A DNA stretch of 64,000 nucleotides from Corynebacterium timonense (GTDB lineage Bacteria; Actinomycetota; Actinomycetes; Mycobacteriales; Mycobacteriaceae). Positions within the stretch are counted from its first letter, which is position 1. Each line of letters starts with the position of its first letter. Below the pieces are notes generated by a model that was not told the origin of the DNA, made no database searches, and saw nothing but the letters and a program-made list of their open reading frames with translations. Both the position numbers and the translations under genes were made by a program. Positions 1 to 64,000 of the stretch are shown here, one piece after another. Where the stretch lies: assembly GCF_900105305.1 (NCBI RefSeq), contig NZ_LT629765.1:2108001-2172000 (forward strand). Reading direction: 5' to 3'.

Positions 1-4
1 GCAC

Positions 5-1195
5 CTAGCTCTTCGCGCTGGCCAGGGCCTGCGCGTCACGCTTGCGCTGCTGCCCGACGATGATGGCCACGGCGAGCCCGCCGATGGCGATGGCGAGGTA
101 GAGCCACAAGTGCTCGCTGGCCACCTGGGGCACGACCGCCGGGGTCGGTGTGGTCTCCGCGGTGAGGACAACCTGCGGGTTATTCCCGCTAATCACGCTT
201 TCGATCCACTCCTTCGTGCCCGCCAGTGCGGTGATTGCGGCGGTCGGCGACGGCAGGTCGGGGTCGCCGTTCGCGGTACCGGCGGTGGCAAGGCCGGCCA
301 GCTTGCCGTTTAGGAAGAAGGGGCTGCCGGAGTCGCCGCCCTGCATGCCAGCGCCGTTGGTGGACTGGGCGTTGAGGATGGCGTTCTCAATGAGCGGCAT
401 TCCTGCGCTCGGGTCGGACGAGCCCGCGCCCGGTTCTGCAGGACCGGAACCAGCGGAACGCGGATCCTTAAACCCCGGCATGGCCTCGCTGGCCGGAATG
501 CTCAGGGTCCCGTCGGGCCCCTCGACAGGGCCAGTGGAACCCGCACCCGCCGCGCCCGGCTCTGCAGGACCGGAACCAGCGGAACGCGGATCCTTAAACC
601 CCGGCATGGCCTCGCTGGCCGGAATGCTCAGGGTCCCGTCGGGCCCCTCGACAGGGCCAGTTGAGCCCGAGCCGTCGGACCCACCAGCCCCACCTTGGTC
701 ACCGACGGGGATCGGCGGACCGCCGAGCATCTCGACGATTTCCATCTCCGCCATCGGCAGTTGGCCCTTGCGCGCCATGGAGGAGCTGCTGCTCCAGCCG
801 TAGAGCGTGCCGCGGTCGCCGGTCTCGGGAATGGTGTCGGCGATCTCGGCGGGCGTGACGCCCTTCACCGGTCTCGTCAGGTGTATCAGCCCCGCGTCGG
901 AGACAGGCGACAGCGCCCAGGAGTCCACGTCGTAGGTCTCGCCGTTGATACGCGCCTGCGTGCCTTCGTTGTTGACGGATTCGAGGCAGTGCCGGGCGGT
1001 GAGGACCCACTGCTCGGCGACGAGGGTGCCGGTGCAGTCGCCGAAGTTGCCCACGCGGCCGATGCGCAGGGAGGCGACGGTGCGGGTTTCTTCGTTGTCG
1101 GGGGCGGGCTCGCCAAACTCGAGGGCGCTTGCCGGGGCTGCGCTCAGGGCGAGGATGCCGGCGCTGATCAGGCCGGCGGCGTATTTCTTGTACAC
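5..1195 (-). CDS. Membrane-anchored trypsin-like serine protease with duplicated linker
   Basis: Secreted S1-type serine protease of about 396 residues. I chose the GTG at 1195 because an AGAAGG ribosome site sits 8 nt upstream; longer in-frame extensions run through the neighbouring gene. A signal peptide (residues 1-24, ending ASA) precedes the catalytic domain. His69 (TARHC), Asp100 (DAGL) and Ser289 (GGDSG) form the triad. Between Asp and Ser lies an unusual Gly/Pro/Ser-rich insert (about residues 178-262) made of two near-identical 42-residue units. A C-terminal transmembrane helix (LWLYLAIAIGG...) with a basic tail anchors it to the membrane. Only 5 bp separate it from the upstream membrane gene, so the two are probably cotranscribed. 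The substrate is unknown. Confidence 0.85.
   Translation of the reverse strand: MYKKYAAGLISAGILALSAAPASALEFGEPAPDNEETRTVASLRIGRVGNFGDCTGTLVAEQWVLTARHCLESVNNEGTQARINGETYDVDSWALSPVSDAGLIHLTRPVKGVTPAEIADTIPETGDRGTLYGWSSSSSMARKGQLPMAEMEIVEMLGGPPIPVGDQGGAGGSDGSGSTGPVEGPDGTLSIPASEAMPGFKDPRSAGSGPAEPGAAGAGSTGPVEGPDGTLSIPASEAMPGFKDPRSAGSGPAEPGAGSSDPSAGMPLIENAILNAQSTNGAGMQGGDSGSPFFLNGKLAGLATAGTANGDPDLPSPTAAITALAGTKEWIESVISGNNPQVVLTAETTPTPAVVPQVASEHLWLYLAIAIGGLAVAIIVGQQRKRDAQALASAKS
435..661. repeat. Tandem 126-bp duplication inside the protease gene
   Basis: Positions 435-535 and 561-661 are identical over 101 bp and offset by 126 bp, which equals 42 codons, so the reading frame is kept. The unit encodes a Pro/Gly/Ser-rich segment containing GTLSIPASEAMPGF. 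The near-perfect identity at DNA level points to a recent, still unstable duplication. Confidence 0.95.
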
Positions 1196-1200
1196 GATAG

Positions 1201-2124
1201 TTACACCTTCTTTACTGCGGGAACGGCCAGGGTGATAGCGCGGGAGACGACCCGCTCGAGGGGGCCTTTGCCCATAAACATCCGCCACAGCGTGGCCAGG
1301 ACGAGGAAGAGCACGATGAAGGCCAACGCCCACGGGGTCGAGTGCAACGAAACGCTCTGCTGCCAGAAGAACGCGGTGATGACGTGGAGGACGTAAACGG
1401 TGAGTGACATCGCGCCCATGGCCTGCAGCGGGTAAGTCAGGGTCCCCGCGTAGCGCCCGAGCAGGATGCACAGGTGGAGGACGACCGCCGCGACGGCGAC
1501 GGACAGCACGATCTCGCCCAGCACGCCGGTGTGGCCGGTAAAGCGCAGCCAGTTCGGGATCTCGGTGGTGAAGCGGAAGTAGGTGCCCACGACCGCGACG
1601 ACGGCGCCGAACGCGGTGGCCGTCCATTGCACGGCGGCGCGGGAGGAGCGGATGTAGACCTCGTAGAGCAGCATGCCGGCGAGGAAGTAGGCGATCCACG
1701 CCAGCAGCGGGTACACCTGCGGCAGCGTGAACGGCGCGTAGCGCACGGTCGCGGCCGCGGTGGCCACGGCGAACAGGCCGAGCTTCCACCACACGTTGAG
1801 CGGGGGCACCCACGAGACGATCACCATGGTGATGCCCATGGCGACGAGGACCACCTGGATGCTGCCGCCCAGGGGCAGCAGCGCCAGGCCGAGGAGGGCG
1901 ATGATGCTGCCGCGAGCGACGATGCGCAGGAAGGTCGTCGTCGTGTAGCTGCGCCCGATGATCATGAGGGTCACGCCCGCAAGGATCGCGAAGAGGGCGG
2001 CCGGGAGGCCGGACAGGATGACCTTGGTGCTCCAGAGGAGCGAGGCCATGTGGAGGATTATCATGCCGATAATCGCGAGTGCGCGGGCGATGTCGAGGCC
2101 CGCGATGCGCAAAGGTGCAGACAC
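1201..2124 (-). CDS. Polytopic membrane acyltransferase-like protein (HGSNAT_cat/DUF1624-like)
   Basis: Protein of about 307 residues with roughly eight to ten hydrophobic segments. The N-terminal GLDIARALAIIGMIILHM pattern is typical of the heparan-glucosaminide acetyltransferase-like and DUF418 membrane families, which move acyl groups across or within the membrane. The start is GTG at 2124, supported by AAGGAG 8 nt upstream. The protease gene follows after 5 bp, suggesting an operon. It sits beside the galactan exporter, so a role in decorating cell-wall sugars is possible but is inference. The family call is moderate and the substrate is not visible. Confidence 0.6.
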   Translation of the reverse strand: MSAPLRIAGLDIARALAIIGMIILHMASLLWSTKVILSGLPAALFAILAGVTLMIIGRSYTTTTFLRIVARGSIIALLGLALLPLGGSIQVVLVAMGITMVIVSWVPPLNVWWKLGLFAVATAAATVRYAPFTLPQVYPLLAWIAYFLAGMLLYEVYIRSSRAAVQWTATAFGAVVAVVGTYFRFTTEIPNWLRFTGHTGVLGEIVLSVAVAAVVLHLCILLGRYAGTLTYPLQAMGAMSLTVYVLHVITAFFWQQSVSLHSTPWALAFIVLFLVLATLWRMFMGKGPLERVVSRAITLAVPAVKKV

Positions 2125-2190
2125 CTAGCACTCTCCTTCATACGAGGTGGGGCGCGGCGACCGCGCCCGTGGAATAGCGACCCTCTTTGT

Positions 2191-2234
2191 GTACTCAGGA
2201 GTACTGGTAAATCCCTGTGTTAAGAATATTCTTA
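2191..2234. promoter_or_regulatory. Two palindromes upstream of the acyltransferase-protease operon
   Basis: GTACTCAGGAGTAC (2191-2204) and TAAGAATATTCTTA (2221-2234) are both inverted repeats in the 148-bp AT-richer gap between this operon and the wzt stop. They are the size and symmetry of dimeric repressor sites. No regulator is identified. Confidence 0.4.
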
Positions 2235-2272
2235 CACTGCTTAAATGTAATCATGTTCATACATAAGGTGCG

Positions 2273-3058
2273 CTACTCGTGGAAGCGCTTCACCATCTCC
2301 GCCACATGCGCCCCCGCCTCGGGCCCCTCGTAGGCCTCCACGACGTCAGCGACGAGGCCCGCTTGGCGGATCTCCCCCTTGTCCACCCACATCGCGGTCG
2401 TGCACAGCTGCGCCAGGAAATCGTTGGAGTGGGAGGCGAAGACGAGGATGCCGGAACGCTCCACCATCTCGGCGAGGCGCACGCGGGCTTTGGCCATGAA
2501 GGCGGCGTCGACGGCGCCGATGCCTTCGTCGAGAAGCAAAATCTCGGGCTCGATCGACGTGACCACCCCGAGGGCGAGGCGCACGCGCATGCCGGTGGAG
2601 TAGGTGCGCAGCGGCATGTCCAAGTAGTCGCCGAGCTCGGAGAACTCCGCGATCTCGTCGATCTTCGCCTTCATCTGCTTGCGCGTCTGGCCGAGGAAGA
2701 GGCCGCGGATGATGATGTTTTCGTAGCCGGAGATCTCCGGGTCCATGCCCACGCCGAGGTCAAAGACCGGGGCGACGCGGCCGCGCACGTCGGCCACTCC
2801 GCGGGTGGGCTCGTAGATGCCCGACAGAAGCCGCAGCAGCGTGGACTTGCCGGCGCCGTTGTGCCCCACCAGGCCGACGCGGTCGCCCTCCCTCAGGTGG
2901 AGGTTGACGTCGCGCAGGGCCTCGACGACGACGGTGTTCGCGTCGTTTCTCCCGATCGCGCCGCCGGCGGAGGAGATCACCGCCTTCTTCAGCGAGCGGG
3001 ACTTGGCGTCGAAGATGGGGAAATCGACGCAGGCGTTGTACGTGTCAATGGAAACCAT
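2273..3058 (-). CDS. wzt: Galactan export ABC transporter, ATP-binding protein Wzt
   Basis: ATPase of a polysaccharide ABC-2 exporter, 261 residues, orthologous in context to Rv3781/RfbE of mycobacteria. It powers transfer of the lipid-linked galactan precursor across the membrane. Walker A GHNGAGKST is at residues 65-73, the signature YSTGMRVRL is near 153, Walker B LLLDE is near 174-178, and the H-loop is ASHS. It lacks a C-terminal carbohydrate-binding extension, as expected for the short Wzt type. The permease gene lies 13 bp upstream on the same strand, and the polymer-building genes glfT1, dprE1/2 and emb lie further along. Confidence 0.93.
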   Translation of the reverse strand: MVSIDTYNACVDFPIFDAKSRSLKKAVISSAGGAIGRNDANTVVVEALRDVNLHLREGDRVGLVGHNGAGKSTLLRLLSGIYEPTRGVADVRGRVAPVFDLGVGMDPEISGYENIIIRGLFLGQTRKQMKAKIDEIAEFSELGDYLDMPLRTYSTGMRVRLALGVVTSIEPEILLLDEGIGAVDAAFMAKARVRLAEMVERSGILVFASHSNDFLAQLCTTAMWVDKGEIRQAGLVADVVEAYEGPEAGAHVAEMVKRFHE

Positions 3059-3071
3059 GTGGTGACATCCT

Positions 3072-3959
3072 TTACACCCAGTACGGCACGCGGAAGCGCC
3101 ACTGGCGCATGACCACGAGCGCGAGGATCAGGCCGACGACGGTGCAGCCCCCGACGATGGCCCAGTGGTAGGCGGCCAGTGGTTCGTCGATAAGCGGGGC
3201 CCGAATGATCTCGAGGTAGTGGTAGAGCGGGTTGATCTCCGCGATGCGCGCGCGTTCGGCGACCTCGCCGCCCTGCTCGCGCAGCGTCGCCGTGGTCCAC
3301 ACGATCGGAGTGACGTAGAACAGCAGCTGCACGAGCGCCTCAAGCAGCGGCGCGACGTCGCGAAAACGCGTGGCCACGATACCGAACAGCATGGCCACCC
3401 ACACCCCGTTGATGACCAGAAGCGCAAGCGCCGGCACCGCCAGAAGCGTCTCCCACGACAACCGGATGCGGAAGACGATGACCAAGATCACCCAAATGAC
3501 CATGTTGTGGGCCAAAAACAGCAGCTGGCGCCACACCAACCGGTACACGTGCACCGACAGCGCCGACGGCAGCTGCTTAATCAGGCCCTCGTTGTCGATG
3601 AAGACGTTCGCGCCTTCCTTAATACAGCCCGCGAGGAATCCCCAGATGATGAAGCCCACCGTGACGTGCGGCAAAAAGTCGCGCACGGGAATCTGGAAAA
3701 GCATCGAATACAGCAGGCCCAGCGCCAGCGACATCACGCCGGTGGCGATGGTGATCCACAGCGGGCCGAGCGTGGAACGGCGGTAGCGCTGCTTGATGTC
3801 CTGCCACCCCAGCTGCAGCCACAGTTCGTGCTGGCGCCAGCCGTGTATGAGGTCAGCCCACGCCATCCCCAGCGTCCTCGAGCGCGAGCGCGGGGTGTTC
3901 TCGGCGGCCGCCGAGGTCATCCGGGCGACGTCGGCGCGCAATTGTTTCTTGTCCTGCAC
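3072..3959 (-). CDS. wzm: Galactan export ABC transporter, permease Wzm
   Basis: ABC-2 type permease of about 295 residues with six predicted membrane spans, matching the Rv3783/RfbD family. It forms the channel partner of Wzt in arabinogalactan precursor export. I prefer the GTG at 3959 because a TAGGGT hexamer lies 7 nt upstream, the pattern of a leaderless corynebacterial transcript. The alternative ATG at 3920 gives 282 residues, close to the mycobacterial length, but has no ribosome site. Sequence toward the end (QLLFYVTPIVW, then INPLYHYLEIIRAPL) is characteristic of the family. Confidence 0.9.
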   Translation of the reverse strand: MQDKKQLRADVARMTSAAAENTPRSRSRTLGMAWADLIHGWRQHELWLQLGWQDIKQRYRRSTLGPLWITIATGVMSLALGLLYSMLFQIPVRDFLPHVTVGFIIWGFLAGCIKEGANVFIDNEGLIKQLPSALSVHVYRLVWRQLLFLAHNMVIWVILVIVFRIRLSWETLLAVPALALLVINGVWVAMLFGIVATRFRDVAPLLEALVQLLFYVTPIVWTTATLREQGGEVAERARIAEINPLYHYLEIIRAPLIDEPLAAYHWAIVGGCTVVGLILALVVMRQWRFRVPYWV

Positions 3960-4133
3960 GTGGCTAACCCTATCGCGTGGGGCCGCACATCCGTTACCCG
4001 CAACAGCGGAAACGCTCCACGCGCGCCCTAGCAGGGGGTGTGCATCAAGGAAGACAGCCGTGCATAATTGGATTCGTTGTTTGCGCAGGAGCATGTACAG
4101 GGGCATGTTCGGACGAAGTGGGAGGTTCAACCC

Positions 4134-5375
4134 GTGGCCTACGATGTCGCCAGCGTGCGCGGCCTCTACACCTCGTTGTCCGACGGCTGGACGTACCTCA
4201 ACGCGCAGGCCTTCCCGCAGATCCCCGAGCGGGTCTCCGCCGCCGTCGCCCGCTCCTTCCGCATGTCCCCCGCGATCACCCGCCCCGAGCCCGCCGGGGG
4301 CTCCCACTCCCGCCGGTCCGCCGGCCAGCCCGAGGGCTTCGCCTTCCTTCACGACGCCCGAACGGCCATCGCCGACCTCACCGGCGCCACCCCCGACCGC
4401 GTGGTCCTCGGCCCGAGCCTCCACGCCCTCTACTCCGCGCTCGCCGCCGCGATGCGCCCCATGTTCCGCCACAACTCCACCGTCGTGCTCAACAACGCGG
4501 ACCGCCCCGAGCTCACCGCGGCGCTTTTGCGCACCGACGCCGCGCCCCGCTGGGCGCAGGCCGACCTCGCCACCGGCGAGCTGCCCGCCTGGCAGTACGA
4601 CACGCTTGTCGACGGCACCACCCGCCTCGTCTCCATCCCCGCGGCGCACAGCCTGCTGGGCAACGTCACCGCCGTCGCCGACATCGTCGACCGCGTCCGC
4701 ACCCGCTCCCGCGCCTGGGTCGTCGTCGACGCCTCCGCCTACGCGCCCTACCGCGCCGTTCACGTCGACGACTGGGGCGCCGACGCCGTCGCCATCGACA
4801 TCGCCGAGATGGGCGGGCCGCAGATCGCCGCCCTCATCGTCCGCGACGCCGCCATGTTCGGGCGCCTCGAGCCCCTCGGCCACCCGTCCGCAACCGGCGC
4901 GGAGAAGCTGGCCCAGCAGGTCTCCCCCGGCCTCGCCGGCGGCGTCCCCGCCCTCGTCGAGCACTACGCCACCCTCTCCGAGCAACCCCCCGCCGGCCGC
5001 ACCAGCCGCCGCGCCCGCCTCCTCGCCTCGATGTCCGACACCGCCGCCTACCTCAACAGCCTGCGCGACGACCTGCACACCTTCCTGGGAACCCTCCCCG
5101 CCGTCCACATCGTCGGCGTCTCCGGCGAAGCCGCCGACGGCGCCACCATCGACCGCGTCCCCCGCCTCAGCTTCGGCGTGCGCGGCGTGCCCTCCGCCAC
5201 CGTGAACCAGCGCCTCTTTGCCAACAACATCGTGGCCACCAAAACGCCCGCCACGCCGCTTTTTGACGACATGGGCGTCCCCGAAATGGGCGGCGCCGTC
5301 ACCGTCGGCCTCAGTCCCTTCAACACCACCGGCGACGTCGACCACCTCATCCGCGCCGTCGCGTCGCTGGCGTAG
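4134..5375 (+). CDS. Class V aminotransferase/cysteine desulfurase-like protein lacking the PLP lysine
   Basis: Protein of 413 residues with the fold-type I layout of SufS/CsdA enzymes. It occupies the same place next to wzm/wzt as Rv3778c in mycobacteria. GTG 4134 is chosen because GGGAGGT lies 7 nt upstream. Where the family has the pyridoxal-phosphate lysine (SGHKxxGP), this protein reads DIAEMGGP, so the lysine position is Glu225. It may therefore be non-catalytic or use another chemistry. A true cysteine desulfurase activity is unlikely unless another lysine substitutes. It converges on the quinone oxidoreductase across duplicated hairpins. Confidence 0.75.
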   Translation: MAYDVASVRGLYTSLSDGWTYLNAQAFPQIPERVSAAVARSFRMSPAITRPEPAGGSHSRRSAGQPEGFAFLHDARTAIADLTGATPDRVVLGPSLHALYSALAAAMRPMFRHNSTVVLNNADRPELTAALLRTDAAPRWAQADLATGELPAWQYDTLVDGTTRLVSIPAAHSLLGNVTAVADIVDRVRTRSRAWVVVDASAYAPYRAVHVDDWGADAVAIDIAEMGGPQIAALIVRDAAMFGRLEPLGHPSATGAEKLAQQVSPGLAGGVPALVEHYATLSEQPPAGRTSRRARLLASMSDTAAYLNSLRDDLHTFLGTLPAVHIVGVSGEAADGATIDRVPRLSFGVRGVPSATVNQRLFANNIVATKTPATPLFDDMGVPEMGGAVTVGLSPFNTTGDVDHLIRAVASLA

Positions 5376-5438
5376 GGCTCTGGGGTTTTGCGACCTGGGG
5401 TGTCGCTGAGGTCGACCAAGGCCCACAACCCCAAAAGC

Positions 5439-5491
5439 GGAACTCTAAAAATCGGCGATATCTGGCCCGGAACGCGGATTTTTAGGGCTCC
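5439..5491. terminator. Rho-independent terminator, copy 1
   Basis: Long inverted repeat GGAACTCTAAAAATC...GATTTTTAGGGCTCC followed by GTTTTTA. It lies 64 bp after the stop of the plus-strand aminotransferase-like gene. A-rich and T-rich flanks let it act on both strands. Confidence 0.8.
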
Positions 5492-5512
5492 GTTTTTAGG
5501 GGGAAGGAGCGC

Positions 5513-5643
5513 CTACACCGTCAGCACGATCTTGCCGGTACGCGCCTCGGCGTCCAGGTGCTTGTGCGCCTCGGCAGCTTCGGCAAGAGGGAAGGTCCGC
5601 GTCACGTTCGCTTTAATGCTGCCGTCCTCGAGCAGCGCCCAGA
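5513..5643 (-). pseudogene. 3' fragment of a second quinone oxidoreductase gene
   Basis: Reads as the last 43 or so residues of the oxidoreductase (WALLEDGSIKANVTRTF... to RTGKIVLTV, stop at 5513-5515). Differences from the intact neighbour are few and mostly conservative (GSI for GTI, AEA for AQA, DAEA for DTDA). No start or upstream part remains. It is a remnant of a tandem duplication rather than a working gene. Confidence 0.85.
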
Positions 5644-5673
5644 AACCCGCAGGCACCCACAACTCCAAAAACA

Positions 5674-5724
5674 GAACTCTAAAAATCCGCGATATCCGGC
5701 CCCGAACGCGGATTTTTAGTGTTC
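5674..5724. terminator. Rho-independent terminator, copy 2
   Basis: An 18-bp stem with one mismatch (GAACTCTAAAAATCCGCG against CGCGGATTTTTAGTGTTC) is followed by TGTTTTTA. It lies immediately beyond the stop of the intact quinone oxidoreductase and is a stronger stem than copy 1. It probably works bidirectionally between the converging genes. Confidence 0.85.
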
Positions 5725-5746
5725 TGTTTTTAGGGGGAAGGAGCGT

Positions 5747-6703
5747 CTACACCGTCAGCACGATTTTGCCGGTACGCGCGTCGGTGTCGAGGTGTTTGTG
5801 CGCCTGCGCAGCCTCGGCGAGGGGGAAGGTCCGCGTCACGTTCGCTTTGATGGTGCCGTCCTCGAGGAGCGGCCAGACGTTCTTCACGGTGTCCGCGACG
5901 ATCTCGGCTTTCATCTCCACGGGCCGGGCGCGCAGGGTGGTCGCGTGCACGGACTGGCGGCGCGGCATCATGCGCCCGAGGCTGAGGGTGCCTTTCGGGC
6001 CGCCTTGCAGGGCGATGACGACGAGGCGACCGTCCATGTCGAGGCACTTGATGTTGCGTTCGAGGTAGTCGCCGCCGACGACGTCGAGGATGATGTCGCG
6101 GCTTCCCTCGAGTTCCTCGAGGAAGTCCTGCTCCTTGTAGTTGATGAGGATGTCGGCGCCGAGCTCGCGGCAGTAGTCGAGCTTCTCCTGGCTGCCGGCG
6201 GTGACGGCGACCTCGCAGCCGAGCGCCTTGCACAGTTGGATGGCGAAGGACCCGATGCCGCCGGAGCCGCCGTGGATGAGCACGCGGTCGCCCTTCTTCA
6301 CGCCCGCGACCATGCCCAGGTTGGACCACACGGTGGCCGCGACCTCGACGATGCCCGCGGTGTGTTCCAGGCTGAAGCCCTTCGGCACGGGGGTGAGCTG
6401 GCCTTCCGGCACGGCGACGTACTCGGCGTAGCCGCCGCCGGCGAGGAGGCAGCCGACTTCTTCGCCGACGGTGCGGCCGGTGTCGCCGGCGTCAACGATG
6501 GCGCCGGCGCATTCGAGGCCGATGATCTCGGAGGCGCCCTTCGGCGGCGGGTAGTTGCCCTGGGCCTGGACGAGGTCGGCGCGGTTGACGCCCGCGGCCT
6601 TGACCTGGACCAGAACGTCGCCGGGGCGCAGCTCAGGGGTGTCGACCTCGGTGAGCGCGAGGGAGTGGGGGTCGTTGGGATCGTGCAGGGTGATTGCCTT
6701 CAT
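5747..6703 (-). CDS. NADPH:quinone oxidoreductase (MDR family, PIG3-like)
   Basis: Zinc-independent medium-chain reductase of 318 residues. The N-terminal GroES-like domain carries NYPPPKGAS, typical of the TP53I3/PIG3 branch, followed by a Rossmann domain with HGGSGGIGSFAIQ that binds NADPH. It likely reduces quinones in the cytosol. An ATG start at 6703 has TAATCT 8 nt upstream, indicating a leaderless transcript. Its 3' end and terminator were duplicated in tandem (see 5422-5877). An equivalent gene (Rv3777) neighbours Rv3778c in mycobacteria, so the context is conserved. Confidence 0.9.
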   Translation of the reverse strand: MKAITLHDPNDPHSLALTEVDTPELRPGDVLVQVKAAGVNRADLVQAQGNYPPPKGASEIIGLECAGAIVDAGDTGRTVGEEVGCLLAGGGYAEYVAVPEGQLTPVPKGFSLEHTAGIVEVAATVWSNLGMVAGVKKGDRVLIHGGSGGIGSFAIQLCKALGCEVAVTAGSQEKLDYCRELGADILINYKEQDFLEELEGSRDIILDVVGGDYLERNIKCLDMDGRLVVIALQGGPKGTLSLGRMMPRRQSVHATTLRARPVEMKAEIVADTVKNVWPLLEDGTIKANVTRTFPLAEAAQAHKHLDTDARTGKIVLTV

Positions 6704-6754
6704 GCCGCCCCAGATTATCTAAGTTTCGCCCCCGCGGGCTAAGATCGGGGCGCT

Positions 6755-6839
<85 letters not shown>

Positions 6840-6863
6840 CAGGTTCCCCGGGGCCGCTGCCGT

Positions 6864-7994
6864 CTACGCCAGCGCGTCGAGCGCCTCGACGAAGCGCGCG
6901 GCCGCGGCCTCGGGGTCCGCCCACTTGTCCAGGCCGAACAGGCCGACGCGGAAGGTGGCAAAGTCGTCGCCCTCGTCGATTTTCAGCGGCACGCCCGCGG
7001 CGATCTGCAGCCCCTGGGCTTTGAAGGCGGCGCCCGACTGCAGCTCAGGCGAGGTGGCGTAGAGGACGACGACCCCGTTGGACTGGTAGCCCTCCGCCGC
7101 GACGGAGATGTAGCCGCGCGCGGCGGCGGCGCCGCGCACGAGGCGCCCGAGCGTTTCTTGGCGCTGCGCCAGCTCGTCGAGCCCGACGCGCACGGATTCC
7201 TTCATCGCCTCGAGGTTGTGCAGGATCGTGTCCGTCGGCAGCGTCGAGTGGTACCCGGCCGTGCCGTCGCGGTAGCCGTCGAAAATGTCGAGCCACTTCT
7301 TCAGGTCCAGCGTGAACGAGCTGCTTGTCGACGCCTCAACGGCGCCCCTCCCCTTCTCCCCGAGCAGGACGTAGCCCGTCGCAGGCGACCCGGACCACGA
7401 CTTCTGCGGGGCGGAGACGAGAACGTCGACGCCGGTGGCCTTCATGTCCGTGAACGAGGCGCCGGCGGCGATGCAGTCGAGGACGAACAGCGCGCCGTTC
7501 TCGCTGGCGATCTCCCCGAGGCCGCGCAGGTAGTCCGGGGGAAGGGTGAGGCCGGCGGCCGTTTCCGTGTGCGCGGTGACGATGATGTCGGGGGAGAATG
7601 TGGAGGCGGCCTGGCGGACGTCGTCAAGCGAAGGCGGAGCGAAGGAGGGGGTGGCGGAGTCCGAGGTGGGTCGGGCGTTGAGGACCGTGACAGTGTCGGT
7701 GAGGGAGGCGGCGTCGATGATCTGCGACCAGCGGAAGGTGAACAGGCCCGAGCGGATGATGAGAACCTTCTTGCCGGCGAAGAGCTGGCGGGCCACCGCC
7801 TCCATCGCCCCGGTGCCGCCGCCGGGCACGAGGGCGGCGGAGTCGGCGTTGTAGGTGGAGGTCAGCAGCCCGAGGATCTCCTGCGCAGCCGTGATGAACT
7901 TCTGCGACATGTGGTTGAGGGAGCGGTCGGTGAAGACCACGGAGTACTCGAGGAGGCCGTCGGGGTCGATGTCGGTGCGGGGCAGATCAGTCAT
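6864..7994 (-). CDS. Class V aminotransferase (alanine-glyoxylate/serine-pyruvate type)
   Basis: PLP-dependent enzyme of 376 residues. The glycine-rich VPGGGTGAMEAVARQL segment binds the cofactor phosphate. VLDCIAAG supplies the ring-contacting Asp, and SAPQKSWSGSP carries the Schiff-base lysine Lys198. It therefore keeps every residue that the nearby 4134-5375 homologue has lost. The probable reaction is amino transfer from alanine or serine to a keto acid, but the exact substrate pair cannot be read from sequence. A TAGTCT hexamer 8 nt before the ATG suggests leaderless transcription. It lies between two serine tRNA genes. Confidence 0.85.
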   Translation of the reverse strand: MTDLPRTDIDPDGLLEYSVVFTDRSLNHMSQKFITAAQEILGLLTSTYNADSAALVPGGGTGAMEAVARQLFAGKKVLIIRSGLFTFRWSQIIDAASLTDTVTVLNARPTSDSATPSFAPPSLDDVRQAASTFSPDIIVTAHTETAAGLTLPPDYLRGLGEIASENGALFVLDCIAAGASFTDMKATGVDVLVSAPQKSWSGSPATGYVLLGEKGRGAVEASTSSSFTLDLKKWLDIFDGYRDGTAGYHSTLPTDTILHNLEAMKESVRVGLDELAQRQETLGRLVRGAAAARGYISVAAEGYQSNGVVVLYATSPELQSGAAFKAQGLQIAAGVPLKIDEGDDFATFRVGLFGLDKWADPEAAAARFVEALDALA

Positions 7995-8088
7995 ACAGCC
8001 AGAGACTAGCCCGGATCCGGCGGCGAGGCGCCGAATACGACGGCATTTTGTGGCAGGGGCGTTCGTTGGGTACGATGCATCAAGGTCT

Positions 8089-8180
8089 GGAGACGTGCCA
8101 GAGCGGCCGAATGGGGCTCCCTGCTAAGGAGTTGCCCTCTTTGCGGAGGGCCGCAGGTTCAAATCCTGTCGTCTCCGCCA
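8089..8180 (+). tRNA. tRNA-Ser (anticodon GCU)
   Basis: Acceptor GGAGACG pairs with GTCTCC. Loop CTGCTAA gives anticodon GCT. A large variable arm (TTGCCCTCTTTGCGGAGGGC) confirms class II. The 3' CCA is encoded at 8178-8180. Confidence 0.97.
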
Positions 8181-8181
8181 C

Positions 8182-8257
8182 GCGCCCGTAGCTCAACGGA
8201 TAGAGCATCTGACTACGGATCAGAAGGTTGGGGGTTCGAATCCCTCCGGGCGCACCA
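8182..8257 (+). tRNA. tRNA-Arg (anticodon ACG)
   Basis: Seven-bp acceptor GCGCCCG/CGGGCGC, loop CTACGGA with anticodon ACG (A34 becomes inosine to read CGN codons), T-loop GTTCGAATC, and CCA encoded at 8255-8257. It starts one base after the preceding tRNA-Ser, so both are likely processed from one transcript. Confidence 0.97.
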
Positions 8258-8297
8258 TGTGTCTTCGGCTCGGGCTCCCTCGTGCACAATGGAGCCC

Positions 8298-9206
8298 ATG
8301 ACTGCCCCCCTGAACCCGCGCGGGACGACCGCGGCGGTGATTGTCACCCATGACCGCGTCGAGCTGCTGCGGCACTCCCTGGAGCAGGTGGTCGGCCAGA
8401 CGCACCCGGTCGACTGGGTCATCGTGGTGGACAACGCGGCGCAGGACGAGGTCCGCGCGCTCGTGGAGGAGCTCGCCGGGCAGCGGGCGGTGTACCTCGC
8501 CTCGCGGACGAACCTCGGCGGGGCGGGCGGCTTCGCCTACGGGTTCCTGCACGCGCTCGCGCTCGGCGCCGACGCCGTGTGGTGCGCGGACGACGACGGC
8601 CGCCCGGCCGACGTGCACGTCCTCGAGACGCTCTACGCCACCGCCACCGAGCGCGGCCTGCACGAGGTCAGCCCCCTCGTGCTCAGCCTGAGCGACCCCG
8701 ACCAGCTGGCGTTTCCCCTGCGCCAGGGCCTGACGTGGAAGCGCTCCGTGTCGGAGCTCGAAGGCGAGTTCCTCCCCCAGTACGCGTCCCTGTTCAACGG
8801 CGCGCTCATCAGCGCGGCGGCGATGGAGCGCATCGGCGTGCCGGACTACCGGCTGTTCATCCGCGGCGACGAGGTGGAGTACCACCGGCGCCTGTCCCAG
8901 TCGGGCCTGCGCTACGGCACGGCCCTCAACGCCGCCTACCTGCACCCGGACGGCTCGGGGGAGTTCGTGCCCATCATGGGCGGGCGCGCGCACGCGCAGT
9001 GGCCGGACAACGACACGAAGCGCTTTTTCACCTACCGCAACCGCGGCTACATCATGAACCAGCGGGGGATGCGAAAGATGAAGCTGCAAGAGGTGGTGCG
9101 TTTCGGCTGGTTTTTCCTAGTGCAGAAAAAAAGCCCGCGCGAGTTCGGGCAGTGGATCAGCCTTGTGCGGCGCGGGGCGAGGGAGGATTTCCGTCGCCCC
9201 CAGTAG
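8298..9206 (+). CDS. glfT1: Galactofuranosyltransferase GlfT1
   Basis: GT2-family glycosyltransferase of 302 residues that adds the first galactofuranose residues to the decaprenyl-linked GlcNAc-rhamnose primer of arabinogalactan. Its orthologue in mycobacteria is Rv3782, between the wzt and wzm homologues. The DDD motif at residues 98-100 (WCADDDGRP) binds the metal and UDP-Galf. The N-terminal AAVIVTHDRVELLRHSL begins the Rossmann-like nucleotide fold. ATG 8298 is chosen; CACAAT lies 7 nt upstream and GGAG overlaps the spacer. The last 50 bp overlap the 3' end of the opposite-strand gtrA-like gene. Confidence 0.9.
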   Translation: MTAPLNPRGTTAAVIVTHDRVELLRHSLEQVVGQTHPVDWVIVVDNAAQDEVRALVEELAGQRAVYLASRTNLGGAGGFAYGFLHALALGADAVWCADDDGRPADVHVLETLYATATERGLHEVSPLVLSLSDPDQLAFPLRQGLTWKRSVSELEGEFLPQYASLFNGALISAAAMERIGVPDYRLFIRGDEVEYHRRLSQSGLRYGTALNAAYLHPDGSGEFVPIMGGRAHAQWPDNDTKRFFTYRNRGYIMNQRGMRKMKLQEVVRFGWFFLVQKKSPREFGQWISLVRRGAREDFRRPQ

Positions 9207-9660
9207 GCGGCAGCGGGTCGATCTCCTGCTCGAGCACCACCTTCGTCTCCTCCCGGAAGATCACGCGGCGCTGCAGCACGAAGTTGGTCACGGTGGCCAC
9301 GCCTTGGGCGATGATGAAGGAAACTGTGTCCTTGAACGGGTTGACCAGCCCGAGGCTTTGCAGGGGCGCGTCGGTGATCTGGTACAGAAACCATTGCACG
9401 CCGAACGTCACGGCGTAAAGGGCGAACACGGCGCCCGCCTTCTTCACGTTGATCTGCGCCTGGAAGGCGAACCGGGAGTTGAGCAGGTACGCCACGATCG
9501 TGCCAAAGACCCAGCCGATCGCTTTCGACAGCCCGCGTGTCAGGGGGGTCAACTCCGTGAGCGAGTAGGTGATTCCGAAGTCGATGATCGCGCAGCCGAC
9601 GCCGATGATGACGAAGGGAACCAGCTGGCGCTGAACGGATTGCCGGTACTCTTTGGACAC
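9157..9660 (-). CDS. GtrA-family membrane protein (Rv3789-like)
   Basis: Small polytopic protein of 167 residues with four membrane helices, GtrA/DPMS family (VPFVIIGVGCAIIDFGITY and NFVLQRRVIFR are typical). The mycobacterial homologue Rv3789 lies beside dprE1 and is linked to decaprenyl-phospho-arabinose supply or to anchoring AftA. GTG at 9660 is preceded by TAAGCT 8 nt upstream, so leaderless. The 3' end overlaps glfT1 by 50 bp on the opposite strand, which should produce complementary transcripts. Confidence 0.88.
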   Translation of the reverse strand: MSKEYRQSVQRQLVPFVIIGVGCAIIDFGITYSLTELTPLTRGLSKAIGWVFGTIVAYLLNSRFAFQAQINVKKAGAVFALYAVTFGVQWFLYQITDAPLQSLGLVNPFKDTVSFIIAQGVATVTNFVLQRRVIFREETKVVLEQEIDPLPPTGGDGNPPSPRAAQG

Positions 9661-9671
9661 GGGCGACTAGC

Positions 9672-10535
9672 TTACCCCCGCAACAGCTCGCGGAAGATAT
9701 CCAAACGGTCCACCGGCGCCGACTCGGCGGGCCCGTAGACCCCGAGCCCGGCGAGCCTGACCAGGGACCCCGCGCACAAAGAGCGCACCTGTGACGCCGG
9801 GCAATGCCCCCACCCCAGCGCGGCAAAGGTGGAAGAAATGATCGAGTCGGTGGTGTCCTCGTCGGCGAAGCACGCCAGCCCCAGCAGCACGCTCCAGTAC
9901 GCGTCGCGGCCCTTCGCGGTTCGCTCCCGCGGCAGCCGGGCGGCCGCGTCCCGCACGCGCTTATCGACGCCCCCGCGGCGCACATCCAGCGCATGCAGCA
10001 GCAGCACGTAGTCGAACATGCGCGAGCGGGTGACCACCTCGCGCAGCTCCGGGCGCACGGAGCGCAGCACGTCGGCGGCGCGGTCGTCGCCGATGAGGCG
10101 GCGGTTGACCTCCGCGATGTCGAAGGGGGTGTCGCCGAAGTCCCCGGCGCCGGCGATGCACACGGCGGGAGGGGTGGCCTCGTCGCGCGGGTAGGTCTCC
10201 GCCAGCTCGAACACGAAGCGCCACAGGCCCCACGAGTAATGCAGGGGGCCACTGCCCGGACGCAGGACGTCTCCCAGGGTGCGGCCTGAGCGGCTGAAGT
10301 GGGAGGGCGCTGGTGGGGCGTCGTCAAGCACAAAGGCCGTGGCGACGACCCGCTGGGCCTCCCGCAGCGTGGTGGCCTCGTCGAAGCCGATGTAGCGGAA
10401 GATCTCTTCGTCCGCCTTCATGGTGGACACGCGGGCGACGAGGGTGAAGCGGCTGCGCCGCGACGCCTCGCGTCGCGCGCGGGCAAGCGCGAGGTCGACG
10501 ACCGGCGCCCGGGTGCGCCCGGTGGCGGTGCTCAT
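9672..10535 (-). CDS. Conserved hypothetical protein in the arabinogalactan locus
   Basis: Protein of 287 residues that I do not recognise. It is soluble-looking and rich in Arg, Asp and Ala, with no signal peptide or membrane span. A possible helical repeat runs through residues 130-260. The start ATG at 10535 lies 2 bp after the stop of the upstream membrane gene, and its end lies 11 bp before the gtrA-like start, so it sits in a tight minus-strand run. A role linked to cell-wall assembly is only suggested by location. Confidence 0.7.
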   Translation of the reverse strand: MSTATGRTRAPVVDLALARARREASRRSRFTLVARVSTMKADEEIFRYIGFDEATTLREAQRVVATAFVLDDAPPAPSHFSRSGRTLGDVLRPGSGPLHYSWGLWRFVFELAETYPRDEATPPAVCIAGAGDFGDTPFDIAEVNRRLIGDDRAADVLRSVRPELREVVTRSRMFDYVLLLHALDVRRGGVDKRVRDAAARLPRERTAKGRDAYWSVLLGLACFADEDTTDSIISSTFAALGWGHCPASQVRSLCAGSLVRLAGLGVYGPAESAPVDRLDIFRELLRG

Positions 10536-10537
10536 TC

Positions 10538-10987
10538 CTACCGCCCCGACGGGAGCGCCTTCGCCGCGAGGTAGCCGCCAGCGGCGACGACCCCCATGAG
10601 CGTCCACGGGGCGCCCACGCCGCGGCGGCTCAGCCAACGGGCGGCGGCCCGGTGCAGCCGCGCCCCGACGACCGCGGCCCCGACGGCCACCCCGGCGACC
10701 CCGCCGAGAGCCGCCCATGTCGCAGCGGGCCCCGCGGTGCCTTCGCCGCGCTCTCTCAGCACGGTGGTGAGGTCGTTGGCGGGGTCCTCGTCGAAGGCGT
10801 TGAATGCTGCGACGAGCGCGAGGTTCGCGGCGGCGAGCCCGGCGCGGGTCAGTCCCGTGCCCCGCGTCAGGTCGCCTGCCGCGTAGTACGCGAGGATGAA
10901 GGCGGCCTGCGCCGCCTGCCCGCCGAGGGTGTTGTCCAACGCGTTGTAGTCGGTCGCGCTGTCGTCGGTGGTCTCGGGTGCGTCCAT
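10538..10987 (-). CDS. Small alanine-rich membrane protein
   Basis: Protein of 149 residues, unrecognised. It has three or four weakly hydrophobic alanine/glycine-rich segments (AAFILAYYAAGDL, AALGGVAGVAVGAAVVGA, TLMGVVAAGGYLAAKAL). ATG 10987 has TACCAT 8 nt upstream, a leaderless arrangement. It is followed after 2 bp by the hypothetical gene ending at 9672, so the two form an operon. It diverges from the small gene at 11025 with only 37 bp between the two start codons. Confidence 0.7.
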   Translation of the reverse strand: MDAPETTDDSATDYNALDNTLGGQAAQAAFILAYYAAGDLTRGTGLTRAGLAAANLALVAAFNAFDEDPANDLTTVLRERGEGTAGPAATWAALGGVAGVAVGAAVVGARLHRAAARWLSRRGVGAPWTLMGVVAAGGYLAAKALPSGR

Positions 10988-11024
10988 GCCAGCCCATGGT
11001 AGACACGCATTAGGCTCGGCGTTT

Positions 11025-11261
11025 ATGAAAAAGCATTACAAAGGCGACGACCCGAACGCCATCCACGAGGCCGCGCAGCGCATCGAGGCCCCGCTGTCCG
11101 ACTTCATGGCGCGCCTGTTCGCCGAAGAGCTCCCCTTCCTCGACTCCACCTCCCGCACGCGCGTCTACGAGCTGCTACGCGAGTACAAAGCGGCAGGCCG
11201 CCCGGTGATTTCCTCGCAGGAGGAGCTGCCCGCCGAGATCCGGGAATTGATGGACCTGTAA
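11025..11261 (+). CDS. Small conserved hypothetical protein
   Basis: Charged, helical protein of 78 residues (MKKHYKGDD...) with no membrane span. ATG 11025 follows TAGGCT by 8 nt, consistent with leaderless expression, and a longer upstream reading frame is unsupported. The compact helix pattern (FMARLFAEELPFLD, YELLREYKAAG) could be a protein-interaction module. Function unknown. Confidence 0.7.
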   Translation: MKKHYKGDDPNAIHEAAQRIEAPLSDFMARLFAEELPFLDSTSRTRVYELLREYKAAGRPVISSQEELPAEIRELMDL

Positions 11262-11271
11262 GGGTGGCGGA

Positions 11272-11310
11272 CTAGGCTGGGGCGCGTCGCTTCGTCGCGC
11301 CGCTTCGCCG
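11272..11310 (+). promoter_or_regulatory. Putative dprE1 operon promoter and leader hairpin
   Basis: TAGGCT at 11272-11277 could be the -10 element of the dprE1-dprE2-aftA-emb run. Transcription from about 11284 would give a leader of about 65 nt. GGCGCG/CGCGCC forms a hairpin near the 5' end. This contrasts with the leaderless genes around it. Confidence 0.4.
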
Positions 11311-11348
11311 CGCACTCGCGAGACTTACCAAGGAGAACGCTGACGCAC

Positions 11349-12764
11349 ATGGAACTGCACACAACCGTTGAATCGCTCCACGGCTGGGGCCGGACAGCTC
11401 CGTCGACGGCCCACGTCCTGTCCACGCCTGACGTTGAGGCCATCAAGCAGGCCGTGGCGCAGGTCGCGGCCGACAACGAGTCGCTGCCCGCCGGCCGCCG
11501 CCGCGGCGTCATCGCCCGCGGCATGGGCCGCTCCTACGGCGACCCGGCCCAAAACGGCGGCGGTCTGGTCGTCGATATGCAAGCCCTGAACCAGATCCAC
11601 TCGGTCGACCCCGAGAGCGCGATTGTCGACGTCGACGCGGGCGTCACCCTCGACCAGCTGATGAAGGCCGCGCTGCCCTACGGCCTGTGGGTGCCCGTTT
11701 TGCCCGGTACCCGGCAGGTGACCATCGGCGGCGCCATCGGGCCCGACATCCACGGCAAGAACCACCACACGGCGGGCTCCTTCGGCAACCACGTCGTCTC
11801 GCTTGAACTCCTCGTCGCCGACGGCCGCGTCCTCCACCTCACGCCCGAGGGCGGCGAGGACGACCCGGACGGCACGCTGTTCTGGGCCACCGTCGGCGGC
11901 ATGGGCCTGACCGGCATCATCCTGCGCGCGCGCATCCGCATGACCAAGACGGAGACCGCCTATTTCATCGCGGACACCGACCGCACGGACACCCTCGACG
12001 AGACCATCGCCGCGCACTCCGACGGCTCCGAGGTCAACTACGAGTACTCCTCCGCCTGGTTCGACGCCATCTCCGGCCCGCCGAAGACAGGCCGTTCCAC
12101 CATTTCCCGCGGCTCCCTGGCCACCCTGGCGCAGCTGGAAGAGTTCGCCCCGAAGCTGGCCAAGGAGCCGCTGAAGTTCAACGCCCCGCAGCTCATGACG
12201 GTGCCGGACATCTTCCCCTCCTGGACCATGAACAAACTCTCGCTCATGGCCATCGGCGAGGCGTACTACCTGATGGGCGCCCCGGCGCGGAACCAGGTGA
12301 AAAACCTCACGCAGTTCTACCAGCCGCTCGACCTCATCGGCGAGTGGAACCGCGGCTACGGCTCGGCCGGCTTTTTGCAGTACCAGTTCGTCGTGCCGAC
12401 CGACGCCGTCGAGCCGTTCAAGGACATCATCTACCAGATCCAGGCCAGCGGGCACTACAGCGCGCTCAACGTGTTCAAGCTGTTCGGCGAGGGCAACCGC
12501 GCGCCACTGTCCTACCCGATGAAGGGCTGGAACGTGTGCGTCGACTTCCCCATCCGCCCCGGCCTCGGCGAGTTCCTCGACCGCCTCGACGACCAAGTCA
12601 TGGAGTTCGGCGGGCGCCTCTACCTGGCCAAGGAGTCGCGCACCTCGGCGGAGAAGTTCCACGCCATGTACCCGGGCCTGGAGGGCTGGCTGGAGACCCG
12701 CCGCGCCATCGACCCGACCGGCGTCTTCGCCTCCGACATGTCCCGCCGCCTCGAGCTCAGCTAG
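11349..12764 (+). CDS. dprE1: Decaprenylphosphoryl-beta-D-ribose 2'-oxidase DprE1
   Basis: FAD-dependent oxidase of 471 residues that oxidises decaprenyl-phosphoryl-ribose to the 2'-keto form, the first half of epimerisation to decaprenyl-phosphoryl-arabinose. The N-terminal FAD domain shows [10 protein letters not shown] and [10 protein letters not shown]. The benzothiazinone-reactive cysteine is present as Cys397 in [11 protein letters not shown], equivalent to Mycobacterium tuberculosis Cys387, so benzothiazinone sensitivity is expected. The ATG lies 12 nt after AAGGAG. It is followed by dprE2 with a 24-bp gap, and DprE1 and DprE2 act as a pair on the periplasmic face. Confidence 0.96.
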
Positions 12765-12788
12765 TTCCAAACCTCAAGGAGAAACCAC

Positions 12789-13553
12789 ATGCTCAACGCT
12801 GTAGGCCAAGCCCAGCACATCCTGCTCATCGGCGGCACCTCCGAGATCGGACTCGCCACCGTGCGCGAGCTCCTCTCCCGCGGCGCCGCGCCCACGGTCA
12901 CCCTGGCGCTGCGCAAGGAATCCCCGCGCGCCGACGCCGCCGTGGAGGAGGTCACCCGCGCCGGGGCAGGCGAGGTGCGCGTGGTGGACTTCCACGCCAC
13001 CGACTTCGCCTCCCACCCCGCCACGATCGAGGAGGCCTTCGTCGGCGGCGACGTCGACGTCGCCATCGTCGCCTTCGGCACCCTGGGCGACCAGGAGGCG
13101 CTCTGGCAGGACCAGGAGCTCGCCGTCGAATCCGTCCAGACCAACTACACCGCCTTCGTCTCCGTCGGCGTGCTGTTGGGCCAGGCGCTGCGCGCGCAGG
13201 GCCACGGCACGATCATCGCTCTGAGCTCGGTCGCCGGCCAAAAGGTGCGCCGCTCTAACTTCGTCTACGGCTCCGCCAAGGCCGGCATGGACGGGTTCTA
13301 CCTGCAGCTCGGCGAGGCGCTGCGCAACGACGGCGTGAGCGTCACCGTGGTGCGCCCGGGCCAGGTGCGCACCAAGATGACTCACGGGCTGAAGGAGGCC
13401 CCGCTGACGGTGGACAAAGAGCAGGTCGCCGAGGCCGCCGTGGAGGCCGCGCTGAAGGGAGAGCGCACGGTGTTCGTCCACCCGCTCTTCGGCCCGATTT
13501 CGTTCGTGCTGCAGCACATCCCGGCGCCGATCATGCGGCGGCTGAGCTTCTAG
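12789..13553 (+). CDS. dprE2: Decaprenylphosphoryl-2-keto-beta-D-erythro-pentose reductase DprE2
   Basis: Short-chain dehydrogenase of 254 residues that reduces the DprE1 product with NADH to decaprenyl-phosphoryl-arabinose, the only arabinose donor for the cell wall. LIGGTSEIG is the nucleotide-binding loop, with the SDR catalytic Ser (LSSVAG) and YxxxK (YGSAK). AAGGAG lies 8 nt before ATG. It is in operon with dprE1 upstream and aftA 50 bp downstream. Confidence 0.96.
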   Translation: MLNAVGQAQHILLIGGTSEIGLATVRELLSRGAAPTVTLALRKESPRADAAVEEVTRAGAGEVRVVDFHATDFASHPATIEEAFVGGDVDVAIVAFGTLGDQEALWQDQELAVESVQTNYTAFVSVGVLLGQALRAQGHGTIIALSSVAGQKVRRSNFVYGSAKAGMDGFYLQLGEALRNDGVSVTVVRPGQVRTKMTHGLKEAPLTVDKEQVAEAAVEAALKGERTVFVHPLFGPISFVLQHIPAPIMRRLSF

Positions 13554-13603
13554 GCCGAGCTTCTCACGCGGCGGTGTCCGGGCCGTGTGAGAGACTGTTA
13601 CCC

Positions 13604-15583
13604 ATGCAGTTTTCTCAGACGGAAACAGCGCCACCGCTTCGCCCCAGCTCCGGCGCCCCGGACGCGCTGAGCTCCGGCACCACCGCGTGGCGCATGGCCG
13701 CCGCGGTGGTTGGCGCGGGCGTCGTCTCGCTCGCGGCGTGGTACGCCCTGCGTGCGACGTCGTTCCCCGCGTTCAACACCTCGATGGTGCCCCGGGCCCT
13801 CGCCACCGCCGGCGGCTTTGCCGTTGTGCTCGTCACCGCGCTGCTTCTGTGGCTGTGGCACCGCGAGGCCGCCGGCGCACGCCCCGTCTGGCGGCGCGTG
13901 CTCACCGAGGTCGTCGCCGTGCTCTCCCCCGCCGGGCTCGTGGTGGCCACGCTCGGCGTGCCGCTCAGCGCGACCCGCCTGTACCTCGACGGCATCCAGG
14001 TGGACCAGGGCTTTCGCACCCAGTTCCTCTCCCGCATGGCGGCCGAGCTGGGCCACCACGACATGAACTACCTGGGCCTTCCTTCCTTCTACCCGCTCGG
14101 CTGGTTCTGGCTCGGCGGCCGCATGGCCACCCTGCTGGGCATGCCGGGATGGGAGGTCTACCAGCCGTGGGCGATTGTCTCGCTCGCCGCGGGCGCGGCG
14201 GCGCTGGTTCCGCTGTGGCGCAAGCTCACCGGCTCGTTGCCGTTGGCCACGGCCATCGCCGCGGTGACCACGGCGGTGGTGCTCACGCTCACGCCCGACG
14301 AGCCCTACGCGGCGCTCGTCGCTCTGTTCGTCCCCGCCGCCGCGGCCATGTCCTCGCGCGCGCTGCGCGGGTCGTGGACGGCGACGGCGGCGCTCGCCGT
14401 CTACCTGGGCATCTCGGCCACCTTTTACACGCTGTTCACCGCCATTTCCGCCGCGAGCGTCGTCGTATTCGCCCTCGTGCTCTGGGCGCGCCGCTGGCGC
14501 GACCTCACCGCGCTGGTGCACCTCGTGGTCATCGGCGTGGGAGCCTGCCTCATCGCGCTCATCTCGTGGGGGCCCTACCTTGCTGCCCTCGTGTTCGGAG
14601 ACTACGAGGCCATCAGTACCGCGAACCGCTTCCTGCCGGTCGAGGGCACGGTGTTCCCGCTGCCCTTCTTCGCCTTCTCGCTCGTCGGTCTGCTCAGCCT
14701 CGTCGGCCTCGTCTTCCTGCTCATGCGCTTCCGCCAGCTCACCTACACGGGCCTGTTTGTCACGGCGATTGTGTCCTACCTGTGGGTGTTGGCGTCCATG
14801 CTGGCCAGCCTGGCCGGAACGTCGCTGCTGGGCTTCCGCCTCGAGGTCGTGGTCACCCTCATCTTCGTCACCGCGGGCCTGCTCGCGCTGCCGGAGATCC
14901 GGCTCTGGGCGGCCGACGTAGCCGCCCCCGCAGGGGAAAAGACCGCCGCCCGCTCCATCGCCGCGACGGTCCTCGCGATCGTGCTGGGCACGGCGACGCT
15001 GTCGCTCGTGCAGCAGATCCCGAAGGAGAACGAGCGCCACATCGACCAGGCCTACGCCGACACCGACGGCTACGGCGAGCGCGCCGACAGGTTCCCGCCG
15101 GACCCCGGCCAGTACTACGGCGAGATCGTCGACTACCTCGGCGAGCACGGCTACGCGCCCACCGAGACGGTCGTCTACACCGACGAGATCAATTTCATGG
15201 CCTTCAACCCCTTCTACGGCTTCAACGCCTTCACCAGCCACTACGCCAACCCGCTGGGTGAGTTCGACCTGCGCAACGAGGCGCTCGCCTCCTGGTCGGC
15301 GGGCTCTTTCGAGGAGCTTTCCAGCCCTGACGAGTTCCTCGCCGCCCTCGACGGCGTGCAGTGGCGCGCCCCGGACGCCTTCATCTTCCGCGGGGACTTA
15401 AGCACCAGCACCCCGGAGGAGCCGTGGAAGACCCACATCGCCCACGACATCTTCCCCAGCGAACCAAACGTGCGCTACGAGGCGCTCTTTTTCAACCCCG
15501 AGGCCTTCGACTCCCCCGCCTGGGACGTGGAGCAGATTGGCCCCTTCGTGGTTGCGGTTCGGATTCAGGGCGACGAGAAGTAG
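13604..15583 (+). CDS. aftA: Arabinofuranosyltransferase AftA
   Basis: GT-C membrane glycosyltransferase of 659 residues, with about eleven to thirteen membrane spans and a C-terminal extracytoplasmic domain from about residue 470. It transfers the first arabinose to the galactan chain using decaprenyl-phosphoryl-arabinose. The loop after the first spans (LDGIQVDQGFRTQFLSRMA) holds the expected acidic residues, and MNYLGLPSFYPLGWFWLGGR is a family hallmark. ATG 13604 is chosen over the in-frame upstream GTG. The emb start codon follows the stop by 11 bp. Confidence 0.94.
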   Translation: MQFSQTETAPPLRPSSGAPDALSSGTTAWRMAAAVVGAGVVSLAAWYALRATSFPAFNTSMVPRALATAGGFAVVLVTALLLWLWHREAAGARPVWRRVLTEVVAVLSPAGLVVATLGVPLSATRLYLDGIQVDQGFRTQFLSRMAAELGHHDMNYLGLPSFYPLGWFWLGGRMATLLGMPGWEVYQPWAIVSLAAGAAALVPLWRKLTGSLPLATAIAAVTTAVVLTLTPDEPYAALVALFVPAAAAMSSRALRGSWTATAALAVYLGISATFYTLFTAISAASVVVFALVLWARRWRDLTALVHLVVIGVGACLIALISWGPYLAALVFGDYEAISTANRFLPVEGTVFPLPFFAFSLVGLLSLVGLVFLLMRFRQLTYTGLFVTAIVSYLWVLASMLASLAGTSLLGFRLEVVVTLIFVTAGLLALPEIRLWAADVAAPAGEKTAARSIAATVLAIVLGTATLSLVQQIPKENERHIDQAYADTDGYGERADRFPPDPGQYYGEIVDYLGEHGYAPTETVVYTDEINFMAFNPFYGFNAFTSHYANPLGEFDLRNEALASWSAGSFEELSSPDEFLAALDGVQWRAPDAFIFRGDLSTSTPEEPWKTHIAHDIFPSEPNVRYEALFFNPEAFDSPAWDVEQIGPFVVAVRIQGDEK

Positions 15584-15594
15584 AGTTACACGTC

Positions 15595-18500
15595 GTGACA
15601 GCACCTGAAACAGCTCCCCACCGGACACCGGACGCGGCCGTGAAGGCGCGCACGGAGGCGTCGTCAAGCTTCGCGGGCCTCGCCGCGGTCTCTGGCATCC
15701 TCGCCTTCCTCTGCTTCGTGCTCACACCCCTGCTGCCGGTCAACCAGGTCCAATCCTCGCTGAGTTGGCCGCAGAACGGCGAACTGAACTCGGTGAACGC
15801 CCCGCTGATCTCGCTCGCCCCCGACGAGCTCGAGATCACGGTGCCGCTCTCCGCGGTCGACGCGCTGCGCGAGGGCCAGAGCCTGATCGTGGGCACCCTG
15901 CCCGAGGACTCCACAGAGGCGTTCGACCGCGGCATGTTCATCACCTCGCCCGACGGCGGCATCATCGTCAACTCCGTCAACGAGGTCCTGTTCGAGCTCA
16001 CCCCGCAGGAGGTCGCCGAGCTGCCCGAGGGCGCAGACGTCGTTGTCCGCGCCACCAGCGAGGGCACCTCCGTCACCATCCCCGGCACCGACTACGAGGA
16101 GGAGGGCGAGGAGGACCTGCGCCCCCAGGTCACCGGCCTCTACACCGAGCTCGAGGGCGACGCCGCCGCGCTTATCGACGACGGACTTAACGCCCAGGTA
16201 CAGATCAACTCGCGGTTCACCTCCACGCCCACCACACTCAAGACGGCGGCGATGGTGCTCGGCGCGGTCTCCGCGCTCATCGCGCTGTTTAGCCTGTGGC
16301 GCCTCGACCACCTCGACGGGCGCCGCTGGCGCTTCTTCCCCCGCACCTGGCGCACCTTCACCCCCCTGGACGCCGTGGTGCTGGCCATCCTCGGCTTCTG
16401 GCACGTGTTCGGCGCGAACACCTCGGACGACGGCTTCCTGCTCACCATGGCGCGGGTGTCCAACGAGTCCGACTACATGGCCAACTACTACCGCTGGTAC
16501 GGCGTGCCGGAGTCGCCCTTCGGCTCGCCGTTCTACGACATCCTCGCGCTCCTCGCGAAGGTGTCCACCGCGTCGATGTGGATGCGCCTGCCTACGCTCA
16601 TCGCCGGCATCCTGACCTGGTGGATTCTCTCCCGCGAGATCCTGCCGCGCCTCGGCGAGGCCATCGGCCAGCGGCGCATGGCGTACTGGACCGCCGCCTT
16701 TGTGTTCCTCGCCTTTTGGCTGCCCTACAACAACGGCACGCGCCCCGAGCCGATCATCGCTCTCGGGCTCATCGCCACCTGGGCCGCCTTCGAACGCGCC
16801 ATCGCCGCGCAGCGCCTCGCCCCGGCCGCGGTGGGCACCGTGTTCGCCGCGTTCACCCTGGCCTGCGGCCCGACGGGCCTGGCCGCGGTCGGCGTGTTCC
16901 TCATTTCCCTGCCTGCGGTGTTCCGTATCATGCACCGCCGCCGGGCCTACGCGCCGTGGGTGTCCTACATCGCGGTGTTCCTCGGCGTGGGCACCTCCGT
17001 GATGATCGCGGTGTTCCACGACCAGACCCTCGCTGCGGTCATCGAGGCCACCGCCGTGCGCGCCGAGGTCGGCCCGGCCCTGCCGTGGTACTCGGAGCCG
17101 GCGCGCTACTACACCCTCTTCCAGGAGTCAGTCGACGGCTCGATGACGCGCCGCTTCCCCGTGTTCATCCTGGTGTTCTGCGTCGCGCTGATCCTGTGGG
17201 CCCTGGCCCGCTTCGGGCGGGTGCCGGGCGCTGCACGCGGCCCGGTCCAGCGCCTCGTGGCCATCGTGGCGCTGAGCACCTTCTTCTTCATGTTCACGCC
17301 GACGAAGTGGACCCACCACTTCGGTATCTACGCCGGCGTCGGCGGCGCCGCGGCGGCCGTCGGCGCCGTGGTGCTCAGCGCGGTGGCGCTGCGCTCTGCG
17401 CGCAACCGCACGCTCTCCATCGCGGCCGTGCTGTTCATCATGGCCTTCACCCTCGGCGGGTGGAACGCGTGGTGGTACGTCTCCTCCTTCGGCGTGCCGT
17501 GGTGGGACCGCACGGTGCAGCTGCGCGGCGTCGAGGCAAACACGGTGATGCTGGCCATCACGCTTGTGGTACTCGCGATCGGGATCGTGCAATCGCTGCG
17601 CAAGGACGGCGCGCTCACCCCGAGCGAGCGCAGCCGCTGGGCGGGGGTCATGTCGGCCCCCATCGCCGTGATCTCCATACTCATGGTGGCGTTTTCGTGC
17701 CTGACCTTCCTCAAGGCCTTCATCGACCAGGCTCCCGCCTACTCCGTGGGCATGGGCAACGTGAAGACCTTCGGCGGCAACGTTTGCGCCCTCGGCGGCG
17801 ACGTGCTGCTGGAGACGGATACGAACGACTCCTTCCTCACCCCCGTCGGGGGCGTGCCTCTGGGGCGCTCGCTCGAGGCGGGCGACAACCGCGGCTTCCA
17901 CCCGGAGGGCGTGCCCGCCTACATCGTTTCCGAGGCGGATAACGTGGCCACCTCCGACCCCCGCACCGCCGCGGACGACAGCGCCGCGGCGGCTGTGGCT
18001 CCCGCCGACACCACCGGTACCGGCGCCGGCACGAGTTCCAGAACTGGCACCTCGACCGGCACCGGCAGCAGCACTGACGCCGGGCGGGCCGACGCCGCCG
18101 CCCAGCCCTCGGATGCCTCCGCGCAGGAGCAGTCCACCACCCGTACGAACACCCAGGGCAACCGCCCGGCGGACCAGCCGGGCATCAACGGCTCGACGGT
18201 GCGCCTCCCGTTCAACCTCGACTACACCCGCGTCCCGGTGCTGGGCACCTTCTCCGACGAGCCATCGGGCGCCGCCTCCCTCGAGACCGCCTGGTACGAG
18301 CTGCCGGCCTCGCGCGAGGACGCCCCGCTGCTCGTCACCTCCGTCGCCGGGCGCATCGCCCACCACGACATCAACGGCATTAAGCAGCGCGGCAACGAGC
18401 TCATGCTGGAGTACGGCTCCCGCTCCGGCGACGGCACCGTCGAGGTCCTCGGCGAGGTGGAGATGCTCGACCAGGGCCCGACGCCGTCGTGGCGCAACCT

Positions 18501-19026
18501 GCGCTACCCGCTGGCGGACCTGCCCGCGGAGGCCGACGTTGTGCGCCTCGTCGCGGAGGATTCCTCGCTGAAGAAGGAGGACTGGCTGGCGTTGACGCCG
18601 CTGCGCGTGCCCACGCTTGCCCCGCTCGGCGAGGTGCTCCCCGCCGACGAACCGGGTCTGCTGGACTGGGCCGTGGCCTTCCAGTATCCCTGCCAGCGCA
18701 CGTTCAACCACTTCGCGGGCGTGACCGAGATCCCCGAGTACCGCATCATGCCGGACGCCCCCGGCAAGAAGCAGCTCTCCGGGTTCATGGACTTCCTCGG
18801 CGGCGGCGCCCTGGCCACCGCCGAGGCCGTGAACTACTCCTACGAGATCCCGGGCTACCTCAATAACGACTGGCAGCGTGACTGGGGCTCGGTGGCCAGG
18901 TACGAGCGGCGCCCGAACTCCGTCGGCGAGGCCCCCCAGGTGGCGCAGATTGACCACGAGGAGATCGAACGCTCCGGCTGGTGGAGCCCCGGCCCGATGA
19001 CGATTCGCGACCCGAACGAGTCGTAG
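15595..19026 (+). CDS. emb: Arabinosyltransferase Emb
   Basis: Single Emb protein of 1143 residues, matching the length of the one Emb of Corynebacterium glutamicum. Mycobacteria have three paralogues. It polymerises arabinan on arabinogalactan and is the ethambutol target. The catalytic Asp pair is Asp278-Asp279 in NTSDDGFLL, in the first periplasmic loop of a GT-C fold. About thirteen membrane spans are followed by a C-terminal carbohydrate-binding domain. The GTG at 15595 is favoured by TAGAGT 8 nt upstream. Odd feature: a Thr/Ser/Gly/Ala-rich stretch at about residues 798-842 that looks like a flexible linker inserted in the C-terminal domain. Confidence 0.95.
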   Translation: MTAPETAPHRTPDAAVKARTEASSSFAGLAAVSGILAFLCFVLTPLLPVNQVQSSLSWPQNGELNSVNAPLISLAPDELEITVPLSAVDALREGQSLIVGTLPEDSTEAFDRGMFITSPDGGIIVNSVNEVLFELTPQEVAELPEGADVVVRATSEGTSVTIPGTDYEEEGEEDLRPQVTGLYTELEGDAAALIDDGLNAQVQINSRFTSTPTTLKTAAMVLGAVSALIALFSLWRLDHLDGRRWRFFPRTWRTFTPLDAVVLAILGFWHVFGANTSDDGFLLTMARVSNESDYMANYYRWYGVPESPFGSPFYDILALLAKVSTASMWMRLPTLIAGILTWWILSREILPRLGEAIGQRRMAYWTAAFVFLAFWLPYNNGTRPEPIIALGLIATWAAFERAIAAQRLAPAAVGTVFAAFTLACGPTGLAAVGVFLISLPAVFRIMHRRRAYAPWVSYIAVFLGVGTSVMIAVFHDQTLAAVIEATAVRAEVGPALPWYSEPARYYTLFQESVDGSMTRRFPVFILVFCVALILWALARFGRVPGAARGPVQRLVAIVALSTFFFMFTPTKWTHHFGIYAGVGGAAAAVGAVVLSAVALRSARNRTLSIAAVLFIMAFTLGGWNAWWYVSSFGVPWWDRTVQLRGVEANTVMLAITLVVLAIGIVQSLRKDGALTPSERSRWAGVMSAPIAVISILMVAFSCLTFLKAFIDQAPAYSVGMGNVKTFGGNVCALGGDVLLETDTNDSFLTPVGGVPLGRSLEAGDNRGFHPEGVPAYIVSEADNVATSDPRTAADDSAAAAVAPADTTGTGAGTSSRTGTSTGTGSSTDAGRADAAAQPSDASAQEQSTTRTNTQGNRPADQPGINGSTVRLPFNLDYTRVPVLGTFSDEPSGAASLETAWYELPASREDAPLLVTSVAGRIAHHDINGIKQRGNELMLEYGSRSGDGTVEVLGEVEMLDQGPTPSWRNLRYPLADLPAEADVVRLVAEDSSLKKEDWLALTPLRVPTLAPLGEVLPADEPGLLDWAVAFQYPCQRTFNHFAGVTEIPEYRIMPDAPGKKQLSGFMDFLGGGALATAEAVNYSYEIPGYLNNDWQRDWGSVARYERRPNSVGEAPQVAQIDHEEIERSGWWSPGPMTIRDPNES

Positions 19027-19081
19027 AGCTCGGGTCACGGAGTTCAGGTGCGCTGTCGGGCGCCGCGTTAGAGTAGTGGGC

Positions 19082-20989
19082 ATGAAAGACCTGTTTGAGT
19101 TTGTCAACGGCCGCTGGGTCGATGCCCACACTATTCCCGCCGACCGCGGCATTGACGGCGCGTTCTACGAGCTGCGCGACAAGGCGGAGGAGGACGTCCA
19201 CGCCCTGCTGGGCGAGGGCGTCGGCCGCGGCGGCGACCTCTTCGTGTCCTTCATGGACACCGACGCGGTCAACGGCGCAGGGATGGAGCCGCTCGAGGCG
19301 GACCTGGACCGCCTGTCCGCCACGGACATCGAGGACTTCGTGTCCAACCTCGGCGCCCTCGAGCGTGAGGGCGTGGGCGGGCCGCTGAGCTACTGGGTGG
19401 AAAAGGACTCCCAGGGCGACAACAGTGTGGCCTACCTGGTCCAGAGCGGGCTCGGGCTTCCCGACGAAGCCTACTACCGCTCCCCCGAGCACGCCGAGAC
19501 GCTGGAGAAGTACGGCCGCCACGTGGAGAAGATGCTCGGGTTCCTCGACCCGTCGTACCTGTTCGGCCTGAGCCCAGAGGTGGCGGCCAAGCGCATTGTC
19601 ACGCTCGAGTCGCAGGTGGCGCACAGCCACTGGGACGTCGTCGCGGCCCGCGACGCGATCGGCACGTACAACCCGGTGGACTTTGAGGAGTTGCCGGCGA
19701 TCATCCAGACGCTCTTGCGCGCCTCCGGGTTGACGGGGGGCCGGGTGATCAACATGATGCCCTCGTTCACCGAGGAGCTGGCGGGCATGCTGCGCCCCGA
19801 AGCCCTGGCGGACTGGCAGCTGTGGGGCGCGTGGCACATCCTGCGCTCGCGCGCCGGCGTCCTGCCGGAAGAGGTGGGCGCGGCGAACTTCGAGTTCTAC
19901 GGCACGGTGCTCTCCGGCGCGACGGAGCAGCGCGACCGCTGGAAGCGGGGCGTGGGGCTGGCCGAGTCGCTGGTGGGCGAGGAGATTGGCCAGGGGTACG
20001 TCGATAAGCACTTCCCCCCTGCCTCGAAGGAGCACATGCTTGAGCTCGTCGACTACCTGGTGCGGGCCTACCGCGAGCGCATTTCCACGCTCGAGTGGAT
20101 GGGCGCGCAGACGCGCGAGCGGGCGCTGCAGAAGCTGGAGAAGTTCCGCGCCAAGATCGGCTACCCGGACCGGTGGCGCGACTACTCCGGCCTGGAGTTT
20201 TCGCCGAACGGCGCGGACCTGCTGGACAACGTGCGCCGCGGCGCCGCGTTCGAGCACGCCTATCAGCTGGACAAGATCGGCCGGCCCGCCGACCGCGACG
20301 AGTGGGTGACCACCCCGCAGACGGTCAACGCCTTCTACAACCCGGTGGTCAACGACATCACCTTCCCCGCCGCGATCCTGCAGCCGCCGTTCTTCGACCC
20401 GGAGGCGGACGCCGCCGAGAACTTCGGCGGCATCGGCGCCGTCATCGGCCACGAGATCGGCCACGGCTTCGACGACCAGGGATCGCGCTACGACGGCGAC
20501 GGAAACCTCAACTCCTGGTGGACCGACGAGGACCGCGAGCGCTTCGACCAGCTGACCTCCACGCTGGTCAAACAGTACGACGGCCTCATTCCCGCCGTGC
20601 TCGAGGGACGCGAGGGCGTCAGCGGCGTCAACGGCAAGTTCACCCTCGGCGAGAATATCGGCGATTTGGGTGGGCTCGGCATTGCGGTCGTGGCGTACCA
20701 GCTATACCTGAAGGACAAGGAGCTCACGGACGGCTCCTCCCTGCCCTTCGGCGATCTCGACGGCGAGTACACCGGCTTCCAGCGCCTCTTCCTGTCCTGG
20801 GCGCGCGTGTGGCGCTCCAAGGTGCGCCCGGAGATGGCGGCCCAGCTGCTCGCCATCGACCCGCACTCGCCCAACGAGTTCCGGTGCAACGTCATCGCCG
20901 CGAACATCCCCAAGTTCTACAGCGCCTTCGACGTCGCGGAGGGCTCGCGCGTGTGGATCGCCCCCGAGGACAGGGTGACCATCTGGTGA
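19082..20989 (+). CDS. M13-family zinc metallopeptidase (neprilysin/PepO type)
   Basis: Zinc endopeptidase of 635 residues. Zinc ligands come from HEIGH (His457, His461) and the downstream ENIGD (Glu524, with Asp528). NAFYNP just upstream of the zinc site is the substrate-binding NAFY motif. No signal peptide is visible, so a cytosolic oligopeptidase is likely. ATG 19082 is chosen because TAGAGT lies 7 nt upstream; an in-frame GTG 6 bp earlier is less well placed. The next gene begins inside its stop codon, so the two are translationally coupled. Confidence 0.92.
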   Translation: MKDLFEFVNGRWVDAHTIPADRGIDGAFYELRDKAEEDVHALLGEGVGRGGDLFVSFMDTDAVNGAGMEPLEADLDRLSATDIEDFVSNLGALEREGVGGPLSYWVEKDSQGDNSVAYLVQSGLGLPDEAYYRSPEHAETLEKYGRHVEKMLGFLDPSYLFGLSPEVAAKRIVTLESQVAHSHWDVVAARDAIGTYNPVDFEELPAIIQTLLRASGLTGGRVINMMPSFTEELAGMLRPEALADWQLWGAWHILRSRAGVLPEEVGAANFEFYGTVLSGATEQRDRWKRGVGLAESLVGEEIGQGYVDKHFPPASKEHMLELVDYLVRAYRERISTLEWMGAQTRERALQKLEKFRAKIGYPDRWRDYSGLEFSPNGADLLDNVRRGAAFEHAYQLDKIGRPADRDEWVTTPQTVNAFYNPVVNDITFPAAILQPPFFDPEADAAENFGGIGAVIGHEIGHGFDDQGSRYDGDGNLNSWWTDEDRERFDQLTSTLVKQYDGLIPAVLEGREGVSGVNGKFTLGENIGDLGGLGIAVVAYQLYLKDKELTDGSSLPFGDLDGEYTGFQRLFLSWARVWRSKVRPEMAAQLLAIDPHSPNEFRCNVIAANIPKFYSAFDVAEGSRVWIAPEDRVTIW

Positions 20990-21684
20990 GAAAGCCCTTG
21001 GAGAAGGGCTCGCTTGACGACGCCTACCCCGAAAACGTCCAGGGCGACAGCGCCTTCAACGTCGGCGGTGTTGATCGCCTGCTGCCCGACGAGCTGCAGC
21101 TCGAGCAGATCTACGCCTACATGGAGGCAACCTACCCCTGCGACGGCGCGCCCACGGATACCTACCTGGCCCTGCTGCCCGACCGCCTCACCCACGCCGC
21201 GATGCTCATGCTCGGCTCGGCGGCCGACCACGCGATGCCCGGCGTCGCCTTCCCCGGGGGCGTCGGGGTGACGGAGACCGAGTGGGGCGCCCTGTTCACC
21301 CCGACGGAGCCGACCGGGGCATGGGCTGTTTCCTGCGCCCCCGCGCTCGGGCCGAAGGCCCGGGAGCACGCGTGGCGCCCCGAGGTCGCCGGGGCGGCGG
21401 AGCTGTCGGGGGCGCGCATCCTTGACGTCGATACGCCCAGCGACGCCCCCGCCGCCGTCGCCTACGCCCGCGAGCGCGGCGCCACCCGCGTCGCGCTGTG
21501 GGGGCTCGGCGCGCTGCCCGAGGCTACCGCCGACGCGACCGTGCTCACCTTCCCCGCCAACGGCGGCAGCGCCGACTACGTCCAACACCGCGCGGACTAC
21601 TTCACGCGCGGCGTCATTTCCACGCCCGAACAAGCGCGGCGCCGCGTGCGCGACGTCGCCGACTTTTTACGACGGGGAGCATAG
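20986..21684 (+). CDS. Hypothetical protein translationally coupled to the M13 peptidase
   Basis: Protein of 232 residues, not recognised. GTG at 20986 overlaps the peptidase stop (GTGA), a classical coupling arrangement. The N-terminal half is acidic. The central part (DRLTHAAMLMLGSAADHAMP, VTETEWGALF) and C-terminal alpha/beta segments (RVALWGLGALPEATAD) look globular. No signal peptide or membrane span. Partnership with the peptidase is inferred from coupling only. Confidence 0.72.
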   Translation: MRKPLEKGSLDDAYPENVQGDSAFNVGGVDRLLPDELQLEQIYAYMEATYPCDGAPTDTYLALLPDRLTHAAMLMLGSAADHAMPGVAFPGGVGVTETEWGALFTPTEPTGAWAVSCAPALGPKAREHAWRPEVAGAAELSGARILDVDTPSDAPAAVAYARERGATRVALWGLGALPEATADATVLTFPANGGSADYVQHRADYFTRGVISTPEQARRRVRDVADFLRRGA

Positions 21685-21884
21685 GCGGGCGCGCCCGCGA
21701 GCGGGACGTATCTGGGGCCCGGCTCGGGGACCTTGCCCCTGTGAGGTAGCAGGCGGCTACCACGGTGGCCAAGGCGCGTTCAACGCACACGCTGAGCACT
21801 GAGGCGGTGAGGGAGAGTTGGCGTCCGATGATGTGTCTCGCCCTCCACGGATCACTCCTACCTAGCGGGGTGCGCAACGCCGCC

Positions 21885-22664
21885 CTAGAGGCCGAACACG
21901 GAGTCGGCCTCGCTGATCTCCTCGAATGTGGGTTCCTCGACCTCGCAGAGGACAACACCCGCGCTGGTCGCGTCGGCGGCGAACACGATCGGGCCGAAGG
22001 AACTGTCGCCTGGGCCGGCGATGACGTCGCCGCCGAGGGTCGTCACCCCAGCCGCGGCTGCACTCACATCGGACACGCCGAAGAAGACGTCCCAGTACCC
22101 CTCGTTCTCTCGGAAGCGTTCGACCTCGGACAGGTCGCGCATGCCGAGGAAAGCGGCGCCGTCGCGCATCGCGGTGTAGTAGCCGTCGGCGTAGCGGATC
22201 TCCCAGTCGAACAGCTCACCGTAGAAGTCGATGCACTCCTTTGCCTTGGCGGTGCCGACGTACTCGTGCCACACCGGCGTCCCGGGCTCGCCGGCGGCGA
22301 CGAACTGGTCCTCGCCCGCAGGACGGATCAGGCCGAACACCGCGCCGGACGGGTCGGTGCACAGCGTCATCTCGCCGAGTGACGCCTCTGTGCTGGCCAG
22401 CACGGTGCCGCCGAGCTTTTCCACAGTGGCGCGGTCGCTGTCTGGGTCGCGGGTGAGGAAGTAGGTCACCCAGGTGTTCGGGAACTGTCCCTCTTGTTCG
22501 ATGAATCCGGCGACGGGCAGTCCCTGGCTGCGGGCGACCCGGTAGGGGCCGTCGGAAACCTCCCAGTCGAGCAGCTTGGAGTAAAAATAGGCGGCCTTCA
22601 TCGGCTCGTCGGTGGCCAAATCCAGCCAGTAGGGCATGCCGTCCACGGCTTCGAATGCGGGCAT
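21885..22664 (-). CDS. Two-domain VOC-family (glyoxalase/dioxygenase superfamily) protein
   Basis: Protein of 259 residues made of two vicinal-oxygen-chelate domains, each beginning with an aromatic-rich strand (PYWLDLATDEPMKAAYFYSKLLDWE; PVWHEYVGTAKAKECIDFYGELFDWE). Such proteins bind a metal or small substrate; the reaction here is unknown. It starts right after the stop of the S4-domain gene on the same strand, so the two form an operon. Confidence 0.8.
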   Translation of the reverse strand: MPAFEAVDGMPYWLDLATDEPMKAAYFYSKLLDWEVSDGPYRVARSQGLPVAGFIEQEGQFPNTWVTYFLTRDPDSDRATVEKLGGTVLASTEASLGEMTLCTDPSGAVFGLIRPAGEDQFVAAGEPGTPVWHEYVGTAKAKECIDFYGELFDWEIRYADGYYTAMRDGAAFLGMRDLSEVERFRENEGYWDVFFGVSDVSAAAAGVTTLGGDVIAGPGDSSFGPIVFAADATSAGVVLCEVEEPTFEEISEADSVFGL

Positions 22665-22946
22665 TTACAGGTTCCTCCACTTTTCCGGGTCGAAGTCGTC
22701 GTTCGCGGTGCGCTCGTCGAAGTAGTCGTCGCCCTCCGAGTCGGCCACCACGGTGGCGGTGATGCCGGCGACGGTGACCGTGTCGGCGTCGTGAAGCAAC
22801 AAGCCCCTGGATGTGACAACCTCGCCGTTGACCGCCACCTCGCCGGAGGCGATGAGCTCCTTGGCGTGGCCGCCGGTCTCGGCGAGGGTGGCGAGTTTGA
22901 GGAATTGGCCGAGCTTGATCGACTCTCCGCTGATGGCAACGTCCAT
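22665..22946 (-). CDS. S4-domain RNA-binding protein (YbcJ/RlbA-like)
   Basis: Protein of 93 residues carrying one S4 fold (IKLGQFLKLATLAETGGHAKELIASGEVAVNGEV), a small RNA-binding module seen in ribosome-associated proteins. The acidic C-terminal tail is unusual. ATG 22946 has TAAGCT 7 nt upstream. It shares a 35-bp intergenic space with the divergent acetyltransferase gene. Confidence 0.85.
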   Translation of the reverse strand: MDVAISGESIKLGQFLKLATLAETGGHAKELIASGEVAVNGEVVTSRGLLLHDADTVTVAGITATVVADSEGDDYFDERTANDDFDPEKWRNL

Positions 22947-22981
22947 GCCGTCCAGCTTAGCGGGCAGGTAGCGTGGGGCTC

Positions 22982-23524
22982 ATGTATCCCGTTGGACGCT
23001 GGTACCTGCCGACGAACCACCCGACGGCCAACGAACAGCATCAAGCCACGTGGTCGATCCTGCGCGAGTTCAACGCGCTGTCCAACACGGACCCGGCGCG
23101 CTCCCGCGAGCTGCTGAGGCATCTGTTTCCCCGCAGCGAGTTCCTGCCAGAGGCGTGGGCGCCGCTGCACCTAGAGCTCGGGGTGAACACACGCTTTGGC
23201 GAGGGCTGCTTTATCAACTTCAATTGCACCATCCTCGACGTCGCGCCGGTGGACATCGGTGCGCGTACGTTGTTTGGCCCTGGCTGCCAGCTCATTACCG
23301 TCGGTCACCCCGTCGACGACCACGCCGCGCGCGCCGAAGGGTGGGAGATCGCCCACCCCATCGCCATCGGCGACGACTGCTGGTTCGGCGCGGGCGCCAT
23401 GGTCATGCCGGGGGTGACGGTGGGTGATCGCTGCGTTGTTGCGGCCGGGGCGGTGGTCACGCGCGACCTGCCGGCCGGCTCGCTCGCGGCGGGAGTGCCC
23501 GCCTCGGTCAAGCGTCAGCTTTAG
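22982..23524 (+). CDS. Maltose/galactoside O-acetyltransferase-type hexapeptide protein
   Basis: Left-handed beta-helix acetyltransferase of 180 residues. An N-terminal Mac-like domain precedes hexapeptide repeats (VDIGARTLFGPGCQLITVGHPVD, IAIGDDCWFGAGAMVMPGVTVGDRCVVAAGAVV). His in VGHP is the usual catalytic base. It transfers acetyl from acetyl-CoA to a sugar. ATG 22982 has TAGCGT 8 nt upstream. Its stop overlaps the stop of the opposite SDR gene. Confidence 0.88.
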   Translation: MYPVGRWYLPTNHPTANEQHQATWSILREFNALSNTDPARSRELLRHLFPRSEFLPEAWAPLHLELGVNTRFGEGCFINFNCTILDVAPVDIGARTLFGPGCQLITVGHPVDDHAARAEGWEIAHPIAIGDDCWFGAGAMVMPGVTVGDRCVVAAGAVVTRDLPAGSLAAGVPASVKRQL

Positions 23525-24228
23525 CGTTCCGCCTGATCGGTCGGCATGATGCTCAGGGTGTCGATGTTGACGTGCGCCGGCAGGCTGGCCACCCACCGGA
23601 TCGACTCGGCGATGTCCTCGGCGGTGAGGTTGAGTTTGCCCTCGTAGACCCCGTTGGCGCGGGCTTCGTCGCCGCCGAAGCGGTTGAGCGAAAAGTCGGT
23701 TTTGACGCGGCCTGGGTCGATCTCCGTGACGCGGATCAGGTTGTCCGCCTCCTCGCGGCGCAGCGCGCGCGTGAGGCCGCGCAGCCCGTACTTCGCTGCG
23801 TTGTAGCCGGCGCCGCCCTTGTACGCGTCGGTGCCCGCCACCGACCCGATGTTGATCACCAGCCCGCGCGCCGCCTTGAGCTGGGGGTACAGCGCCTTGG
23901 TCACGCGCACGGTGCCGAAGACATTGGTGCGGTACATCCACTCCCAATCCTCTTCGCGCGCGTCGCGCAGGTAATCGAGGTTTTTCGCGCCGCCCGCGTT
24001 GTTGACCAGCAGGTCTACGCGGTCCAGCTTCGCCGCAAGCGTATCGACGCTCCGTTGGTCCGTCACATCCAGCTCAACGGCAACACCGTTGATCTCGCGG
24101 GCGATGGCCTCGCAGCGCTCGAGACGCCGCGCCGCCACGTAGACCGTCCACCCGTCCCCCGCCAGCGCGCGGGCCGCCGCCTCCCCGATGCCGGCCGAGC
24201 CGCCTGTCACTACCGCAATCTTGCTCAT
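23521..24228 (-). CDS. Short-chain dehydrogenase/reductase
   Basis: Classical SDR of 235 residues. VVTGGSAGIGEA binds NAD(P), NNAG is at about residue 85, and catalytic Ser (NIGS) and YNAAK complete the set. The overall pattern resembles the YdfG/serine-dehydrogenase-like group. Substrate unknown. ATG 24228 is preferred, with TAGACT 8 nt upstream. The alkB-like gene ends 12 bp upstream of it on the same strand. Confidence 0.87.
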   Translation of the reverse strand: MSKIAVVTGGSAGIGEAAARALAGDGWTVYVAARRLERCEAIAREINGVAVELDVTDQRSVDTLAAKLDRVDLLVNNAGGAKNLDYLRDAREEDWEWMYRTNVFGTVRVTKALYPQLKAARGLVINIGSVAGTDAYKGGAGYNAAKYGLRGLTRALRREEADNLIRVTEIDPGRVKTDFSLNRFGGDEARANGVYEGKLNLTAEDIAESIRWVASLPAHVNIDTLSIMPTDQAER

Positions 24229-24239
24229 GGCCACGCAGT

Positions 24240-24887
24240 CTACGCGGGGTGGACCTGGCGCATCGTGATGTTGATCCGCCCCTCTTTCAGGCCCGTGTGC
24301 TCCGGCCCCGTGCCCGGCCGCGGAGGGGTCACCCCGTGGCGCGCGCGCCTGGCTGGCCCGCCGAACACAAGGGCGTCACCAGACATGAGCACCACCTTGT
24401 GTCCCTCGATGCGAAAGGTAGTCTCCTCTCCAATAGAGAGGCTGACCACCGGGTTGTCCGCCTCCTCCTGAGCGTCGACATGCTCGCCCATGCCCGCTCC
24501 CGGCGGGTAGAAGTTCACCAGGGCGGTCTCGACCGCCATCTGATTAATCTGCGCGTCCAGCTCCTGCGCGCGCGCAATAATGGCGTCCGCCATGACCTGG
24601 TAGTTCTCCGGCACCGGCGGGACCGCGTGGCCGTCAACCTCCTGCACCAACCGGTACGGGTTCGTGGCCCAGAACCACCCTAATGACATCAGGTAGGCCT
24701 TCATGTGGTGCTGGCCCACCTGTGGGCGGCGCATCGCCACCGGGGTGCCCGCGACGCCGCGGGCGATGGCGCGAGCCTGTCTCACCAGGTCCGCCTGGGT
24801 GTCGGGGGACAAAAACGCGGGCAGGTGCACCACCCCTTCGGCGATGCGGGTGGGCGGCCGGGGCAGGTCTGTGGCGTCGAAAAGCAT
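24240..24887 (-). CDS. alkB: AlkB-type 2-oxoglutarate/Fe(II) DNA-repair dioxygenase
   Basis: Protein of 215 residues in the AlkB family, which oxidatively removes methyl lesions from DNA or RNA bases. VNFYPPGAGMGEHVDAQEE gives the HxD iron motif. The distal His is in RARHGVTP, and RINITMRQ supplies the oxoglutarate-binding arginine. MKAYLMSLGWFW is a substrate-lid sequence. ATG 24887 has TAGCGT 6 nt upstream. Its -10 region overlaps that of the divergent small membrane gene. Confidence 0.92.
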   Translation of the reverse strand: MLFDATDLPRPPTRIAEGVVHLPAFLSPDTQADLVRQARAIARGVAGTPVAMRRPQVGQHHMKAYLMSLGWFWATNPYRLVQEVDGHAVPPVPENYQVMADAIIARAQELDAQINQMAVETALVNFYPPGAGMGEHVDAQEEADNPVVSLSIGEETTFRIEGHKVVLMSGDALVFGGPARRARHGVTPPRPGTGPEHTGLKEGRINITMRQVHPA

Positions 24888-24893
24888 GCCCAC

Positions 24894-24903
24894 ACGCTAC
24901 CCT
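24894..24903. promoter_or_regulatory. Overlapping divergent -10 elements
   Basis: Minus-strand TAGCGT (24894-24899) and plus-strand TACCCT (24898-24903) share two bases and face opposite directions. Both stand 6-7 nt from start codons, so two leaderless divergent genes appear to share one tiny promoter. Confidence 0.6.
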
Positions 24904-24910
24904 CGTCCCT

Positions 24911-25087
24911 ATGGCAAACAATGTGAACGGGAACGTGAACATGAACTTGAATACAGTGGCCGTGGGGGCCACGATCGTGGGCGTCGTTCTCGTGGCGCTC
25001 CTGCTGTCCGAGGGCAACTGGCTCGGCCCCGTCGTCGCGCTAGCAGCCGCGCTGCTGGCGGTGTTCGCGGCGCAGCGCACCCGTTAA
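24911..25087 (+). CDS. Small two-helix membrane protein
   Basis: A 58-residue protein. The Asn-rich start (MANNVNGNVNMNLNTV) is followed by two transmembrane helices (AVGATIVGVVLVALLLS and LGPVVALAAALLAVFAA) and a basic end. ATG 24911 is placed 7 nt after TACCCT. Its TAA overlaps the TAA of the converging thpR-like gene. Function unknown. Confidence 0.72.
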   Translation: MANNVNGNVNMNLNTVAVGATIVGVVLVALLLSEGNWLGPVVALAAALLAVFAAQRTR

Positions 25088-25605
25088 CGCAGGTAAAACC
25101 TGTCCACCACCTCGTAGCGCGACCCGCCACCGCGCCCCTCGCCCAGGTGAGACTCCACGAGTGCGACCTCGTCCGCCGTGAAATCCGGGCCGCGGTAGAC
25201 GCTCAGGGCGTGGGCGTGGTCCGCGATGAGCCAGCCGTCGCGGCCCCGGGCGACGGTGAGGTGGGCGCGCTGGCAGTGACGCTCGGCCGGGCCGAGCAGG
25301 CAGTCCGCCATCAGATCACGAAGCTGCTGCGTCTCCCCGCCGACGCCGACCCACAGGGTGCGGGAGCTGAAACTACCTGCCCCCTGCAGGTGCAGCGCGA
25401 GCGGGCGCCGGAATGCGGTCGCCTGCGCCAGGGCGTCGGTGACGCGGCCGGCGTCGTTCGGCTGGTCGCCGTAGAACCCCAGGGTGAGGTGCCAGTTGTC
25501 GGGGTCCGTCCAGCGCAGCTCGCGGCCGCGCAGGGGCCGCAGGGCCGTGACCAGGTGCTCCCGCGCGGCGTCGGGAAGCATGATCGCCGCGAACAACCTT
25601 CTCAT
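25084..25605 (-). CDS. thpR: RNA 2',3'-cyclic phosphodiesterase ThpR/LigT (paralogue 1)
   Basis: 2H-phosphoesterase of 173 residues with both HxT motifs (NWHLTLGF and RAHLTVAR), which open 2',3'-cyclic phosphates on RNA. ATG 25605 has TAGCGT 8 nt upstream. A second copy at 28156-28695 is clearly paralogous along its entire length (RRLFAA.LP..., QPNDA, ATAFRRPL, ESHLG.GRGGG). The two lie on the same strand and flank the haem-protein gene. Confidence 0.9.
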   Translation of the reverse strand: MRRLFAAIMLPDAAREHLVTALRPLRGRELRWTDPDNWHLTLGFYGDQPNDAGRVTDALAQATAFRRPLALHLQGAGSFSSRTLWVGVGGETQQLRDLMADCLLGPAERHCQRAHLTVARGRDGWLIADHAHALSVYRGPDFTADEVALVESHLGEGRGGGSRYEVVDRFYLR

Positions 25606-25706
25606 GTTTAACGACGCTACCCGGGCTCCTCGCTGGCATCGACTGCTCGGCGGAAATGCCGGCGCCTACGCCGCTTGTGCACCCGCCGTGTCCAGAGGCG
25701 CAGGCA

Positions 25707-27809
25707 CTAGCTGCTGAGCTTGCCGATGCCGCCTGGGAACATTCCACCGAGGAACTGGCTCAACACACCGAACGCGGCCGCCACCCCTCCGAGAGCGCCC
25801 AAAATGCCCAAGATGATTGCCCATACCGGCGTCTCGGAGCGGGAGCTGTCGTCAGGCTGCTTGCTGTCGTCAGGCTGCTTGCTGTCGTCAGGCTGCTTGC
25901 CGTCGTCCTCTGCTGCGCCATCATCCGGCAGCGTTGGTGGCTCCCGGCCCTCGTCATAGGTGGGCGGCACGAAACGGGGGTCGTAGACCTTGCGCAGGAT
26001 GTAGCGTTCTGCGCTTTCACCGAAGGAATCATCGTAGGAGGGCACGTAGAACGTTTTCTCGTCAAGCTGCAGGATGCTGCCGTGGAGGAATTCGTTTGTC
26101 TTTGCACCGTGCGGGACGGCGATGTCATCGTCGCCAGCCCTCTTAAACGTGGTTGCGTCGAGGGTCTTGAGCTTGCCGTCGGTGGCGTCGAGAGCAAGCA
26201 ACGTTCCGTTCTCGGTGAGGACTGCGTTACCCCACGTCATCACGTCGGAGACTCGTCCGTTGACCGCATCCAGAGAGTGGGGCGAACTCCCGTTGAGGCG
26301 GGTGACCTTGCCGTTGTCGTAGCGGAAGGACTGCGCGAATGCATAGTCGGCACTCTTGTTGCTGCTGTAGCGTACGATGGTCTCGCCGTTGGTGCGAGCC
26401 TCTGTGATCTTTAGACCTGCCGTCGCGCTGCCGGTGTCCGGGAGCAGGCGGGCGGGCGCGTCGGTGCTGCCCGGGTTGAGGGCAACCATAAAGCCGTAAA
26501 ACTTCGTGGGCTCGCCCCCATCATCCATCATTCCGCTACTGTCGTTCGCGTTCAGGATGAAAGAGCCGTCCTTCATGGGCAGAAGGTGGTTCTTGAACGG
26601 ATGGAAGTTGAGGTACCCGCCGTAGGGGGTTTCCAGCTCTGTGATGCCGTGCGGCGCACCGAGCTCCTGCTGAGACGGCAGGTTGACTGGGGTGATCGCT
26701 CCGGCGTTGACCACGGCAAGCTGTTTCGTCGTCACCGCGACAACCTGCTTTGACCACGGGTTGTACCCCAACGCCGTGACGGTGTCGGGGAAGGTGTGGA
26801 CGGCGGTCGGCTCGCCGAAGCCGGTCTTCGTGTCCACGTGCACCTTGTACAGCGTCTTTGTGTTGTCGTCGGCAGGCCCGCGGCCTCCGGCGGGGGCGTC
26901 CCTGACCATGTAGTAGAGGTCCTGCTTGTCTTCGTCGAAGGCGACCGCGCCGTAGCCGTTGAGCATGGCGTGCATGTGGTGAAGCTCGTTGAGGTCGCGG
27001 TCGAGCAGCGCAAAGCCCGCCTTTTCCAGTGGGGTGAAGCGGGCGTCGGCTGTTGCGACGAGGACGTGGCCATTGACCTTAAACAGTTCGCGGCGGTGCT
27101 CGTAGATGGCGCCGTTGTCGAACTTTTGAGTGGACACGGCGTAGGAAGCCGTATCCTTCGACAGGCGCTTGTAGTCATCGAGTCCGCTCTTATCAAAGCT
27201 GAACGTGAGCGAGTCCAACCCCGCGCCAAGGGGGTAGAACTCGGAGAACATCTGGTAGCCCTCGCGGGTCAGGGTCGCCGGTATTTCCGACCACGTGACG
27301 GTGTTTCCGTTTTCAATGAAGTCAGCATTAGCTGTGTAGAGCTGCGCGATCGGACGAGCGGAATCGTTTCCAGGATTGGTGTAAACGTGGCCGCTGGGGT
27401 ATTGCCGCGAGGAGACTGTGGCGTAGACGTAGGAGCCGTCGGGGCTAAGGACAATGCGCAGGTTCTCAATCTTGAGGTCGAGCGCACAATTGTTCAGGGT
27501 TCCTTTGTCGCAGTACTTCAGGTAGTGCACGCCTCCGGTGAAGGTGGCCTCGAAGCGCTCCGTGGCCTTGTCGTAGGTGGTTGTGTCCAGGGCGAAATCG
27601 AATCGGTTCTTCTGCTCGTTTGTAGTGGCACCGCCGAGCATGTGGGTCGGGCCCTTGGAGTAGTTGTTGAAGGAGGCCCGCACACCCCAACTCAGCGAGA
27701 GCGGCCTTTCCACTGCCGCCGCGACCGGGCTGAGCACTGGGTTAAGCGGGGACAGCGTGAGGCAGACGGCGAGGGCGATCGCGCCGCGACGTTTATATGC
27801 GATTTTCAT
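25707..27809 (-). CDS. HtaA-domain cell-surface haem-binding protein
   Basis: Secreted protein of about 700 residues. A signal peptide ends near residue 33. It is followed by an HtaA conserved region (LSLSWGVRASFNNYSKG... LKIENLRIVLSPDGSYVYATVSS), the haem-binding module of corynebacterial HtaA/ChtA proteins. The middle region resembles a beta-propeller-like repeat with dipeptides typical of surface proteins. An acidic linker with three KQPDDS repeats leads to a single C-terminal membrane helix, so it is anchored without a sortase motif. ATG 27809 has GGAG 5 nt upstream. A DtxR-like box at 27858-27876 predicts iron repression. It probably captures haem from host haemoproteins. Confidence 0.82.
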   Translation of the reverse strand: MKIAYKRRGAIALAVCLTLSPLNPVLSPVAAAVERPLSLSWGVRASFNNYSKGPTHMLGGATTNEQKNRFDFALDTTTYDKATERFEATFTGGVHYLKYCDKGTLNNCALDLKIENLRIVLSPDGSYVYATVSSRQYPSGHVYTNPGNDSARPIAQLYTANADFIENGNTVTWSEIPATLTREGYQMFSEFYPLGAGLDSLTFSFDKSGLDDYKRLSKDTASYAVSTQKFDNGAIYEHRRELFKVNGHVLVATADARFTPLEKAGFALLDRDLNELHHMHAMLNGYGAVAFDEDKQDLYYMVRDAPAGGRGPADDNTKTLYKVHVDTKTGFGEPTAVHTFPDTVTALGYNPWSKQVVAVTTKQLAVVNAGAITPVNLPSQQELGAPHGITELETPYGGYLNFHPFKNHLLPMKDGSFILNANDSSGMMDDGGEPTKFYGFMVALNPGSTDAPARLLPDTGSATAGLKITEARTNGETIVRYSSNKSADYAFAQSFRYDNGKVTRLNGSSPHSLDAVNGRVSDVMTWGNAVLTENGTLLALDATDGKLKTLDATTFKRAGDDDIAVPHGAKTNEFLHGSILQLDEKTFYVPSYDDSFGESAERYILRKVYDPRFVPPTYDEGREPPTLPDDGAAEDDGKQPDDSKQPDDSKQPDDSSRSETPVWAIILGILGALGGVAAAFGVLSQFLGGMFPGGIGKLSS

Positions 27810-27857
27810 TAGGCTCCGATGTGAGTCTGACAAACAAGGACGATAAAAGTTTATCAG

Positions 27858-27876
27858 TAAGTGTTGCCTTACCTAA
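27858..27876 (-). promoter_or_regulatory. DtxR-like iron box
   Basis: Read on the minus strand the site is TTAGGTAAGGCAACACTTA. It matches the corynebacterial DtxR 19-bp consensus best in its left half (TTAGGTnAGGC), with a weaker right half. It is 49 bp upstream of the HtaA-type gene, close to a possible -10 TAAACT. Iron-replete repression is predicted. Confidence 0.7.
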
Positions 27877-28155
27877 CATCGACACCCCCACGGGGGTATC
27901 TCCTTGCCGCCTTGTACAACCCAACGACAGCGATCCGTCATGGTGACGGCACCACATCGTCGGACCTTCGGCCTATGCTCTTTCGGTGTGCGGGCCGCAT
28001 CTTGCCCACGTCGCCTTTCCGCTCCTACCGCACTGGACTAGGCAGCACATGGTGGTGGTGAACGCGTTCCCGGGAGATGTACACGGCTGGGGGCCATCTC
28101 CGTCCGCTACTCCCCCACCGGGGCACTTCACCCTAAAACTGTTCACACGAACCTC
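27877..28155. other. Intergenic stretch without a supported gene
   Basis: About 280 bp between the haem-gene promoter and the second thpR copy. It contains a C/G-rich inverted repeat (ACCCCCACGGGGGT, 27883-27896) and a GAACGCGTTC palindrome near 28060. No reading frame with a plausible start or protein pattern is seen. It may be old mobile-element debris. Confidence 0.4.
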
Positions 28156-28695
28156 CTAGCGCAGGTAAAGCGTGTCCACAATGTCGTAGCACAGGCCACC
28201 ACCGCGCCCCTGACCCAGATGCGACTCCATCAGGTGCACCTCATCGACCCAGAACTCGGGGCCGCAATACACGGACAGCGCGCGGGAGTGATCCTCCATC
28301 AGCCACACATCCCGGGTGTGGTTGCACCGTTTGGCAACCGTAAGATGGGCCCGCTGCCGGCGCCGCTCCTCGGAATCCATAGAACAGTCCGCCATGAGCT
28401 CGCGCAGCTGGGACTTGTCCCCGCCGACTCCGATCCAGAGGGTACGACGATCAAACGCCCCCGCTCCTCTCAGGTGGAGGCGCAAGGGGCGTCGAAAAGC
28501 AGTTGCCTGCGACAGGTGATCGGTGACCGCGGCAGCATCATTGGGCTGGTTGCCGTAAAACGCCATCGTAAGGTGCCAGGTGTCCGGGTCCGTCCACCTC
28601 AGCTCGGCAGAGGAGTCCCGAATCGGGCGAAGCGCCCGGACGAGATGTTCGCGGACCTCGTCCGGCGGAAGCACGGCAGCGAAAAGGCGTCTCAT
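28156..28695 (-). CDS. thpR: RNA 2',3'-cyclic phosphodiesterase ThpR/LigT (paralogue 2)
   Basis: 179 residues with both HxT motifs (TWHLTMAF, RAHLTVAK), paralogous to the gene at 25084-25605. It is somewhat longer in the middle (CNHTRDVW). I chose ATG 28695 by alignment with paralogue 1; ATG 28707 or GTG 28713 are possible starts. It directly follows the broken reductase/CsoR gene. Whether both copies work is unknown, but all catalytic residues are intact here. Confidence 0.85.
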   Translation of the reverse strand: MRRLFAAVLPPDEVREHLVRALRPIRDSSAELRWTDPDTWHLTMAFYGNQPNDAAAVTDHLSQATAFRRPLRLHLRGAGAFDRRTLWIGVGGDKSQLRELMADCSMDSEERRRQRAHLTVAKRCNHTRDVWLMEDHSRALSVYCGPEFWVDEVHLMESHLGQGRGGGLCYDIVDTLYLR

Positions 28696-28719
28696 GACGA
28701 CGCTCATTCTCACCACGTA

Positions 28720-29590
28720 TCAGGCGAATGAGAGGAACATCTTCTCCACGTCCGCCGGGTCCATTCCCGCCGCCTCGTCCCCGTAGCAGCGCTTCATGAT
28801 CGTCGACAGGACCTGGAAGCTCGCCCGGCTCACCGCCTTGTTCGCCGCAGACAGCCGCGTGACCACGTCGGTGCACTCCCGGCCCTCCTCCATCATGCGG
28901 ATCACCGCATCGAGCTGGCCGCCCTGGCAGAACACGAGGGCTTTGGTGTGCTTGAGCTCGTCGATACGGTCGCGCAGAGAATCGAGCTCAATATTGATTG
29001 CGCCGGTGATGGTACCGTTGGCGTGCTCGCCGGGGGGTGCGGACGTCGATAAGCGTCCAGCCCTCGTCGACGTAGCGCTCGATCTCGTTGAAGGCCACGG
29101 TGCGCTCGCCGTTTTTGATGGTGTCGTTGATGAAGCCGGCCATGTTGACCGGGTCCTTCGCGGAGCCGAACTGCGGCGCGTAGGCGAGCTCGAGGTCCGC
29201 CAGGTCGGAGGCGCTCAGGCCGCCGCGCATCGCGGTGGCGATGACGTCGATTCGCTTGTCCGCGCCGTCCTCACCGATTGCCTGGGCGCCGAGGATGGCG
29301 TCCGTGTCGGTGTCGACGACGAGCTTGAGATGGATCTGGCTCGCCCGTTGCGGCCCCGCGTGCGGGCGCTCTTTTCCGCCCAGCCGACGGTGGCGACGGT
29401 GAGGCCGAACACGCCGACAACGGCGGTGCCCAGGACCTTCTTCGCCCGCGTGGTGCGGCCAGTGATCACGTCCGCGACGAGGCGGCCGTGGCGGTTCGCG
29501 GTCTGCGCCAGCGGCACGAGAGCCAACTCGCCGTCGTTGGCATGACGCTTCTCGACGACACCCCCGACCGCCCAGATATTCGGGTCCGAG
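28720..29590 (-). pseudogene. Degraded CoA-disulfide reductase (rhodanese type) fused to a CsoR/CstR-like domain
   Basis: Minus-strand remains in three reading frames. First comes NIWAVGGVVEKRHANDGELA through VLGTAVVGVFGLTVATVGWAEKSA (FAD-enzyme core). After an internal deletion and frame change it reads HLKLVVDTDTDAILGAQAIGEDGADKRIDVIATA... to the rhodanese start DVRTP. An extra base in a run of six G (29032-29037) shifts the frame to EHANGTITGAINIELDSLRDRI...ALVFCQGGQ. This continues without a break into LDAVIRMMEEGRECTDVVTRLSA...MKRCYG, a CsoR-family domain keeping both thiol cysteines. The N-terminal half of the reductase is missing. The 3' part after 29031 could still be translated as a 71-residue or longer product. 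Confidence 0.82.
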
Positions 29591-29727
29591 CCCCCAAACC
29601 CCGATTTCCAAACCCCGACAGATCGCCATCCCGCTCTGGTCACACCTTTTCTGACGGCGATGTGTCGCACTTTGAAAGTCGGACTCTGGGAGTCGCGCTC
29701 CACCCCCGCCCCGCTACCCTGACACCC

Positions 29728-31968
29728 ATGCGCCCCTTTGACCTTGACGCCATTGGAAAAGGCCTGCCGGTCAGCCGAGTTATCGGTGACCTGCCCCCGG
29801 AAGGCCCCCTAGTCGTCGAGGCCCCGCCCGGCACGGGCAAGACCACGCTGATCCCGCCGGCGATCAGTAACCTGACGGGGAAAACACTGGTCACGGCACC
29901 ACGCAGGGTGGCCGTGCGGGCGGCGGCGCGCCGTCTGAAGCAGCTGGACACCCGGCCGGAGAAGAATCGGGTCGGGTACTCGATCCGCGGGGAGCACGCG
30001 CCGGGCGAGTTAGTGGAGTTCGTCACCCCAGGCGTGCTGCTCAACCGGCTTCTCACAGACCCCGGCCTCGACGGGGTCAGCGCCGTGGTCATCGACGAGG
30101 TGCACGAGCGCCAGCTGGACACCGACCTCGTGCTCGCGATGTGCATGGAGCTGGCCGTGCTCCGGGACGACTTCTACCTTGCCGCCATGTCGGCGACCCT
30201 CGACGCGAAGGAGTTCGCCGAGCACATGGGCGCGCGCATCCTGAGCACGGAGGCGGTGACCCACCCGCTGGAGATCAGCTACGCGCCACACCCAGGCCGC
30301 GCCGAGGGTACGCGCGAGTTCTATCAGCACGTCGCCGAGCTGGCCCAGGTCAGTGACCGGCGCACGCTCGTCTTCGTGCCCGGCGCGCGAGAGGTCGACC
30401 TGGTCTGCCAGCACCTGGACAGCGCCGCCCCGCTGCACGGGCGGCTGAGCAGCAGGGAGCAGGACGAGGCGCTGAACGGCACCGCCCGCGTTGTGGTGGC
30501 CACTTCCATCGCCGAGTCCTCGCTGACCGTCCCCGGGGTCACACGCGTCGTCGACGCCGGTCTGGCGCGCGTCCCGCGCCGCGACGCCGCCCGCAACATG
30601 ACCGGTCTGGTCACCGTCTCCGCTGCGACAACGAGCGCCGACCAGCGGGCGGGCCGCGCCGGCCGCCTCGGGCCGGGCGAGGTTGTCCGCGCCTACTCGC
30701 AGGCGGACTACCGGCACTTTCCCGCCGACATCGCCCCGGAGATCACCACGAGCGACCTCACCGGTGCCGCACTGACCATGGCCGCGTGGGGCTCGCCCGA
30801 CCTGCCGCTGCTCACGCCTGCGCCGGCCCAGGCGCTCCGCGACGCCCACGACACCCTCAGGGCCCTCGGCGCCCTCGACGGGGACAACGCCATCACCGGC
30901 CTCGGCGCGACACTCGCCCGCATGCCGGTTGACCCCCGCCTCGGCGCCGCCCTCATCGAGCACGGCTCGGGGGCCGCGGCGACCGTCGCGGCGCTCGCGG
31001 AGGGGATGAGCGGCGACCTCACCACGGCCAACCCGCCGAAGCGCCAGGTGGACAGGCTGGCCCGCCTTGTCTCCCGCACCGCGCCCGTCCCCGCCGGCGA
31101 GGTCGTCGCTACGGCCTTCCCGCGGTGGGTGGCCACACGCGCCGGGGAGGACTACCTGCTGGCCAGCGGCACGCGCGCCCGCCTGGGGGTCCCGCTGGGC
31201 AACCCCGAGTGGCTCGCGGCGGCCGAGGTCCAGCTCACCCGCGGCGGCGCGATCATCCGCGCGGCCGCGCCCATCGACGTTCCCCGGCACAGGGTGACCA
31301 CGCACACGAAGGCATCGCTTATCGACGGCAGAATCCACGCCCGGAAAATCACAGCCGTCGGCGCCATCGAGCTGACCTCCACGCCGGTACGCCTCGACCC
31401 CGCAGACGCCGCCGAGGCCCTTCGAGGCGTCGGGTTCAGCGATTTCCGCCTCGACGATGCCGCGCGCGAGCTCAAGGAGCGCCTTGACTTCCTCCGCGCG
31501 CAGCTCGGCGAGCCGTGGCCGGATGTAGAGTGCGGTGATTATTCGCCCGAGGTGGCCAGGTTGGCCGAGGGGGCGTCGATACGCGAGCTCGACATGCGGG
31601 CCGCGCTCATGCGGCAGCTGCCCTGGCCCGAGGCGGGGCGCCTCGACGAGCTCGCGCCGCCGCGGTTGGAGGTGCCCAGCGGCTCTCACCCACGGGTGAG
31701 CTATGCCACTGGGCGGCCGGTCGTGCGCGTTAAGCTGCAGGAATGCTTCGGTCTGGCCGCGAGCCCGGAGGTGTGCGGGGTGCGCGTGCTGTTCCACCTG
31801 CTCTCCCCCGCCGGGCGCGAGCTCGCCGTCACCGACGACCTCCGCAGCTTCTGGGACGGGCCGTACCACGACGTGCGCAAAGAGATGCGCGGGCGCTACC
31901 CCAAGCACCCCTGGCCGGAGGACCCATGGGCGGCAACCGCCACGGCGCGCACGAAAAAACGCATGTGA
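29728..31968 (+). CDS. hrpB: DEAH-box ATP-dependent helicase HrpB
   Basis: RNA helicase-like protein of 746 residues. Motif I is APPGTGKTT, motif II is DEVH (VVIDEVHERQ), motif III is SAT, and motif VI is QRAGRAGR. These are followed by the helicase-associated and HrpB C-terminal domains. The length is slightly below the enterobacterial enzyme. The physiological RNA target is unclear. ATG 29728 is supported by TACCCT 7 nt upstream; the long open frame before it is not coding. The GH1 gene follows after 29 bp. Confidence 0.92.
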   Translation: MRPFDLDAIGKGLPVSRVIGDLPPEGPLVVEAPPGTGKTTLIPPAISNLTGKTLVTAPRRVAVRAAARRLKQLDTRPEKNRVGYSIRGEHAPGELVEFVTPGVLLNRLLTDPGLDGVSAVVIDEVHERQLDTDLVLAMCMELAVLRDDFYLAAMSATLDAKEFAEHMGARILSTEAVTHPLEISYAPHPGRAEGTREFYQHVAELAQVSDRRTLVFVPGAREVDLVCQHLDSAAPLHGRLSSREQDEALNGTARVVVATSIAESSLTVPGVTRVVDAGLARVPRRDAARNMTGLVTVSAATTSADQRAGRAGRLGPGEVVRAYSQADYRHFPADIAPEITTSDLTGAALTMAAWGSPDLPLLTPAPAQALRDAHDTLRALGALDGDNAITGLGATLARMPVDPRLGAALIEHGSGAAATVAALAEGMSGDLTTANPPKRQVDRLARLVSRTAPVPAGEVVATAFPRWVATRAGEDYLLASGTRARLGVPLGNPEWLAAAEVQLTRGGAIIRAAAPIDVPRHRVTTHTKASLIDGRIHARKITAVGAIELTSTPVRLDPADAAEALRGVGFSDFRLDDAARELKERLDFLRAQLGEPWPDVECGDYSPEVARLAEGASIRELDMRAALMRQLPWPEAGRLDELAPPRLEVPSGSHPRVSYATGRPVVRVKLQECFGLAASPEVCGVRVLFHLLSPAGRELAVTDDLRSFWDGPYHDVRKEMRGRYPKHPWPEDPWAATATARTKKRM

Positions 31969-31997
31969 GGCGCAGCCGCTCTCGCTATTCTTTTCCC

Positions 31998-33299
31998 ATG
32001 GCTAACATCCCCCTGAACGGGCTGCGCATTGGCACCGCCTCCGCGGGCCTGCAGATCGAAGGGTCCCCGCAACCCAGCAACTGGACCGAGTGGGCGGCGG
32101 CCGGCACCATCGCGGACGGCACCACCCCGGACCCCACCACTGACCACTGGCGGCGGTGGCGGGAGGACAACGAGCTCATGGAGCGCCTCGAGTACCCAAT
32201 CGCCCGCGTCGGCGTGGAGTGGTCGCGGGTGGAGCCGCGGCCCGGGGAGTTCGACGAGGAGGCCCTGGCGCGCTACGCGGAGGAGTACCGGGACCTCACA
32301 GCCAGGGGCATCGAACCGCTGGTCACCCTCCACCACTTCGGGCAGCCCCTCTGGCTCGAGCGCCGCGGCGGCTGGACCAACCCGGAGATCGTGCCGCTGT
32401 TTCTGCGCTACGTCAACCGTGTGCTCGACGCGTTGGGGGACATCGTCACCGACTGGGTGACCATCAACGAGCCCAACGTGTTCGCCACCGAGGCCTACCT
32501 CTTCGGCTCCACCCCGCCCGGCACGGGAGGCTACCGCGCCGTGCGCGCCTGCCTGCAGAACATGGCCGCGGCGCACCTTCAGGCTTACGAGCTCCTCCAC
32601 GCGCGGCTGGACAACCCCACGGTCACCTTCGCCCACCACAAGCGCGTCTTCGCCCCGGCCAACCGGGCGAACCCGGTGCACAGGGCGCTGACACCCCTCG
32701 TGGAGTACCTCTTCCAAGGGGTTGTGGAAAAAGCCTTCTATCGCGGCGTGTTCGACCGCGTCCTCGGGCGCCCGCGCAGCCTCCCCGCGGACTTCACGCC
32801 CAAGGGCGTCTACGCCGACGCCATCGCCATCAACTACTACTCGCGCACCGCGGTCAAGGGGTTCGACGACGCCACGTTCCCCGGCCGCCCCACCAACGAC
32901 CTCGGGTGGGAGATCTACCCGCGCGGCATCGCCGAGGTCTCCGCCCCGCTCGCCCGCGAGTACGGCCTGCCCATCTGGATCACCGAAAACGGCACCGCCG
33001 ACAACAGCGAATCCTTCCGCTGCGGGTTTATCCTCGACCACCTCGCGGAGCTCGCACGCCTCAACGCCGAGCCGGGCGGGGTGCGCGTGGAGCGCTACTA
33101 CCACTGGTGCTTCGTGGACAACTGGGAATGGTCCGAGGGCATGGCGCAGCACTTCGGCGTGGTGGGGCTCGACGAGAACCTCGACCGCCACGTCAAGCCC
33201 GCCGGCTACATGCTGCGCGACCTCAACCGCGCGGGGGCGATCACGCCCGAAATCGTCGAGACGTACCGCGAGGCTCCCGCGGGGGGAGTGGACCCGTGA
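31998..33299 (+). CDS. Glycoside hydrolase family 1 beta-glycosidase
   Basis: Retaining beta-glycosidase of 433 residues. The acid/base is Glu158 (TINEPN) and the nucleophile is Glu330 (ITENGT). HHFGQPLWLERRGGW is a strand-4 family marker. No signal peptide, so it acts on imported glycosides. ATG 31998 has TATTCT 6 nt upstream. The downstream MFS transporter overlaps its stop codon, which suggests uptake and hydrolysis of the same glycoside. Choice between beta-glucosidase and 6-phospho type is open. Confidence 0.9.
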   Translation: MANIPLNGLRIGTASAGLQIEGSPQPSNWTEWAAAGTIADGTTPDPTTDHWRRWREDNELMERLEYPIARVGVEWSRVEPRPGEFDEEALARYAEEYRDLTARGIEPLVTLHHFGQPLWLERRGGWTNPEIVPLFLRYVNRVLDALGDIVTDWVTINEPNVFATEAYLFGSTPPGTGGYRAVRACLQNMAAAHLQAYELLHARLDNPTVTFAHHKRVFAPANRANPVHRALTPLVEYLFQGVVEKAFYRGVFDRVLGRPRSLPADFTPKGVYADAIAINYYSRTAVKGFDDATFPGRPTNDLGWEIYPRGIAEVSAPLAREYGLPIWITENGTADNSESFRCGFILDHLAELARLNAEPGGVRVERYYHWCFVDNWEWSEGMAQHFGVVGLDENLDRHVKPAGYMLRDLNRAGAITPEIVETYREAPAGGVDP

Positions 33300-34564
33300 C
33301 CTCGACCGTCGCGGAGCGCGAGCCCAGAGCGTTCTTCCGCAAGTTCGCGGTGGCCTACTTTGGCACGTGCCTCGTGTGGGTCGCGCCCTCCCAGCTGTTG
33401 CTGGCCAACCAGATGATCGCGGTGCGCCCCGACACCTACGAGCGCGCCCTCGCGCTGCTCATGTTGTGCGGCGGAGCCACCGCCGTGGTGATGAGCCTCG
33501 TCGTCGGCGTCATCTCGGACCGTTCGCGGCTGTCCACCGCGTCTACGTGGGCGGCGCGGTGGGGCAAGCGTTTCCCGTGGGTTGTGGTGGCGGTGCCTGT
33601 GGCGTCGATAAGCATGCTGCTCATGGCGGCGACCCCCGGCTATTGGGCGCTGGTGGTGCTGTGGTGCCTGGTGCAATGCTTCGTCGCGTTTATGACGAAC
33701 AACCTGTTCACCATCACCGCCGACGTCGTGCCGCAGCGCAGGTTCGGGGCGATCTCGAGCGTGCTCGGCGTGACGTACGTGCTGGGGCTGGTGGGCGGCA
33801 CGGCGGTGGCAAGCGTCCTCGAGCTCAGTTGGGCCTACATCGTCACCGCGCTCGTGTTCCCGTGGTTGGTGCTGCAGCTGGGCTACGGCCGCGGCGCCAT
33901 CGACCCAGCCGTGAACGAATCGACGCTGGACGGGCAGGCCGAGCTCGGGGCCGTCGTCCTCGGGTCGGGCGACGCCCCGGCCGAAACCCTCCCGGCGCGC
34001 GCGTACCGCAACTACTGGACGGTCTTTGCCACGCGCTTTGTCATGCACGCCACCAATTACACCGCCCTGTTCTACCTGCTGTACTACCTGCGCGACCACA
34101 TCGGCGTCGCCGACCCCGACACGTGGGTGCTCATCCTCACCATCGTCTTCGCCGGGGTCACCATGGCCACCGCCGCGGTCTCCGGGGTGCTCTCCGACAA
34201 GCTGGAGCGGCGGCGCATTTTCCTCATCGCGGCGGCGCTGACCATGGCTCTCGCCACCGGCATGATGACCATCGCTGGCAGCATCGGCGCCGTCACCGCG
34301 GCCGCCGCCGTGCTCGGGCTCGCGTGGGGCGTGTGGTCCTCGGTCGAGCAGGCGACGATCAACGAGTCGCTGCCCTCGCGCCGCAACCGCGCCCGCGACG
34401 TGTCCGTCATGACGCTCGCCCAAGGCGTCGCCAACATGGTCGCCGGCCTCCTCGCCGCCGCCGCGCTGCAGTTTTTGGGCGGGTACCCCGGCCTCTACCA
34501 GGCCTGCGCGGCCGCCTGCGTCCTCGCGGCCGGGCTGGCGCTGTTCATCCGCTCGTCGCGCTAG
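33296..34564 (+). CDS. MFS transporter coupled to the GH1 glycosidase
   Basis: Protein of 422 residues with about twelve membrane spans and MFS loop motifs (GVISDRSR between TM2 and TM3, GVLSDKLERRR in the second half), resembling the GPH/SLC45-like sugar transporters. GTG 33296 overlaps the glycosidase stop (GTGA). It probably imports the glycoside hydrolysed by the upstream enzyme. Its TAG stop lies within a CTAG that is also the edge of an IS481 remnant, so the last codons might have been altered by that insertion. Confidence 0.85.
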   Translation: MTSTVAEREPRAFFRKFAVAYFGTCLVWVAPSQLLLANQMIAVRPDTYERALALLMLCGGATAVVMSLVVGVISDRSRLSTASTWAARWGKRFPWVVVAVPVASISMLLMAATPGYWALVVLWCLVQCFVAFMTNNLFTITADVVPQRRFGAISSVLGVTYVLGLVGGTAVASVLELSWAYIVTALVFPWLVLQLGYGRGAIDPAVNESTLDGQAELGAVVLGSGDAPAETLPARAYRNYWTVFATRFVMHATNYTALFYLLYYLRDHIGVADPDTWVLILTIVFAGVTMATAAVSGVLSDKLERRRIFLIAAALTMALATGMMTIAGSIGAVTAAAAVLGLAWGVWSSVEQATINESLPSRRNRARDVSVMTLAQGVANMVAGLLAAAALQFLGGYPGLYQACAAACVLAAGLALFIRSSR

Positions 34565-35037
34565 ATGTACTTTCCCGTGACGTTGTGAACGCGTTGTGCG
34601 GGGGTGAGGCCGTCGATGACGGTGTGGGATCGATGGTCGTTGTAGTCGTGGATAAACTCCGCGTGCGTCTGCTGCCGGGCCTTTTCGGTGCTGCAGGGGC
34701 GAATGTGGGCCGATTCCTGCTTGAGGGTGCGGTTGAACCGCTCGACCGTGCCGATAGTCTGCGGCCGGTACGCCTTGGTGTCAACATGCTTAATCGCACC
34801 CGGGGCAGCGTTGAACGCCGTGGAACGGCAGCAGGCTCCGTATATCCGTTATCACCCGGGTCACGTCGATGCCTTGCTCGGTGAAGAACTGGCAGGCACG
34901 CCGCATAAACCCGGCGGCGGTGTCTTTCTTCTCGTCGGCCAAGGTTTCCGAGTACACCAGCCCCGAATAGTCGTCGACGGCGTGATGCAGGTAGGAATAC
35001 CCGCGCCCAGCGATCCTGCGCGAAGCCTCGCCCGCGC
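34561..35037 (-). mobile_element. IS481-type remnant 1 (3' part of transposase, frameshifted)
   Basis: Minus-strand coding for the C-terminal half of an integrase-core transposase: GYSYLHHAVDDYSGLVYSETLADEKK, then after a frame break near 34840 KHVDTKAYRPQTIGTVERFNRTLKQE... ending GLTPAQRVHNVTGKYI and TAG. The HTH and first catalytic region are missing. Its terminal CTAG overlaps the stop codon of the MFS gene. Confidence 0.88.
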
Positions 35038-35056
35038 TGCTCACCGCACTGAAGAG

Positions 35057-35179
35057 ATGCCGCTGACGTTCCTGGGTTGGTTCGAGACCTTTGTTCCTTT
35101 CGTCGCCGGTGCCACCTGCGCCCTGCTCATGCTCGGCTGGCGTGGCATCGCGAAGCTCGCCGTGTCGAGGCGCTTTTAA
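35057..35179 (+). other. Possible truncated membrane-protein end
   Basis: Short open frame of 40 codons (MPLTFLGWFETFVPFVAG... to AVSRRF) with one hydrophobic segment, located between the IS481 remnant and the HNH gene. Its TAA overlaps the HNH gene stop. It could be the 3' end of a gene cut by the insertion sequence or a small protein in its own right. Confidence 0.3.
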
Positions 35180-36420
35180 ACCCAGCTGAGCTCGTTGAAC
35201 TCTTCCAGCGTCCGGGCGTCGTCGTTGCGCACCGGCAGCCCGCGGTCTGTGCTGACGTAGCGCACCCCACCCGGGCCCAGGAAATGAAAGTCCCCACCGT
35301 CGCGCAAAATCGTGACGTGGTTGTCGCTGACGAGGCTGTGGCACGCCGAACACAACGGCAGCAAGTTGTCCAGGTCCGTCGGCCCGCCGTCCGCCCAGTC
35401 GTGGACGTGGTGCATTTCCATAAAGCGCGTGTGACTGCACCCGGGCATCGCGCACTGGTGACGCCACATGAGCATCAGCGCGTTGACCTGGGCGTCGGAG
35501 GCAAGCCGAAACGAGCGCCCACTGTTGAGCACCAGCCCTTTATCGTCGACCCTGTTGATTCGGTAGTGGGCGTTGGCGAGGAAGTTTTTCACCGCCTCTG
35601 AGGGCGCACCAGGGTTGTAGGGCAGGTAGGCCTTTCCGTCGGTGGTCATAACGACATTGACGTGCGCCCCCGGTGCGCGCAACGGGTTACGCGGCCGCGA
35701 CAACGTCATGTTGACCATACCCATAAACGCGCTAACCAGCACTTCCCCGATGGGCAGGCCGAAACCGGAGCAGCCGCGTGTTTTCTTATCCTGGCGGTCC
35801 ATTTCAGCGTCGATACGCTCCGGATCCACTGTCCCGTCGTTGCCTGCTAAGGATGTCCAGTCCACGTCGTGCCAGGCGAGTTCCCCGACCTTCATCGCCG
35901 CCATCACACGCGCGCCTTCCGCCGCGTTGAAATCCGCCCACAGCTTTATACGCCCATCCGGCGCGGCTTTTAGACGCACGTAGGACGTCCTCGTCGCTTT
36001 CTGTGCTGGCTGGCGGAATTGCAGCAGCGCGATCTCCAACTCGTGGAACGTCATGGTGCAGGCCAGCTCCACCAGTTCAGCCTCGTTGTCCTTTGTGAGC
36101 AGTGGCAGTATCAGTCTGACCTTGGAGTAGTTTGTTCGCCCTTCCAAGAATGCTTGTGCCATCACCTCGAAGCGCAGCATTGCGCGGGCAACCCTGACGT
36201 ATTCGTGGGCGGTGGAGTTCGGTACCGCGATGCTCCTGACCAGCCATAATGCGGTAGTTTGTGCGCCGAACTGGGGGGCGAGCCCGAGGACGTCGAAAAG
36301 TGCTATGGCGTAGAGTATCTGCGCCTTGCGGCGCGAGAATACGCCGAACCCTTTTTCGATGGTGTGCGCGATATGTGCGGGTGCGCTGTCCCTGCTGACG
36401 GTGGTCGGTGGTGTGTCCAT
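35176..36420 (-). CDS. DUF222/HNH endonuclease-domain protein
   Basis: Protein of 414 residues of the 13E12-repeat-like family common in actinobacteria. An N-terminal DUF222 helical region (VFSRRKAQILYAIALFDVL..., LPLLTKDNEAELVELA) is followed by a C-terminal HNH nuclease finger (CAMPGC...FMEMHHVHDWADGGPTDLDNLLPLCSACHSLV) with the Cys pairs and His. ATG 36420 has GGGGGAG just upstream and a TATACT -10 at about 36460-36465. The upstream region leads straight into the 45-bp repeat array once the IS256 element is ignored. The biological role of this family is unsettled. Confidence 0.88.
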   Translation of the reverse strand: MDTPPTTVSRDSAPAHIAHTIEKGFGVFSRRKAQILYAIALFDVLGLAPQFGAQTTALWLVRSIAVPNSTAHEYVRVARAMLRFEVMAQAFLEGRTNYSKVRLILPLLTKDNEAELVELACTMTFHELEIALLQFRQPAQKATRTSYVRLKAAPDGRIKLWADFNAAEGARVMAAMKVGELAWHDVDWTSLAGNDGTVDPERIDAEMDRQDKKTRGCSGFGLPIGEVLVSAFMGMVNMTLSRPRNPLRAPGAHVNVVMTTDGKAYLPYNPGAPSEAVKNFLANAHYRINRVDDKGLVLNSGRSFRLASDAQVNALMLMWRHQCAMPGCSHTRFMEMHHVHDWADGGPTDLDNLLPLCSACHSLVSDNHVTILRDGGDFHFLGPGGVRYVSTDRGLPVRNDDARTLEEFNELSWV

Positions 36421-36514
36421 TGCTCCCCCAAGCGTGTCGATCGTGTGTTTGATTGACAGTATAACGACGCGTCGGACATGTGGGTTGAGCTGGATAAAGG
36501 CAGCTTTTCGACGT

Positions 36515-36553
36515 TTGCATAGCGCGCGTGTTTGAACGCGTCGAACTATGCAA
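36515..36553. repeat. Inverted octamer pair at the left edge of the repeat array
   Basis: TTGCATAG (36515-36522) and CTATGCAA (36546-36553) form an inverted pair spaced by 23 bp. CTATGCAA is the start of the 45-bp array unit and is also the target site duplicated by the IS256-family element. This links the nuclease-gene upstream region to the array. Confidence 0.75.
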
Positions 36554-37994
36554 GAGGGTGTCAGGTGTTTTGTGTGTGAGGCTCTGATCCAGAAGGAGTT
36601 TCACTGATAATGACTACCGTGTCACCGAAGAAAGGCCATGACCCGAGCAGGGTCAACGAGATCAGCGCGAAGCTGATGGAAAACCCGGAAATCGCCGCAC
36701 TGATCGGCGAGCTATCAACCTCCGTCGACGATGCCAGCGACCTGGTCAAAGGTCTTTTGCAAGCCTCGATCAACGCGGGTCTGCAGGCGGAGATGGACGC
36801 CCATTTGGGGTACGGGCACTCAGATCGCGCGGCCAAAGCCCAGGTAAGCCCCTCAAACGGTGGCAATCACCGCAACGGGTCGTACACCAAAACTGTGGGC
36901 ACCGGCTACGGCCCGGTGGATATCACAGTGCCTCGGGATAGAGCGGGCACGTTTCACCCGGTCATGGTGCCTAAAGGGGCACGCCGGCTGACAGAGCTCG
37001 ACGACATGATCGTCTCGCTCTACGCCGGCGGCATGACGGTACGCGATATCCAGCACCACCTGGCATCGACCCTGGCGGTGGACATCAGCCCGGATACCAT
37101 CAGTACCATCACCGATGCGGTCCTCGATGAGGTGATGGTGTGGCAAAACCGTCAGCTCGACGAGTTCTACCCGGTCATTTTCCTCGACGCGCTACGGGTG
37201 AAAATCCGTGACGGCCACCGGGTGGTCAATAAAGCCTGCTACATGGCTGTTGGCATCGACATCGACGGGACCAAACACATCCTGGGCTTGTGGATCGCCG
37301 ACAATGAAGGGGCCGCATTCTGGGCATCCGTGTGCGCGGACCTGGCGAACCGTGGAGTCAATGACGTGTTCATCGTCTGCTGCGACGGGCTTACAGGCCT
37401 GCCTGAGGCCGTGGAAGCGACCTGGCCGAACTCGATGGTACAAACCTGCATCGTGCACCTGATCCGGGCTGCCAACAGGTGGGTGTCCTACCAGGACCGC
37501 AAATCTGTATCCAGCGCACTGCGCAAGGTCTACACCGCACCGAACGAGGACGCCGCTTGCGCCGCACTCGATGCCTTCGAAGCCTCGGAACTGGGGCGGA
37601 AGTACCCCCAGTCGGTGAAGGTCTGGCGTGACGCGTGGGAGAGGTTTATACCGTTTCTGCAGTTCCCGCCTGCAGCTCGCCGGGTGCTCTATACCACCAA
37701 TGCCATCGAGTCGCTTAACGCTGAGCTGCGGAAAGCGACCCGCAACCGTGGCCAATTCCCCACGGATGCTGCGGCGTTGAAGACGCTGTGGTTGATGGTC
37801 TGCAACATCGAGGACAAACGCGCCGCCCAACGCGCGAAAAAAGCGAAGCGGGCAATCGACTGCAACGGCTATATTGAAGGGGCGAAAACCTCAGGGTGGA
37901 AACAAGCCATCAACCAACTATCCGTGGCCTACCCAGACCGGTTCGCCAACTACTTGTAAACCAAGCCCCCGCACACAAACAAACGGACACTCTC
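36554..37994 (+). mobile_element. Intact IS256-family insertion sequence with 8-bp target duplication
   Basis: 1441-bp element bounded by imperfect inverted repeats of about 28 bp (left GAGGGTGTCAGGTGTTTT, right end reading GAGAGTGTCCGTTTGTTT on the minus strand). The flanks are identical 8-mers CTATGCAA at 36546-36553 and 37995-38002. One intact transposase gene fills it. A perfect target duplication and an intact gene indicate recent transposition. Confidence 0.95.
36610..37959 (+). CDS. IS256 (Mutator)-family transposase
   Basis: DDE transposase of 449 residues with all three acidic blocks: FLDALRVKIRDG, IVCCDGLTGLPEAV and TTNAIESLN. The C(2)H signature CIVHLIR of the Mutator superfamily is present. 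Start ATG 36610 has AAGGAG about 10 nt upstream. The frame is undisturbed, so the enzyme is likely active. Confidence 0.97.
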   Translation: MTTVSPKKGHDPSRVNEISAKLMENPEIAALIGELSTSVDDASDLVKGLLQASINAGLQAEMDAHLGYGHSDRAAKAQVSPSNGGNHRNGSYTKTVGTGYGPVDITVPRDRAGTFHPVMVPKGARRLTELDDMIVSLYAGGMTVRDIQHHLASTLAVDISPDTISTITDAVLDEVMVWQNRQLDEFYPVIFLDALRVKIRDGHRVVNKACYMAVGIDIDGTKHILGLWIADNEGAAFWASVCADLANRGVNDVFIVCCDGLTGLPEAVEATWPNSMVQTCIVHLIRAANRWVSYQDRKSVSSALRKVYTAPNEDAACAALDAFEASELGRKYPQSVKVWRDAWERFIPFLQFPPAARRVLYTTNAIESLNAELRKATRNRGQFPTDAAALKTLWLMVCNIEDKRAAQRAKKAKRAIDCNGYIEGAKTSGWKQAINQLSVAYPDRFANYL

Positions 37995-38556
37995 CTATGC
38001 AATGCATACCGATCAACGCCCGACCGTCGAGCGCCCGGCTATGCAATGCATACCCCCGGCCGCATGCGGACGGGCCCGAAACTATGCCATGCATACGGAT
38101 CAACGCCCGCGCGTCGAGCGCACCGACTATGCAACGCATACGGATCAACCCCCGACCACCAAGCGCCGAAACTATGCAATGCATACCGATCAGCCCCCGA
38201 CCGTCGAGCGCCGCAACTATGCAACGCATACCGATCAGCCCCCGACCGCCGAGCGCCGCAACTATGCAATGCGTACCGATCAGCCCCCGACCGTCGAGCG
38301 CCGCAACTATGCAATGCAGACCGATCAGCCCCCGACCGTCGAGCGCCGCGACTATGCAATGCATACGGATCAACGCCCAACCGTCGAGCGCCGCGACTAT
38401 GCAATGCATACGGATCAACGCCCAACCGTCGAGCGCCGCAACTATGCAATGCATACACCCCAGCCCCAAGCGGACGGGCCCGAAACTATGCACTGCATAC
38501 CGATCAACCCTCGACCGTCGAGCGCCGCGACTATGCAATGCATACGTACCGACCCC
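37995..38556. repeat. 45-bp palindrome-containing tandem repeat array (12.5 copies)
   Basis: Units begin at 37995, 38039, 38082, 38127, 38172, 38217, 38262, 38307, 38352, 38397, 38442, 38486 and 38531 (last one cut). Each opens with CTATGCAATGCATACC, which holds the palindrome TGCAATGCA-like core, and most continue GATCAGCCCCCGACC then GTCGAGCGCCGC, containing the palindrome CGACCGTCG. Units 2 and 11 are a second type with GCGGACGGGCCCGAAA. Because 45 is divisible by three, open frames run in several phases on both strands; these are by-products. The left edge was hit by IS256 and the right edge by IS21. Confidence 0.95.
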
Positions 38557-38812
38557 TGTTCGCGACGGTCGAAAAGTAGCCCAAAACGCTCCTCGAAAAG
38601 TAGCCCACCCGAAAAAAATGAATGGGTGATTTCATTGGAGGAATGGGCGCAGATCCGGTACCTGCGTGGGCAGGGTCTGTCATTGAGGAAGATCGCGGCC
38701 GAAGTCGGCTGTGCGAAGAAGACGGTGGAGAAGGCTCTGGCTTCAGATTCGCCGCCTTGTTACAAGCCACGGGACGCCAAAGGCACGGGTTTCGATCGGT
38801 TTGAATCGCACG
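38557..38812 (+). mobile_element. IS21-family left end remnant
   Basis: Begins TGTTCGCGACGG and carries two copies of TCGAAAAGTAGCCCA (38569-38583 and 38593-38607), the multiple terminal repeats of IS21 elements. The start of istA follows. The rest of istA and istB is gone; an IS481 tail abuts at 38813. Confidence 0.88.
38626..38812 (+). pseudogene. istA: istA fragment (IS21 transposase N-terminus)
   Basis: About 60 codons from GTG 38626: VISLEEWAQIRYLRGQGLSL, RKIAAEVGCAKKTVEKALAS, DSPPCYKPR. This is the HTH domain of IstA. The frame then runs into the neighbouring IS481 remnant and stops at 38832. Confidence 0.85.
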
Positions 38813-38876
38813 CTAGGTGTACTTCCCCGTGACGTTGTGAACGCGTTGCGCGGGGGTGAGGCCGCCGATGGCGGTG
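38813..38876 (-). mobile_element. IS481-type remnant 2 (last 20 codons only)
   Basis: Minus strand encodes GLTPAQRVHNVTGKYT followed by TAG, the same transposase end as at 34561 and 62472. Its edge is again CTAG (38813-38816). Only the extreme end survives. Confidence 0.85.
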
Positions 38877-38921
38877 ATGGTGCCGCTGCGCGCCCTGGTT
38901 TTGTCGTGAGCCTAAAGCGCT

Positions 38922-39175
38922 GTGATCACCAACGTCGCCGGACTGGCTGCTCGGGTGGCGGCACTCGTAGTGATGGGCGCCACGTACTCCTGGTTCATCC
39001 CCACCGCGCGGGCTACAGGGCGGGTCTCCGGTTCGTCGGCGCGGAGTACGCAGCAGAAAGTGCTGCAAACCTCGGGAACGGTACCGTTGCCTGGGCTGCG
39101 GCTACCGCTACCGCGTGTGGGGTCGCGCTGTTCGCCGCCGCACGCCCTGACGTTATCAATGCTCCACTGCAATGA
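38922..39175 (+). pseudogene. Frameshifted small membrane protein
   Basis: Frame 1 from GTG 38922 encodes VITNVAGLAARVAALVVMGATYSWFIPT and then loses coding character. A second frame picks up HRAGYRAGLRFVGAEYAAES... and VAWAAATATACGVALFAAARPDVINAPLQ to a TGA at 39173. Together they would make one protein of about 84 residues with two helices. The break is near 39000. No family recognised. Confidence 0.5.
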
Positions 39176-39236
39176 ATCTCCGCCGTGCCTAGTATCGGTA
39201 TTCAAGATCCTGACCCATTCCCGCAGGGAGATAGTG

Positions 39237-40220
39237 ATGACCCGCGCAAGAAAAGTCGCTACCGGCTGCGGCGCCGTGTTCGCCGTTATCCTCATAGCCC
39301 TCGCGGCCGCCGCCTACACGTGGGGCCCGGCGACCACCGCGATCTTCACGGGAAAAACTCAATATGTGATCAAGCCCTCGCCCCAGAAGTACGCGAAAGA
39401 CGTCATCCGGATCGTGGAGACTCTCGGTATCTACGCCGAGTCTGACGAGTTCACCGCCGCGAAAGCCACGGCCCTGGAGGAGATCAAGGGTGCCACCTCC
39501 TACGAGGAGACGTACGAACCGCTGCGCGCGGTGATCAAGGCGGCGGGAGGCAAGCACTCCAACATTCTCACTGCGGAAGACGAAGCAGCCGAGGACCCGG
39601 ACCAGCTCGCACCCGCTGTGGAAGCCCGCGGCAACATCGCTTTCGCTACGGTCCCGGATGTCACCCGCCACGACGACGGGCAAGCCTACGCCGACACGCT
39701 TACCGAGGGGATCCTCACCCACGCAACGTGCGGCGCGATCGTTGACCTGCGCGGCAACGGCGGTGGCGATATGGGCCCCATGGTCGCGGGAATCTCACCG
39801 CTGCTTCCTGACGGCCCCGTGCTCTCCTTCGTCTCCCGCACCAGCACCACCGACGTGACCGTCGACGGCAACTCCGTCACCGGTGGCGGCACCCCTGTGA
39901 CCACGCAGGGAGGCAAACGCGAAGTACCGGTCGCCGTGCTTGTCGACGCAGAAACCGCCTCCTCAGGCGAAGCCACCATGCTCACTTTCCGCGGCCTCGA
40001 CCGGTCGCGCAGCTTCGGCGAGCCCACGGCGGGATTCGCATCCGCAAACATGGTCGTCGATCTTTACGACGGCGCCAGCGTGATGATCACCACCGCCAAA
40101 GATAGAGCACGCACCGGCGAGGAGTTCGCCGAAGACCCCGTCCGGCCGGACGTCGCCACGAATGACGCCGAACGCGAAGCCGTCGCCTGGCTGGAGGGAC
40201 AAGGCTGCTCGACGCAGTAG
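39237..40220 (+). CDS. S41-family (C-terminal processing type) peptidase
   Basis: Protein of 327 residues with an N-terminal membrane anchor or signal helix (GAVFAVILIALAAAAYTWG). The S41 catalytic fold is visible: IVDLRGNGGGDMGPM binds substrate, and the nucleophile Ser lies in DAETASSGEATML with a Lys/Arg further on. There is no PDZ domain, so it belongs to the simple tail-specific protease-like group. It likely acts outside the membrane. ATG 39237 has GGGAG upstream. Confidence 0.85.
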   Translation: MTRARKVATGCGAVFAVILIALAAAAYTWGPATTAIFTGKTQYVIKPSPQKYAKDVIRIVETLGIYAESDEFTAAKATALEEIKGATSYEETYEPLRAVIKAAGGKHSNILTAEDEAAEDPDQLAPAVEARGNIAFATVPDVTRHDDGQAYADTLTEGILTHATCGAIVDLRGNGGGDMGPMVAGISPLLPDGPVLSFVSRTSTTDVTVDGNSVTGGGTPVTTQGGKREVPVAVLVDAETASSGEATMLTFRGLDRSRSFGEPTAGFASANMVVDLYDGASVMITTAKDRARTGEEFAEDPVRPDVATNDAEREAVAWLEGQGCSTQ

Positions 40221-40329
40221 CTATCCGCCTGCCCGGGAGCGACGAGCATCGCCGCGGCGGCGAGGAACTCGCGGGCGGGCAGCGCGAGCACCCTCCGATC
40301 CCCATCAGGATTGAGACTGTGGGATACAT
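40221..40329 (-). pseudogene. Frameshifted copy of the 60-residue membrane protein gene
   Basis: Reads TVSILMGIGG, shifts by one base, then VLALPAREFLAAAAMLVAP. It aligns with VASVLMGIGGILVLASNNFL, ASAAMLVAAG of the intact gene at 40413-40595. It is a decayed tandem duplicate. Confidence 0.7.
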
Positions 40330-40412
40330 CTCTCTATCGTCGATCCGCCGCTGACGGTAGACGTCGTCGACCTCAAACAGCCTGCCGAGTAGAGCTCGAT
40401 TGAGGGAAAAAG

Positions 40413-40595
40413 TCACAGCTGGGAAGAATCACCCGGCTCCAGTGGGCTTCTTTTTAAACACCGGTAATGGTCAGCCGCCAAACCAGCAGCAACCAGCATC
40501 GCAGCCGACGCCAGAAAATTATTGCTTGCTAACACTAAGATGCCCCCAATTCCCATCAGTACGGAAGCAACCAAGTAAAGATGTGCCATGTTCAT
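40413..40595 (-). CDS. Small membrane protein, 60 residues
   Basis: Two hydrophobic stretches (LYLVASVLMGIGGILVLA and NFLASAAMLVAAGLAA) and a charged tail. The start lies 7 bp downstream of the secreted-protein gene stop, so it is probably in one operon with it. A broken duplicate follows at 40221. Function unknown. Confidence 0.65.
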   Translation of the reverse strand: MNMAHLYLVASVLMGIGGILVLASNNFLASAAMLVAAGLAADHYRCLKRSPLEPGDSSQL

Positions 40596-40602
40596 TTCAC
40601 AT

Positions 40603-41088
40603 TCACTCCCCGTCCCTTGATCGCGAGCTGAAGCAGTACTCGGCTACCCCAGCTACCCCGATAGTTTCAGCACCGAGGTCACGGAGTGCGCCGCCGGTAC
40701 GCTGTATGCTCGGCCAACTGAAATTGTGCGCCCTCACCTGGTAAAACGCAGCCTTGAGCCCACCGCGCTGCTGAATGCAACGCTTAATCGTGAGGATCTT
40801 TGCGGCGGGGATCACAGTTGAACCGATGACCCCCGGCACCGGCTGTTTCTGCAGCCCAATAGGGAAAACAGTTGTATTGGGATACTTTTCTCGAAGCCAT
40901 TCTGCGGTGGCTTCGTCCCCTTCAGCCAGCACTTCGACTAGGTCATTGGACATTCCAAGATCGTTGTGCGCAGCTGTAGGGGTGATCGACGCGGCGTGAG
41001 GGTTATTGCTTTGAGGCCCACTCGCTGGTGCATGTGGCGTCAGAAATATCGACGCAGACAACAGGCACACTGAGACGCGCTTCTTCAT
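40603..41088 (-). CDS. Secreted hypothetical protein
   Basis: Protein of 161 residues with a typical signal peptide (MKKRVSVCLLSASIFLTPHAPASG). ATG 41088 is backed by a strong GGAGGT 5 nt upstream, and the longer frame is rejected. The mature part (DLVEVLAEGDEATAEWLREKYP, ...CIQQRGGLKAAFYQVRA) contains two cysteines and resembles no family I know. It shares a 253-bp divergent region with the amino-acid permease gene, with TATAGT at about 41176-41181 as a possible -10. Confidence 0.7.
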   Translation of the reverse strand: MKKRVSVCLLSASIFLTPHAPASGPQSNNPHAASITPTAAHNDLGMSNDLVEVLAEGDEATAEWLREKYPNTTVFPIGLQKQPVPGVIGSTVIPAAKILTIKRCIQQRGGLKAAFYQVRAHNFSWPSIQRTGGALRDLGAETIGVAGVAEYCFSSRSRDGE

Positions 41089-41341
41089 GAGAGACCTCCA
41101 AGGCAACCGATATGTACAGTCGCGCAGTTCTGCGCAGCGCCCCTCCACTCCCTGGTGAGCACCCCGCTTTTCCAGACTATATATGGCCTGTGCTTTTCCC
41201 GGCTCACTAGCGCGTTTTTTTATACGAAAGTCTAATAAGACGGCACGAAAGTACCGACTTCCTTGAGATCCGGGGGTTGTTCCTGTAGCAGGACCGCGTC
41301 CTATTTAATAAATGGGGGAGCACCAAGTATTCTTGTCCTCC

Positions 41342-42772
41342 ATGACGACCGCGCATACGACGCACACGGTGACCATGTGGACGCTGGTCTCGTTGATTAT
41401 CGGCTCGACGATCGGCTCGGGCATCTTCGCGCTGCCCCAAAACATCGCGTCCGTGGCCAGCCCCGGCGCGATGCTCATCGGCTGGGTCATCGCGGGCGTG
41501 GGCATGCTGTCCGTCGCCTTCGTCTTCCAGGTCCTCGCCCGGCGCGAGCCGCACCTAGACTCGGGCGTCTACGCCTACGTGCGCGCGGGCCTGGGCGATT
41601 TCATCGGGTTCACCGCCGGTCTGGGGTACTGGCTGGGCTCGGTCATGGCGCAGGTAGGCTACGCCACGCTGTTTTTCCGCACGCTCGGCTACTACGTCCC
41701 GGTGCTGCACAACCAGTGGGTGCTCGCAGTGGCGGTCTCGACGCTGACCTGGGTGATCTTCGCGGGCCTGTCGCGCGGGATTCAGCAGGCGGCGGTGATG
41801 AACCTGGTCACGACGATCGCCAAGCTCGTGCCCATCGTGAGCTTCATCGTGCTGGTGGCCTTCCTCGGTTTCTCCTGGAACACGTTCACGTTGGACTTCT
41901 GGGGCGAGGGCTCCGGCATCCCGTTCAGCCAGCAGCTGCAGGGCATCATGCTGTTCACGGTGTGGGTGTTCATCGGCATCGAGGGGGCGTCCGTGTACTC
42001 GAAGCAGTCGAAGACGCGTCGCGACGTCGGACGCGCCACCGTCATCGGCTTCCTCTCCGTCCTCGTGCTTCTCGTCGCGGTGTCAACGCTGTCCTACGGC
42101 GTGCTCACGCGTGAGGAGCTGGCGGCGCTGCCCGAAAACTCCATGGGCGCGGTGCTCGAGGCCGTCGTCGGCCCCTGGGGCGGGGCGTTCATCTCGCTCG
42201 GGCTGTGCCTGTCAGTGCTCGGCGCCTACGTGTCGTGGCAGATGCTGTGCGCGGAGCCGCTGGTGATGATGGCCCGCGACGGCCTGCTGCCCCGCCAGCT
42301 CGGCGCCACGAACCGCCTCGGCGCGCCGTGGCTCGCGCAGCTGGTGTCCACCGCGGTCATCCAGCTCTTTGTCATCATCTTCTTCGCCAGCGAGGCCTCC
42401 TACAACGCGATGGTGCAGCTGGCCACCATCATGTACCTGCTGCCCTACATCTTCTCGGCGCTCTACCTCGTGCTGCTGGCCGCGCGATCGCACGGGGGCG
42501 CGCGGTGGACGCGCCGGGACAACCGGAAGCACGTCGTCCTCGGCGTCGTCGCCTTTGTGTACTCGCTCTGGCTGATCTACGCCGCCGACCCCATCTACGT
42601 GCTGCTCGGCGCGCTCGCCGTCCTGCCCGGCGTCATCCCCTACGTGCTCACGCGCCGCGCCCGCGGCGAGCGTGCGTTCAACCCCTTCGAGTGGGTGGTG
42701 GTCGCGCTCTTCGTCGTCGCGGCCGTCGTCGCCGTCGCCGGGCTTATCGACGGCACACTCACCCTCACCTAG
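41342..42772 (+). CDS. APA-family basic amino acid antiporter/permease (ArcD/LysI-like)
   Basis: Twelve-span APC-superfamily transporter of 476 residues. SLIIGSTIGSGIFALPQNIA is the substrate-binding TM1 signature of arginine/ornithine and lysine exchangers. IGIEGASVYSKQSKTRRDVG is the matching TM6 segment. I prefer ATG 41342 because TATTCT lies 8 nt upstream; an ATG at 41312 would add ten residues. The substrate is probably a cationic amino acid. The stop overlaps that of the opposite TetR gene. Confidence 0.88.
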   Translation: MTTAHTTHTVTMWTLVSLIIGSTIGSGIFALPQNIASVASPGAMLIGWVIAGVGMLSVAFVFQVLARREPHLDSGVYAYVRAGLGDFIGFTAGLGYWLGSVMAQVGYATLFFRTLGYYVPVLHNQWVLAVAVSTLTWVIFAGLSRGIQQAAVMNLVTTIAKLVPIVSFIVLVAFLGFSWNTFTLDFWGEGSGIPFSQQLQGIMLFTVWVFIGIEGASVYSKQSKTRRDVGRATVIGFLSVLVLLVAVSTLSYGVLTREELAALPENSMGAVLEAVVGPWGGAFISLGLCLSVLGAYVSWQMLCAEPLVMMARDGLLPRQLGATNRLGAPWLAQLVSTAVIQLFVIIFFASEASYNAMVQLATIMYLLPYIFSALYLVLLAARSHGGARWTRRDNRKHVVLGVVAFVYSLWLIYAADPIYVLLGALAVLPGVIPYVLTRRARGERAFNPFEWVVVALFVVAAVVAVAGLIDGTLTLT

Positions 42773-43356
42773 GAATCCTCCCCGCGCAGCATCGGCCAGA
42801 CGAGCTTGGCGATGTAGCGGGCGTGCTTCTTCGGGTCGCCGAAGTCGAAGGCGGCGCGGACGAGGATGCTGCCCACCACCATCGTGACAATCGTGCGCGC
42901 ATCCGCCCCCGGGGCGAACATGCCGCGCTCGACGCCTCTGCGCACGTACACGGTCAGGCCGCCGAGGATCTCCTTCTTGATGCGCTCGCTCCACTCGTCG
43001 ACGTGTTCCTCGCGGCCGGCCAGCAGGGACCCGATGAGCCGGATGCCCACCTCCTCCTCCAGGTGCTCCTGCAACCGGGTGAGGAAGGTCTCGAACTCCT
43101 CGTACGTTTCGGGGTAGCGCCGAGGGATGCGGATGACCACGTTCGACAGGGCGTCGGCAAGCATCTCCTTGCGGTCGTCGTAGCGCCTGTAGATGGTCGT
43201 CTTCGCCACCCCCGAATCCGCGACCACCGCGTCGATGGTCACCGCGTTGAAGCCCTTCTCCCGCGCCAAGCGCAACACGGAGCGGTAGATCTTCTCCTCT
43301 GTCGCCTGCCGGCGCCGTGGCCGCTGCCCGGCCGTGCTCAGTGTCTCAGAACCCAT
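42769..43356 (-). CDS. TetR-family transcriptional regulator
   Basis: Protein of 195 residues. The N-terminal HTH (IYRSVLRLAREKGFNAVTIDAVVADSGVAKTTIYRRYDDRKEM) is diagnostic, followed by an all-helical ligand-binding domain. It converges with the permease gene and diverges from the AbrB-type transporter, with an 80-bp space between starts. It might control either or itself. A partial inverted repeat TTAC...GTAA spans 43361-43382. Confidence 0.88.
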   Translation of the reverse strand: MGSETLSTAGQRPRRRQATEEKIYRSVLRLAREKGFNAVTIDAVVADSGVAKTTIYRRYDDRKEMLADALSNVVIRIPRRYPETYEEFETFLTRLQEHLEEEVGIRLIGSLLAGREEHVDEWSERIKKEILGGLTVYVRRGVERGMFAPGADARTIVTMVVGSILVRAAFDFGDPKKHARYIAKLVWPMLRGEDS

Positions 43357-43435
43357 CTGATTACTATGACACACATTCGTAACGCCTAAGGATGGTTTGC
43401 GTCGGCATTAAGCACGAACGGTAGGATTAGCCCCC

Positions 43436-44455
43436 ATGAATCGCTGGTTCGTAGTCGCCCCCGCCTCCGTGGCGCTCGGGTGGCTGCTGAACTACCTGCA
43501 CGTCCCCGCCGCCTGGATCCTCGGCGCGATCCTCTGCTCCGGCGCGATGGCCCTCGGCACCGGACGCGACCTGAAGGTGAACACGCACTTCTACGCCCTC
43601 TGCCGCGGCATCATCGGCGTCCTCGCCGCCGTCCCGCTCATCGGCATCCCCGGCAGCGTCCTCGCCCGCTACCTCATCCCCGGGCTCGTCGTCGCCGCCC
43701 TCGCCATCAGCCTCGGGTTTCTCGCTGGCTACGCCCTCCACCGCTTCGGCAGGGTGAGCCGGGAAACGGGCGTGCTTTCCATGCTCGCCGGCGGGGCGTC
43801 GATGATGCCCGCCATCGCCGACGAGGTCGGCGCCGACATGCGCTACGTGGCGCTCACCCAATACCTGCGCCTTCTCACTGTCTCCATCACGCTGCCCGCC
43901 GTCACCTCGCTTCTGGAGACCCCCGCCGACACCCCTCCCGCAGTGACGACCCCCGAGTGGTGGGTGTGGCTCGTCGTCCTCGCCATCGCCGCCGGCGCCG
44001 GGCCCATCGCCACACGCCTGCACATCCCCGTCCCCAGCGTGTTCGGCCCCCTCCTCGTGACCATCCTCGTCGGGGCGCTCCTGCCCGTCGAGATCACCAT
44101 GCCGCCCGCACTCGCCGTCGTTGCCTTCCTCTCCATCGGGTGGGTCTGCGGAGGCGGGCTGTCCGTCCCCTCGCTCAAGCACTTCGGCGCACTGCTCCCC
44201 CTGACCGTCGGCTGCATCGTCGCCATGATGCTCACCTGCGCCACCATGGGCGGGCTGATCGCCTGGTGGCTCGACATCTCTTTCCTCGAGGGGTACCTCG
44301 CCACCAGCCCAGGCGCCATCGAAACAGTGCTGGCCCTGTCCGCCGAAAGCGGCGCAGGGCCAGCAGTGATCACGCTTCAGCTCATCCGCCTCATCGCTAT
44401 CATGCTCGTCGCCGGATACCTACCGCAGATCCTCCGGCGCGCGACAGGGCGCTAG
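43436..44455 (+). CDS. AbrB-family (DUF/PF05145) membrane transporter
   Basis: Protein of 339 residues with ten or so membrane helices in two homologous halves (VPAAWILGAILCSGAMAL; IPVPSVFGPLLVTILVGALL). This duplicated pattern defines the AbrB putative ammonia-monooxygenase-like transporter family. Substrate unknown. ATG 43436 is preceded by TAGGAT with an 8-nt gap. The stop overlaps that of the small opposite-strand gene. TetR regulation is plausible from position. Confidence 0.85.
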   Translation: MNRWFVVAPASVALGWLLNYLHVPAAWILGAILCSGAMALGTGRDLKVNTHFYALCRGIIGVLAAVPLIGIPGSVLARYLIPGLVVAALAISLGFLAGYALHRFGRVSRETGVLSMLAGGASMMPAIADEVGADMRYVALTQYLRLLTVSITLPAVTSLLETPADTPPAVTTPEWWVWLVVLAIAAGAGPIATRLHIPVPSVFGPLLVTILVGALLPVEITMPPALAVVAFLSIGWVCGGGLSVPSLKHFGALLPLTVGCIVAMMLTCATMGGLIAWWLDISFLEGYLATSPGAIETVLALSAESGAGPAVITLQLIRLIAIMLVAGYLPQILRRATGR

Positions 44456-44628
44456 TACGAGGCTGGCGGGTCACTCGCCGGGAAGCTCTGGTCGACCTGC
44501 TCGTCCACCAGCTCGTCCTCGCTCAGGGTCCCCTTCGTGTCGCCCGCGTTGTCGGGGGTGTCGTGCTTCTCGGCGTTACCACTATTGTTGCCGCCGTTGT
44601 TCTGGTTGCTGTTTCCGGGTGTGCTCAT
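44452..44628 (-). CDS. Small hydrophilic protein with SFPASDPP motif
   Basis: 58-residue protein (MSTPGNSNQNNGGNNSGNAE...DEQVDQSFPASDPPASY). The GGAGGA ribosome site 4 nt before ATG 44628 is one of the best in the window. The C-terminal DQSFPASDPP motif recurs in small conserved bacterial proteins of unknown role. The Asn/Gly-rich N-terminus suggests disorder. Its TAG overlaps the AbrB-type gene stop. Confidence 0.8.
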   Translation of the reverse strand: MSTPGNSNQNNGGNNSGNAEKHDTPDNAGDTKGTLSEDELVDEQVDQSFPASDPPASY

Positions 44629-44749
44629 TACTTCCTCCTCTCCCGTGTGGTGCGCCCGAGGCTACACGCGTCGGCGCGGTCATGGCAGGCGCGCAGGTCG
44701 CGCGATAGACATGCCAGGTCAAGGGCGAGAAAACCGGCGGGCGACACCC

Positions 44750-46468
44750 CTAGTCCCGCAGCACCTCGCGGGAGAGCAGGCCCATGGGCATCGAGCCGAG
44801 GCTCAGGGCGCGGTCGTGGAATTCGCGCAGGTCCATGCCGTGGGCGAGGGCGTCGTAACGCAGCTGCAGCCACGCGCGGTAGCCGACGGCGTAGGAGGGG
44901 GCCTGGCCGGGCCAACCCATGTACCGGTCGAGCTCGAAAGCGAGGCCGGTTTCGGGCAGGGCGGCGTTGTCGCGGAGGAAGGCCTTCGCGTACTGGGCGT
45001 CCCACGTGCCGGTCTTGTCCGGGGTCTTTTTGCCGAGGTGGACGCCGAGGTCGACGGCGACGCGGGCGAGGCGGAGGCGACGAGAACTGAGCATGCCGAG
45101 GCGGGCGGCGGGGTCCTCGAAGGCGCCGCGCTCGTCCATGAGGTGCTCGGCGTAAAGGGCCCAGCCCTCGCTGTGGGCGGAGTTCCAGTTCACGGCGCGG
45201 CGCCACAGGTTGAGTTCGGGCCGGCGCGACAGGGCGATGGCGTGCTGGAGGTGGTGGCCCGGGATGCCCTCGTGGAAGACGTGGGACTTTTCCTGCCAGG
45301 CGTGGAAGACATCGCGGCCTTCGGGGACGGACCAGTGCAGGATGCCGGGACGCAGCAGGTCGTCGGTGGGCGGGGTGTAGTAGACCCCGCCGGTGCCCTG
45401 GGTGTTCACCGCAAAACCGATGCGGCGGACCTCGTCGGGGACGGTGAAGCACTCGGCGGCGATGCCCATCGCCTCGTCGGTGGTGCGCTGCATCCATTCG
45501 TGCAGCTGGTCGGTGCCTTGGAGGGTGTACTGGTCGTCGTCATTGAGGCGTCGATACGCGCCCTGCACCGTGCAGTCGGAACCGAAGAGGGACTGGGCGA
45601 TCTTCTGCTGCTGCGCGGCAATCTCTCGGAGGTCCTCGATGACGCGGGAGTAGGCCTCGTCGAGGTCGATCTTGGCGCCGAGGAAGAACTCGGAAAAGAG
45701 CTCGTAGCGCTCGCGGCCGACGCTGTCGCCGTACTCGGCCTGGGGCGACAGCTCCGTAGAGAGCCAGTCGGCCATCTCCTGGAAGGCCTCCTTGGCTCCA
45801 AGGACGGCGTCGCTTTCGGGCGGGACGCCGAGGCGGTCGAGGAGTGAGTCGTCGCCCCCCAAGGCCTCGCACTGGCTGATCACGGCGTCGATCTGGCGGT
45901 GGGTGGACACGTTGCCCTGGCTGGCGGCCTCGGACAGGGACTCGCGGTAGCCCTGCAGCGAGGTGCGCACGCGGGAGAGGCGTTCCGCGACGTTGTCGAT
46001 GTCCTCCTCGGTCACCTTGGGCATGAGGGTGAGGCAGTCGCGGATGTTCTGCACCGGCGAGTCGATGTTGTTGAGCATGCGCAGGTACTCGCCGCGGTGG
46101 TGCAGCTCAAGCTCCAGGGTCATGCGCTGGCGCAGGATCGCGGCGGTGAGGTGGTCGACGGCGTCGAAGTCGTCCTCGTCGTCGGAGTCGTCGGTGGCGT
46201 CGTTGAGCGCGTCCACGTCGGCCACGAGGTCGCGGATGCGGTCCGCGACGGAATCCCAGTACTCGGGGCTGAAATCTTGCAGCTCGTGGTCGTGGCCCTC
46301 CACCCCCACGCGGCTGGCCAGAGTCGGTGAGAGGGCCGCGAGGTCGTAGACGAAGTCTTCGCAGGTGGCGTCAAGGAGAGACGGGGCCCGGCTAGGAGTC
46401 ACCGGGCCCTCTCCACGTGCATCCTGGTTCGTGCCGCATAGCGTGCCGTCCTGGGCATCCACACTCAT
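44750..46468 (-). CDS. DUF885-family zinc peptidase-like protein
   Basis: Protein of 572 residues. The HEGIPGHHLQ motif near residue 400 supplies the zinc-binding HExxxH-like site of the DUF885 family, with NSAHSEGWALYAEHLM providing a second ligand region. No signal peptide, so it is likely a cytosolic peptidase. ATG 46468 has TAGACT 8 nt upstream, and the longer frame runs into the divergent sirtuin gene. The two start codons are 58 bp apart. Confidence 0.87.
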   Translation of the reverse strand: MSVDAQDGTLCGTNQDARGEGPVTPSRAPSLLDATCEDFVYDLAALSPTLASRVGVEGHDHELQDFSPEYWDSVADRIRDLVADVDALNDATDDSDDEDDFDAVDHLTAAILRQRMTLELELHHRGEYLRMLNNIDSPVQNIRDCLTLMPKVTEEDIDNVAERLSRVRTSLQGYRESLSEAASQGNVSTHRQIDAVISQCEALGGDDSLLDRLGVPPESDAVLGAKEAFQEMADWLSTELSPQAEYGDSVGRERYELFSEFFLGAKIDLDEAYSRVIEDLREIAAQQQKIAQSLFGSDCTVQGAYRRLNDDDQYTLQGTDQLHEWMQRTTDEAMGIAAECFTVPDEVRRIGFAVNTQGTGGVYYTPPTDDLLRPGILHWSVPEGRDVFHAWQEKSHVFHEGIPGHHLQHAIALSRRPELNLWRRAVNWNSAHSEGWALYAEHLMDERGAFEDPAARLGMLSSRRLRLARVAVDLGVHLGKKTPDKTGTWDAQYAKAFLRDNAALPETGLAFELDRYMGWPGQAPSYAVGYRAWLQLRYDALAHGMDLREFHDRALSLGSMPMGLLSREVLRD

Positions 46469-46526
46469 GAGCGGAGAGTCTAGTGAACATACCCGCATTT
46501 GCCCACCTGAGCTTATGGTGGAAGCC

Positions 46527-47279
46527 ATGAGCAGACCGATTTCGGAGGCCGCCGAGATCCTGTCCGCCGCGCGCCACATCGAGGTGTTCACCGGCGCGGG
46601 CATGTCGGCGGACAGCGGCATCGCCACCTACCGCGACGCCGTGACAGGCCTGTGGGAAAACGTCGACCCCACTGCGCTCGCGTCTATCGACGCCTGGGCT
46701 ACCCGCCCCGCGGAAATGTTCGCCTGGTACCTGTGGCGCGCCTCGCTCGTCACCGCGGCGCAGCCGAACGCCGGCCACCGCGCTATCGCCGAGTGGGCGC
46801 GCACCCCCGGCAAGCGCGTCACGGTGACCACCCAGAACATCGACAACCTGCACGAGCGGGCCGGGTCCGAGGACGTGGTGCACCTGCACGGCTCGCTGTT
46901 CGAGTTCCGCTGCAGCATCTGCTCCCGGCCCTGGCGCGGCGAGCCGCCGTTTCCCGCCGAGCCCGTCGCCAAGATCGCCCCGCCGGAGTGCCCGCTGTGC
47001 GGCAACCTGGTCCGCCCTGGCGTCGTGTGGTTCGGCGAGGCCCTGCCGCAGCGCGAGTGGGCCGAGGCGCAGCGGCGCATGGCGGAGGCGGACGCCGTGG
47101 TCATCGTCGGCACCTCCGGGGTTGTCTACCCGGCGGCGGGCCTACCCATCGAGGCCCATTGGCGCGGGGTGCCCATCATCGAGGTGACACCTATGCGGAC
47201 CGAGCTGTCTTCCATCGCGAGCATCGTCATCGAGGATACCGCGGCAAATGCGCTGCCCAGAATCGATTTTCGGGGTTGA
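46527..47279 (+). CDS. Sirtuin NAD-dependent deacylase, CobB-like
   Basis: 250 residues. GAGMSADSGIATYRD binds NAD, TQNIDNLHE and HGS include the catalytic histidine region, and four cysteines (CSIC, CPLC) hold zinc. AWYLWR gives the Tyr-x-x-Arg pair that lets class III sirtuins accept succinyl- or malonyl-lysine, so desuccinylase activity is expected. ATG 46527 has TATGGT 7 nt upstream. A second, different sirtuin is encoded at 50401-51348. Confidence 0.92.
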   Translation: MSRPISEAAEILSAARHIEVFTGAGMSADSGIATYRDAVTGLWENVDPTALASIDAWATRPAEMFAWYLWRASLVTAAQPNAGHRAIAEWARTPGKRVTVTTQNIDNLHERAGSEDVVHLHGSLFEFRCSICSRPWRGEPPFPAEPVAKIAPPECPLCGNLVRPGVVWFGEALPQREWAEAQRRMAEADAVVIVGTSGVVYPAAGLPIEAHWRGVPIIEVTPMRTELSSIASIVIEDTAANALPRIDFRG

Positions 47280-47318
47280 CGGACAAAGCGGTCTATTGCA
47301 GCGCTACAATATGTAGAC

Positions 47319-48398
47319 ATGATCCCAACTGGCTCCGTTTTCTCTCGCCCGAGCACGCCCGCGGCGAAGTGCCTCCATGTGATCCGGCTGCGCGAGGTGA
47401 CGTCGAGAAGCGAGCTCGTGGAGGCGACGGGGCTGTCGCAGCCGACGATCACCCGGGCCGTCGCCGCGCTCGTCGTGGCGGGGTATGTCACGGAGCGCAC
47501 CGACCTCATCCGCGCTCGGGGGCGGGGCCGGCCCACGATCCCCCTGACGCTCGGCTCGCCGCGCGCGATCCACGCGGGCATCGCGGTGGGCACGACGTCG
47601 ACGTACGTGGCGCTGTTTAACCTGCGCGGGCAGGCCCTGCGCAGCATGGACATCGACATCGCCGTGGCGCGCCTGAGCGAGGACGACTTCATCCAACACA
47701 TCATGGCTGGCCTGAACAGGCTGCGCGCGGGCCTGGACAGGCCGCTGGCCACGATCGGGGTGACCACCTCCGGCACCGTCTCGAGCAACGGCGAGGTCTA
47801 CGCCCCCAACCTCAACTGGCACGGAGTGAACATCGGCGCGCACATGCGCGAGCAGTTCGGCGTGCCGGTCTCGGTGACCTCGGCGGCCGCCGCGATCGTG
47901 GGCAGCGAGGCGCAATCGCGCGACACCCTCGGCGGCCCCGGCATCATGGCGCTGTTCGCCGACGATTCCATCGCCTGCGCCGTCGGCTCCGGCGACGAGG
48001 TCGTGCCCGTCCCCGTCTCCCGCGAGGACCTCACCACCGACGGCCTCATCCGAGCCATCGGCATCCCCAGCATTCGCACGCTTAGCGACGCCCTCACCAG
48101 CGCCCACCGCGCCACCACGCGCCCTGCCCTCACCCGGCGTGCCCGCCAGCTCGGCGAGCTCACCGCCCAACTGTACGAGCAGCACACCCCCGACACCGTC
48201 GTCGTCGCGGGGTCCGCCTTCATCGACGACCCGCTCGCCCCCGCCCCCTTCGCCCGGGCGGTGCGCAACGGGACGCCGGCCGGCACGCGGGTGAGCCTGC
48301 GCATGATCCCCACCCACCGCGAAGTCGTGCGCGACATCGCCCGCGCCGTCGCGCTAGACCTCGTGCTTCGTGAGCCCCTCGCGGTGTCGTCGCGCTAA
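47319..48398 (+). CDS. ROK-family transcriptional regulator
   Basis: Protein of 359 residues. An N-terminal winged helix (SRSELVEATGLSQPTITRAVAALVVAGYV) is followed by a ROK sugar-kinase-like domain (AIHAGIAVGTTSTYVALFNL; IGVTTSGTVSSNG). It is likely a repressor sensing a sugar or sugar phosphate. The zinc-binding Cys cluster of active ROK kinases is not seen. TACAAT lies 8 nt before ATG 47319. The 3' end overlaps the converging carbonic-anhydrase-like gene by 45 bp. Confidence 0.87.
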   Translation: MIPTGSVFSRPSTPAAKCLHVIRLREVTSRSELVEATGLSQPTITRAVAALVVAGYVTERTDLIRARGRGRPTIPLTLGSPRAIHAGIAVGTTSTYVALFNLRGQALRSMDIDIAVARLSEDDFIQHIMAGLNRLRAGLDRPLATIGVTTSGTVSSNGEVYAPNLNWHGVNIGAHMREQFGVPVSVTSAAAAIVGSEAQSRDTLGGPGIMALFADDSIACAVGSGDEVVPVPVSREDLTTDGLIRAIGIPSIRTLSDALTSAHRATTRPALTRRARQLGELTAQLYEQHTPDTVVVAGSAFIDDPLAPAPFARAVRNGTPAGTRVSLRMIPTHREVVRDIARAVALDLVLREPLAVSSR

Positions 48399-48878
48399 CT
48401 CCACGTAGTGCGCGGCGTGGGCAACCCGGTCCGCCCGCGACGCCTCCTCCAGGCTTTTGCGCACCTTCGCCGGAACCCCGGCCGCCACGCTGAACGGCGC
48501 GATCTCCTGTCCTTCCAGCACGACCGCGCCCCCGGCGACGATCGTGCCCTCCCCCACGCGTGCGCGCGAGAGCACCGTCGCGCTCATGCCGATCAGGCAC
48601 GCGGCCTCCACATGGCAGCTGTGCACCATCGCCATGTGGCCGACAGTGACGTCGTCGTCCAGCACCGTCTCCGCGCCCGTGTCCACGTGGATGACGGTGC
48701 CGTCCTGGATGTTCGTGCGCGCCCCGATGCGGATCCGGCCGACGTCGCCGCGAATCACGGCGCCGGGCCAGATGTTGGCGTCCTCGCCGACGATCACGTC
48801 GCCGATGATTGTGGCCTCGGGGGCAACGTAAGCACTGGGGTGGATCGTGGGGCGGGTGCCCTCAAAGGCGTAGATCAC
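48354..48878 (-). CDS. Gamma-class carbonic anhydrase family protein
   Basis: Left-handed beta-helix protein of 174 residues. The metal histidines lie in IHVDTGAE and GHMAMVHSCHV, and GDVIVGEDANIWPGAVIRGD carries the hexapeptide repeats and the Arg-Asp pair. It probably hydrates CO2 or acts as a ferripyochelin-binding-type homologue. GTG 48878 follows AAGGAG. It overlaps the ROK gene end. Confidence 0.9.
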   Translation of the reverse strand: MIYAFEGTRPTIHPSAYVAPEATIIGDVIVGEDANIWPGAVIRGDVGRIRIGARTNIQDGTVIHVDTGAETVLDDDVTVGHMAMVHSCHVEAACLIGMSATVLSRARVGEGTIVAGGAVVLEGQEIAPFSVAAGVPAKVRKSLEEASRADRVAHAAHYVELARRHREGLTKHEV

Positions 48879-49053
48879 GGCTGTCTCCTTCGGTCGAACA
48901 TCGTAGGCGCCACCTTACCTTTTACTCAGACACAGACCGTTCGGTTCACTTACATACGCTCGCCGAGATGTGTTGTTTTTTGCGCGCGAGGTGTAGTGTT
49001 CCTGCCTGAGTAAAGGATTCACAGACAGATTAGTCTATTAAGTGAGGAACGCT

Positions 49054-50349
49054 ATGCGTCTACCACAATGGGCCACCGGATTCGGAGCCCAAGTCATCGC
49101 CGGCCTGGTCGCCGGCCTCGTCCTCGGCTTTATCGCGCGCAGCGCGGACGTCGACTGGCTCGCCGAGACCCTCAGCTGGGTCGGCTCGACCTACGTCCAG
49201 CTGCTCAAACTCCTCATCCCGCCGTTGGTGTTCACCGCCGTGGTGACCTCGGTGGCCAACCTGCGCAAGGTGGCCAACGCCGCCCGCCTTGCGGTGACCA
49301 CCCTCGTCTGGTTCGCCATCACCGCCTTCGCCTCGGTGCTCATCGGCCTCGCCGTCGGCGCCCTCCTGCAGCCCGGCGCGAACTCCACCGTCAGCCCCGA
49401 CGCGGCCGCCGACCCGTCCACGACCGGCTCCTGGCTCGGCTTCCTCCAGTCCGTCGTGCCCGCCAACTTCCTCGGCCTCACCGGCAGCGTGACTGACGAC
49501 GGCGGCGTCTCCCTCTCCTTCAACGTCCTGCAGATCCTGGTGATCTCCCTCCTCATCGGCGTGGCCGCCATGAAGGCGGGCGACGCCGCCGAGCCGTTCC
49601 TCTCCTTCTCCGAGTCCCTGCTCAAGGTCATCCAGGTGGTCCTGTGGTGGATCATCCGCCTCGCCCCCATCGGCGCCGCCGCCCTCATCGGCCGGGCCGT
49701 GGCCTCCTACGGGTGGGAAGCCCTCGGCTCGCTGGGCATGTTTGTCCTGGCCATCTACCTCGGCCTCGCCCTGGTCATCTTCGCCCTCTACCCCGCCGTC
49801 CTGGCCGCGAACCGCCTGCCGGTCCTCGAGTTCTTCCGCCGCGTCTGGCCCGTGACCACCCTCGGCTTTGCCACCCGCTCCTCCATGGGCGTCATGCCCG
49901 TCAACCAGCGCACCGTCGAAGAGTCGATGGGCGTGCCCAGGGAGTACGCCTCCTTCGCCATGCCGCTCGGCGCCACCACGAAAATGGACGGCTGCGCCTC
50001 CATTTACCCGGCCATCTCCGCCCTCTTCGTCGCCCAGTTCTACGGCATTGACCTCCATTTCACCGACTACCTGCTCATCGTGATCGTCTCCGTCCTCGGC
50101 TCCGCCGCCACCGCGGGCACCACCGGGGCGACGGTCATGCTCACCCTGACGCTGTCCACCCTGGGCCTGCCGCTGGCGGGCGTGGGCCTCCTCCTCGCCG
50201 TCGACCCCATCGTCGACATGGGCCGCACCGCCGTCAACGTCACCGGCCAAGCCGTCGTTGCCGCCGTCGTGGCCAAGCGCCAGGGCATCCTCGACGAGGA
50301 GGTCTGGGAGGACGAGCCGAGCGCCGAGGCGCTCGGGCGCGTCTCCTAA
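49054..50349 (+). CDS. Dicarboxylate/amino acid:cation symporter (DAACS family)
   Basis: Protein of 431 residues with eight spans and two re-entrant loops. The family marks are the serine-rich TRSSMGVMP loop and MDGCASIYPAISALFVAQ, followed by TAGTTGATV and DMGRTAVNVTG for substrate and sodium binding. It imports succinate-like dicarboxylates or acidic amino acids. ATG 49054 has GAGGA 5 nt upstream. TAGTGT (48994-48999) with TTGTTT upstream is a possible promoter. Confidence 0.92.
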   Translation: MRLPQWATGFGAQVIAGLVAGLVLGFIARSADVDWLAETLSWVGSTYVQLLKLLIPPLVFTAVVTSVANLRKVANAARLAVTTLVWFAITAFASVLIGLAVGALLQPGANSTVSPDAAADPSTTGSWLGFLQSVVPANFLGLTGSVTDDGGVSLSFNVLQILVISLLIGVAAMKAGDAAEPFLSFSESLLKVIQVVLWWIIRLAPIGAAALIGRAVASYGWEALGSLGMFVLAIYLGLALVIFALYPAVLAANRLPVLEFFRRVWPVTTLGFATRSSMGVMPVNQRTVEESMGVPREYASFAMPLGATTKMDGCASIYPAISALFVAQFYGIDLHFTDYLLIVIVSVLGSAATAGTTGATVMLTLTLSTLGLPLAGVGLLLAVDPIVDMGRTAVNVTGQAVVAAVVAKRQGILDEEVWEDEPSAEALGRVS

Positions 50350-50400
50350 GCCCACAGAGCCCGCAACCGGCGTTTCCGTTGCGTTCTTCCGTCCCCCGCC

Positions 50401-51348
50401 CTAGACACCGAGCGCGTCCACGACGCTGCCCAGGGCGTCGCCGACGTTGGCGCGCCACAGGGTCTGCACCTTCTGGTCGGCGCGCCCGGGGCCGCCGTTG
50501 ATGACGGCGACGCGTTTGCCCTGCTTGAGGGCGTCGATGACAAACTTGTAGCCGCTCATCACCGCGAGCGAGGTGCCCAAGGCAAGGACGCTGGTCGAGG
50601 CGTCGAGCCACTGCTCGGCCGCGGCGCGGCGGGGTTTGGGGACGGATTCGCCGAAGTACACCACGTCGGGTTTGAGGCGGTGCCCGCCGCAGCGGACGCA
50701 GCTGATCATGCGGAAGCGCTCGATGTCGCTGGCGCGCAGCTCGACGTCGCCGTCGGGGTTGATCATCGAGCCGGTGATCTCGACGGAGTCGACAAAGGTG
50801 GGGTTGGCGGCGGCAAGTCGGGCGTCGAAAAGCGAGCGTGTTTCCTCGTAGCCGCAGTCGAGGCAGATGACGTGCTCCATGTCGCCGTGGAGGGCGAGGA
50901 CGCGCTGGGTGCCGGCCTGGGTGTGCAGGCCGTCGACGTTTTGGGTGATGACGCCGGTGAGCAGCCCGGCGCGCTCGAGTTCGGTGAGCGCGAAGTGGGC
51001 GCGGTTGGGCGCGGCTGCGCGCATGAAGCGCATGCCCACGAAGGCGCGGGCCCAGTAGCGGCGGACCTGCTCGGGGGCGTGCGCGAACTCCTGGTAGGTC
51101 ATCGGGCGGCCCTTTGTCAGGCGCCCTCCTTTGGAGCGGTAGTCGGGGATGCCCGACTCGGTGGACATACCGGCGCCGGTGATCACGAGCACTCTGCCGC
51201 GCGCCAGCTGCTCGGTGACCTGGCGCAACGCCCGGCGCGGCTCAGTCGGCGTGGCCGTTTCCACCACGACGCGCTGAATGGAGCGCACCGCGCTGCGGTG
51301 CGCCATGGCGATCGCAGGGTCGGCGAAGTGGGTTCTGTCGTCCGTCAC
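50401..51348 (-). CDS. Sirtuin NAD-dependent deacetylase (second copy)
   Basis: 315 residues, with an N-terminal extension of about 50 before the ITGAGMSTESGIPDYRS NAD motif. TQNVDGLH, HGD and zinc cysteines CLDC and CVRC are present. The Tyr-x-x-Arg pair of the other sirtuin is not obvious, so it may be a plain deacetylase. Two GTG codons are adjacent; I chose 51348 because TAGCTT is then 7 nt upstream. It sits 21 bp downstream of the AMP nucleosidase gene. Confidence 0.88.
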   Translation of the reverse strand: MTDDRTHFADPAIAMAHRSAVRSIQRVVVETATPTEPRRALRQVTEQLARGRVLVITGAGMSTESGIPDYRSKGGRLTKGRPMTYQEFAHAPEQVRRYWARAFVGMRFMRAAAPNRAHFALTELERAGLLTGVITQNVDGLHTQAGTQRVLALHGDMEHVICLDCGYEETRSLFDARLAAANPTFVDSVEITGSMINPDGDVELRASDIERFRMISCVRCGGHRLKPDVVYFGESVPKPRRAAAEQWLDASTSVLALGTSLAVMSGYKFVIDALKQGKRVAVINGGPGRADQKVQTLWRANVGDALGSVVDALGV

Positions 51349-51369
51349 CACGGTGAAGCTACCGCAAAG

Positions 51370-52749
51370 CTAGCGGAACGGCACCTCGCCGATGGTGCGG
51401 CGCAGCTTCCGGGTGCGCAGCCGCTCGGGGTTTTCCGCGAGGCGTTCCATGGCGCGCACCGCGCACATAACGTGCGCTTCCTTGGAGTTGGAGTAGAACG
51501 CCTGCGCGGCGGCGGGCAGTTTGGGCACGGCGTGCAGGGGCAGGTCGGACACGGCGAGGAGCGTGCCGTAGGGCACGCGGTAGCGGTAGCCGTTGGCGGC
51601 GAGGGCGCAGGATTCCATGTCCACCGCGGCGGCCGTGGAGCCGCGCAGCCATTCCCACAGTTCGCGCGGGGTTTTCCACTCCCAGTTGCGGTCGGAGGAG
51701 GAGAGGACGGTGCCGGTGCGCATGAGCTCCGCGTCCTCGCCGTAGACCTCCCGCACGGCTTTTTCCAGGGTGCGCTGGATTTCGGGGACGGCGGGCAGGG
51801 GCGACTCGGGGCGGATGTAGTCGTCGAGCACGCCGTCGTGGCGCTCGTAGGCGTTGCCGAGGATGAGGTCGCCAATGCGCATGCGCCCGTCAAGCCCGGC
51901 GCAGTGGCCGATCATGATCCACGCCTCGGGGCGCAGCACGGCCAGGGAGTCCGTGATGGTTTTGGCGTTGGAGGGGCCGACGCCGATGTTAATCATGGTG
52001 ATGCCGTCGCCCTCGGGGGTGATGAGGTCGTAGCGCGGCATCTGGTAGCGGGAGGCGAGGTCGAGGTCCTCGAAGGCGACGGTGTCGGAGACGGTTTCGC
52101 CGCTGGGCAGTTTCAGGGCGGTGTAGCGCGAGCCTGGCTCGGCGAGCTGGCGCAGGCCGAAGCGCACGAACTCGGTGACGTGCATGGCGTAGTTGGTGAA
52201 CAGGATGTATTTCTGCAGCGTGTCCACTTCGATGCCCGTGTAGTGCTCGAGGCGGGCGCAGGCGATGTCGAAGCGCTGCGGGCCGAAATGGAACAGGGGT
52301 TTCTCGGCGCCGTGGAAGGCGTCCCAGTCGCCGTCGACGATGGCGTCGTGCACCGAGTCGAGGGTGGGCCGGGGGATCGAGTTGGCGCCGTCGGGGCGCG
52401 TCGCGCCGCGGATGTACTCGGGCGGGATGCGCACGTCGGAGTAGCCGACGGTGATCTCGGTGTCGTAGTTGGCGCACAGGGCGCCGAGCTGGGCGCGCAG
52501 GTAGCTGGACATGAGGTCGGGGCGGGAGATGACGGCGGAGTACACGCCGGCCTCGTCGACGTAGCCGAAGGGCTCGGTGCGGTCGATGGGCACCCACGTC
52601 TTGATGTTCACGCTGATTGTGGGGTAGCGCACGTCGTCGTAGCGCTCGTAGCCCCCCGAGTCCACGATCTCCCGCGCGAGTGCGCACGAGCGTTCGTAGA
52701 GCTCAATAAGCTTATCGACGGCCCCATCCACGTCCACTGCATCCACCAT
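51370..52749 (-). CDS. amn: AMP nucleosidase
   Basis: Enzyme of 459 residues cleaving AMP to adenine and ribose 5-phosphate. The N-terminal Amn domain (YPTISVNIKTWVPIDRTEPFGYV) is followed by the nucleoside-phosphorylase-like fold with MINIGVGPSNAKT, GHCAGLDGRMRIGDLILGNAY and the ribose-contacting AVDMES. ATG 52749 has TAGGGT 7 nt upstream. It shares a 39-bp divergent gap with the App1-like gene. Confidence 0.94.
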   Translation of the reverse strand: MVDAVDVDGAVDKLIELYERSCALAREIVDSGGYERYDDVRYPTISVNIKTWVPIDRTEPFGYVDEAGVYSAVISRPDLMSSYLRAQLGALCANYDTEITVGYSDVRIPPEYIRGATRPDGANSIPRPTLDSVHDAIVDGDWDAFHGAEKPLFHFGPQRFDIACARLEHYTGIEVDTLQKYILFTNYAMHVTEFVRFGLRQLAEPGSRYTALKLPSGETVSDTVAFEDLDLASRYQMPRYDLITPEGDGITMINIGVGPSNAKTITDSLAVLRPEAWIMIGHCAGLDGRMRIGDLILGNAYERHDGVLDDYIRPESPLPAVPEIQRTLEKAVREVYGEDAELMRTGTVLSSSDRNWEWKTPRELWEWLRGSTAAAVDMESCALAANGYRYRVPYGTLLAVSDLPLHAVPKLPAAAQAFYSNSKEAHVMCAVRAMERLAENPERLRTRKLRRTIGEVPFR

Positions 52750-52788
52750 GCCCCCTACCCTACGTGCGCTTTATTAAGGTTGGTGCCC

Positions 52789-53790
52789 ATGGCGATAGCG
52801 GATGCGGCACGGTGGGTGGAGGCGCGGGTGCGGCGCGCGGGCGTGCGCGCGAAAGCGCGCAAAGCGTGGATCCCCGCGGCGACCGGCTTTACGGGCTACG
52901 GAACCCCAGGGCGGGCCCGCGTGCTGGGCCGCGTGCTCATGGCCGACCCCGCTGCCGACGCCTCGGCTGCCCGCCCGCAGCGCGGCTACCGGCAGTTTTT
53001 GACCACCCCCGTGCCCGACATGCCCGTCACGGTGCGCCTGGGCGCGCGCACCGTGCGCACGCGCACCGACGACCAGGGCTACGTGGTCGCCCTCGTCGAA
53101 GGCCACGGCCTCGAGCCCGGATGGCACACGGCGCTTCTCGACGCCCCCTTAAGCGCCCACCCCGCCCCCGCCCCCGTGCGCATCATCGCCGACGACGTCA
53201 CCCACGGCGTCATCTCCGACATCGACGACACGATCATGGTGACGAACCTTCCGCGCGCCCTGCTTGCCGCGTGGAACTCGTGGGTGCTGCGCGCCACCAA
53301 CCGCCGCCCTGTCGACGGCATGGCACGCTTCCTCCACGCCGCCCACGGCCCCGGCGAGCCGGTGTTCTACGTCTCCACCGGCGCCTGGAACACCTACGGA
53401 ATGCTGCACGACTTCATGCAGCGCCACGGCTTCCCTGCCGGGCCCATGCTGCTGACGGACTGGGGCCCCACCCCGACGGCCCTGTTCCGCTCCGGGCCGG
53501 AGCACAAGCGGGTGCAGCTGCGCAACCTGCTCATCGACTTCCCCGGTATCACCTGGACGCTCGTGGGCGACGACGGCCAGCACGACCCCATGATCTACTC
53601 AGGGCTCGTCGCCGAGCACCCCGGGCGCGTGAAGCTGGTGGCGCTGCGCGAGCTCACCGCCCCGCAGCACCTCCTCGCGCACGGCACCGCTACCACCATG
53701 GAGCAGCCCGGCGACTACCGCGGGGTCCCCGCCATCTACGGCGCCGACGGCGACGAGCTTCTCGAGCAGCTGCGCCGGGCGGGGGGCTAG
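52789..53790 (+). CDS. DUF2183/App1-like phosphatase domain protein
   Basis: Protein of 333 residues. ISDIDDTIM gives the DxDxT catalytic loop of haloacid-dehalogenase-like phosphatidate phosphatases, with STGAWNTYGML and LVGDDGQHDPMIY as later motifs. It probably dephosphorylates a lipid or other phosphate. ATG 52789 has TAAGGT 8 nt upstream. Its stop overlaps that of the base-pilin gene. Confidence 0.88.
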   Translation: MAIADAARWVEARVRRAGVRAKARKAWIPAATGFTGYGTPGRARVLGRVLMADPAADASAARPQRGYRQFLTTPVPDMPVTVRLGARTVRTRTDDQGYVVALVEGHGLEPGWHTALLDAPLSAHPAPAPVRIIADDVTHGVISDIDDTIMVTNLPRALLAAWNSWVLRATNRRPVDGMARFLHAAHGPGEPVFYVSTGAWNTYGMLHDFMQRHGFPAGPMLLTDWGPTPTALFRSGPEHKRVQLRNLLIDFPGITWTLVGDDGQHDPMIYSGLVAEHPGRVKLVALRELTAPQHLLAHGTATTMEQPGDYRGVPAIYGADGDELLEQLRRAGG

Positions 53791-54662
53791 TCCGCCGACT
53801 GGCCGCCGTTGCGGCGTCGAGCAAGTACTAATCCGAGCGCAATCAGCAGCCCACCGATCAGCGCAATCGAGATCACGCCCGCACCTGTGCTGGCGAGCCG
53901 AGGCGTTTCACGCGTCCCATCCTGTCCCGTCCCTGGAATTTCTGGGGTGGACCCGTCCGGCGGGGATCCCGGCGGCACCTCGGGTGTTGTTGTCCCGGGC
54001 GTCGACGTGCCAGGCCCCGGCCCTGGTCCCGGCGTTGGTGGAGGTCCCGGCGTCGGCGGTGGGCCCGGAACAGGCGGTGGGCCGGGAGGTGGGGGCTGCG
54101 TGGGCGGGGTCGTGGGAGTACCCGGCTCGTAGGTGAGGCCAGACTTTGCGGTGATCTCGACGTCGTAAAGCCACCGCTCGCCGCTCATATCTCCAATGGG
54201 AAGTGTGATGAGGAACGGGCCGCCGTAGCGCCACTGATAACCAGCTGTTTCAGGCGGGGTTTCCACCACGTAGTACAGGCCGATCGGCAGGTCGGTGAAG
54301 CGTGCGGTGCCGGATGCGTCTGTCGTCGCTGTGAACCTCGGACCCGTGGCTGCTGCACGCGCCTCGTCGAGCGTCATGGTGCAAGCGCGATCCCAACCTT
54401 CGCTTGTGGTCAAATCAACACCTTCGACGCGCCGCAGTTCGAAGGTGAAGCCAGCACGGCCACCGTCAGGCAGCGCTCCGGGAGGTGGTTCGTCGTACGG
54501 GTTCCGCGGGGCCTTGTAGATGGTGAGATCGACGGAGCGTCCGGCGTCGATCGACTCGATGGCGACGTTGTCAACGTTCCCCGTCACCGTCTTGGCCTCT
54601 GCGGCGGGAGACAACACTACGGCACCCGCTAAGATGAGCGCGGCGAGTTTAGTTCTGTTCAT
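53787..54662 (-). CDS. Pilus base subunit (SpaB/SpaE-like minor pilin)
   Basis: Surface protein of 291 residues. A signal peptide (to about residue 24, AEA) is followed by one CnaB-type domain with the E-box-like GLYYVVETPPETAGY. A Pro/Gly-rich stalk (about residues 180-250) leads to a sorting signal LASTG at 256-260, a hydrophobic helix and RRR. An A in the second position of the LPxTG motif is known for Corynebacterium diphtheriae base pilins, which are joined to the peptidoglycan. ATG 54662 lies inside the sortase gene end, with GGAGA upstream. No pilin lysine motif is seen, as expected for a base subunit. Confidence 0.87.
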   Translation of the reverse strand: MNRTKLAALILAGAVVLSPAAEAKTVTGNVDNVAIESIDAGRSVDLTIYKAPRNPYDEPPPGALPDGGRAGFTFELRRVEGVDLTTSEGWDRACTMTLDEARAAATGPRFTATTDASGTARFTDLPIGLYYVVETPPETAGYQWRYGGPFLITLPIGDMSGERWLYDVEITAKSGLTYEPGTPTTPPTQPPPPGPPPVPGPPPTPGPPPTPGPGPGPGTSTPGTTTPEVPPGSPPDGSTPEIPGTGQDGTRETPRLASTGAGVISIALIGGLLIALGLVLARRRNGGQSAD

Positions 54663-55572
54663 CACTCTTCTCCTTCTCCCCGGCGAGCGTGCGCCGGATC
54701 CACCACGTCAATCCGACCGCGACCGCGAGCGCCACCGCTAGCACCAGCCACATCCACCACTGCATGGTCCACCCACCTGTGGCGCTCACAATGTCCTCAT
54801 CTCCTTGATCGAAGGGGACTCGCTCGGCGTGAACGAGGAGGCGGTGGCTGTTGATGCCATACGGGGTGCAGGTAACCAGCGTCAGCAGGTCACGCCCCTC
54901 CTGCGCTTTCAGCGAGTCCGTCTCATTCGGCAACACTGTCTCGATGTCATACACTTTGTATTTCAGCTGTTCGCCGAACGTACTGACGTAGACGTCGTCG
55001 CCCTCCTTGACATCGATGAGGTTGTCCCACAGTGTCGCGTTGGTAATCCCCGTGTGGCCTGTGATGACGGAGTGCATACCTTCCCCGCCGATCGGCAGGG
55101 CACTGCCGAAGAGGTGGCCTAGGCCTTTCTGCAACGTTGATTCGTCCGTTCCGTGGTAGACGGGCAATTTCGAGTTGATCGCCGGGATGGTCACCTGGCT
55201 CATCGCAGGGAATCCAGACAGTTGACTGAGGTAGTGCTGGTATTCCCCGTTGTCTTTGCTCACGCGGGCTAGCCACGGGTCGAGAATCGGACCGTCAGTG
55301 TGCTCTTCGTTGTACACGCGTGCGTCGACAAGCGAGCGCTGGATGAACTCGGGCTCGTTAGCCTTTTGCTCCTCCATAATGTCGTGGTACTGCTGGGCGA
55401 CGCCGCGCTGCACGTGGTTGTTCCACTGCGACGCCACGACGGGATACAGCATCACGATTAAGCCAAGAACGACCAAGAGTGCGGGCACCACGATGCGACG
55501 TAGCGCGGACTGCTTAACTGCCGCGGTGCGGTGCCTCCCTCCGGCGCGGCCGCTGGGGAATGTGGTGCTCAT
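54649..55572 (-). CDS. Class C pilus-assembly sortase
   Basis: 307 residues with an N-terminal and a C-terminal membrane helix. Catalytic His173 (VITGHTG), Cys235 (TLVTCTPYG) and the Arg of NSHRLLVHAER are present. The lid motif ILDPW marks class C enzymes. It links shaft pilins through their lysine and LPxTG threonine. AGGAG stands 5 nt before ATG 55572. It lies between the shaft and base pilin genes, which defines the cluster. Confidence 0.94.
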   Translation of the reverse strand: MSTTFPSGRAGGRHRTAAVKQSALRRIVVPALLVVLGLIVMLYPVVASQWNNHVQRGVAQQYHDIMEEQKANEPEFIQRSLVDARVYNEEHTDGPILDPWLARVSKDNGEYQHYLSQLSGFPAMSQVTIPAINSKLPVYHGTDESTLQKGLGHLFGSALPIGGEGMHSVITGHTGITNATLWDNLIDVKEGDDVYVSTFGEQLKYKVYDIETVLPNETDSLKAQEGRDLLTLVTCTPYGINSHRLLVHAERVPFDQGDEDIVSATGGWTMQWWMWLVLAVALAVAVGLTWWIRRTLAGEKEKSDEQN

Positions 55573-55620
55573 GCGTACTCCTGGTTGTGTTGGTTGATGT
55601 GTTCAGTTGTAGGAAAAGTG

Positions 55621-55665
55621 CCGGGGTGCCTCCCCGGATGAGGGGGGCCACAGGAGCGTGGCCCC
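55621..55665 (-). terminator. Tandem hairpins between shaft pilin and sortase genes
   Basis: Two GC-rich stems: GGGGCCAC/GTGGCCCC (55644-55665, 6-nt loop) and CCGGGG/CCCCGG (55621-55637), the second followed on the minus strand by CACTTTTCC. They could act as a leaky terminator or RNA-stabilising element so that shaft pilin is made in excess over sortase. Confidence 0.6.
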
Positions 55666-55703
55666 TCGCAACGCGTCAGCCGTGAAAGGCCAAAACGCTA
55701 CCT

Positions 55704-57266
55704 TTAGGCCTCAGCGGAGTTTCGGCGAGCGGCATACACACCGCCACCGACGATGCCAGCGCCGAGGAGCAGAAGCAGAGCAACACCCGCGCCACCGGTG
55801 GCCGGAAGTGTCGGGGTACCGGTCTGGACGTTAGCAACCTCAATGGTCTTCAGGGGAACGGTCTGCCCCGCCGCGTGGGTCTCGGTGTGCAGCAACTCCA
55901 CGGCGATCGGCTGGGTCAGCAACTGGAAGCCGGCCGGGGCTTTGGTCTCCACCAGGCAGAAGTTCGGCAGCTTCGCGTCAGCGTTGTTGGCGAAGTCGGT
56001 GACGTGCAAACCGTCAATGATGAACTCGCCCTCCGCGTTCGTGACCCACGTGTTGTTGCCACCCACCGTGAGCGGCGTCTCGGTAGCAAGGCCCTCCGTG
56101 GTGCAGGCATCAGCCTGGTACAGCTGGAATTCAGCGCCTTGCAGCCTGCGCGATTTGTCACCCTCTGCGTGCTTGATCACCTGCACCCTGGCCAGGTAGG
56201 TGACCACCTCATCCTTGGGGGTCTCAAACTCGTGCGTGGCGTCACCCTCCCGGGTGAACCCGGTGGTCTGCGTCTCGTTGACGATCTCACCGTCGCCGTT
56301 ATCACCGAGCGCCAAGAGCGCCGCGGTGAGGTTCACGACGACAGTGGCACCCGAGTTCGCCGCTAGCAGCGCCCGGCCGGCCTCAGTGAACGCGACCGTC
56401 TTCTGCGCCCGGCCGTCCGGGAGGACAGTATCTTCGACTGTGTAGTGAATCCCCTCGACAAGCGCATCATCGCGGCCCTGGATAGTCACCGAACCCACCG
56501 TGACATTACCGAGCTCCGTCGTATCGTAACGGTCGTGGATGTGGTACTCACCGAGCGTCTGGCCAGCGGGCACCGCCGGGACGGTCGAACGGATCTGGTA
56601 GTTGACCTCATCTCCGACGTTGTCGCCCTTACCGTCGGCTGCATCGACGACGCTCTTTTCGGTCGTCAGCGAGGAGTTCTTGGGGTAGACGACGGGGTCG
56701 TAGTTCCACGAGGTACCACCAGCCTCGCCCCGTTGAGTGAAGGGAACGAAGACAATGAAGGCGGGGCCGGACACGATCTGGCCGGGCTGCAGAGTCTGGC
56801 CGCCTGCCGTGACGGGGCCGTTGATCGATTCCTGAACCAGGTAGGCGCCAACCGGCAGGTCATCGAACCGCACCTGGCCGTCAGCGCCGGTGTCGCCGGT
56901 GCGAGTTACCGTCACGTCCAGGTTTTGTGCAGCTTCTGCCGGGGTCATGGCGGCGAGCTGAGCGAACCCCTCCGGAGTGGTGATGTTGCGGTTGATCTTG
57001 GTCGCGGTGAAGGTCACGCCCGCCGCCGGGCTGCCCGACGCATTAGGCTGCTCGACTCCGAGGCCGGGAAGGATCTGCTCGGGGTTCAGGCGCTTGTTGA
57101 TGGTGATCGAGCCGAGGCGGGCGGGATCGATGTTGGCGGCCGACACGGTCGGCGCTGGGTTGGTGTCCTGCGCGAAAACGACCGGGGCGGTGGCAGCGGC
57201 GGTGGACAGAGCGATGCCGGCGGCCGCGCAGGCGGCGACGGTGCGGGACGTTGCGATGAAACGCAT
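55704..57266 (-). CDS. Major pilin shaft subunit (SpaA/SpaD/SpaH-like)
   Basis: 520 residues. A signal peptide ends near VFA (about residue 32). The pilin motif WNYDPVVYPKN supplies Lys196 for cross-linking. The E-box FCLVETKAPAGF lies in the last CnaB domain. LPATG (487-491), a hydrophobic helix and RRNSAEA form the sorting signal. It polymerises via the class C sortase into the fibre. ATG 57266 is chosen over the long upstream frame. Intramolecular isopeptide bonds are expected in the CnaB domains. Confidence 0.93.
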   Translation of the reverse strand: MRFIATSRTVAACAAAGIALSTAAATAPVVFAQDTNPAPTVSAANIDPARLGSITINKRLNPEQILPGLGVEQPNASGSPAAGVTFTATKINRNITTPEGFAQLAAMTPAEAAQNLDVTVTRTGDTGADGQVRFDDLPVGAYLVQESINGPVTAGGQTLQPGQIVSGPAFIVFVPFTQRGEAGGTSWNYDPVVYPKNSSLTTEKSVVDAADGKGDNVGDEVNYQIRSTVPAVPAGQTLGEYHIHDRYDTTELGNVTVGSVTIQGRDDALVEGIHYTVEDTVLPDGRAQKTVAFTEAGRALLAANSGATVVVNLTAALLALGDNGDGEIVNETQTTGFTREGDATHEFETPKDEVVTYLARVQVIKHAEGDKSRRLQGAEFQLYQADACTTEGLATETPLTVGGNNTWVTNAEGEFIIDGLHVTDFANNADAKLPNFCLVETKAPAGFQLLTQPIAVELLHTETHAAGQTVPLKTIEVANVQTGTPTLPATGGAGVALLLLLGAGIVGGGVYAARRNSAEA

Positions 57267-57424
57267 GGGAAACTCTCTTTCAAAACGGGAGCGCGGAGTA
57301 GCGCTACGGAGGTGGGCCCAAAGGGGAGGGCACGAGGTGCGTGACCTATCGGCATATGTGCACGGTGCGGTCGCGATCTGGGCCCGCTCGGGGCCAGCAC
57401 GCATGGCTGTGACGCATCATTGTT

Positions 57425-60400
57425 TTAGCTTTCCTTCCGACGCGCTGTCGCGGCACCTATCAGCACGAGGAGCGCGGAGAGCAGGGCCCAGGGAAGGTAC
57501 CCATTCCCACCGGTCTTCGGCATATCGCCCTGCCTAAAATCGGCGATGGTGATATACGCGCTGCTTGGCGATGCACCCTCGTGGTCTGGGTCGGTGACGA
57601 GGCCAATCGCGTGTAGGCTCTGCGCCACATCAACCCTGGCGTTGCCGTTCTCACCAGTGGTAATGGTGAAAGCGATGGGCTGCGGCAGGAGCGAGTAGCC
57701 CAGCGGAGATCGGGTCTCCACAAGGTAGTACTGCGTCCCCTTGCGTAGCCCGGACGCGGAGTAGAAACCGGTGTTTGCGGCGTCCGGCGTGTCCATCACC
57801 GCTACGACGCCTCCCTCCGCGTCGCGGACCTCAAAGGCGGCCCCCGCCAGTGGCGTGTTGCGGTTGTCGTTGCCGACCTTTTGGAGCAACAACGTGACCG
57901 TTTCATCCCTCACAATTGGGCCGCACGCTCGTCCTTTCACCTCTCCGCCCGGATAGGTCACCTGTGCTTCGTTGAACAATCCCCGGCCCGGCGTGCCAGC
58001 CTGGCATTCTGCCGTGGAGAAGTCGGCGGCCGCGGGCGGCGCCGAGTAGCGCAGTGTCACGCGGTACGTATGGGTCGCACCCTTCTCAATCCGCGTATTT
58101 TCGACGAGCGGGAACCTGATACTGTTTTGATTCTGCGGTTTGCCAAGGTTGGCCCACCCGCCATCCGGGAAGACAACAATGCCACCTTGGACTTCGACCA
58201 ATCCCGAGAACCGCGGGGACTCAATGAGACTGTATGTCGTGGCGTTGTTCGGGTCGCGGTTTGTCACCTTGATTTCGTACTGGATGGTCCGGTCCGTGGA
58301 CCCCGGCACGGGTTGGCTGGAGTCGACCCCGTCGATGACGCCGTCGCCGTTGACGTCTACAACGTTCTTTTCCACGACAACCTCGCACGCCCCGTCAGAC
58401 GCCGTATTGTTATCGGGCTGAGGGTCGTCCTCGTTGCCGAGCACCGTCGCGGTGTTGGATACGCAGGCATTATTGGACGCGCCGTAGCGTGCCGTCAGGC
58501 GAAGCGTAGCTTTCTGGCCGACAGCAAGCGGCCCATGGAGCGCAACGATGGTGTTGCCCACCTGGGATTGAGTCCTCACCCAGCCATCAGTTTCGAACTC
58601 CATGCGCACACCCGTATACGTCGACGGGACCTGGTCCGTGACGTTGAAGCCCGAGGACCCGCATGGGCCGTTGTTTGTTACGTTAATTTCCCACGTAGCC
58701 ACGCCGTTTTCTAGCGCGATCAGGTTCTTTTCAATTGACAGATTCGTATCGTTTACAACCAGTGCGTTCGACGCGGCATCGTTCGACTGCGATGTCGGGG
58801 CGGGTGCCTTCGCAATCAGGCGGGCCTTAAAACTATTGGGCTGAGAGTCGTAGATCTCAATCTGGTACGACTCTTGCCGACCATTCAACCCAAACCCTAG
58901 GTTTCCGTTCGGGAAGGTCCACGCGGTGCCGTAGATGCCTGTCGGCATGGTGTTGCCCAATGGATCTCTGATCCCGCTCATACTAAACGTGGTCAGGTCG
59001 CCGTCGGAGATCCGCGTGCGCTCGATGATGTTCGTGCCGTTGCGGATGCCGTAAATGTAGCCGTCAGAACCGTCGCCGAAAAAGGCATAGTCATTCGCGC
59101 GCATGTCGGCGGCGCTGTTGCGATTGGCCCACCACTGCGCGCTGGGGCGCGACAGATCCAGCGTGTAGCGGTCCTTCGTGCCTGAGTCGGAGGAGTTGGA
59201 AAAGATGTAGGTGCCGTCCGCCATGATCACGCCGGAGGTAATGCCTCCCCACAGGTCGTTGGGCCAGGTGCCCGGAGTCTGCTGCTGGATACCTTCAATA
59301 AAACCGAGGTCTCTCACCGCGCCGTTCACCGGGGAGATGCGGAGGAGGTGGCCAGCTGGGTAGCGCGGGTCCTCGTCGTAGGTGTTGCCCTGCCCGGGCG
59401 TAGAGCGAGGGGTCTGGATGCGCCCCTGGCTAATGGCGTAGAGGTACCCGTCGAGCGGGTTGTAGGCCAACGCGTTGTACACCCAATTGGTTACCGGGCC
59501 GACGGTTTCGTACCGCGTGCTGCCGTACGTCTGGCGGTACAGCTGGGTTGTATTTCGCGTGTTGAATGTGTTGCCTTGGTCCTGGTGCGCCGAGACGCCC
59601 ACCCATACGGTGCCGCCGCCCGACGGGCTGCACCGCTGCCCAAAAGCTGGATCCGGGCCGCCATCGGGGATCGGCGCGGAGTGCGCAGTTCCGTCGACCG
59701 TCAAACTCGCCTGCGCCGCGTTTGCGGTCGGTGCGCCGCCACCGGAGTTTTGCCACCTGAATTGGAGCCTCGCCGGTGTGTGTGCCGGCACCGGGATCTC
59801 TATCGGGTTGTCGTTGGTGTTAAAGAAGGAAACGTTGATTCCGTAGGGGCTTTGCTGTCGGCCGCCGGTCAGGTTCACGGTCACCTCAACCCACACTGGG
59901 CCCAGGTTGGCCACGTTGACAAGGTATTGGTAGCCCGCGCGCGTCCCGGAGTACGAGACGGCGACGCTGCGAGTGGCGTCGTTCGTATCCAAAATGCCGT
60001 CTATCACCACCCGGAAATAGTCATCGTTCGTCGGAATAATCCCCTTGTTCTGTCCCGCAGGGAAGCGGTAGGAGATCCCGCGAATATCGGCCCCGTTATT
60101 TCCGCCCAGCGCGAAATTTTCAGTCCATTCCCTGTTCCCAGACCGTCCTGTCGTGAGCGTGTGCGTGGACGACGCCATGGGACCCGGGTTGTTCGCCCAC
60201 GGGGACGTATACGTGGGAGTAGCTGCGAATTGCGTCAACTGAGTACCCTGCGGAATCAACGACACAGGCAGACCGGAGCGGATCAGGGCGGCCAGCATCT
60301 CGTCCGCAACTGCCGCAGCATCAGCCACCTCCGCCTCTGCGGCGTTGGCCGCGGGATCCTCCGCCGAGCGCGAAGGCTCTGCTCGTTCTTCAGCGGGAGC

Positions 60401-61120
60401 GGGGGTCTCAGCTGCATCCACGTAGTGGCCGTATACGTCGTAGCTGTAGCGGGAGGCGCCTTCAGCGCTGTCGTCTGTGAAGCTGACCTCCACCTTGTCG
60501 CCGTCCCGCAGCGCTAGCGCTGCGCCACCGCCGGCGGGGGCCATGAGGTCAATGGTCAGGGTCTGGCCGCCGTCAAAGCAGGTACGGCACTCGCGGACTC
60601 CGTCGCCGGACGAGTCGCCATTACGCACTACTTTCCATGTTCCGTCAAAGTTAGCGGGGAGCGGGGACGAGACCGTGATGCCGGTGACCACGAGCGCCTT
60701 TCCAGGCTGAGCATCGAGCGCGGTGAAGGCGACGCGATTCTTGGCAGTACCGAGCACCCGCCGCTTGGTCGAGTCTTTGTAATCGACGCCGACGGTGAGC
60801 TTCACGCCCGAGGGTACGCTCGCGCTCGGGGCTGGGGTACTCGGCTGGTACGGCAGGTTCGGAGCTGTGGCTGCGGGGGCTGTCGCCTCCGGCCTCACCT
60901 GGTCAGGCGTATCCGCGGGGGTGGGGTCGACCTGTTCGACGGCCGCGGTTGGCTCGCCCGAATTCAGCTCTGGACCCCGGTCTGAAACCGAGAGTGGAGT
61001 GTCTGCGTAGGCCGGAACGGCCACAGGCGCGGCGAGGACCGCGGCGACGAGCAGGAGCGCCCTCCAAGCCCGCCCGTGGGGCCGGTCGGTGCTGCGCGGG
61101 TCACGAACGCGGGTACGCAA
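57425..61120 (-). CDS. Large pilus tip/adhesin protein
   Basis: Surface protein of 1231 residues. Order: basic N-terminus and signal peptide (to PAYA, about 40), Pro/Ala-rich linker, beta-rich N-terminal domains, a propeller-like region (about 510-760; VYNALAYNPLDGYLYAIS resembles DUF6923), two DUF11-type domains (about 800-1050), a CnaB domain with YYLVETRSPLGY, then the sorting signal MPKTG at 1200-1204 with helix and RRKES. Start is TTG at 61120 with AAAGG 8 nt upstream. Size and gene order suggest the tip adhesin like SpaC/SpaF. M in the first position of the motif is unusual. Confidence 0.85.
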   Translation of the reverse strand: MRTRVRDPRSTDRPHGRAWRALLLVAAVLAAPVAVPAYADTPLSVSDRGPELNSGEPTAAVEQVDPTPADTPDQVRPEATAPAATAPNLPYQPSTPAPSASVPSGVKLTVGVDYKDSTKRRVLGTAKNRVAFTALDAQPGKALVVTGITVSSPLPANFDGTWKVVRNGDSSGDGVRECRTCFDGGQTLTIDLMAPAGGGAALALRDGDKVEVSFTDDSAEGASRYSYDVYGHYVDAAETPAPAEERAEPSRSAEDPAANAAEAEVADAAAVADEMLAALIRSGLPVSLIPQGTQLTQFAATPTYTSPWANNPGPMASSTHTLTTGRSGNREWTENFALGGNNGADIRGISYRFPAGQNKGIIPTNDDYFRVVIDGILDTNDATRSVAVSYSGTRAGYQYLVNVANLGPVWVEVTVNLTGGRQQSPYGINVSFFNTNDNPIEIPVPAHTPARLQFRWQNSGGGAPTANAAQASLTVDGTAHSAPIPDGGPDPAFGQRCSPSGGGTVWVGVSAHQDQGNTFNTRNTTQLYRQTYGSTRYETVGPVTNWVYNALAYNPLDGYLYAISQGRIQTPRSTPGQGNTYDEDPRYPAGHLLRISPVNGAVRDLGFIEGIQQQTPGTWPNDLWGGITSGVIMADGTYIFSNSSDSGTKDRYTLDLSRPSAQWWANRNSAADMRANDYAFFGDGSDGYIYGIRNGTNIIERTRISDGDLTTFSMSGIRDPLGNTMPTGIYGTAWTFPNGNLGFGLNGRQESYQIEIYDSQPNSFKARLIAKAPAPTSQSNDAASNALVVNDTNLSIEKNLIALENGVATWEINVTNNGPCGSSGFNVTDQVPSTYTGVRMEFETDGWVRTQSQVGNTIVALHGPLAVGQKATLRLTARYGASNNACVSNTATVLGNEDDPQPDNNTASDGACEVVVEKNVVDVNGDGVIDGVDSSQPVPGSTDRTIQYEIKVTNRDPNNATTYSLIESPRFSGLVEVQGGIVVFPDGGWANLGKPQNQNSIRFPLVENTRIEKGATHTYRVTLRYSAPPAAADFSTAECQAGTPGRGLFNEAQVTYPGGEVKGRACGPIVRDETVTLLLQKVGNDNRNTPLAGAAFEVRDAEGGVVAVMDTPDAANTGFYSASGLRKGTQYYLVETRSPLGYSLLPQPIAFTITTGENGNARVDVAQSLHAIGLVTDPDHEGASPSSAYITIADFRQGDMPKTGGNGYLPWALLSALLVLIGAATARRKES

Positions 61121-61179
61121 AGCAGAAGCCTTTCCTCACCCTGGCATTTCGCTCCGAAAATACTTCGAACGGGCCATGA

Positions 61180-61476
61180 GTATCAGAGCATGGTCGGACG
61201 AACAGTCGGGTGAACGGCAGGTGAAACGATGGAGTCGAGAAACGATGGCAGCCCCTCATGGTGCTATAGGCTGTACCTATGTTGACCTGACAACCAGCAG
61301 GGCTACGCTCAAGTTACCTGACAGGCTTCACAAAGGAAATCGGAAGCACAAAATGTTGAACATGTGCCTACCTTGAACGCTTCCCCCTCGACCGCCGAAC
61401 ATTATCCTCGCAGTTCACCGCATATATGGTCGTTCCTTTATATTCCACCCCCGGTACCCCCGCCCCTCCCCCCGTA
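61180..61476. other. Pilus operon upstream region
   Basis: About 300 bp with no plausible gene. On the minus strand TTGTCA (61288-61293) and TATAGC (61263-61268), 19 bp apart, could be the operon promoter, giving a leader of roughly 135 nt. AT content is above the surroundings. Confidence 0.4.
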
Positions 61477-61499
61477 GGCGCTCCCTCTCAGCGCTTTTT
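61477..61499 (+). terminator. Hairpin with T-run
   Basis: GCGCT-CCCTCTC-AGCGC followed by TTTTT. No plus-strand gene is seen before it, so it may belong to an unrecognised small RNA or be left from a lost gene. Confidence 0.5.
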
Positions 61500-61550
61500 G
61501 CTAGTGGGGCTTCCTCGGGAGGTTGTGAACGAAAAGGGGGGAGCCTCCGG

Positions 61551-62472
61551 TAGAGGTGTAGGTATCCAGACGAACACCGGTCGCGAGGGCTTCCATGACG
61601 CACCGTCACGCACCTTTGCCCCCGGACGACAAAGTAAGGATGCTAGAGCTGGTCATCACCCACGGATGGACGCAGCGCCGAGCCGCCGAACGCTTCCAAG
61701 TCTGCTCAGCTACCGTCAACAGGGGGGTGAGCCGGGCCCGCCGCGGCGACGTGCTCACCGACCGCTCCAGCCGGCCCCGCAGCCGTGCGCGCCAGCTGCC
61801 GGTGCGCACTCTGCGCCGCATCATCACACCGCGATTGACCCCCGTGGGGCCTGCACCGCATCGGTTACTATCTCGGTGTCGCACGCTACACCACGCCGAA
61901 ACGAGCCTGCGTCGACCGGGCCACAGGCCTGCCGGTGCGCACAGCACCACCAGTACGCTACGAGCACAGCCAACCCGGCGGACATGATCCATGCAGACAG
62001 CAAAAAGCTAGGTCGCATCCCCGACGGCGGGGCTGGCGCGTGCACGGGCGAGGCTTCGCACAGGATCGCCGGGCGGGTCGCCAGCGCAGCAAAGCGCATC
62101 GTTGCGGTGCGCCCGCCGGACGCGGGTACTCCTATCTGCATCACGCCGTGGATAACTACTCACGGATGGTGTCCTCGGAGATCCTTTCTGACGAGAAGCA
62201 GATACCGCGGCCGGGTTTATGCGGTATGCCTGTGCGTTCTTTTCCGCCTACGGTGTCGAGGTCACACGGGTGATGACCGGCAGCGGTGCCTGCTACCGTT
62301 CCAAAGCGTCCGACGCTTCCCTGGGTGCGGTTAAGCATGTTGACACCAAGCCGTACCGGCCGCAGACGTATACGGAATTCATCCACGACTACAACTACCA
62401 TCGAGCCCACACCGCCACCGGTGGCCTCACCCCCGCACAACCCGTTCACAACGTCACGGGAAAGTGCACCTA
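61551..62472 (+). mobile_element. IS481-type element 3, near full length but frameshifted
   Basis: The transposase starts at ATG 61595 (MTHRHAPLPPDDKVRMLELV, HTH domain), moves through at least three frames (ADSKKLGRIPDGG; GYSYLHHAVDNYSRMVSSEI; KHVDTKPYRPQTYTEFIHDY) and ends GLTPAQPVHNVTGKCT at about 62472. A left end is suggested at 61551 by TAGAGGTGTAGG, resembling the right-end TAGGTGxAC read from the other side. It ends within the stop codon of bsaP. Confidence 0.85.
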
Positions 62473-62673
62473 CCGCTCGAGCCACTCCGAACGAAACAGG
62501 CCGTGCCGCGAGCAGGCGGCCTCCCAGCCGAAGGGGTTGATTTTGACCACCATGCGCCGCTGGCAGAGCGGGCAGATGCGCGGGGCGTCGTAGGGGCGGT
62601 CGTCGCGCACGGCGAAGCTCACCGAGCCGGACAAGATGGCGTCGGCAAGCTCAGTGCTGTTTGGGATCTTCAC
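62470..62673 (-). CDS. bsaP: Biotin synthase auxiliary protein BsaP
   Basis: 67-residue protein with CPLC and a third Cys in WEAACSRHGLF, as in the small BsaP proteins found beside actinobacterial bioB. It supports BioB function, probably at the iron-sulfur cluster. GTG 62673 follows the bioB stop by 4 bp. The TAG stop (62470-62472) coincides with the end of the IS481 copy. Confidence 0.85.
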   Translation of the reverse strand: MKIPNSTELADAILSGSVSFAVRDDRPYDAPRICPLCQRRMVVKINPFGWEAACSRHGLFRSEWLER

Positions 62674-62677
62674 GGCC

Positions 62678-63697
62678 TTAGAGGGCCTTGATCGTCTCTT
62701 CGATGGGGGTGATCCCCAGGTTGCGGCGCGGGGCGATCTTGTCCACCAGGGCGCGGTCACGCTCGATCGGGCGGCCCAGGGTGGTCAGGTAGTTGCCGCC
62801 GATGATGGCGTTAGCGCCGCCGAGGAGGCCGGCTTCGGTTCCGTCGTCGCCAAGCGCGAGCTCCGTGCCGCCCGCGAACCGCAGCTGCGCAGTGGGCATG
62901 GCCAGGCGGAACGCGGCGACCGCGCGCAGCGCCTCGCCCTGCGGGACGAGCGGGCGATCGGCGAACGGGGTGCCCGGGCGCGGGTCGAGGAAGTTCATGG
63001 GCACCTCGTGCGGCTCCACCGCGGCAAGCTGCGTGGCAAACTCCGCGCGCTGCTCCAGGGTCTCGCCGAGGCCGATGATGCCGCCGCAGCAGGTCTCCAT
63101 GCCCTCGGCGCGAACGAACTCAAGGGTGTTCTTGCGGTCCTGCCACGTGTGGGTGGTGACCACGTTGGGGAAGAAGGACCGGGCCGTTTCAAAGTTGTGG
63201 TTGTAGCGACTCACGCCCATCGCGCGCAGCTGGGCCGCCTGCTCGCGGGTGAGGATGCCCAAGGAGGCCGAGATGGAGATATCGACCTCGGCGGTGATCG
63301 CGGTGATGGCCTCGCGCACCTGGTCCAGGAGGTTCTGGGTGGGGCCTTTCACGGCGGCGACGATGCAGAACTCGCTGGCGCCCATCTTTTCGGACTGCTT
63401 CGCGGCCTCGACCAGCTCGGCGATGTTCAGCGTCACCGAGCGCACGGGCGACTCGAACAGGCCGGACTGGGAGCAGAAGTGGCAGTCCTCGGGGCAGCCG
63501 CCGGTCTTGAGCGAGATGATTCCCTCCAGGCTCACCTCCACGCCGCAGTGGCGGATGCGGACCTGGTGCGCGAGGTCGAGCAGGTCCTGCAGGTGCTCGT
63601 CGGGGATGGTGAGGACCTCCAGCAGCTCAGCCTCCGAGAGGCCTTCGCCGCCCTCGAGGACTTTGGTGCGGGCGATGTCGAGGATAGGTGCAGACAT
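62678..63697 (-). CDS. bioB: Biotin synthase BioB
   Basis: Radical-SAM enzyme of 339 residues that inserts sulfur into dethiobiotin. The 4Fe-4S motif is CPEDCHFC, the 2Fe-2S ligands include the Cys pair near METCCGGI, and [12 protein letters not shown] is a strong family signature. ATG 63697 has GGAG 8 nt upstream; this ribosome site is part of the first operator palindrome. Biotin repression via BioQ is predicted. Confidence 0.96.
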
Positions 63698-63701
63698 GTG
63701 T

Positions 63702-63714
63702 TGAACTCCGTTCA
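63702..63714. promoter_or_regulatory. BioQ-like operator 1
   Basis: TGAACTCCGTTCA is an inverted repeat TGAAC-N3-GTTCA, close to the actinobacterial BioQ box. It covers the bioB ribosome-binding region, 4 bp from the start codon. Confidence 0.75.
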
Positions 63715-63728
63715 GTCGAGGTGGCAAC

Positions 63729-63734
63729 ACTATA
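63729..63734 (-). promoter_or_regulatory. bioB -10 element
   Basis: TATAGT on the minus strand, centred between the two operator palindromes. Transcription would start about 8 nt downstream, giving a leader of some 25 nt. Confidence 0.6.
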
Positions 63735-63744
63735 CCCCACCGCC

Positions 63745-63757
63745 TGAACGGCGTTCA
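63745..63757. promoter_or_regulatory. BioQ-like operator 2
   Basis: TGAACGGCGTTCA, the same TGAAC-N3-GTTCA palindrome as operator 1, 43 bp away. It occupies the bioB -35 region and lies 36 bp before the divergent peptidase start, so binding could affect both. Confidence 0.75.
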
Positions 63758-63792
63758 GGAGCACTCGACGCGGCGCGCGGTACGGTCGAGGC

Positions 63793-64000
63793 ATGGCCAC
63801 TTCACTCACAGACTCCTCGCTCGCGCTCCTCAGAGAGCTCATCGCCAACGCCTGCGTCAACGACCTCACCGCCGACTCCGGCAACGAGGTGCGCAACGCG
63901 GACACCCTCGAGCGCTTCTTCGCCGGCGCCGACGTGACAGTCCAGCGCTTCGAGCCGCACCCGGGGCGCGTCTCCATCGCCTTTACCGTCGAGGGCAGCG
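63793..64000 (+). CDS. M20-family peptidase, N-terminal part (runs off window)
   Basis: The first 69 codons (MATSLTDSSLALLRELIANA, CVNDLTADSGNEVRNADTLE, RFFAGADVTVQRFEPHPGRV) match the start of the M20 dipeptidase/deacylase family. TACGGT lies 6 nt before ATG 63793. The zinc-binding part lies beyond the window. Confidence 0.75.
   Translation, partial: MATSLTDSSLALLRELIANACVNDLTADSGNEVRNADTLERFFAGADVTVQRFEPHPGRVSIAFTVEGS

Follow-up and report, generated by a model that had tools for sequence, protein, structure and literature searches.

What could a row of short palindromic repeats be doing beside a nuclease gene on a bacterial chromosome? The locus that raises this question lies in the window, by which we mean the whole stretch of 64,000 nucleotides of Corynebacterium timonense DNA that was analysed (C1:2108001-2172000 of a one-contig genome of 2.63 Mb), where an array of 45-bp units stands next to a gene of the DUF222/HNH kind. 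The repeats seem to provide docking places, set in a row, for the DNA-cutting protein whose gene adjoins them.

The 45-bp tandem array described in the original prediction is real: Tandem Repeats Finder reported a period of 45 over positions 38076-38545 and a period of 135 over 37995-38546, and splitting the sequence at its core yielded 13 copies of CTATGCAATGCATAC (variants counted) at steps of 43-45 bp in 37995..38545. The perfect palindrome TATGCA[AT]TGCATA was found seven times in the window, compared to approximately 0.0001 expected under a first-order Markov model, and TATGCAATGCATA occurs 46 times in this genome and once in 200 other genomes of the genus combined. Throughout the five arrays of this genome, the left half TATGC is identical in 57/57 units, and the 15-bp core is 97% conserved (57 units) as compared to 76% for the rest of the unit (35 units of 45 bp). 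The spacers of the five arrays are mainly of two types. One element, CGACCGTCG, had been taken as the second of two palindromes built into each unit; it is present in exact form in 5 of the 12 window spacers and in 10 of 52 spacers overall, and this aspect of the design was not upheld. As predicted, the array is not a CRISPR locus, as indicated by spacers that are common to units within and between the five arrays, and by four neighbouring frames among which there was no cas gene. Two further tandem duplications were seen in the window, at 424-669 and 5422-5877, with units of 126 and 234 bp, respectively, in about two copies each.

Both edges of the array are indeed occupied by insertion sequences (IS), as had been proposed. 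On the left, a Mutator-family IS (36554..37994, plus strand; transposase 36610-37959, Pfam Transposase_mut, 8.9e-117) lies inside the first palindrome, and thus within the first unit; its inverted ends and an 8-bp target duplication can be read. The left half of this palindrome, CTATGCAA, is now one copy of the duplication (36546..36553, plus strand), the second copy being found at 37995-38002 on the far side of the IS, and in four other cassettes the palindrome is uninterrupted. The array therefore once began 126 bp from the start codon, and its original start is position 36546, not 37995 as previously assumed. Between the gene and the array stands TTGCATAG (36515..36522, plus strand), which had been noted as an inverted unit start; the element is present and constitutes a single half-site, which the four other cassettes carry at the equivalent position with no more than one change. 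On the right, the end of a second IS, cut off, extends over 38553..38832 (plus strand), its right limit being that of the open frame and hence approximate. From 38553 onwards, this sequence yielded weak resolvase-type HTH matches under the Pfam cut-offs, and we take it to be an IS21-like element. A similar IS tip abuts the array in three of the five cassettes, the window's included, and such arrays may be favoured by insertion sequences.

When the array was used as a query against the genome, six matches were obtained at five places; the protein query returned five copies, 97-100% identical (97-99% for the four others), at the same five places. The array is located 5' of the start codon in all five of these near-identical genes. 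In the four other cassettes it is contiguous, without the IS gap, and between cassettes the arrays vary both in length (9-13 cores) and in spacer order. The similarity extends 3' of the gene, where the cassettes share a small convergent open frame with a full reading in one copy. This frame, of a membrane type and 115 aa in length (L009:6711-7058, minus strand), lacks a middle stretch in three copies. Apparent IS remnants, recognised by reading, flank several cassettes and may explain their multiplication. A sixth HNH gene, 61-69% identical and split by another IS (G000:C1:1545277-1547799; L027), is accompanied by sites of the TCCGC type, with two copies of TCCGCAATGCGGA upstream at 1547942 and 1547998. 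No repeated perfect palindrome was found in the 1.5 kb preceding the matched part of four remote HNH matches in the same genome.

The gene that accompanies the window's array (35176..36420, minus strand) encodes a DUF222/HNH nuclease of 414 aa with a Pfam HNH match of 5.8e-9. Its nuclease motif, assigned to residues 315-365 (35326..35478, minus strand) by alignment and by HNH fold matches, is intact, and C323, C328, H337, H338, N352, C357, C360 and H361 are invariant in 25 of 25 aligned members. HNH was detected in all 25 members and DUF222 in 22 of them at E up to 0.1 (best 5.3e-10), and the aligned members display the DUF222-then-HNH architecture (PF02720 followed by PF01844); the window protein's own DUF222 match is weak (0.0064, below the cut-off). 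At the thresholds applied, Pfam, NCBIfam and PHROGs gave no match to a transposase family, except for a weak one to HTH_Tnp_4 (E 0.055) in one of the 25; the other domain matches of these members were HNH, DUF222 and weak HTH.

In the predicted structure, residues ~27-141 (35998..36342, minus strand) match the fold of the ParB/Noc DNA-binding domain. Residues 68-83 (36172..36219, minus strand), which include Arg76, make up the predicted recognition helix, as judged by secondary structure and by a column scan. When the whole model was compared with known folds, the 50 matches listed aligned only residues ~27-141 and 298-414, and there was no ParB CTPase domain among them. At the level of sequence, where descent from ParB was also considered, the ParB profile comparison scored no better than decoys and no PDB sequence match to the protein was obtained up to E 10. 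Two candidates were discarded: the RNA-guided IscB (28.8 bits versus an equivalog cut-off of 175, with the HNH part alone matching) and a defence system (a single PADLOC hit of 13.3 bits, in one of three proteins).

The same design was observed in other species. Of 201 genomes of the genus that were searched, 50 hold a relative at E 1e-60 or better; a contig search with the alignment returned 52 loci, of which 49 were scanned (L156-L158 lie outside), whereas a single-protein query returned no relative. The 50-genome and 52-locus sets overlap in species. The palindromes upstream of the relatives keep the centre GCAATGC or GCAGTGC and differ in their arms (TCCGCAATGCGGA, TCCGCAGTGCGGA, TGCGCAATGCGCA). 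Such a palindrome is present up to 700 bp upstream of 19/19 closest relatives and downstream of 0/19; none was found in the 700 bp downstream of any of the 49 loci, upstream of the 30 remoter ones (29 Corynebacterium records and one of Propionibacteriaceae), or upstream of four remoter loci of the 50-genome set (L053-L056). When any inverted repeat was counted, at least two copies of one repeat were found within 600 bp upstream of 18/19 closest relatives and of 16/30 remoter paralogs, compared to 0/19 and 1/30 downstream. At least three near-palindromes stand upstream of 11/30 remoter paralogs and downstream of 0/30, and all 11 loci match TNNGC-N3/4-GCNNA, with examples such as TATGC-AGCT-GCATA, TATGC-AGG-GCATA, TCCGC-CCG-GCGGA and TCTGC-GGCC-GCAGA. 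A further repeat, GCGCAGCTGCGC, occurs twice in two loci, both outside this comparison. In C. stercoris, TCCGC-N3-GCGGA is found with eight different centres; a varying centre between fixed arms is the pattern expected from two protein halves on two half-sites. The sole signal outside Corynebacterium, within the sets searched, came from the Propionibacteriaceae record (L139), with two palindrome copies. An additional element, of the IS21-like type, was noticed inside the G042 array (L092, from ~2330), with CCCTG at both ends.

At 10 of these loci we inspected 10 upstream and 10 downstream neighbours, among them a proteasomal ATPase, a carbon-nitrogen hydrolase, cation efflux and Nramp proteins and an amino-acid kinase. 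Some neighbours are common to related species, but they differ between species groups, which indicates that the array accompanies the gene itself rather than a particular neighbourhood. No neighbour common to all 10 loci, and hence a candidate for an array-regulated gene, was found, although some loci share one. In a phylum-wide sample of 119 genomes, 48 contained DUF222 genes, and 30 such loci displayed no excess of repeated palindromes at the stringency used: repeated perfect palindromes were found at two loci in the kilobase before the domain and at none in the last kilobase, and three near-palindromes at none before the domain and at two after it. This was a weaker test, as the stretch was measured from the domain match and not from the start codon; in view of its outcome, our claim is limited to the relatives in the 52-locus set.

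The sites also follow the gene from genome to genome. At least three copies of TCCGCAATGCGGA were found in 22 of the 27 genomes with the closest subfamily and in none of 174 others, which hold two at most (Fisher p 6e-25 with kinship ignored; kinship among the species inflates the counts). The border of this subfamily (L125/L126 by E-value; 361 bits) was chosen after the motif had been seen, and G117 was placed among the 27 on the basis of a partial match standing beside its sites; counted instead over all 50 relative-bearing genomes, the numbers are 22/50 and 0/151. In a tree constructed by a quick method, the starred clade of 23 rows comprises all 20 motif-bearing rows, that of the window among them, plus L126, L127 and L128. 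Four of the five exceptions hold a variant site in three to seven copies, partly upstream of the gene: TCCGCAGTGCGGA occurs four to seven times in G035, G070 and G113, and TGCGCAATGCGCA three times in G195 as compared to one each in the comparison genomes G060 and G025, a search that carries a background of other mixed forms found once or a few times per genome. The fifth exception, G103, has two copies of TCCGCAATGCGGA, the first in the upstream region and the other within the gene.

A second site, ATGCAGCTGCAT, goes with another paralog group and was searched for in 26 genomes. It was found at least three times in seven of them (G179, G158, G002, G038, G077, G049 and G121), all with an HNH relative, and once each in G069, G161 and G013; at least four (G016, G189, G129 and G059) of the 16 from which it is absent hold a second HNH relative. 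Reversed ATGCAGCTGCAT, used as a control pattern, was found once in four of the 26. The repeat was thus not encountered in many genomes devoid of the HNH gene, as is clear for TCCGCAATGCGGA from the 174 others and for TATGCAATGCATA from its near confinement to this genome; in the window's own group, the TATGC type is known from one genome. Among viral contigs, a 15-bp match was obtained in 72 and 26 stretches, one of them with two matches, and no array was listed.

Site and protein were found to vary together. For 32 proteins with a known site, all alignment columns were compared with half-site type, and residues 15-135 were then searched for any residue that varies with the nature (purine or pyrimidine) of half-site base 2. 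By far the strongest column was that of Arg76, which is present in 9/9 proteins with a purine at this base and in 1/23 with a pyrimidine (p 3.6e-7, uncorrected; next best column 5.8e-4). Thinning at 75% identity left 6/6 versus 1/18 (p 5e-5), and thinning at 60% left 6/6 versus 1/14 (p 2e-4); of five independent tree pairs, four ran in the same direction and none in the opposite one (p 0.125). In ParB/Noc, it is residues in or near the recognition helix that switch the site (PMC7383237).

Sites are also grouped at a distance from the gene, in clusters of 2-10 whose spacers vary from species to species. Of 24 such loci examined with a rough gene finder, 16 have all their sites outside predicted genes, and in the other 8 at least one site falls inside. 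Dispersed and mostly intergenic cognate palindromes, in addition to sites beside the gene, form an arrangement of the RAYT-REPIN type. The possibility that the distant clusters are the graves of lost genes was rejected, as 0 of 25 loci matched an HNH gene remnant at E 0.01. Two clusters of the genome from which the window comes, at 1533.8 kb and 2107.5 kb, combine sites of the TATGC and TCCGC types; in G000:C1:2107531-2107840 (L012), ~160-470 bp before the start of the window, four copies of TATGCAATGCATA and four of TCCGCAATGCGGA are interleaved. Clusters that mix TCCGCAATGCGGA and ATGCAGCTGCAT, the sites of two paralog groups, were seen at G158:C1:939693-940292 and G179:C1:1602680-1603438. 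When 12 genome/motif sets were pooled, a gene of the right type stood no more than 100 kb away from 28 of 69 distant clusters, versus 8.8 expected by chance, a count in which four chromosome lengths are approximate, one of 20 G117 sites is missing, and sites with up to two mismatches were taken for the window's genome. The count covers sets other than the multi-contig or partial ones, to which G158, G021, G121, G002, G038, G077 and motif A of G179 belong. Considered individually, only 3 of the 12 reach a p below 0.05, and in G117 every cluster is more than 100 kb away. In G158, G002, G038, G179 and G049, clusters of ATGCAGCTGCAT are located on either side, at ~40 kb and 30 kb; with such like distances in five genomes, part of the closeness is likely due to shared ancestry.

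We consider it probable that the array and the nuclease gene make up one self-contained module, in which the protein reads the 13-bp inverted repeat via its ParB/Noc-fold domain and the upstream array acts as a centre of nucleation and self-regulation. The original suggestion that the array provides binding or cleavage sites for the HNH protein is strengthened as regards binding, which we infer from co-occurrence, the constant 5' position, site/protein co-variation and the predicted ParB/Noc-like domain. A symmetric complex would read TATGC-N3-GCATA, two halves at a time, through its N-terminal domain; the row of sites 5' of the protein's own gene would gather the protein and hold down its expression, and would keep an active HNH nuclease scarce and anchored. 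The further clusters, mostly intergenic, may be additional docking places. The boldest and least supported step is that nicks or cuts made now and then at the sites, once repaired, might multiply and spread them. As the HNH motif is intact and dozens of sites are nevertheless present in the genome, cutting would have to be rare, weak, restricted to nicking, or triggered; rare cuts and repair would explain the fast change in array length and the spread of sites, above all close to the gene. We advance only tentatively the broader claim that the DUF222/HNH proteins of Corynebacterium might represent a new class of site-reading nucleases, combining a ParB/Noc-type reader and an HNH cutter, with a palindromic code for each paralog group, and spreading their own sites.

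A possible, if rather doubtful, explanation that is compatible with the module is a REPIN-like system, in which the HNH protein multiplies short mobile palindromes in the way that RAYT transposases multiply REPINs. It is favoured by the three to approximately forty dispersed sites that are found only in gene-bearing genomes, by spacers and array periods that vary between species, by the interleaving of a new TATGC type with an old TCCGC type in distant clusters of the window's genome, and by the excess of clusters within 100 kb of the gene, as a cis-preferring enzyme would leave. This closeness may, however, be an old linkage kept in related species, and it is uneven between sets, as the few sets significant on their own and the case of G117 indicate; no strand-transfer or copy events were seen, copy numbers are low, and the clusters are often arrays rather than single insertions. 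Homing, whereby the nuclease would cut palindromes in DNA lacking the cassette or the array and repair would copy the gene and array in, seems unlikely: five near-identical cassettes in one genome and an intact HNH motif speak for it, but a free cutter would destroy the many intact sites on the gene's own chromosome, and the apparent IS remnants at the flanks may account for the copying more simply.

Arrays at promoter distance upstream could be operators for some other regulator of the host, under whose control the nuclease genes happen to fall; this is improbable, as the site differs between HNH copies within a single genome (TATGC at five cassettes and TCCGC at the split sixth one) and varies with a residue in the helix of the HNH protein itself. 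RNA hairpins or terminators are an even poorer prospect. The whole array does fold far better than its shuffles on both strands (z -4.3 and -9.5), and for the TCCGC type a strong hairpin is possible (-9.9 kcal/mol); yet any tandem inverted repeat folds well, the window palindrome alone gives a weak 5-pair hairpin (-2.7 kcal/mol), palindrome centres may vary (L153), Rfam gave nothing over 34500-41000 at E up to 1, and the array holds no terminator-like site. We give equally little credence to a neutral tandem repeat carried along with the cassette, since the variation in length from 9 to 13 cores that it would predict is set against a core better kept than the rest of the unit, and against the presence in other species of related cores, separated by different spacers, in the region upstream of the gene.

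The module, as we read it, resembles several known systems. Like RAYT/TnpA-REP with REP/REPIN, for which reports describe one chromosomal DNA-processing gene with dependent dispersed palindromes and a site type that co-evolves with the enzyme type (PMC8266576, PMC8049555), it pairs a gene and its palindromes; here, however, the enzyme is an HNH protein and not a HUH/Y1 transposase, and the sites are inverted repeats of 13-14 bp with a 3-4 bp centre, often in arrays and in low numbers. ParB-parS and Noc-NBS share with it the predicted DNA-binding fold, palindromic sites of which there are several per genome, and site switching by changes in and near the recognition helix (PMC7383237, PMC8429893). 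The present sites differ from these in sequence, are 13-14 bp long and stand upstream of the protein's own gene, and the protein is an HNH nuclease with a model devoid of the ParB CTPase domain in the matches listed. KorB reads a 13-bp odd palindrome by a ParB-type domain, its site is repeated and it regulates itself; it is a plasmid protein without a nuclease.

The DUF222/13E12 proteins, represented in mycobacteria by REP13E12, belong to the same Pfam family and are multicopy as well, whereas the 30 phylum-wide loci of this family at large lack the excess of repeated palindromes. The mycobacterial REP13E12 regions are said to lack a defined biological function in a 2026 preprint (PMC13061034); two other papers (PMC10841881, PMC10123090) concern DUF2220. 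The likeness to IscB and to McrA-type HNH nucleases is limited to the HNH domain. In the mainly open-access literature searched (DUF222, 13E12, REPIN, ParB/Noc and the letters CCGCAATGCGG) we found no report of an association between the palindrome and an HNH gene, though one may exist. For one branch of DUF222, the analysis predicts a DNA-binding domain and, in several subfamilies, the sites, and it singles out one residue, and related bacteria with their own versions of both parts suggest what the large DUF222 family may recognise. The locus adds to RAYT-REPIN another, independent example of palindromes that coexist with a DNA-processing partner; if the broader, tentative claim above is true, it would be a REPIN-like system with components of a different origin, and some of the 13E12 family would acquire a first function.

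A last observation concerns one species group, in which GTTTCACGTGAAAC, presumably a parS-like sequence, was found 0.6-1.2 kb before the matched HNH part in several of L038, L040, L041, L043, L045 and L049. The HNH gene of this group may thus lie near the chromosome's own ParB sites.
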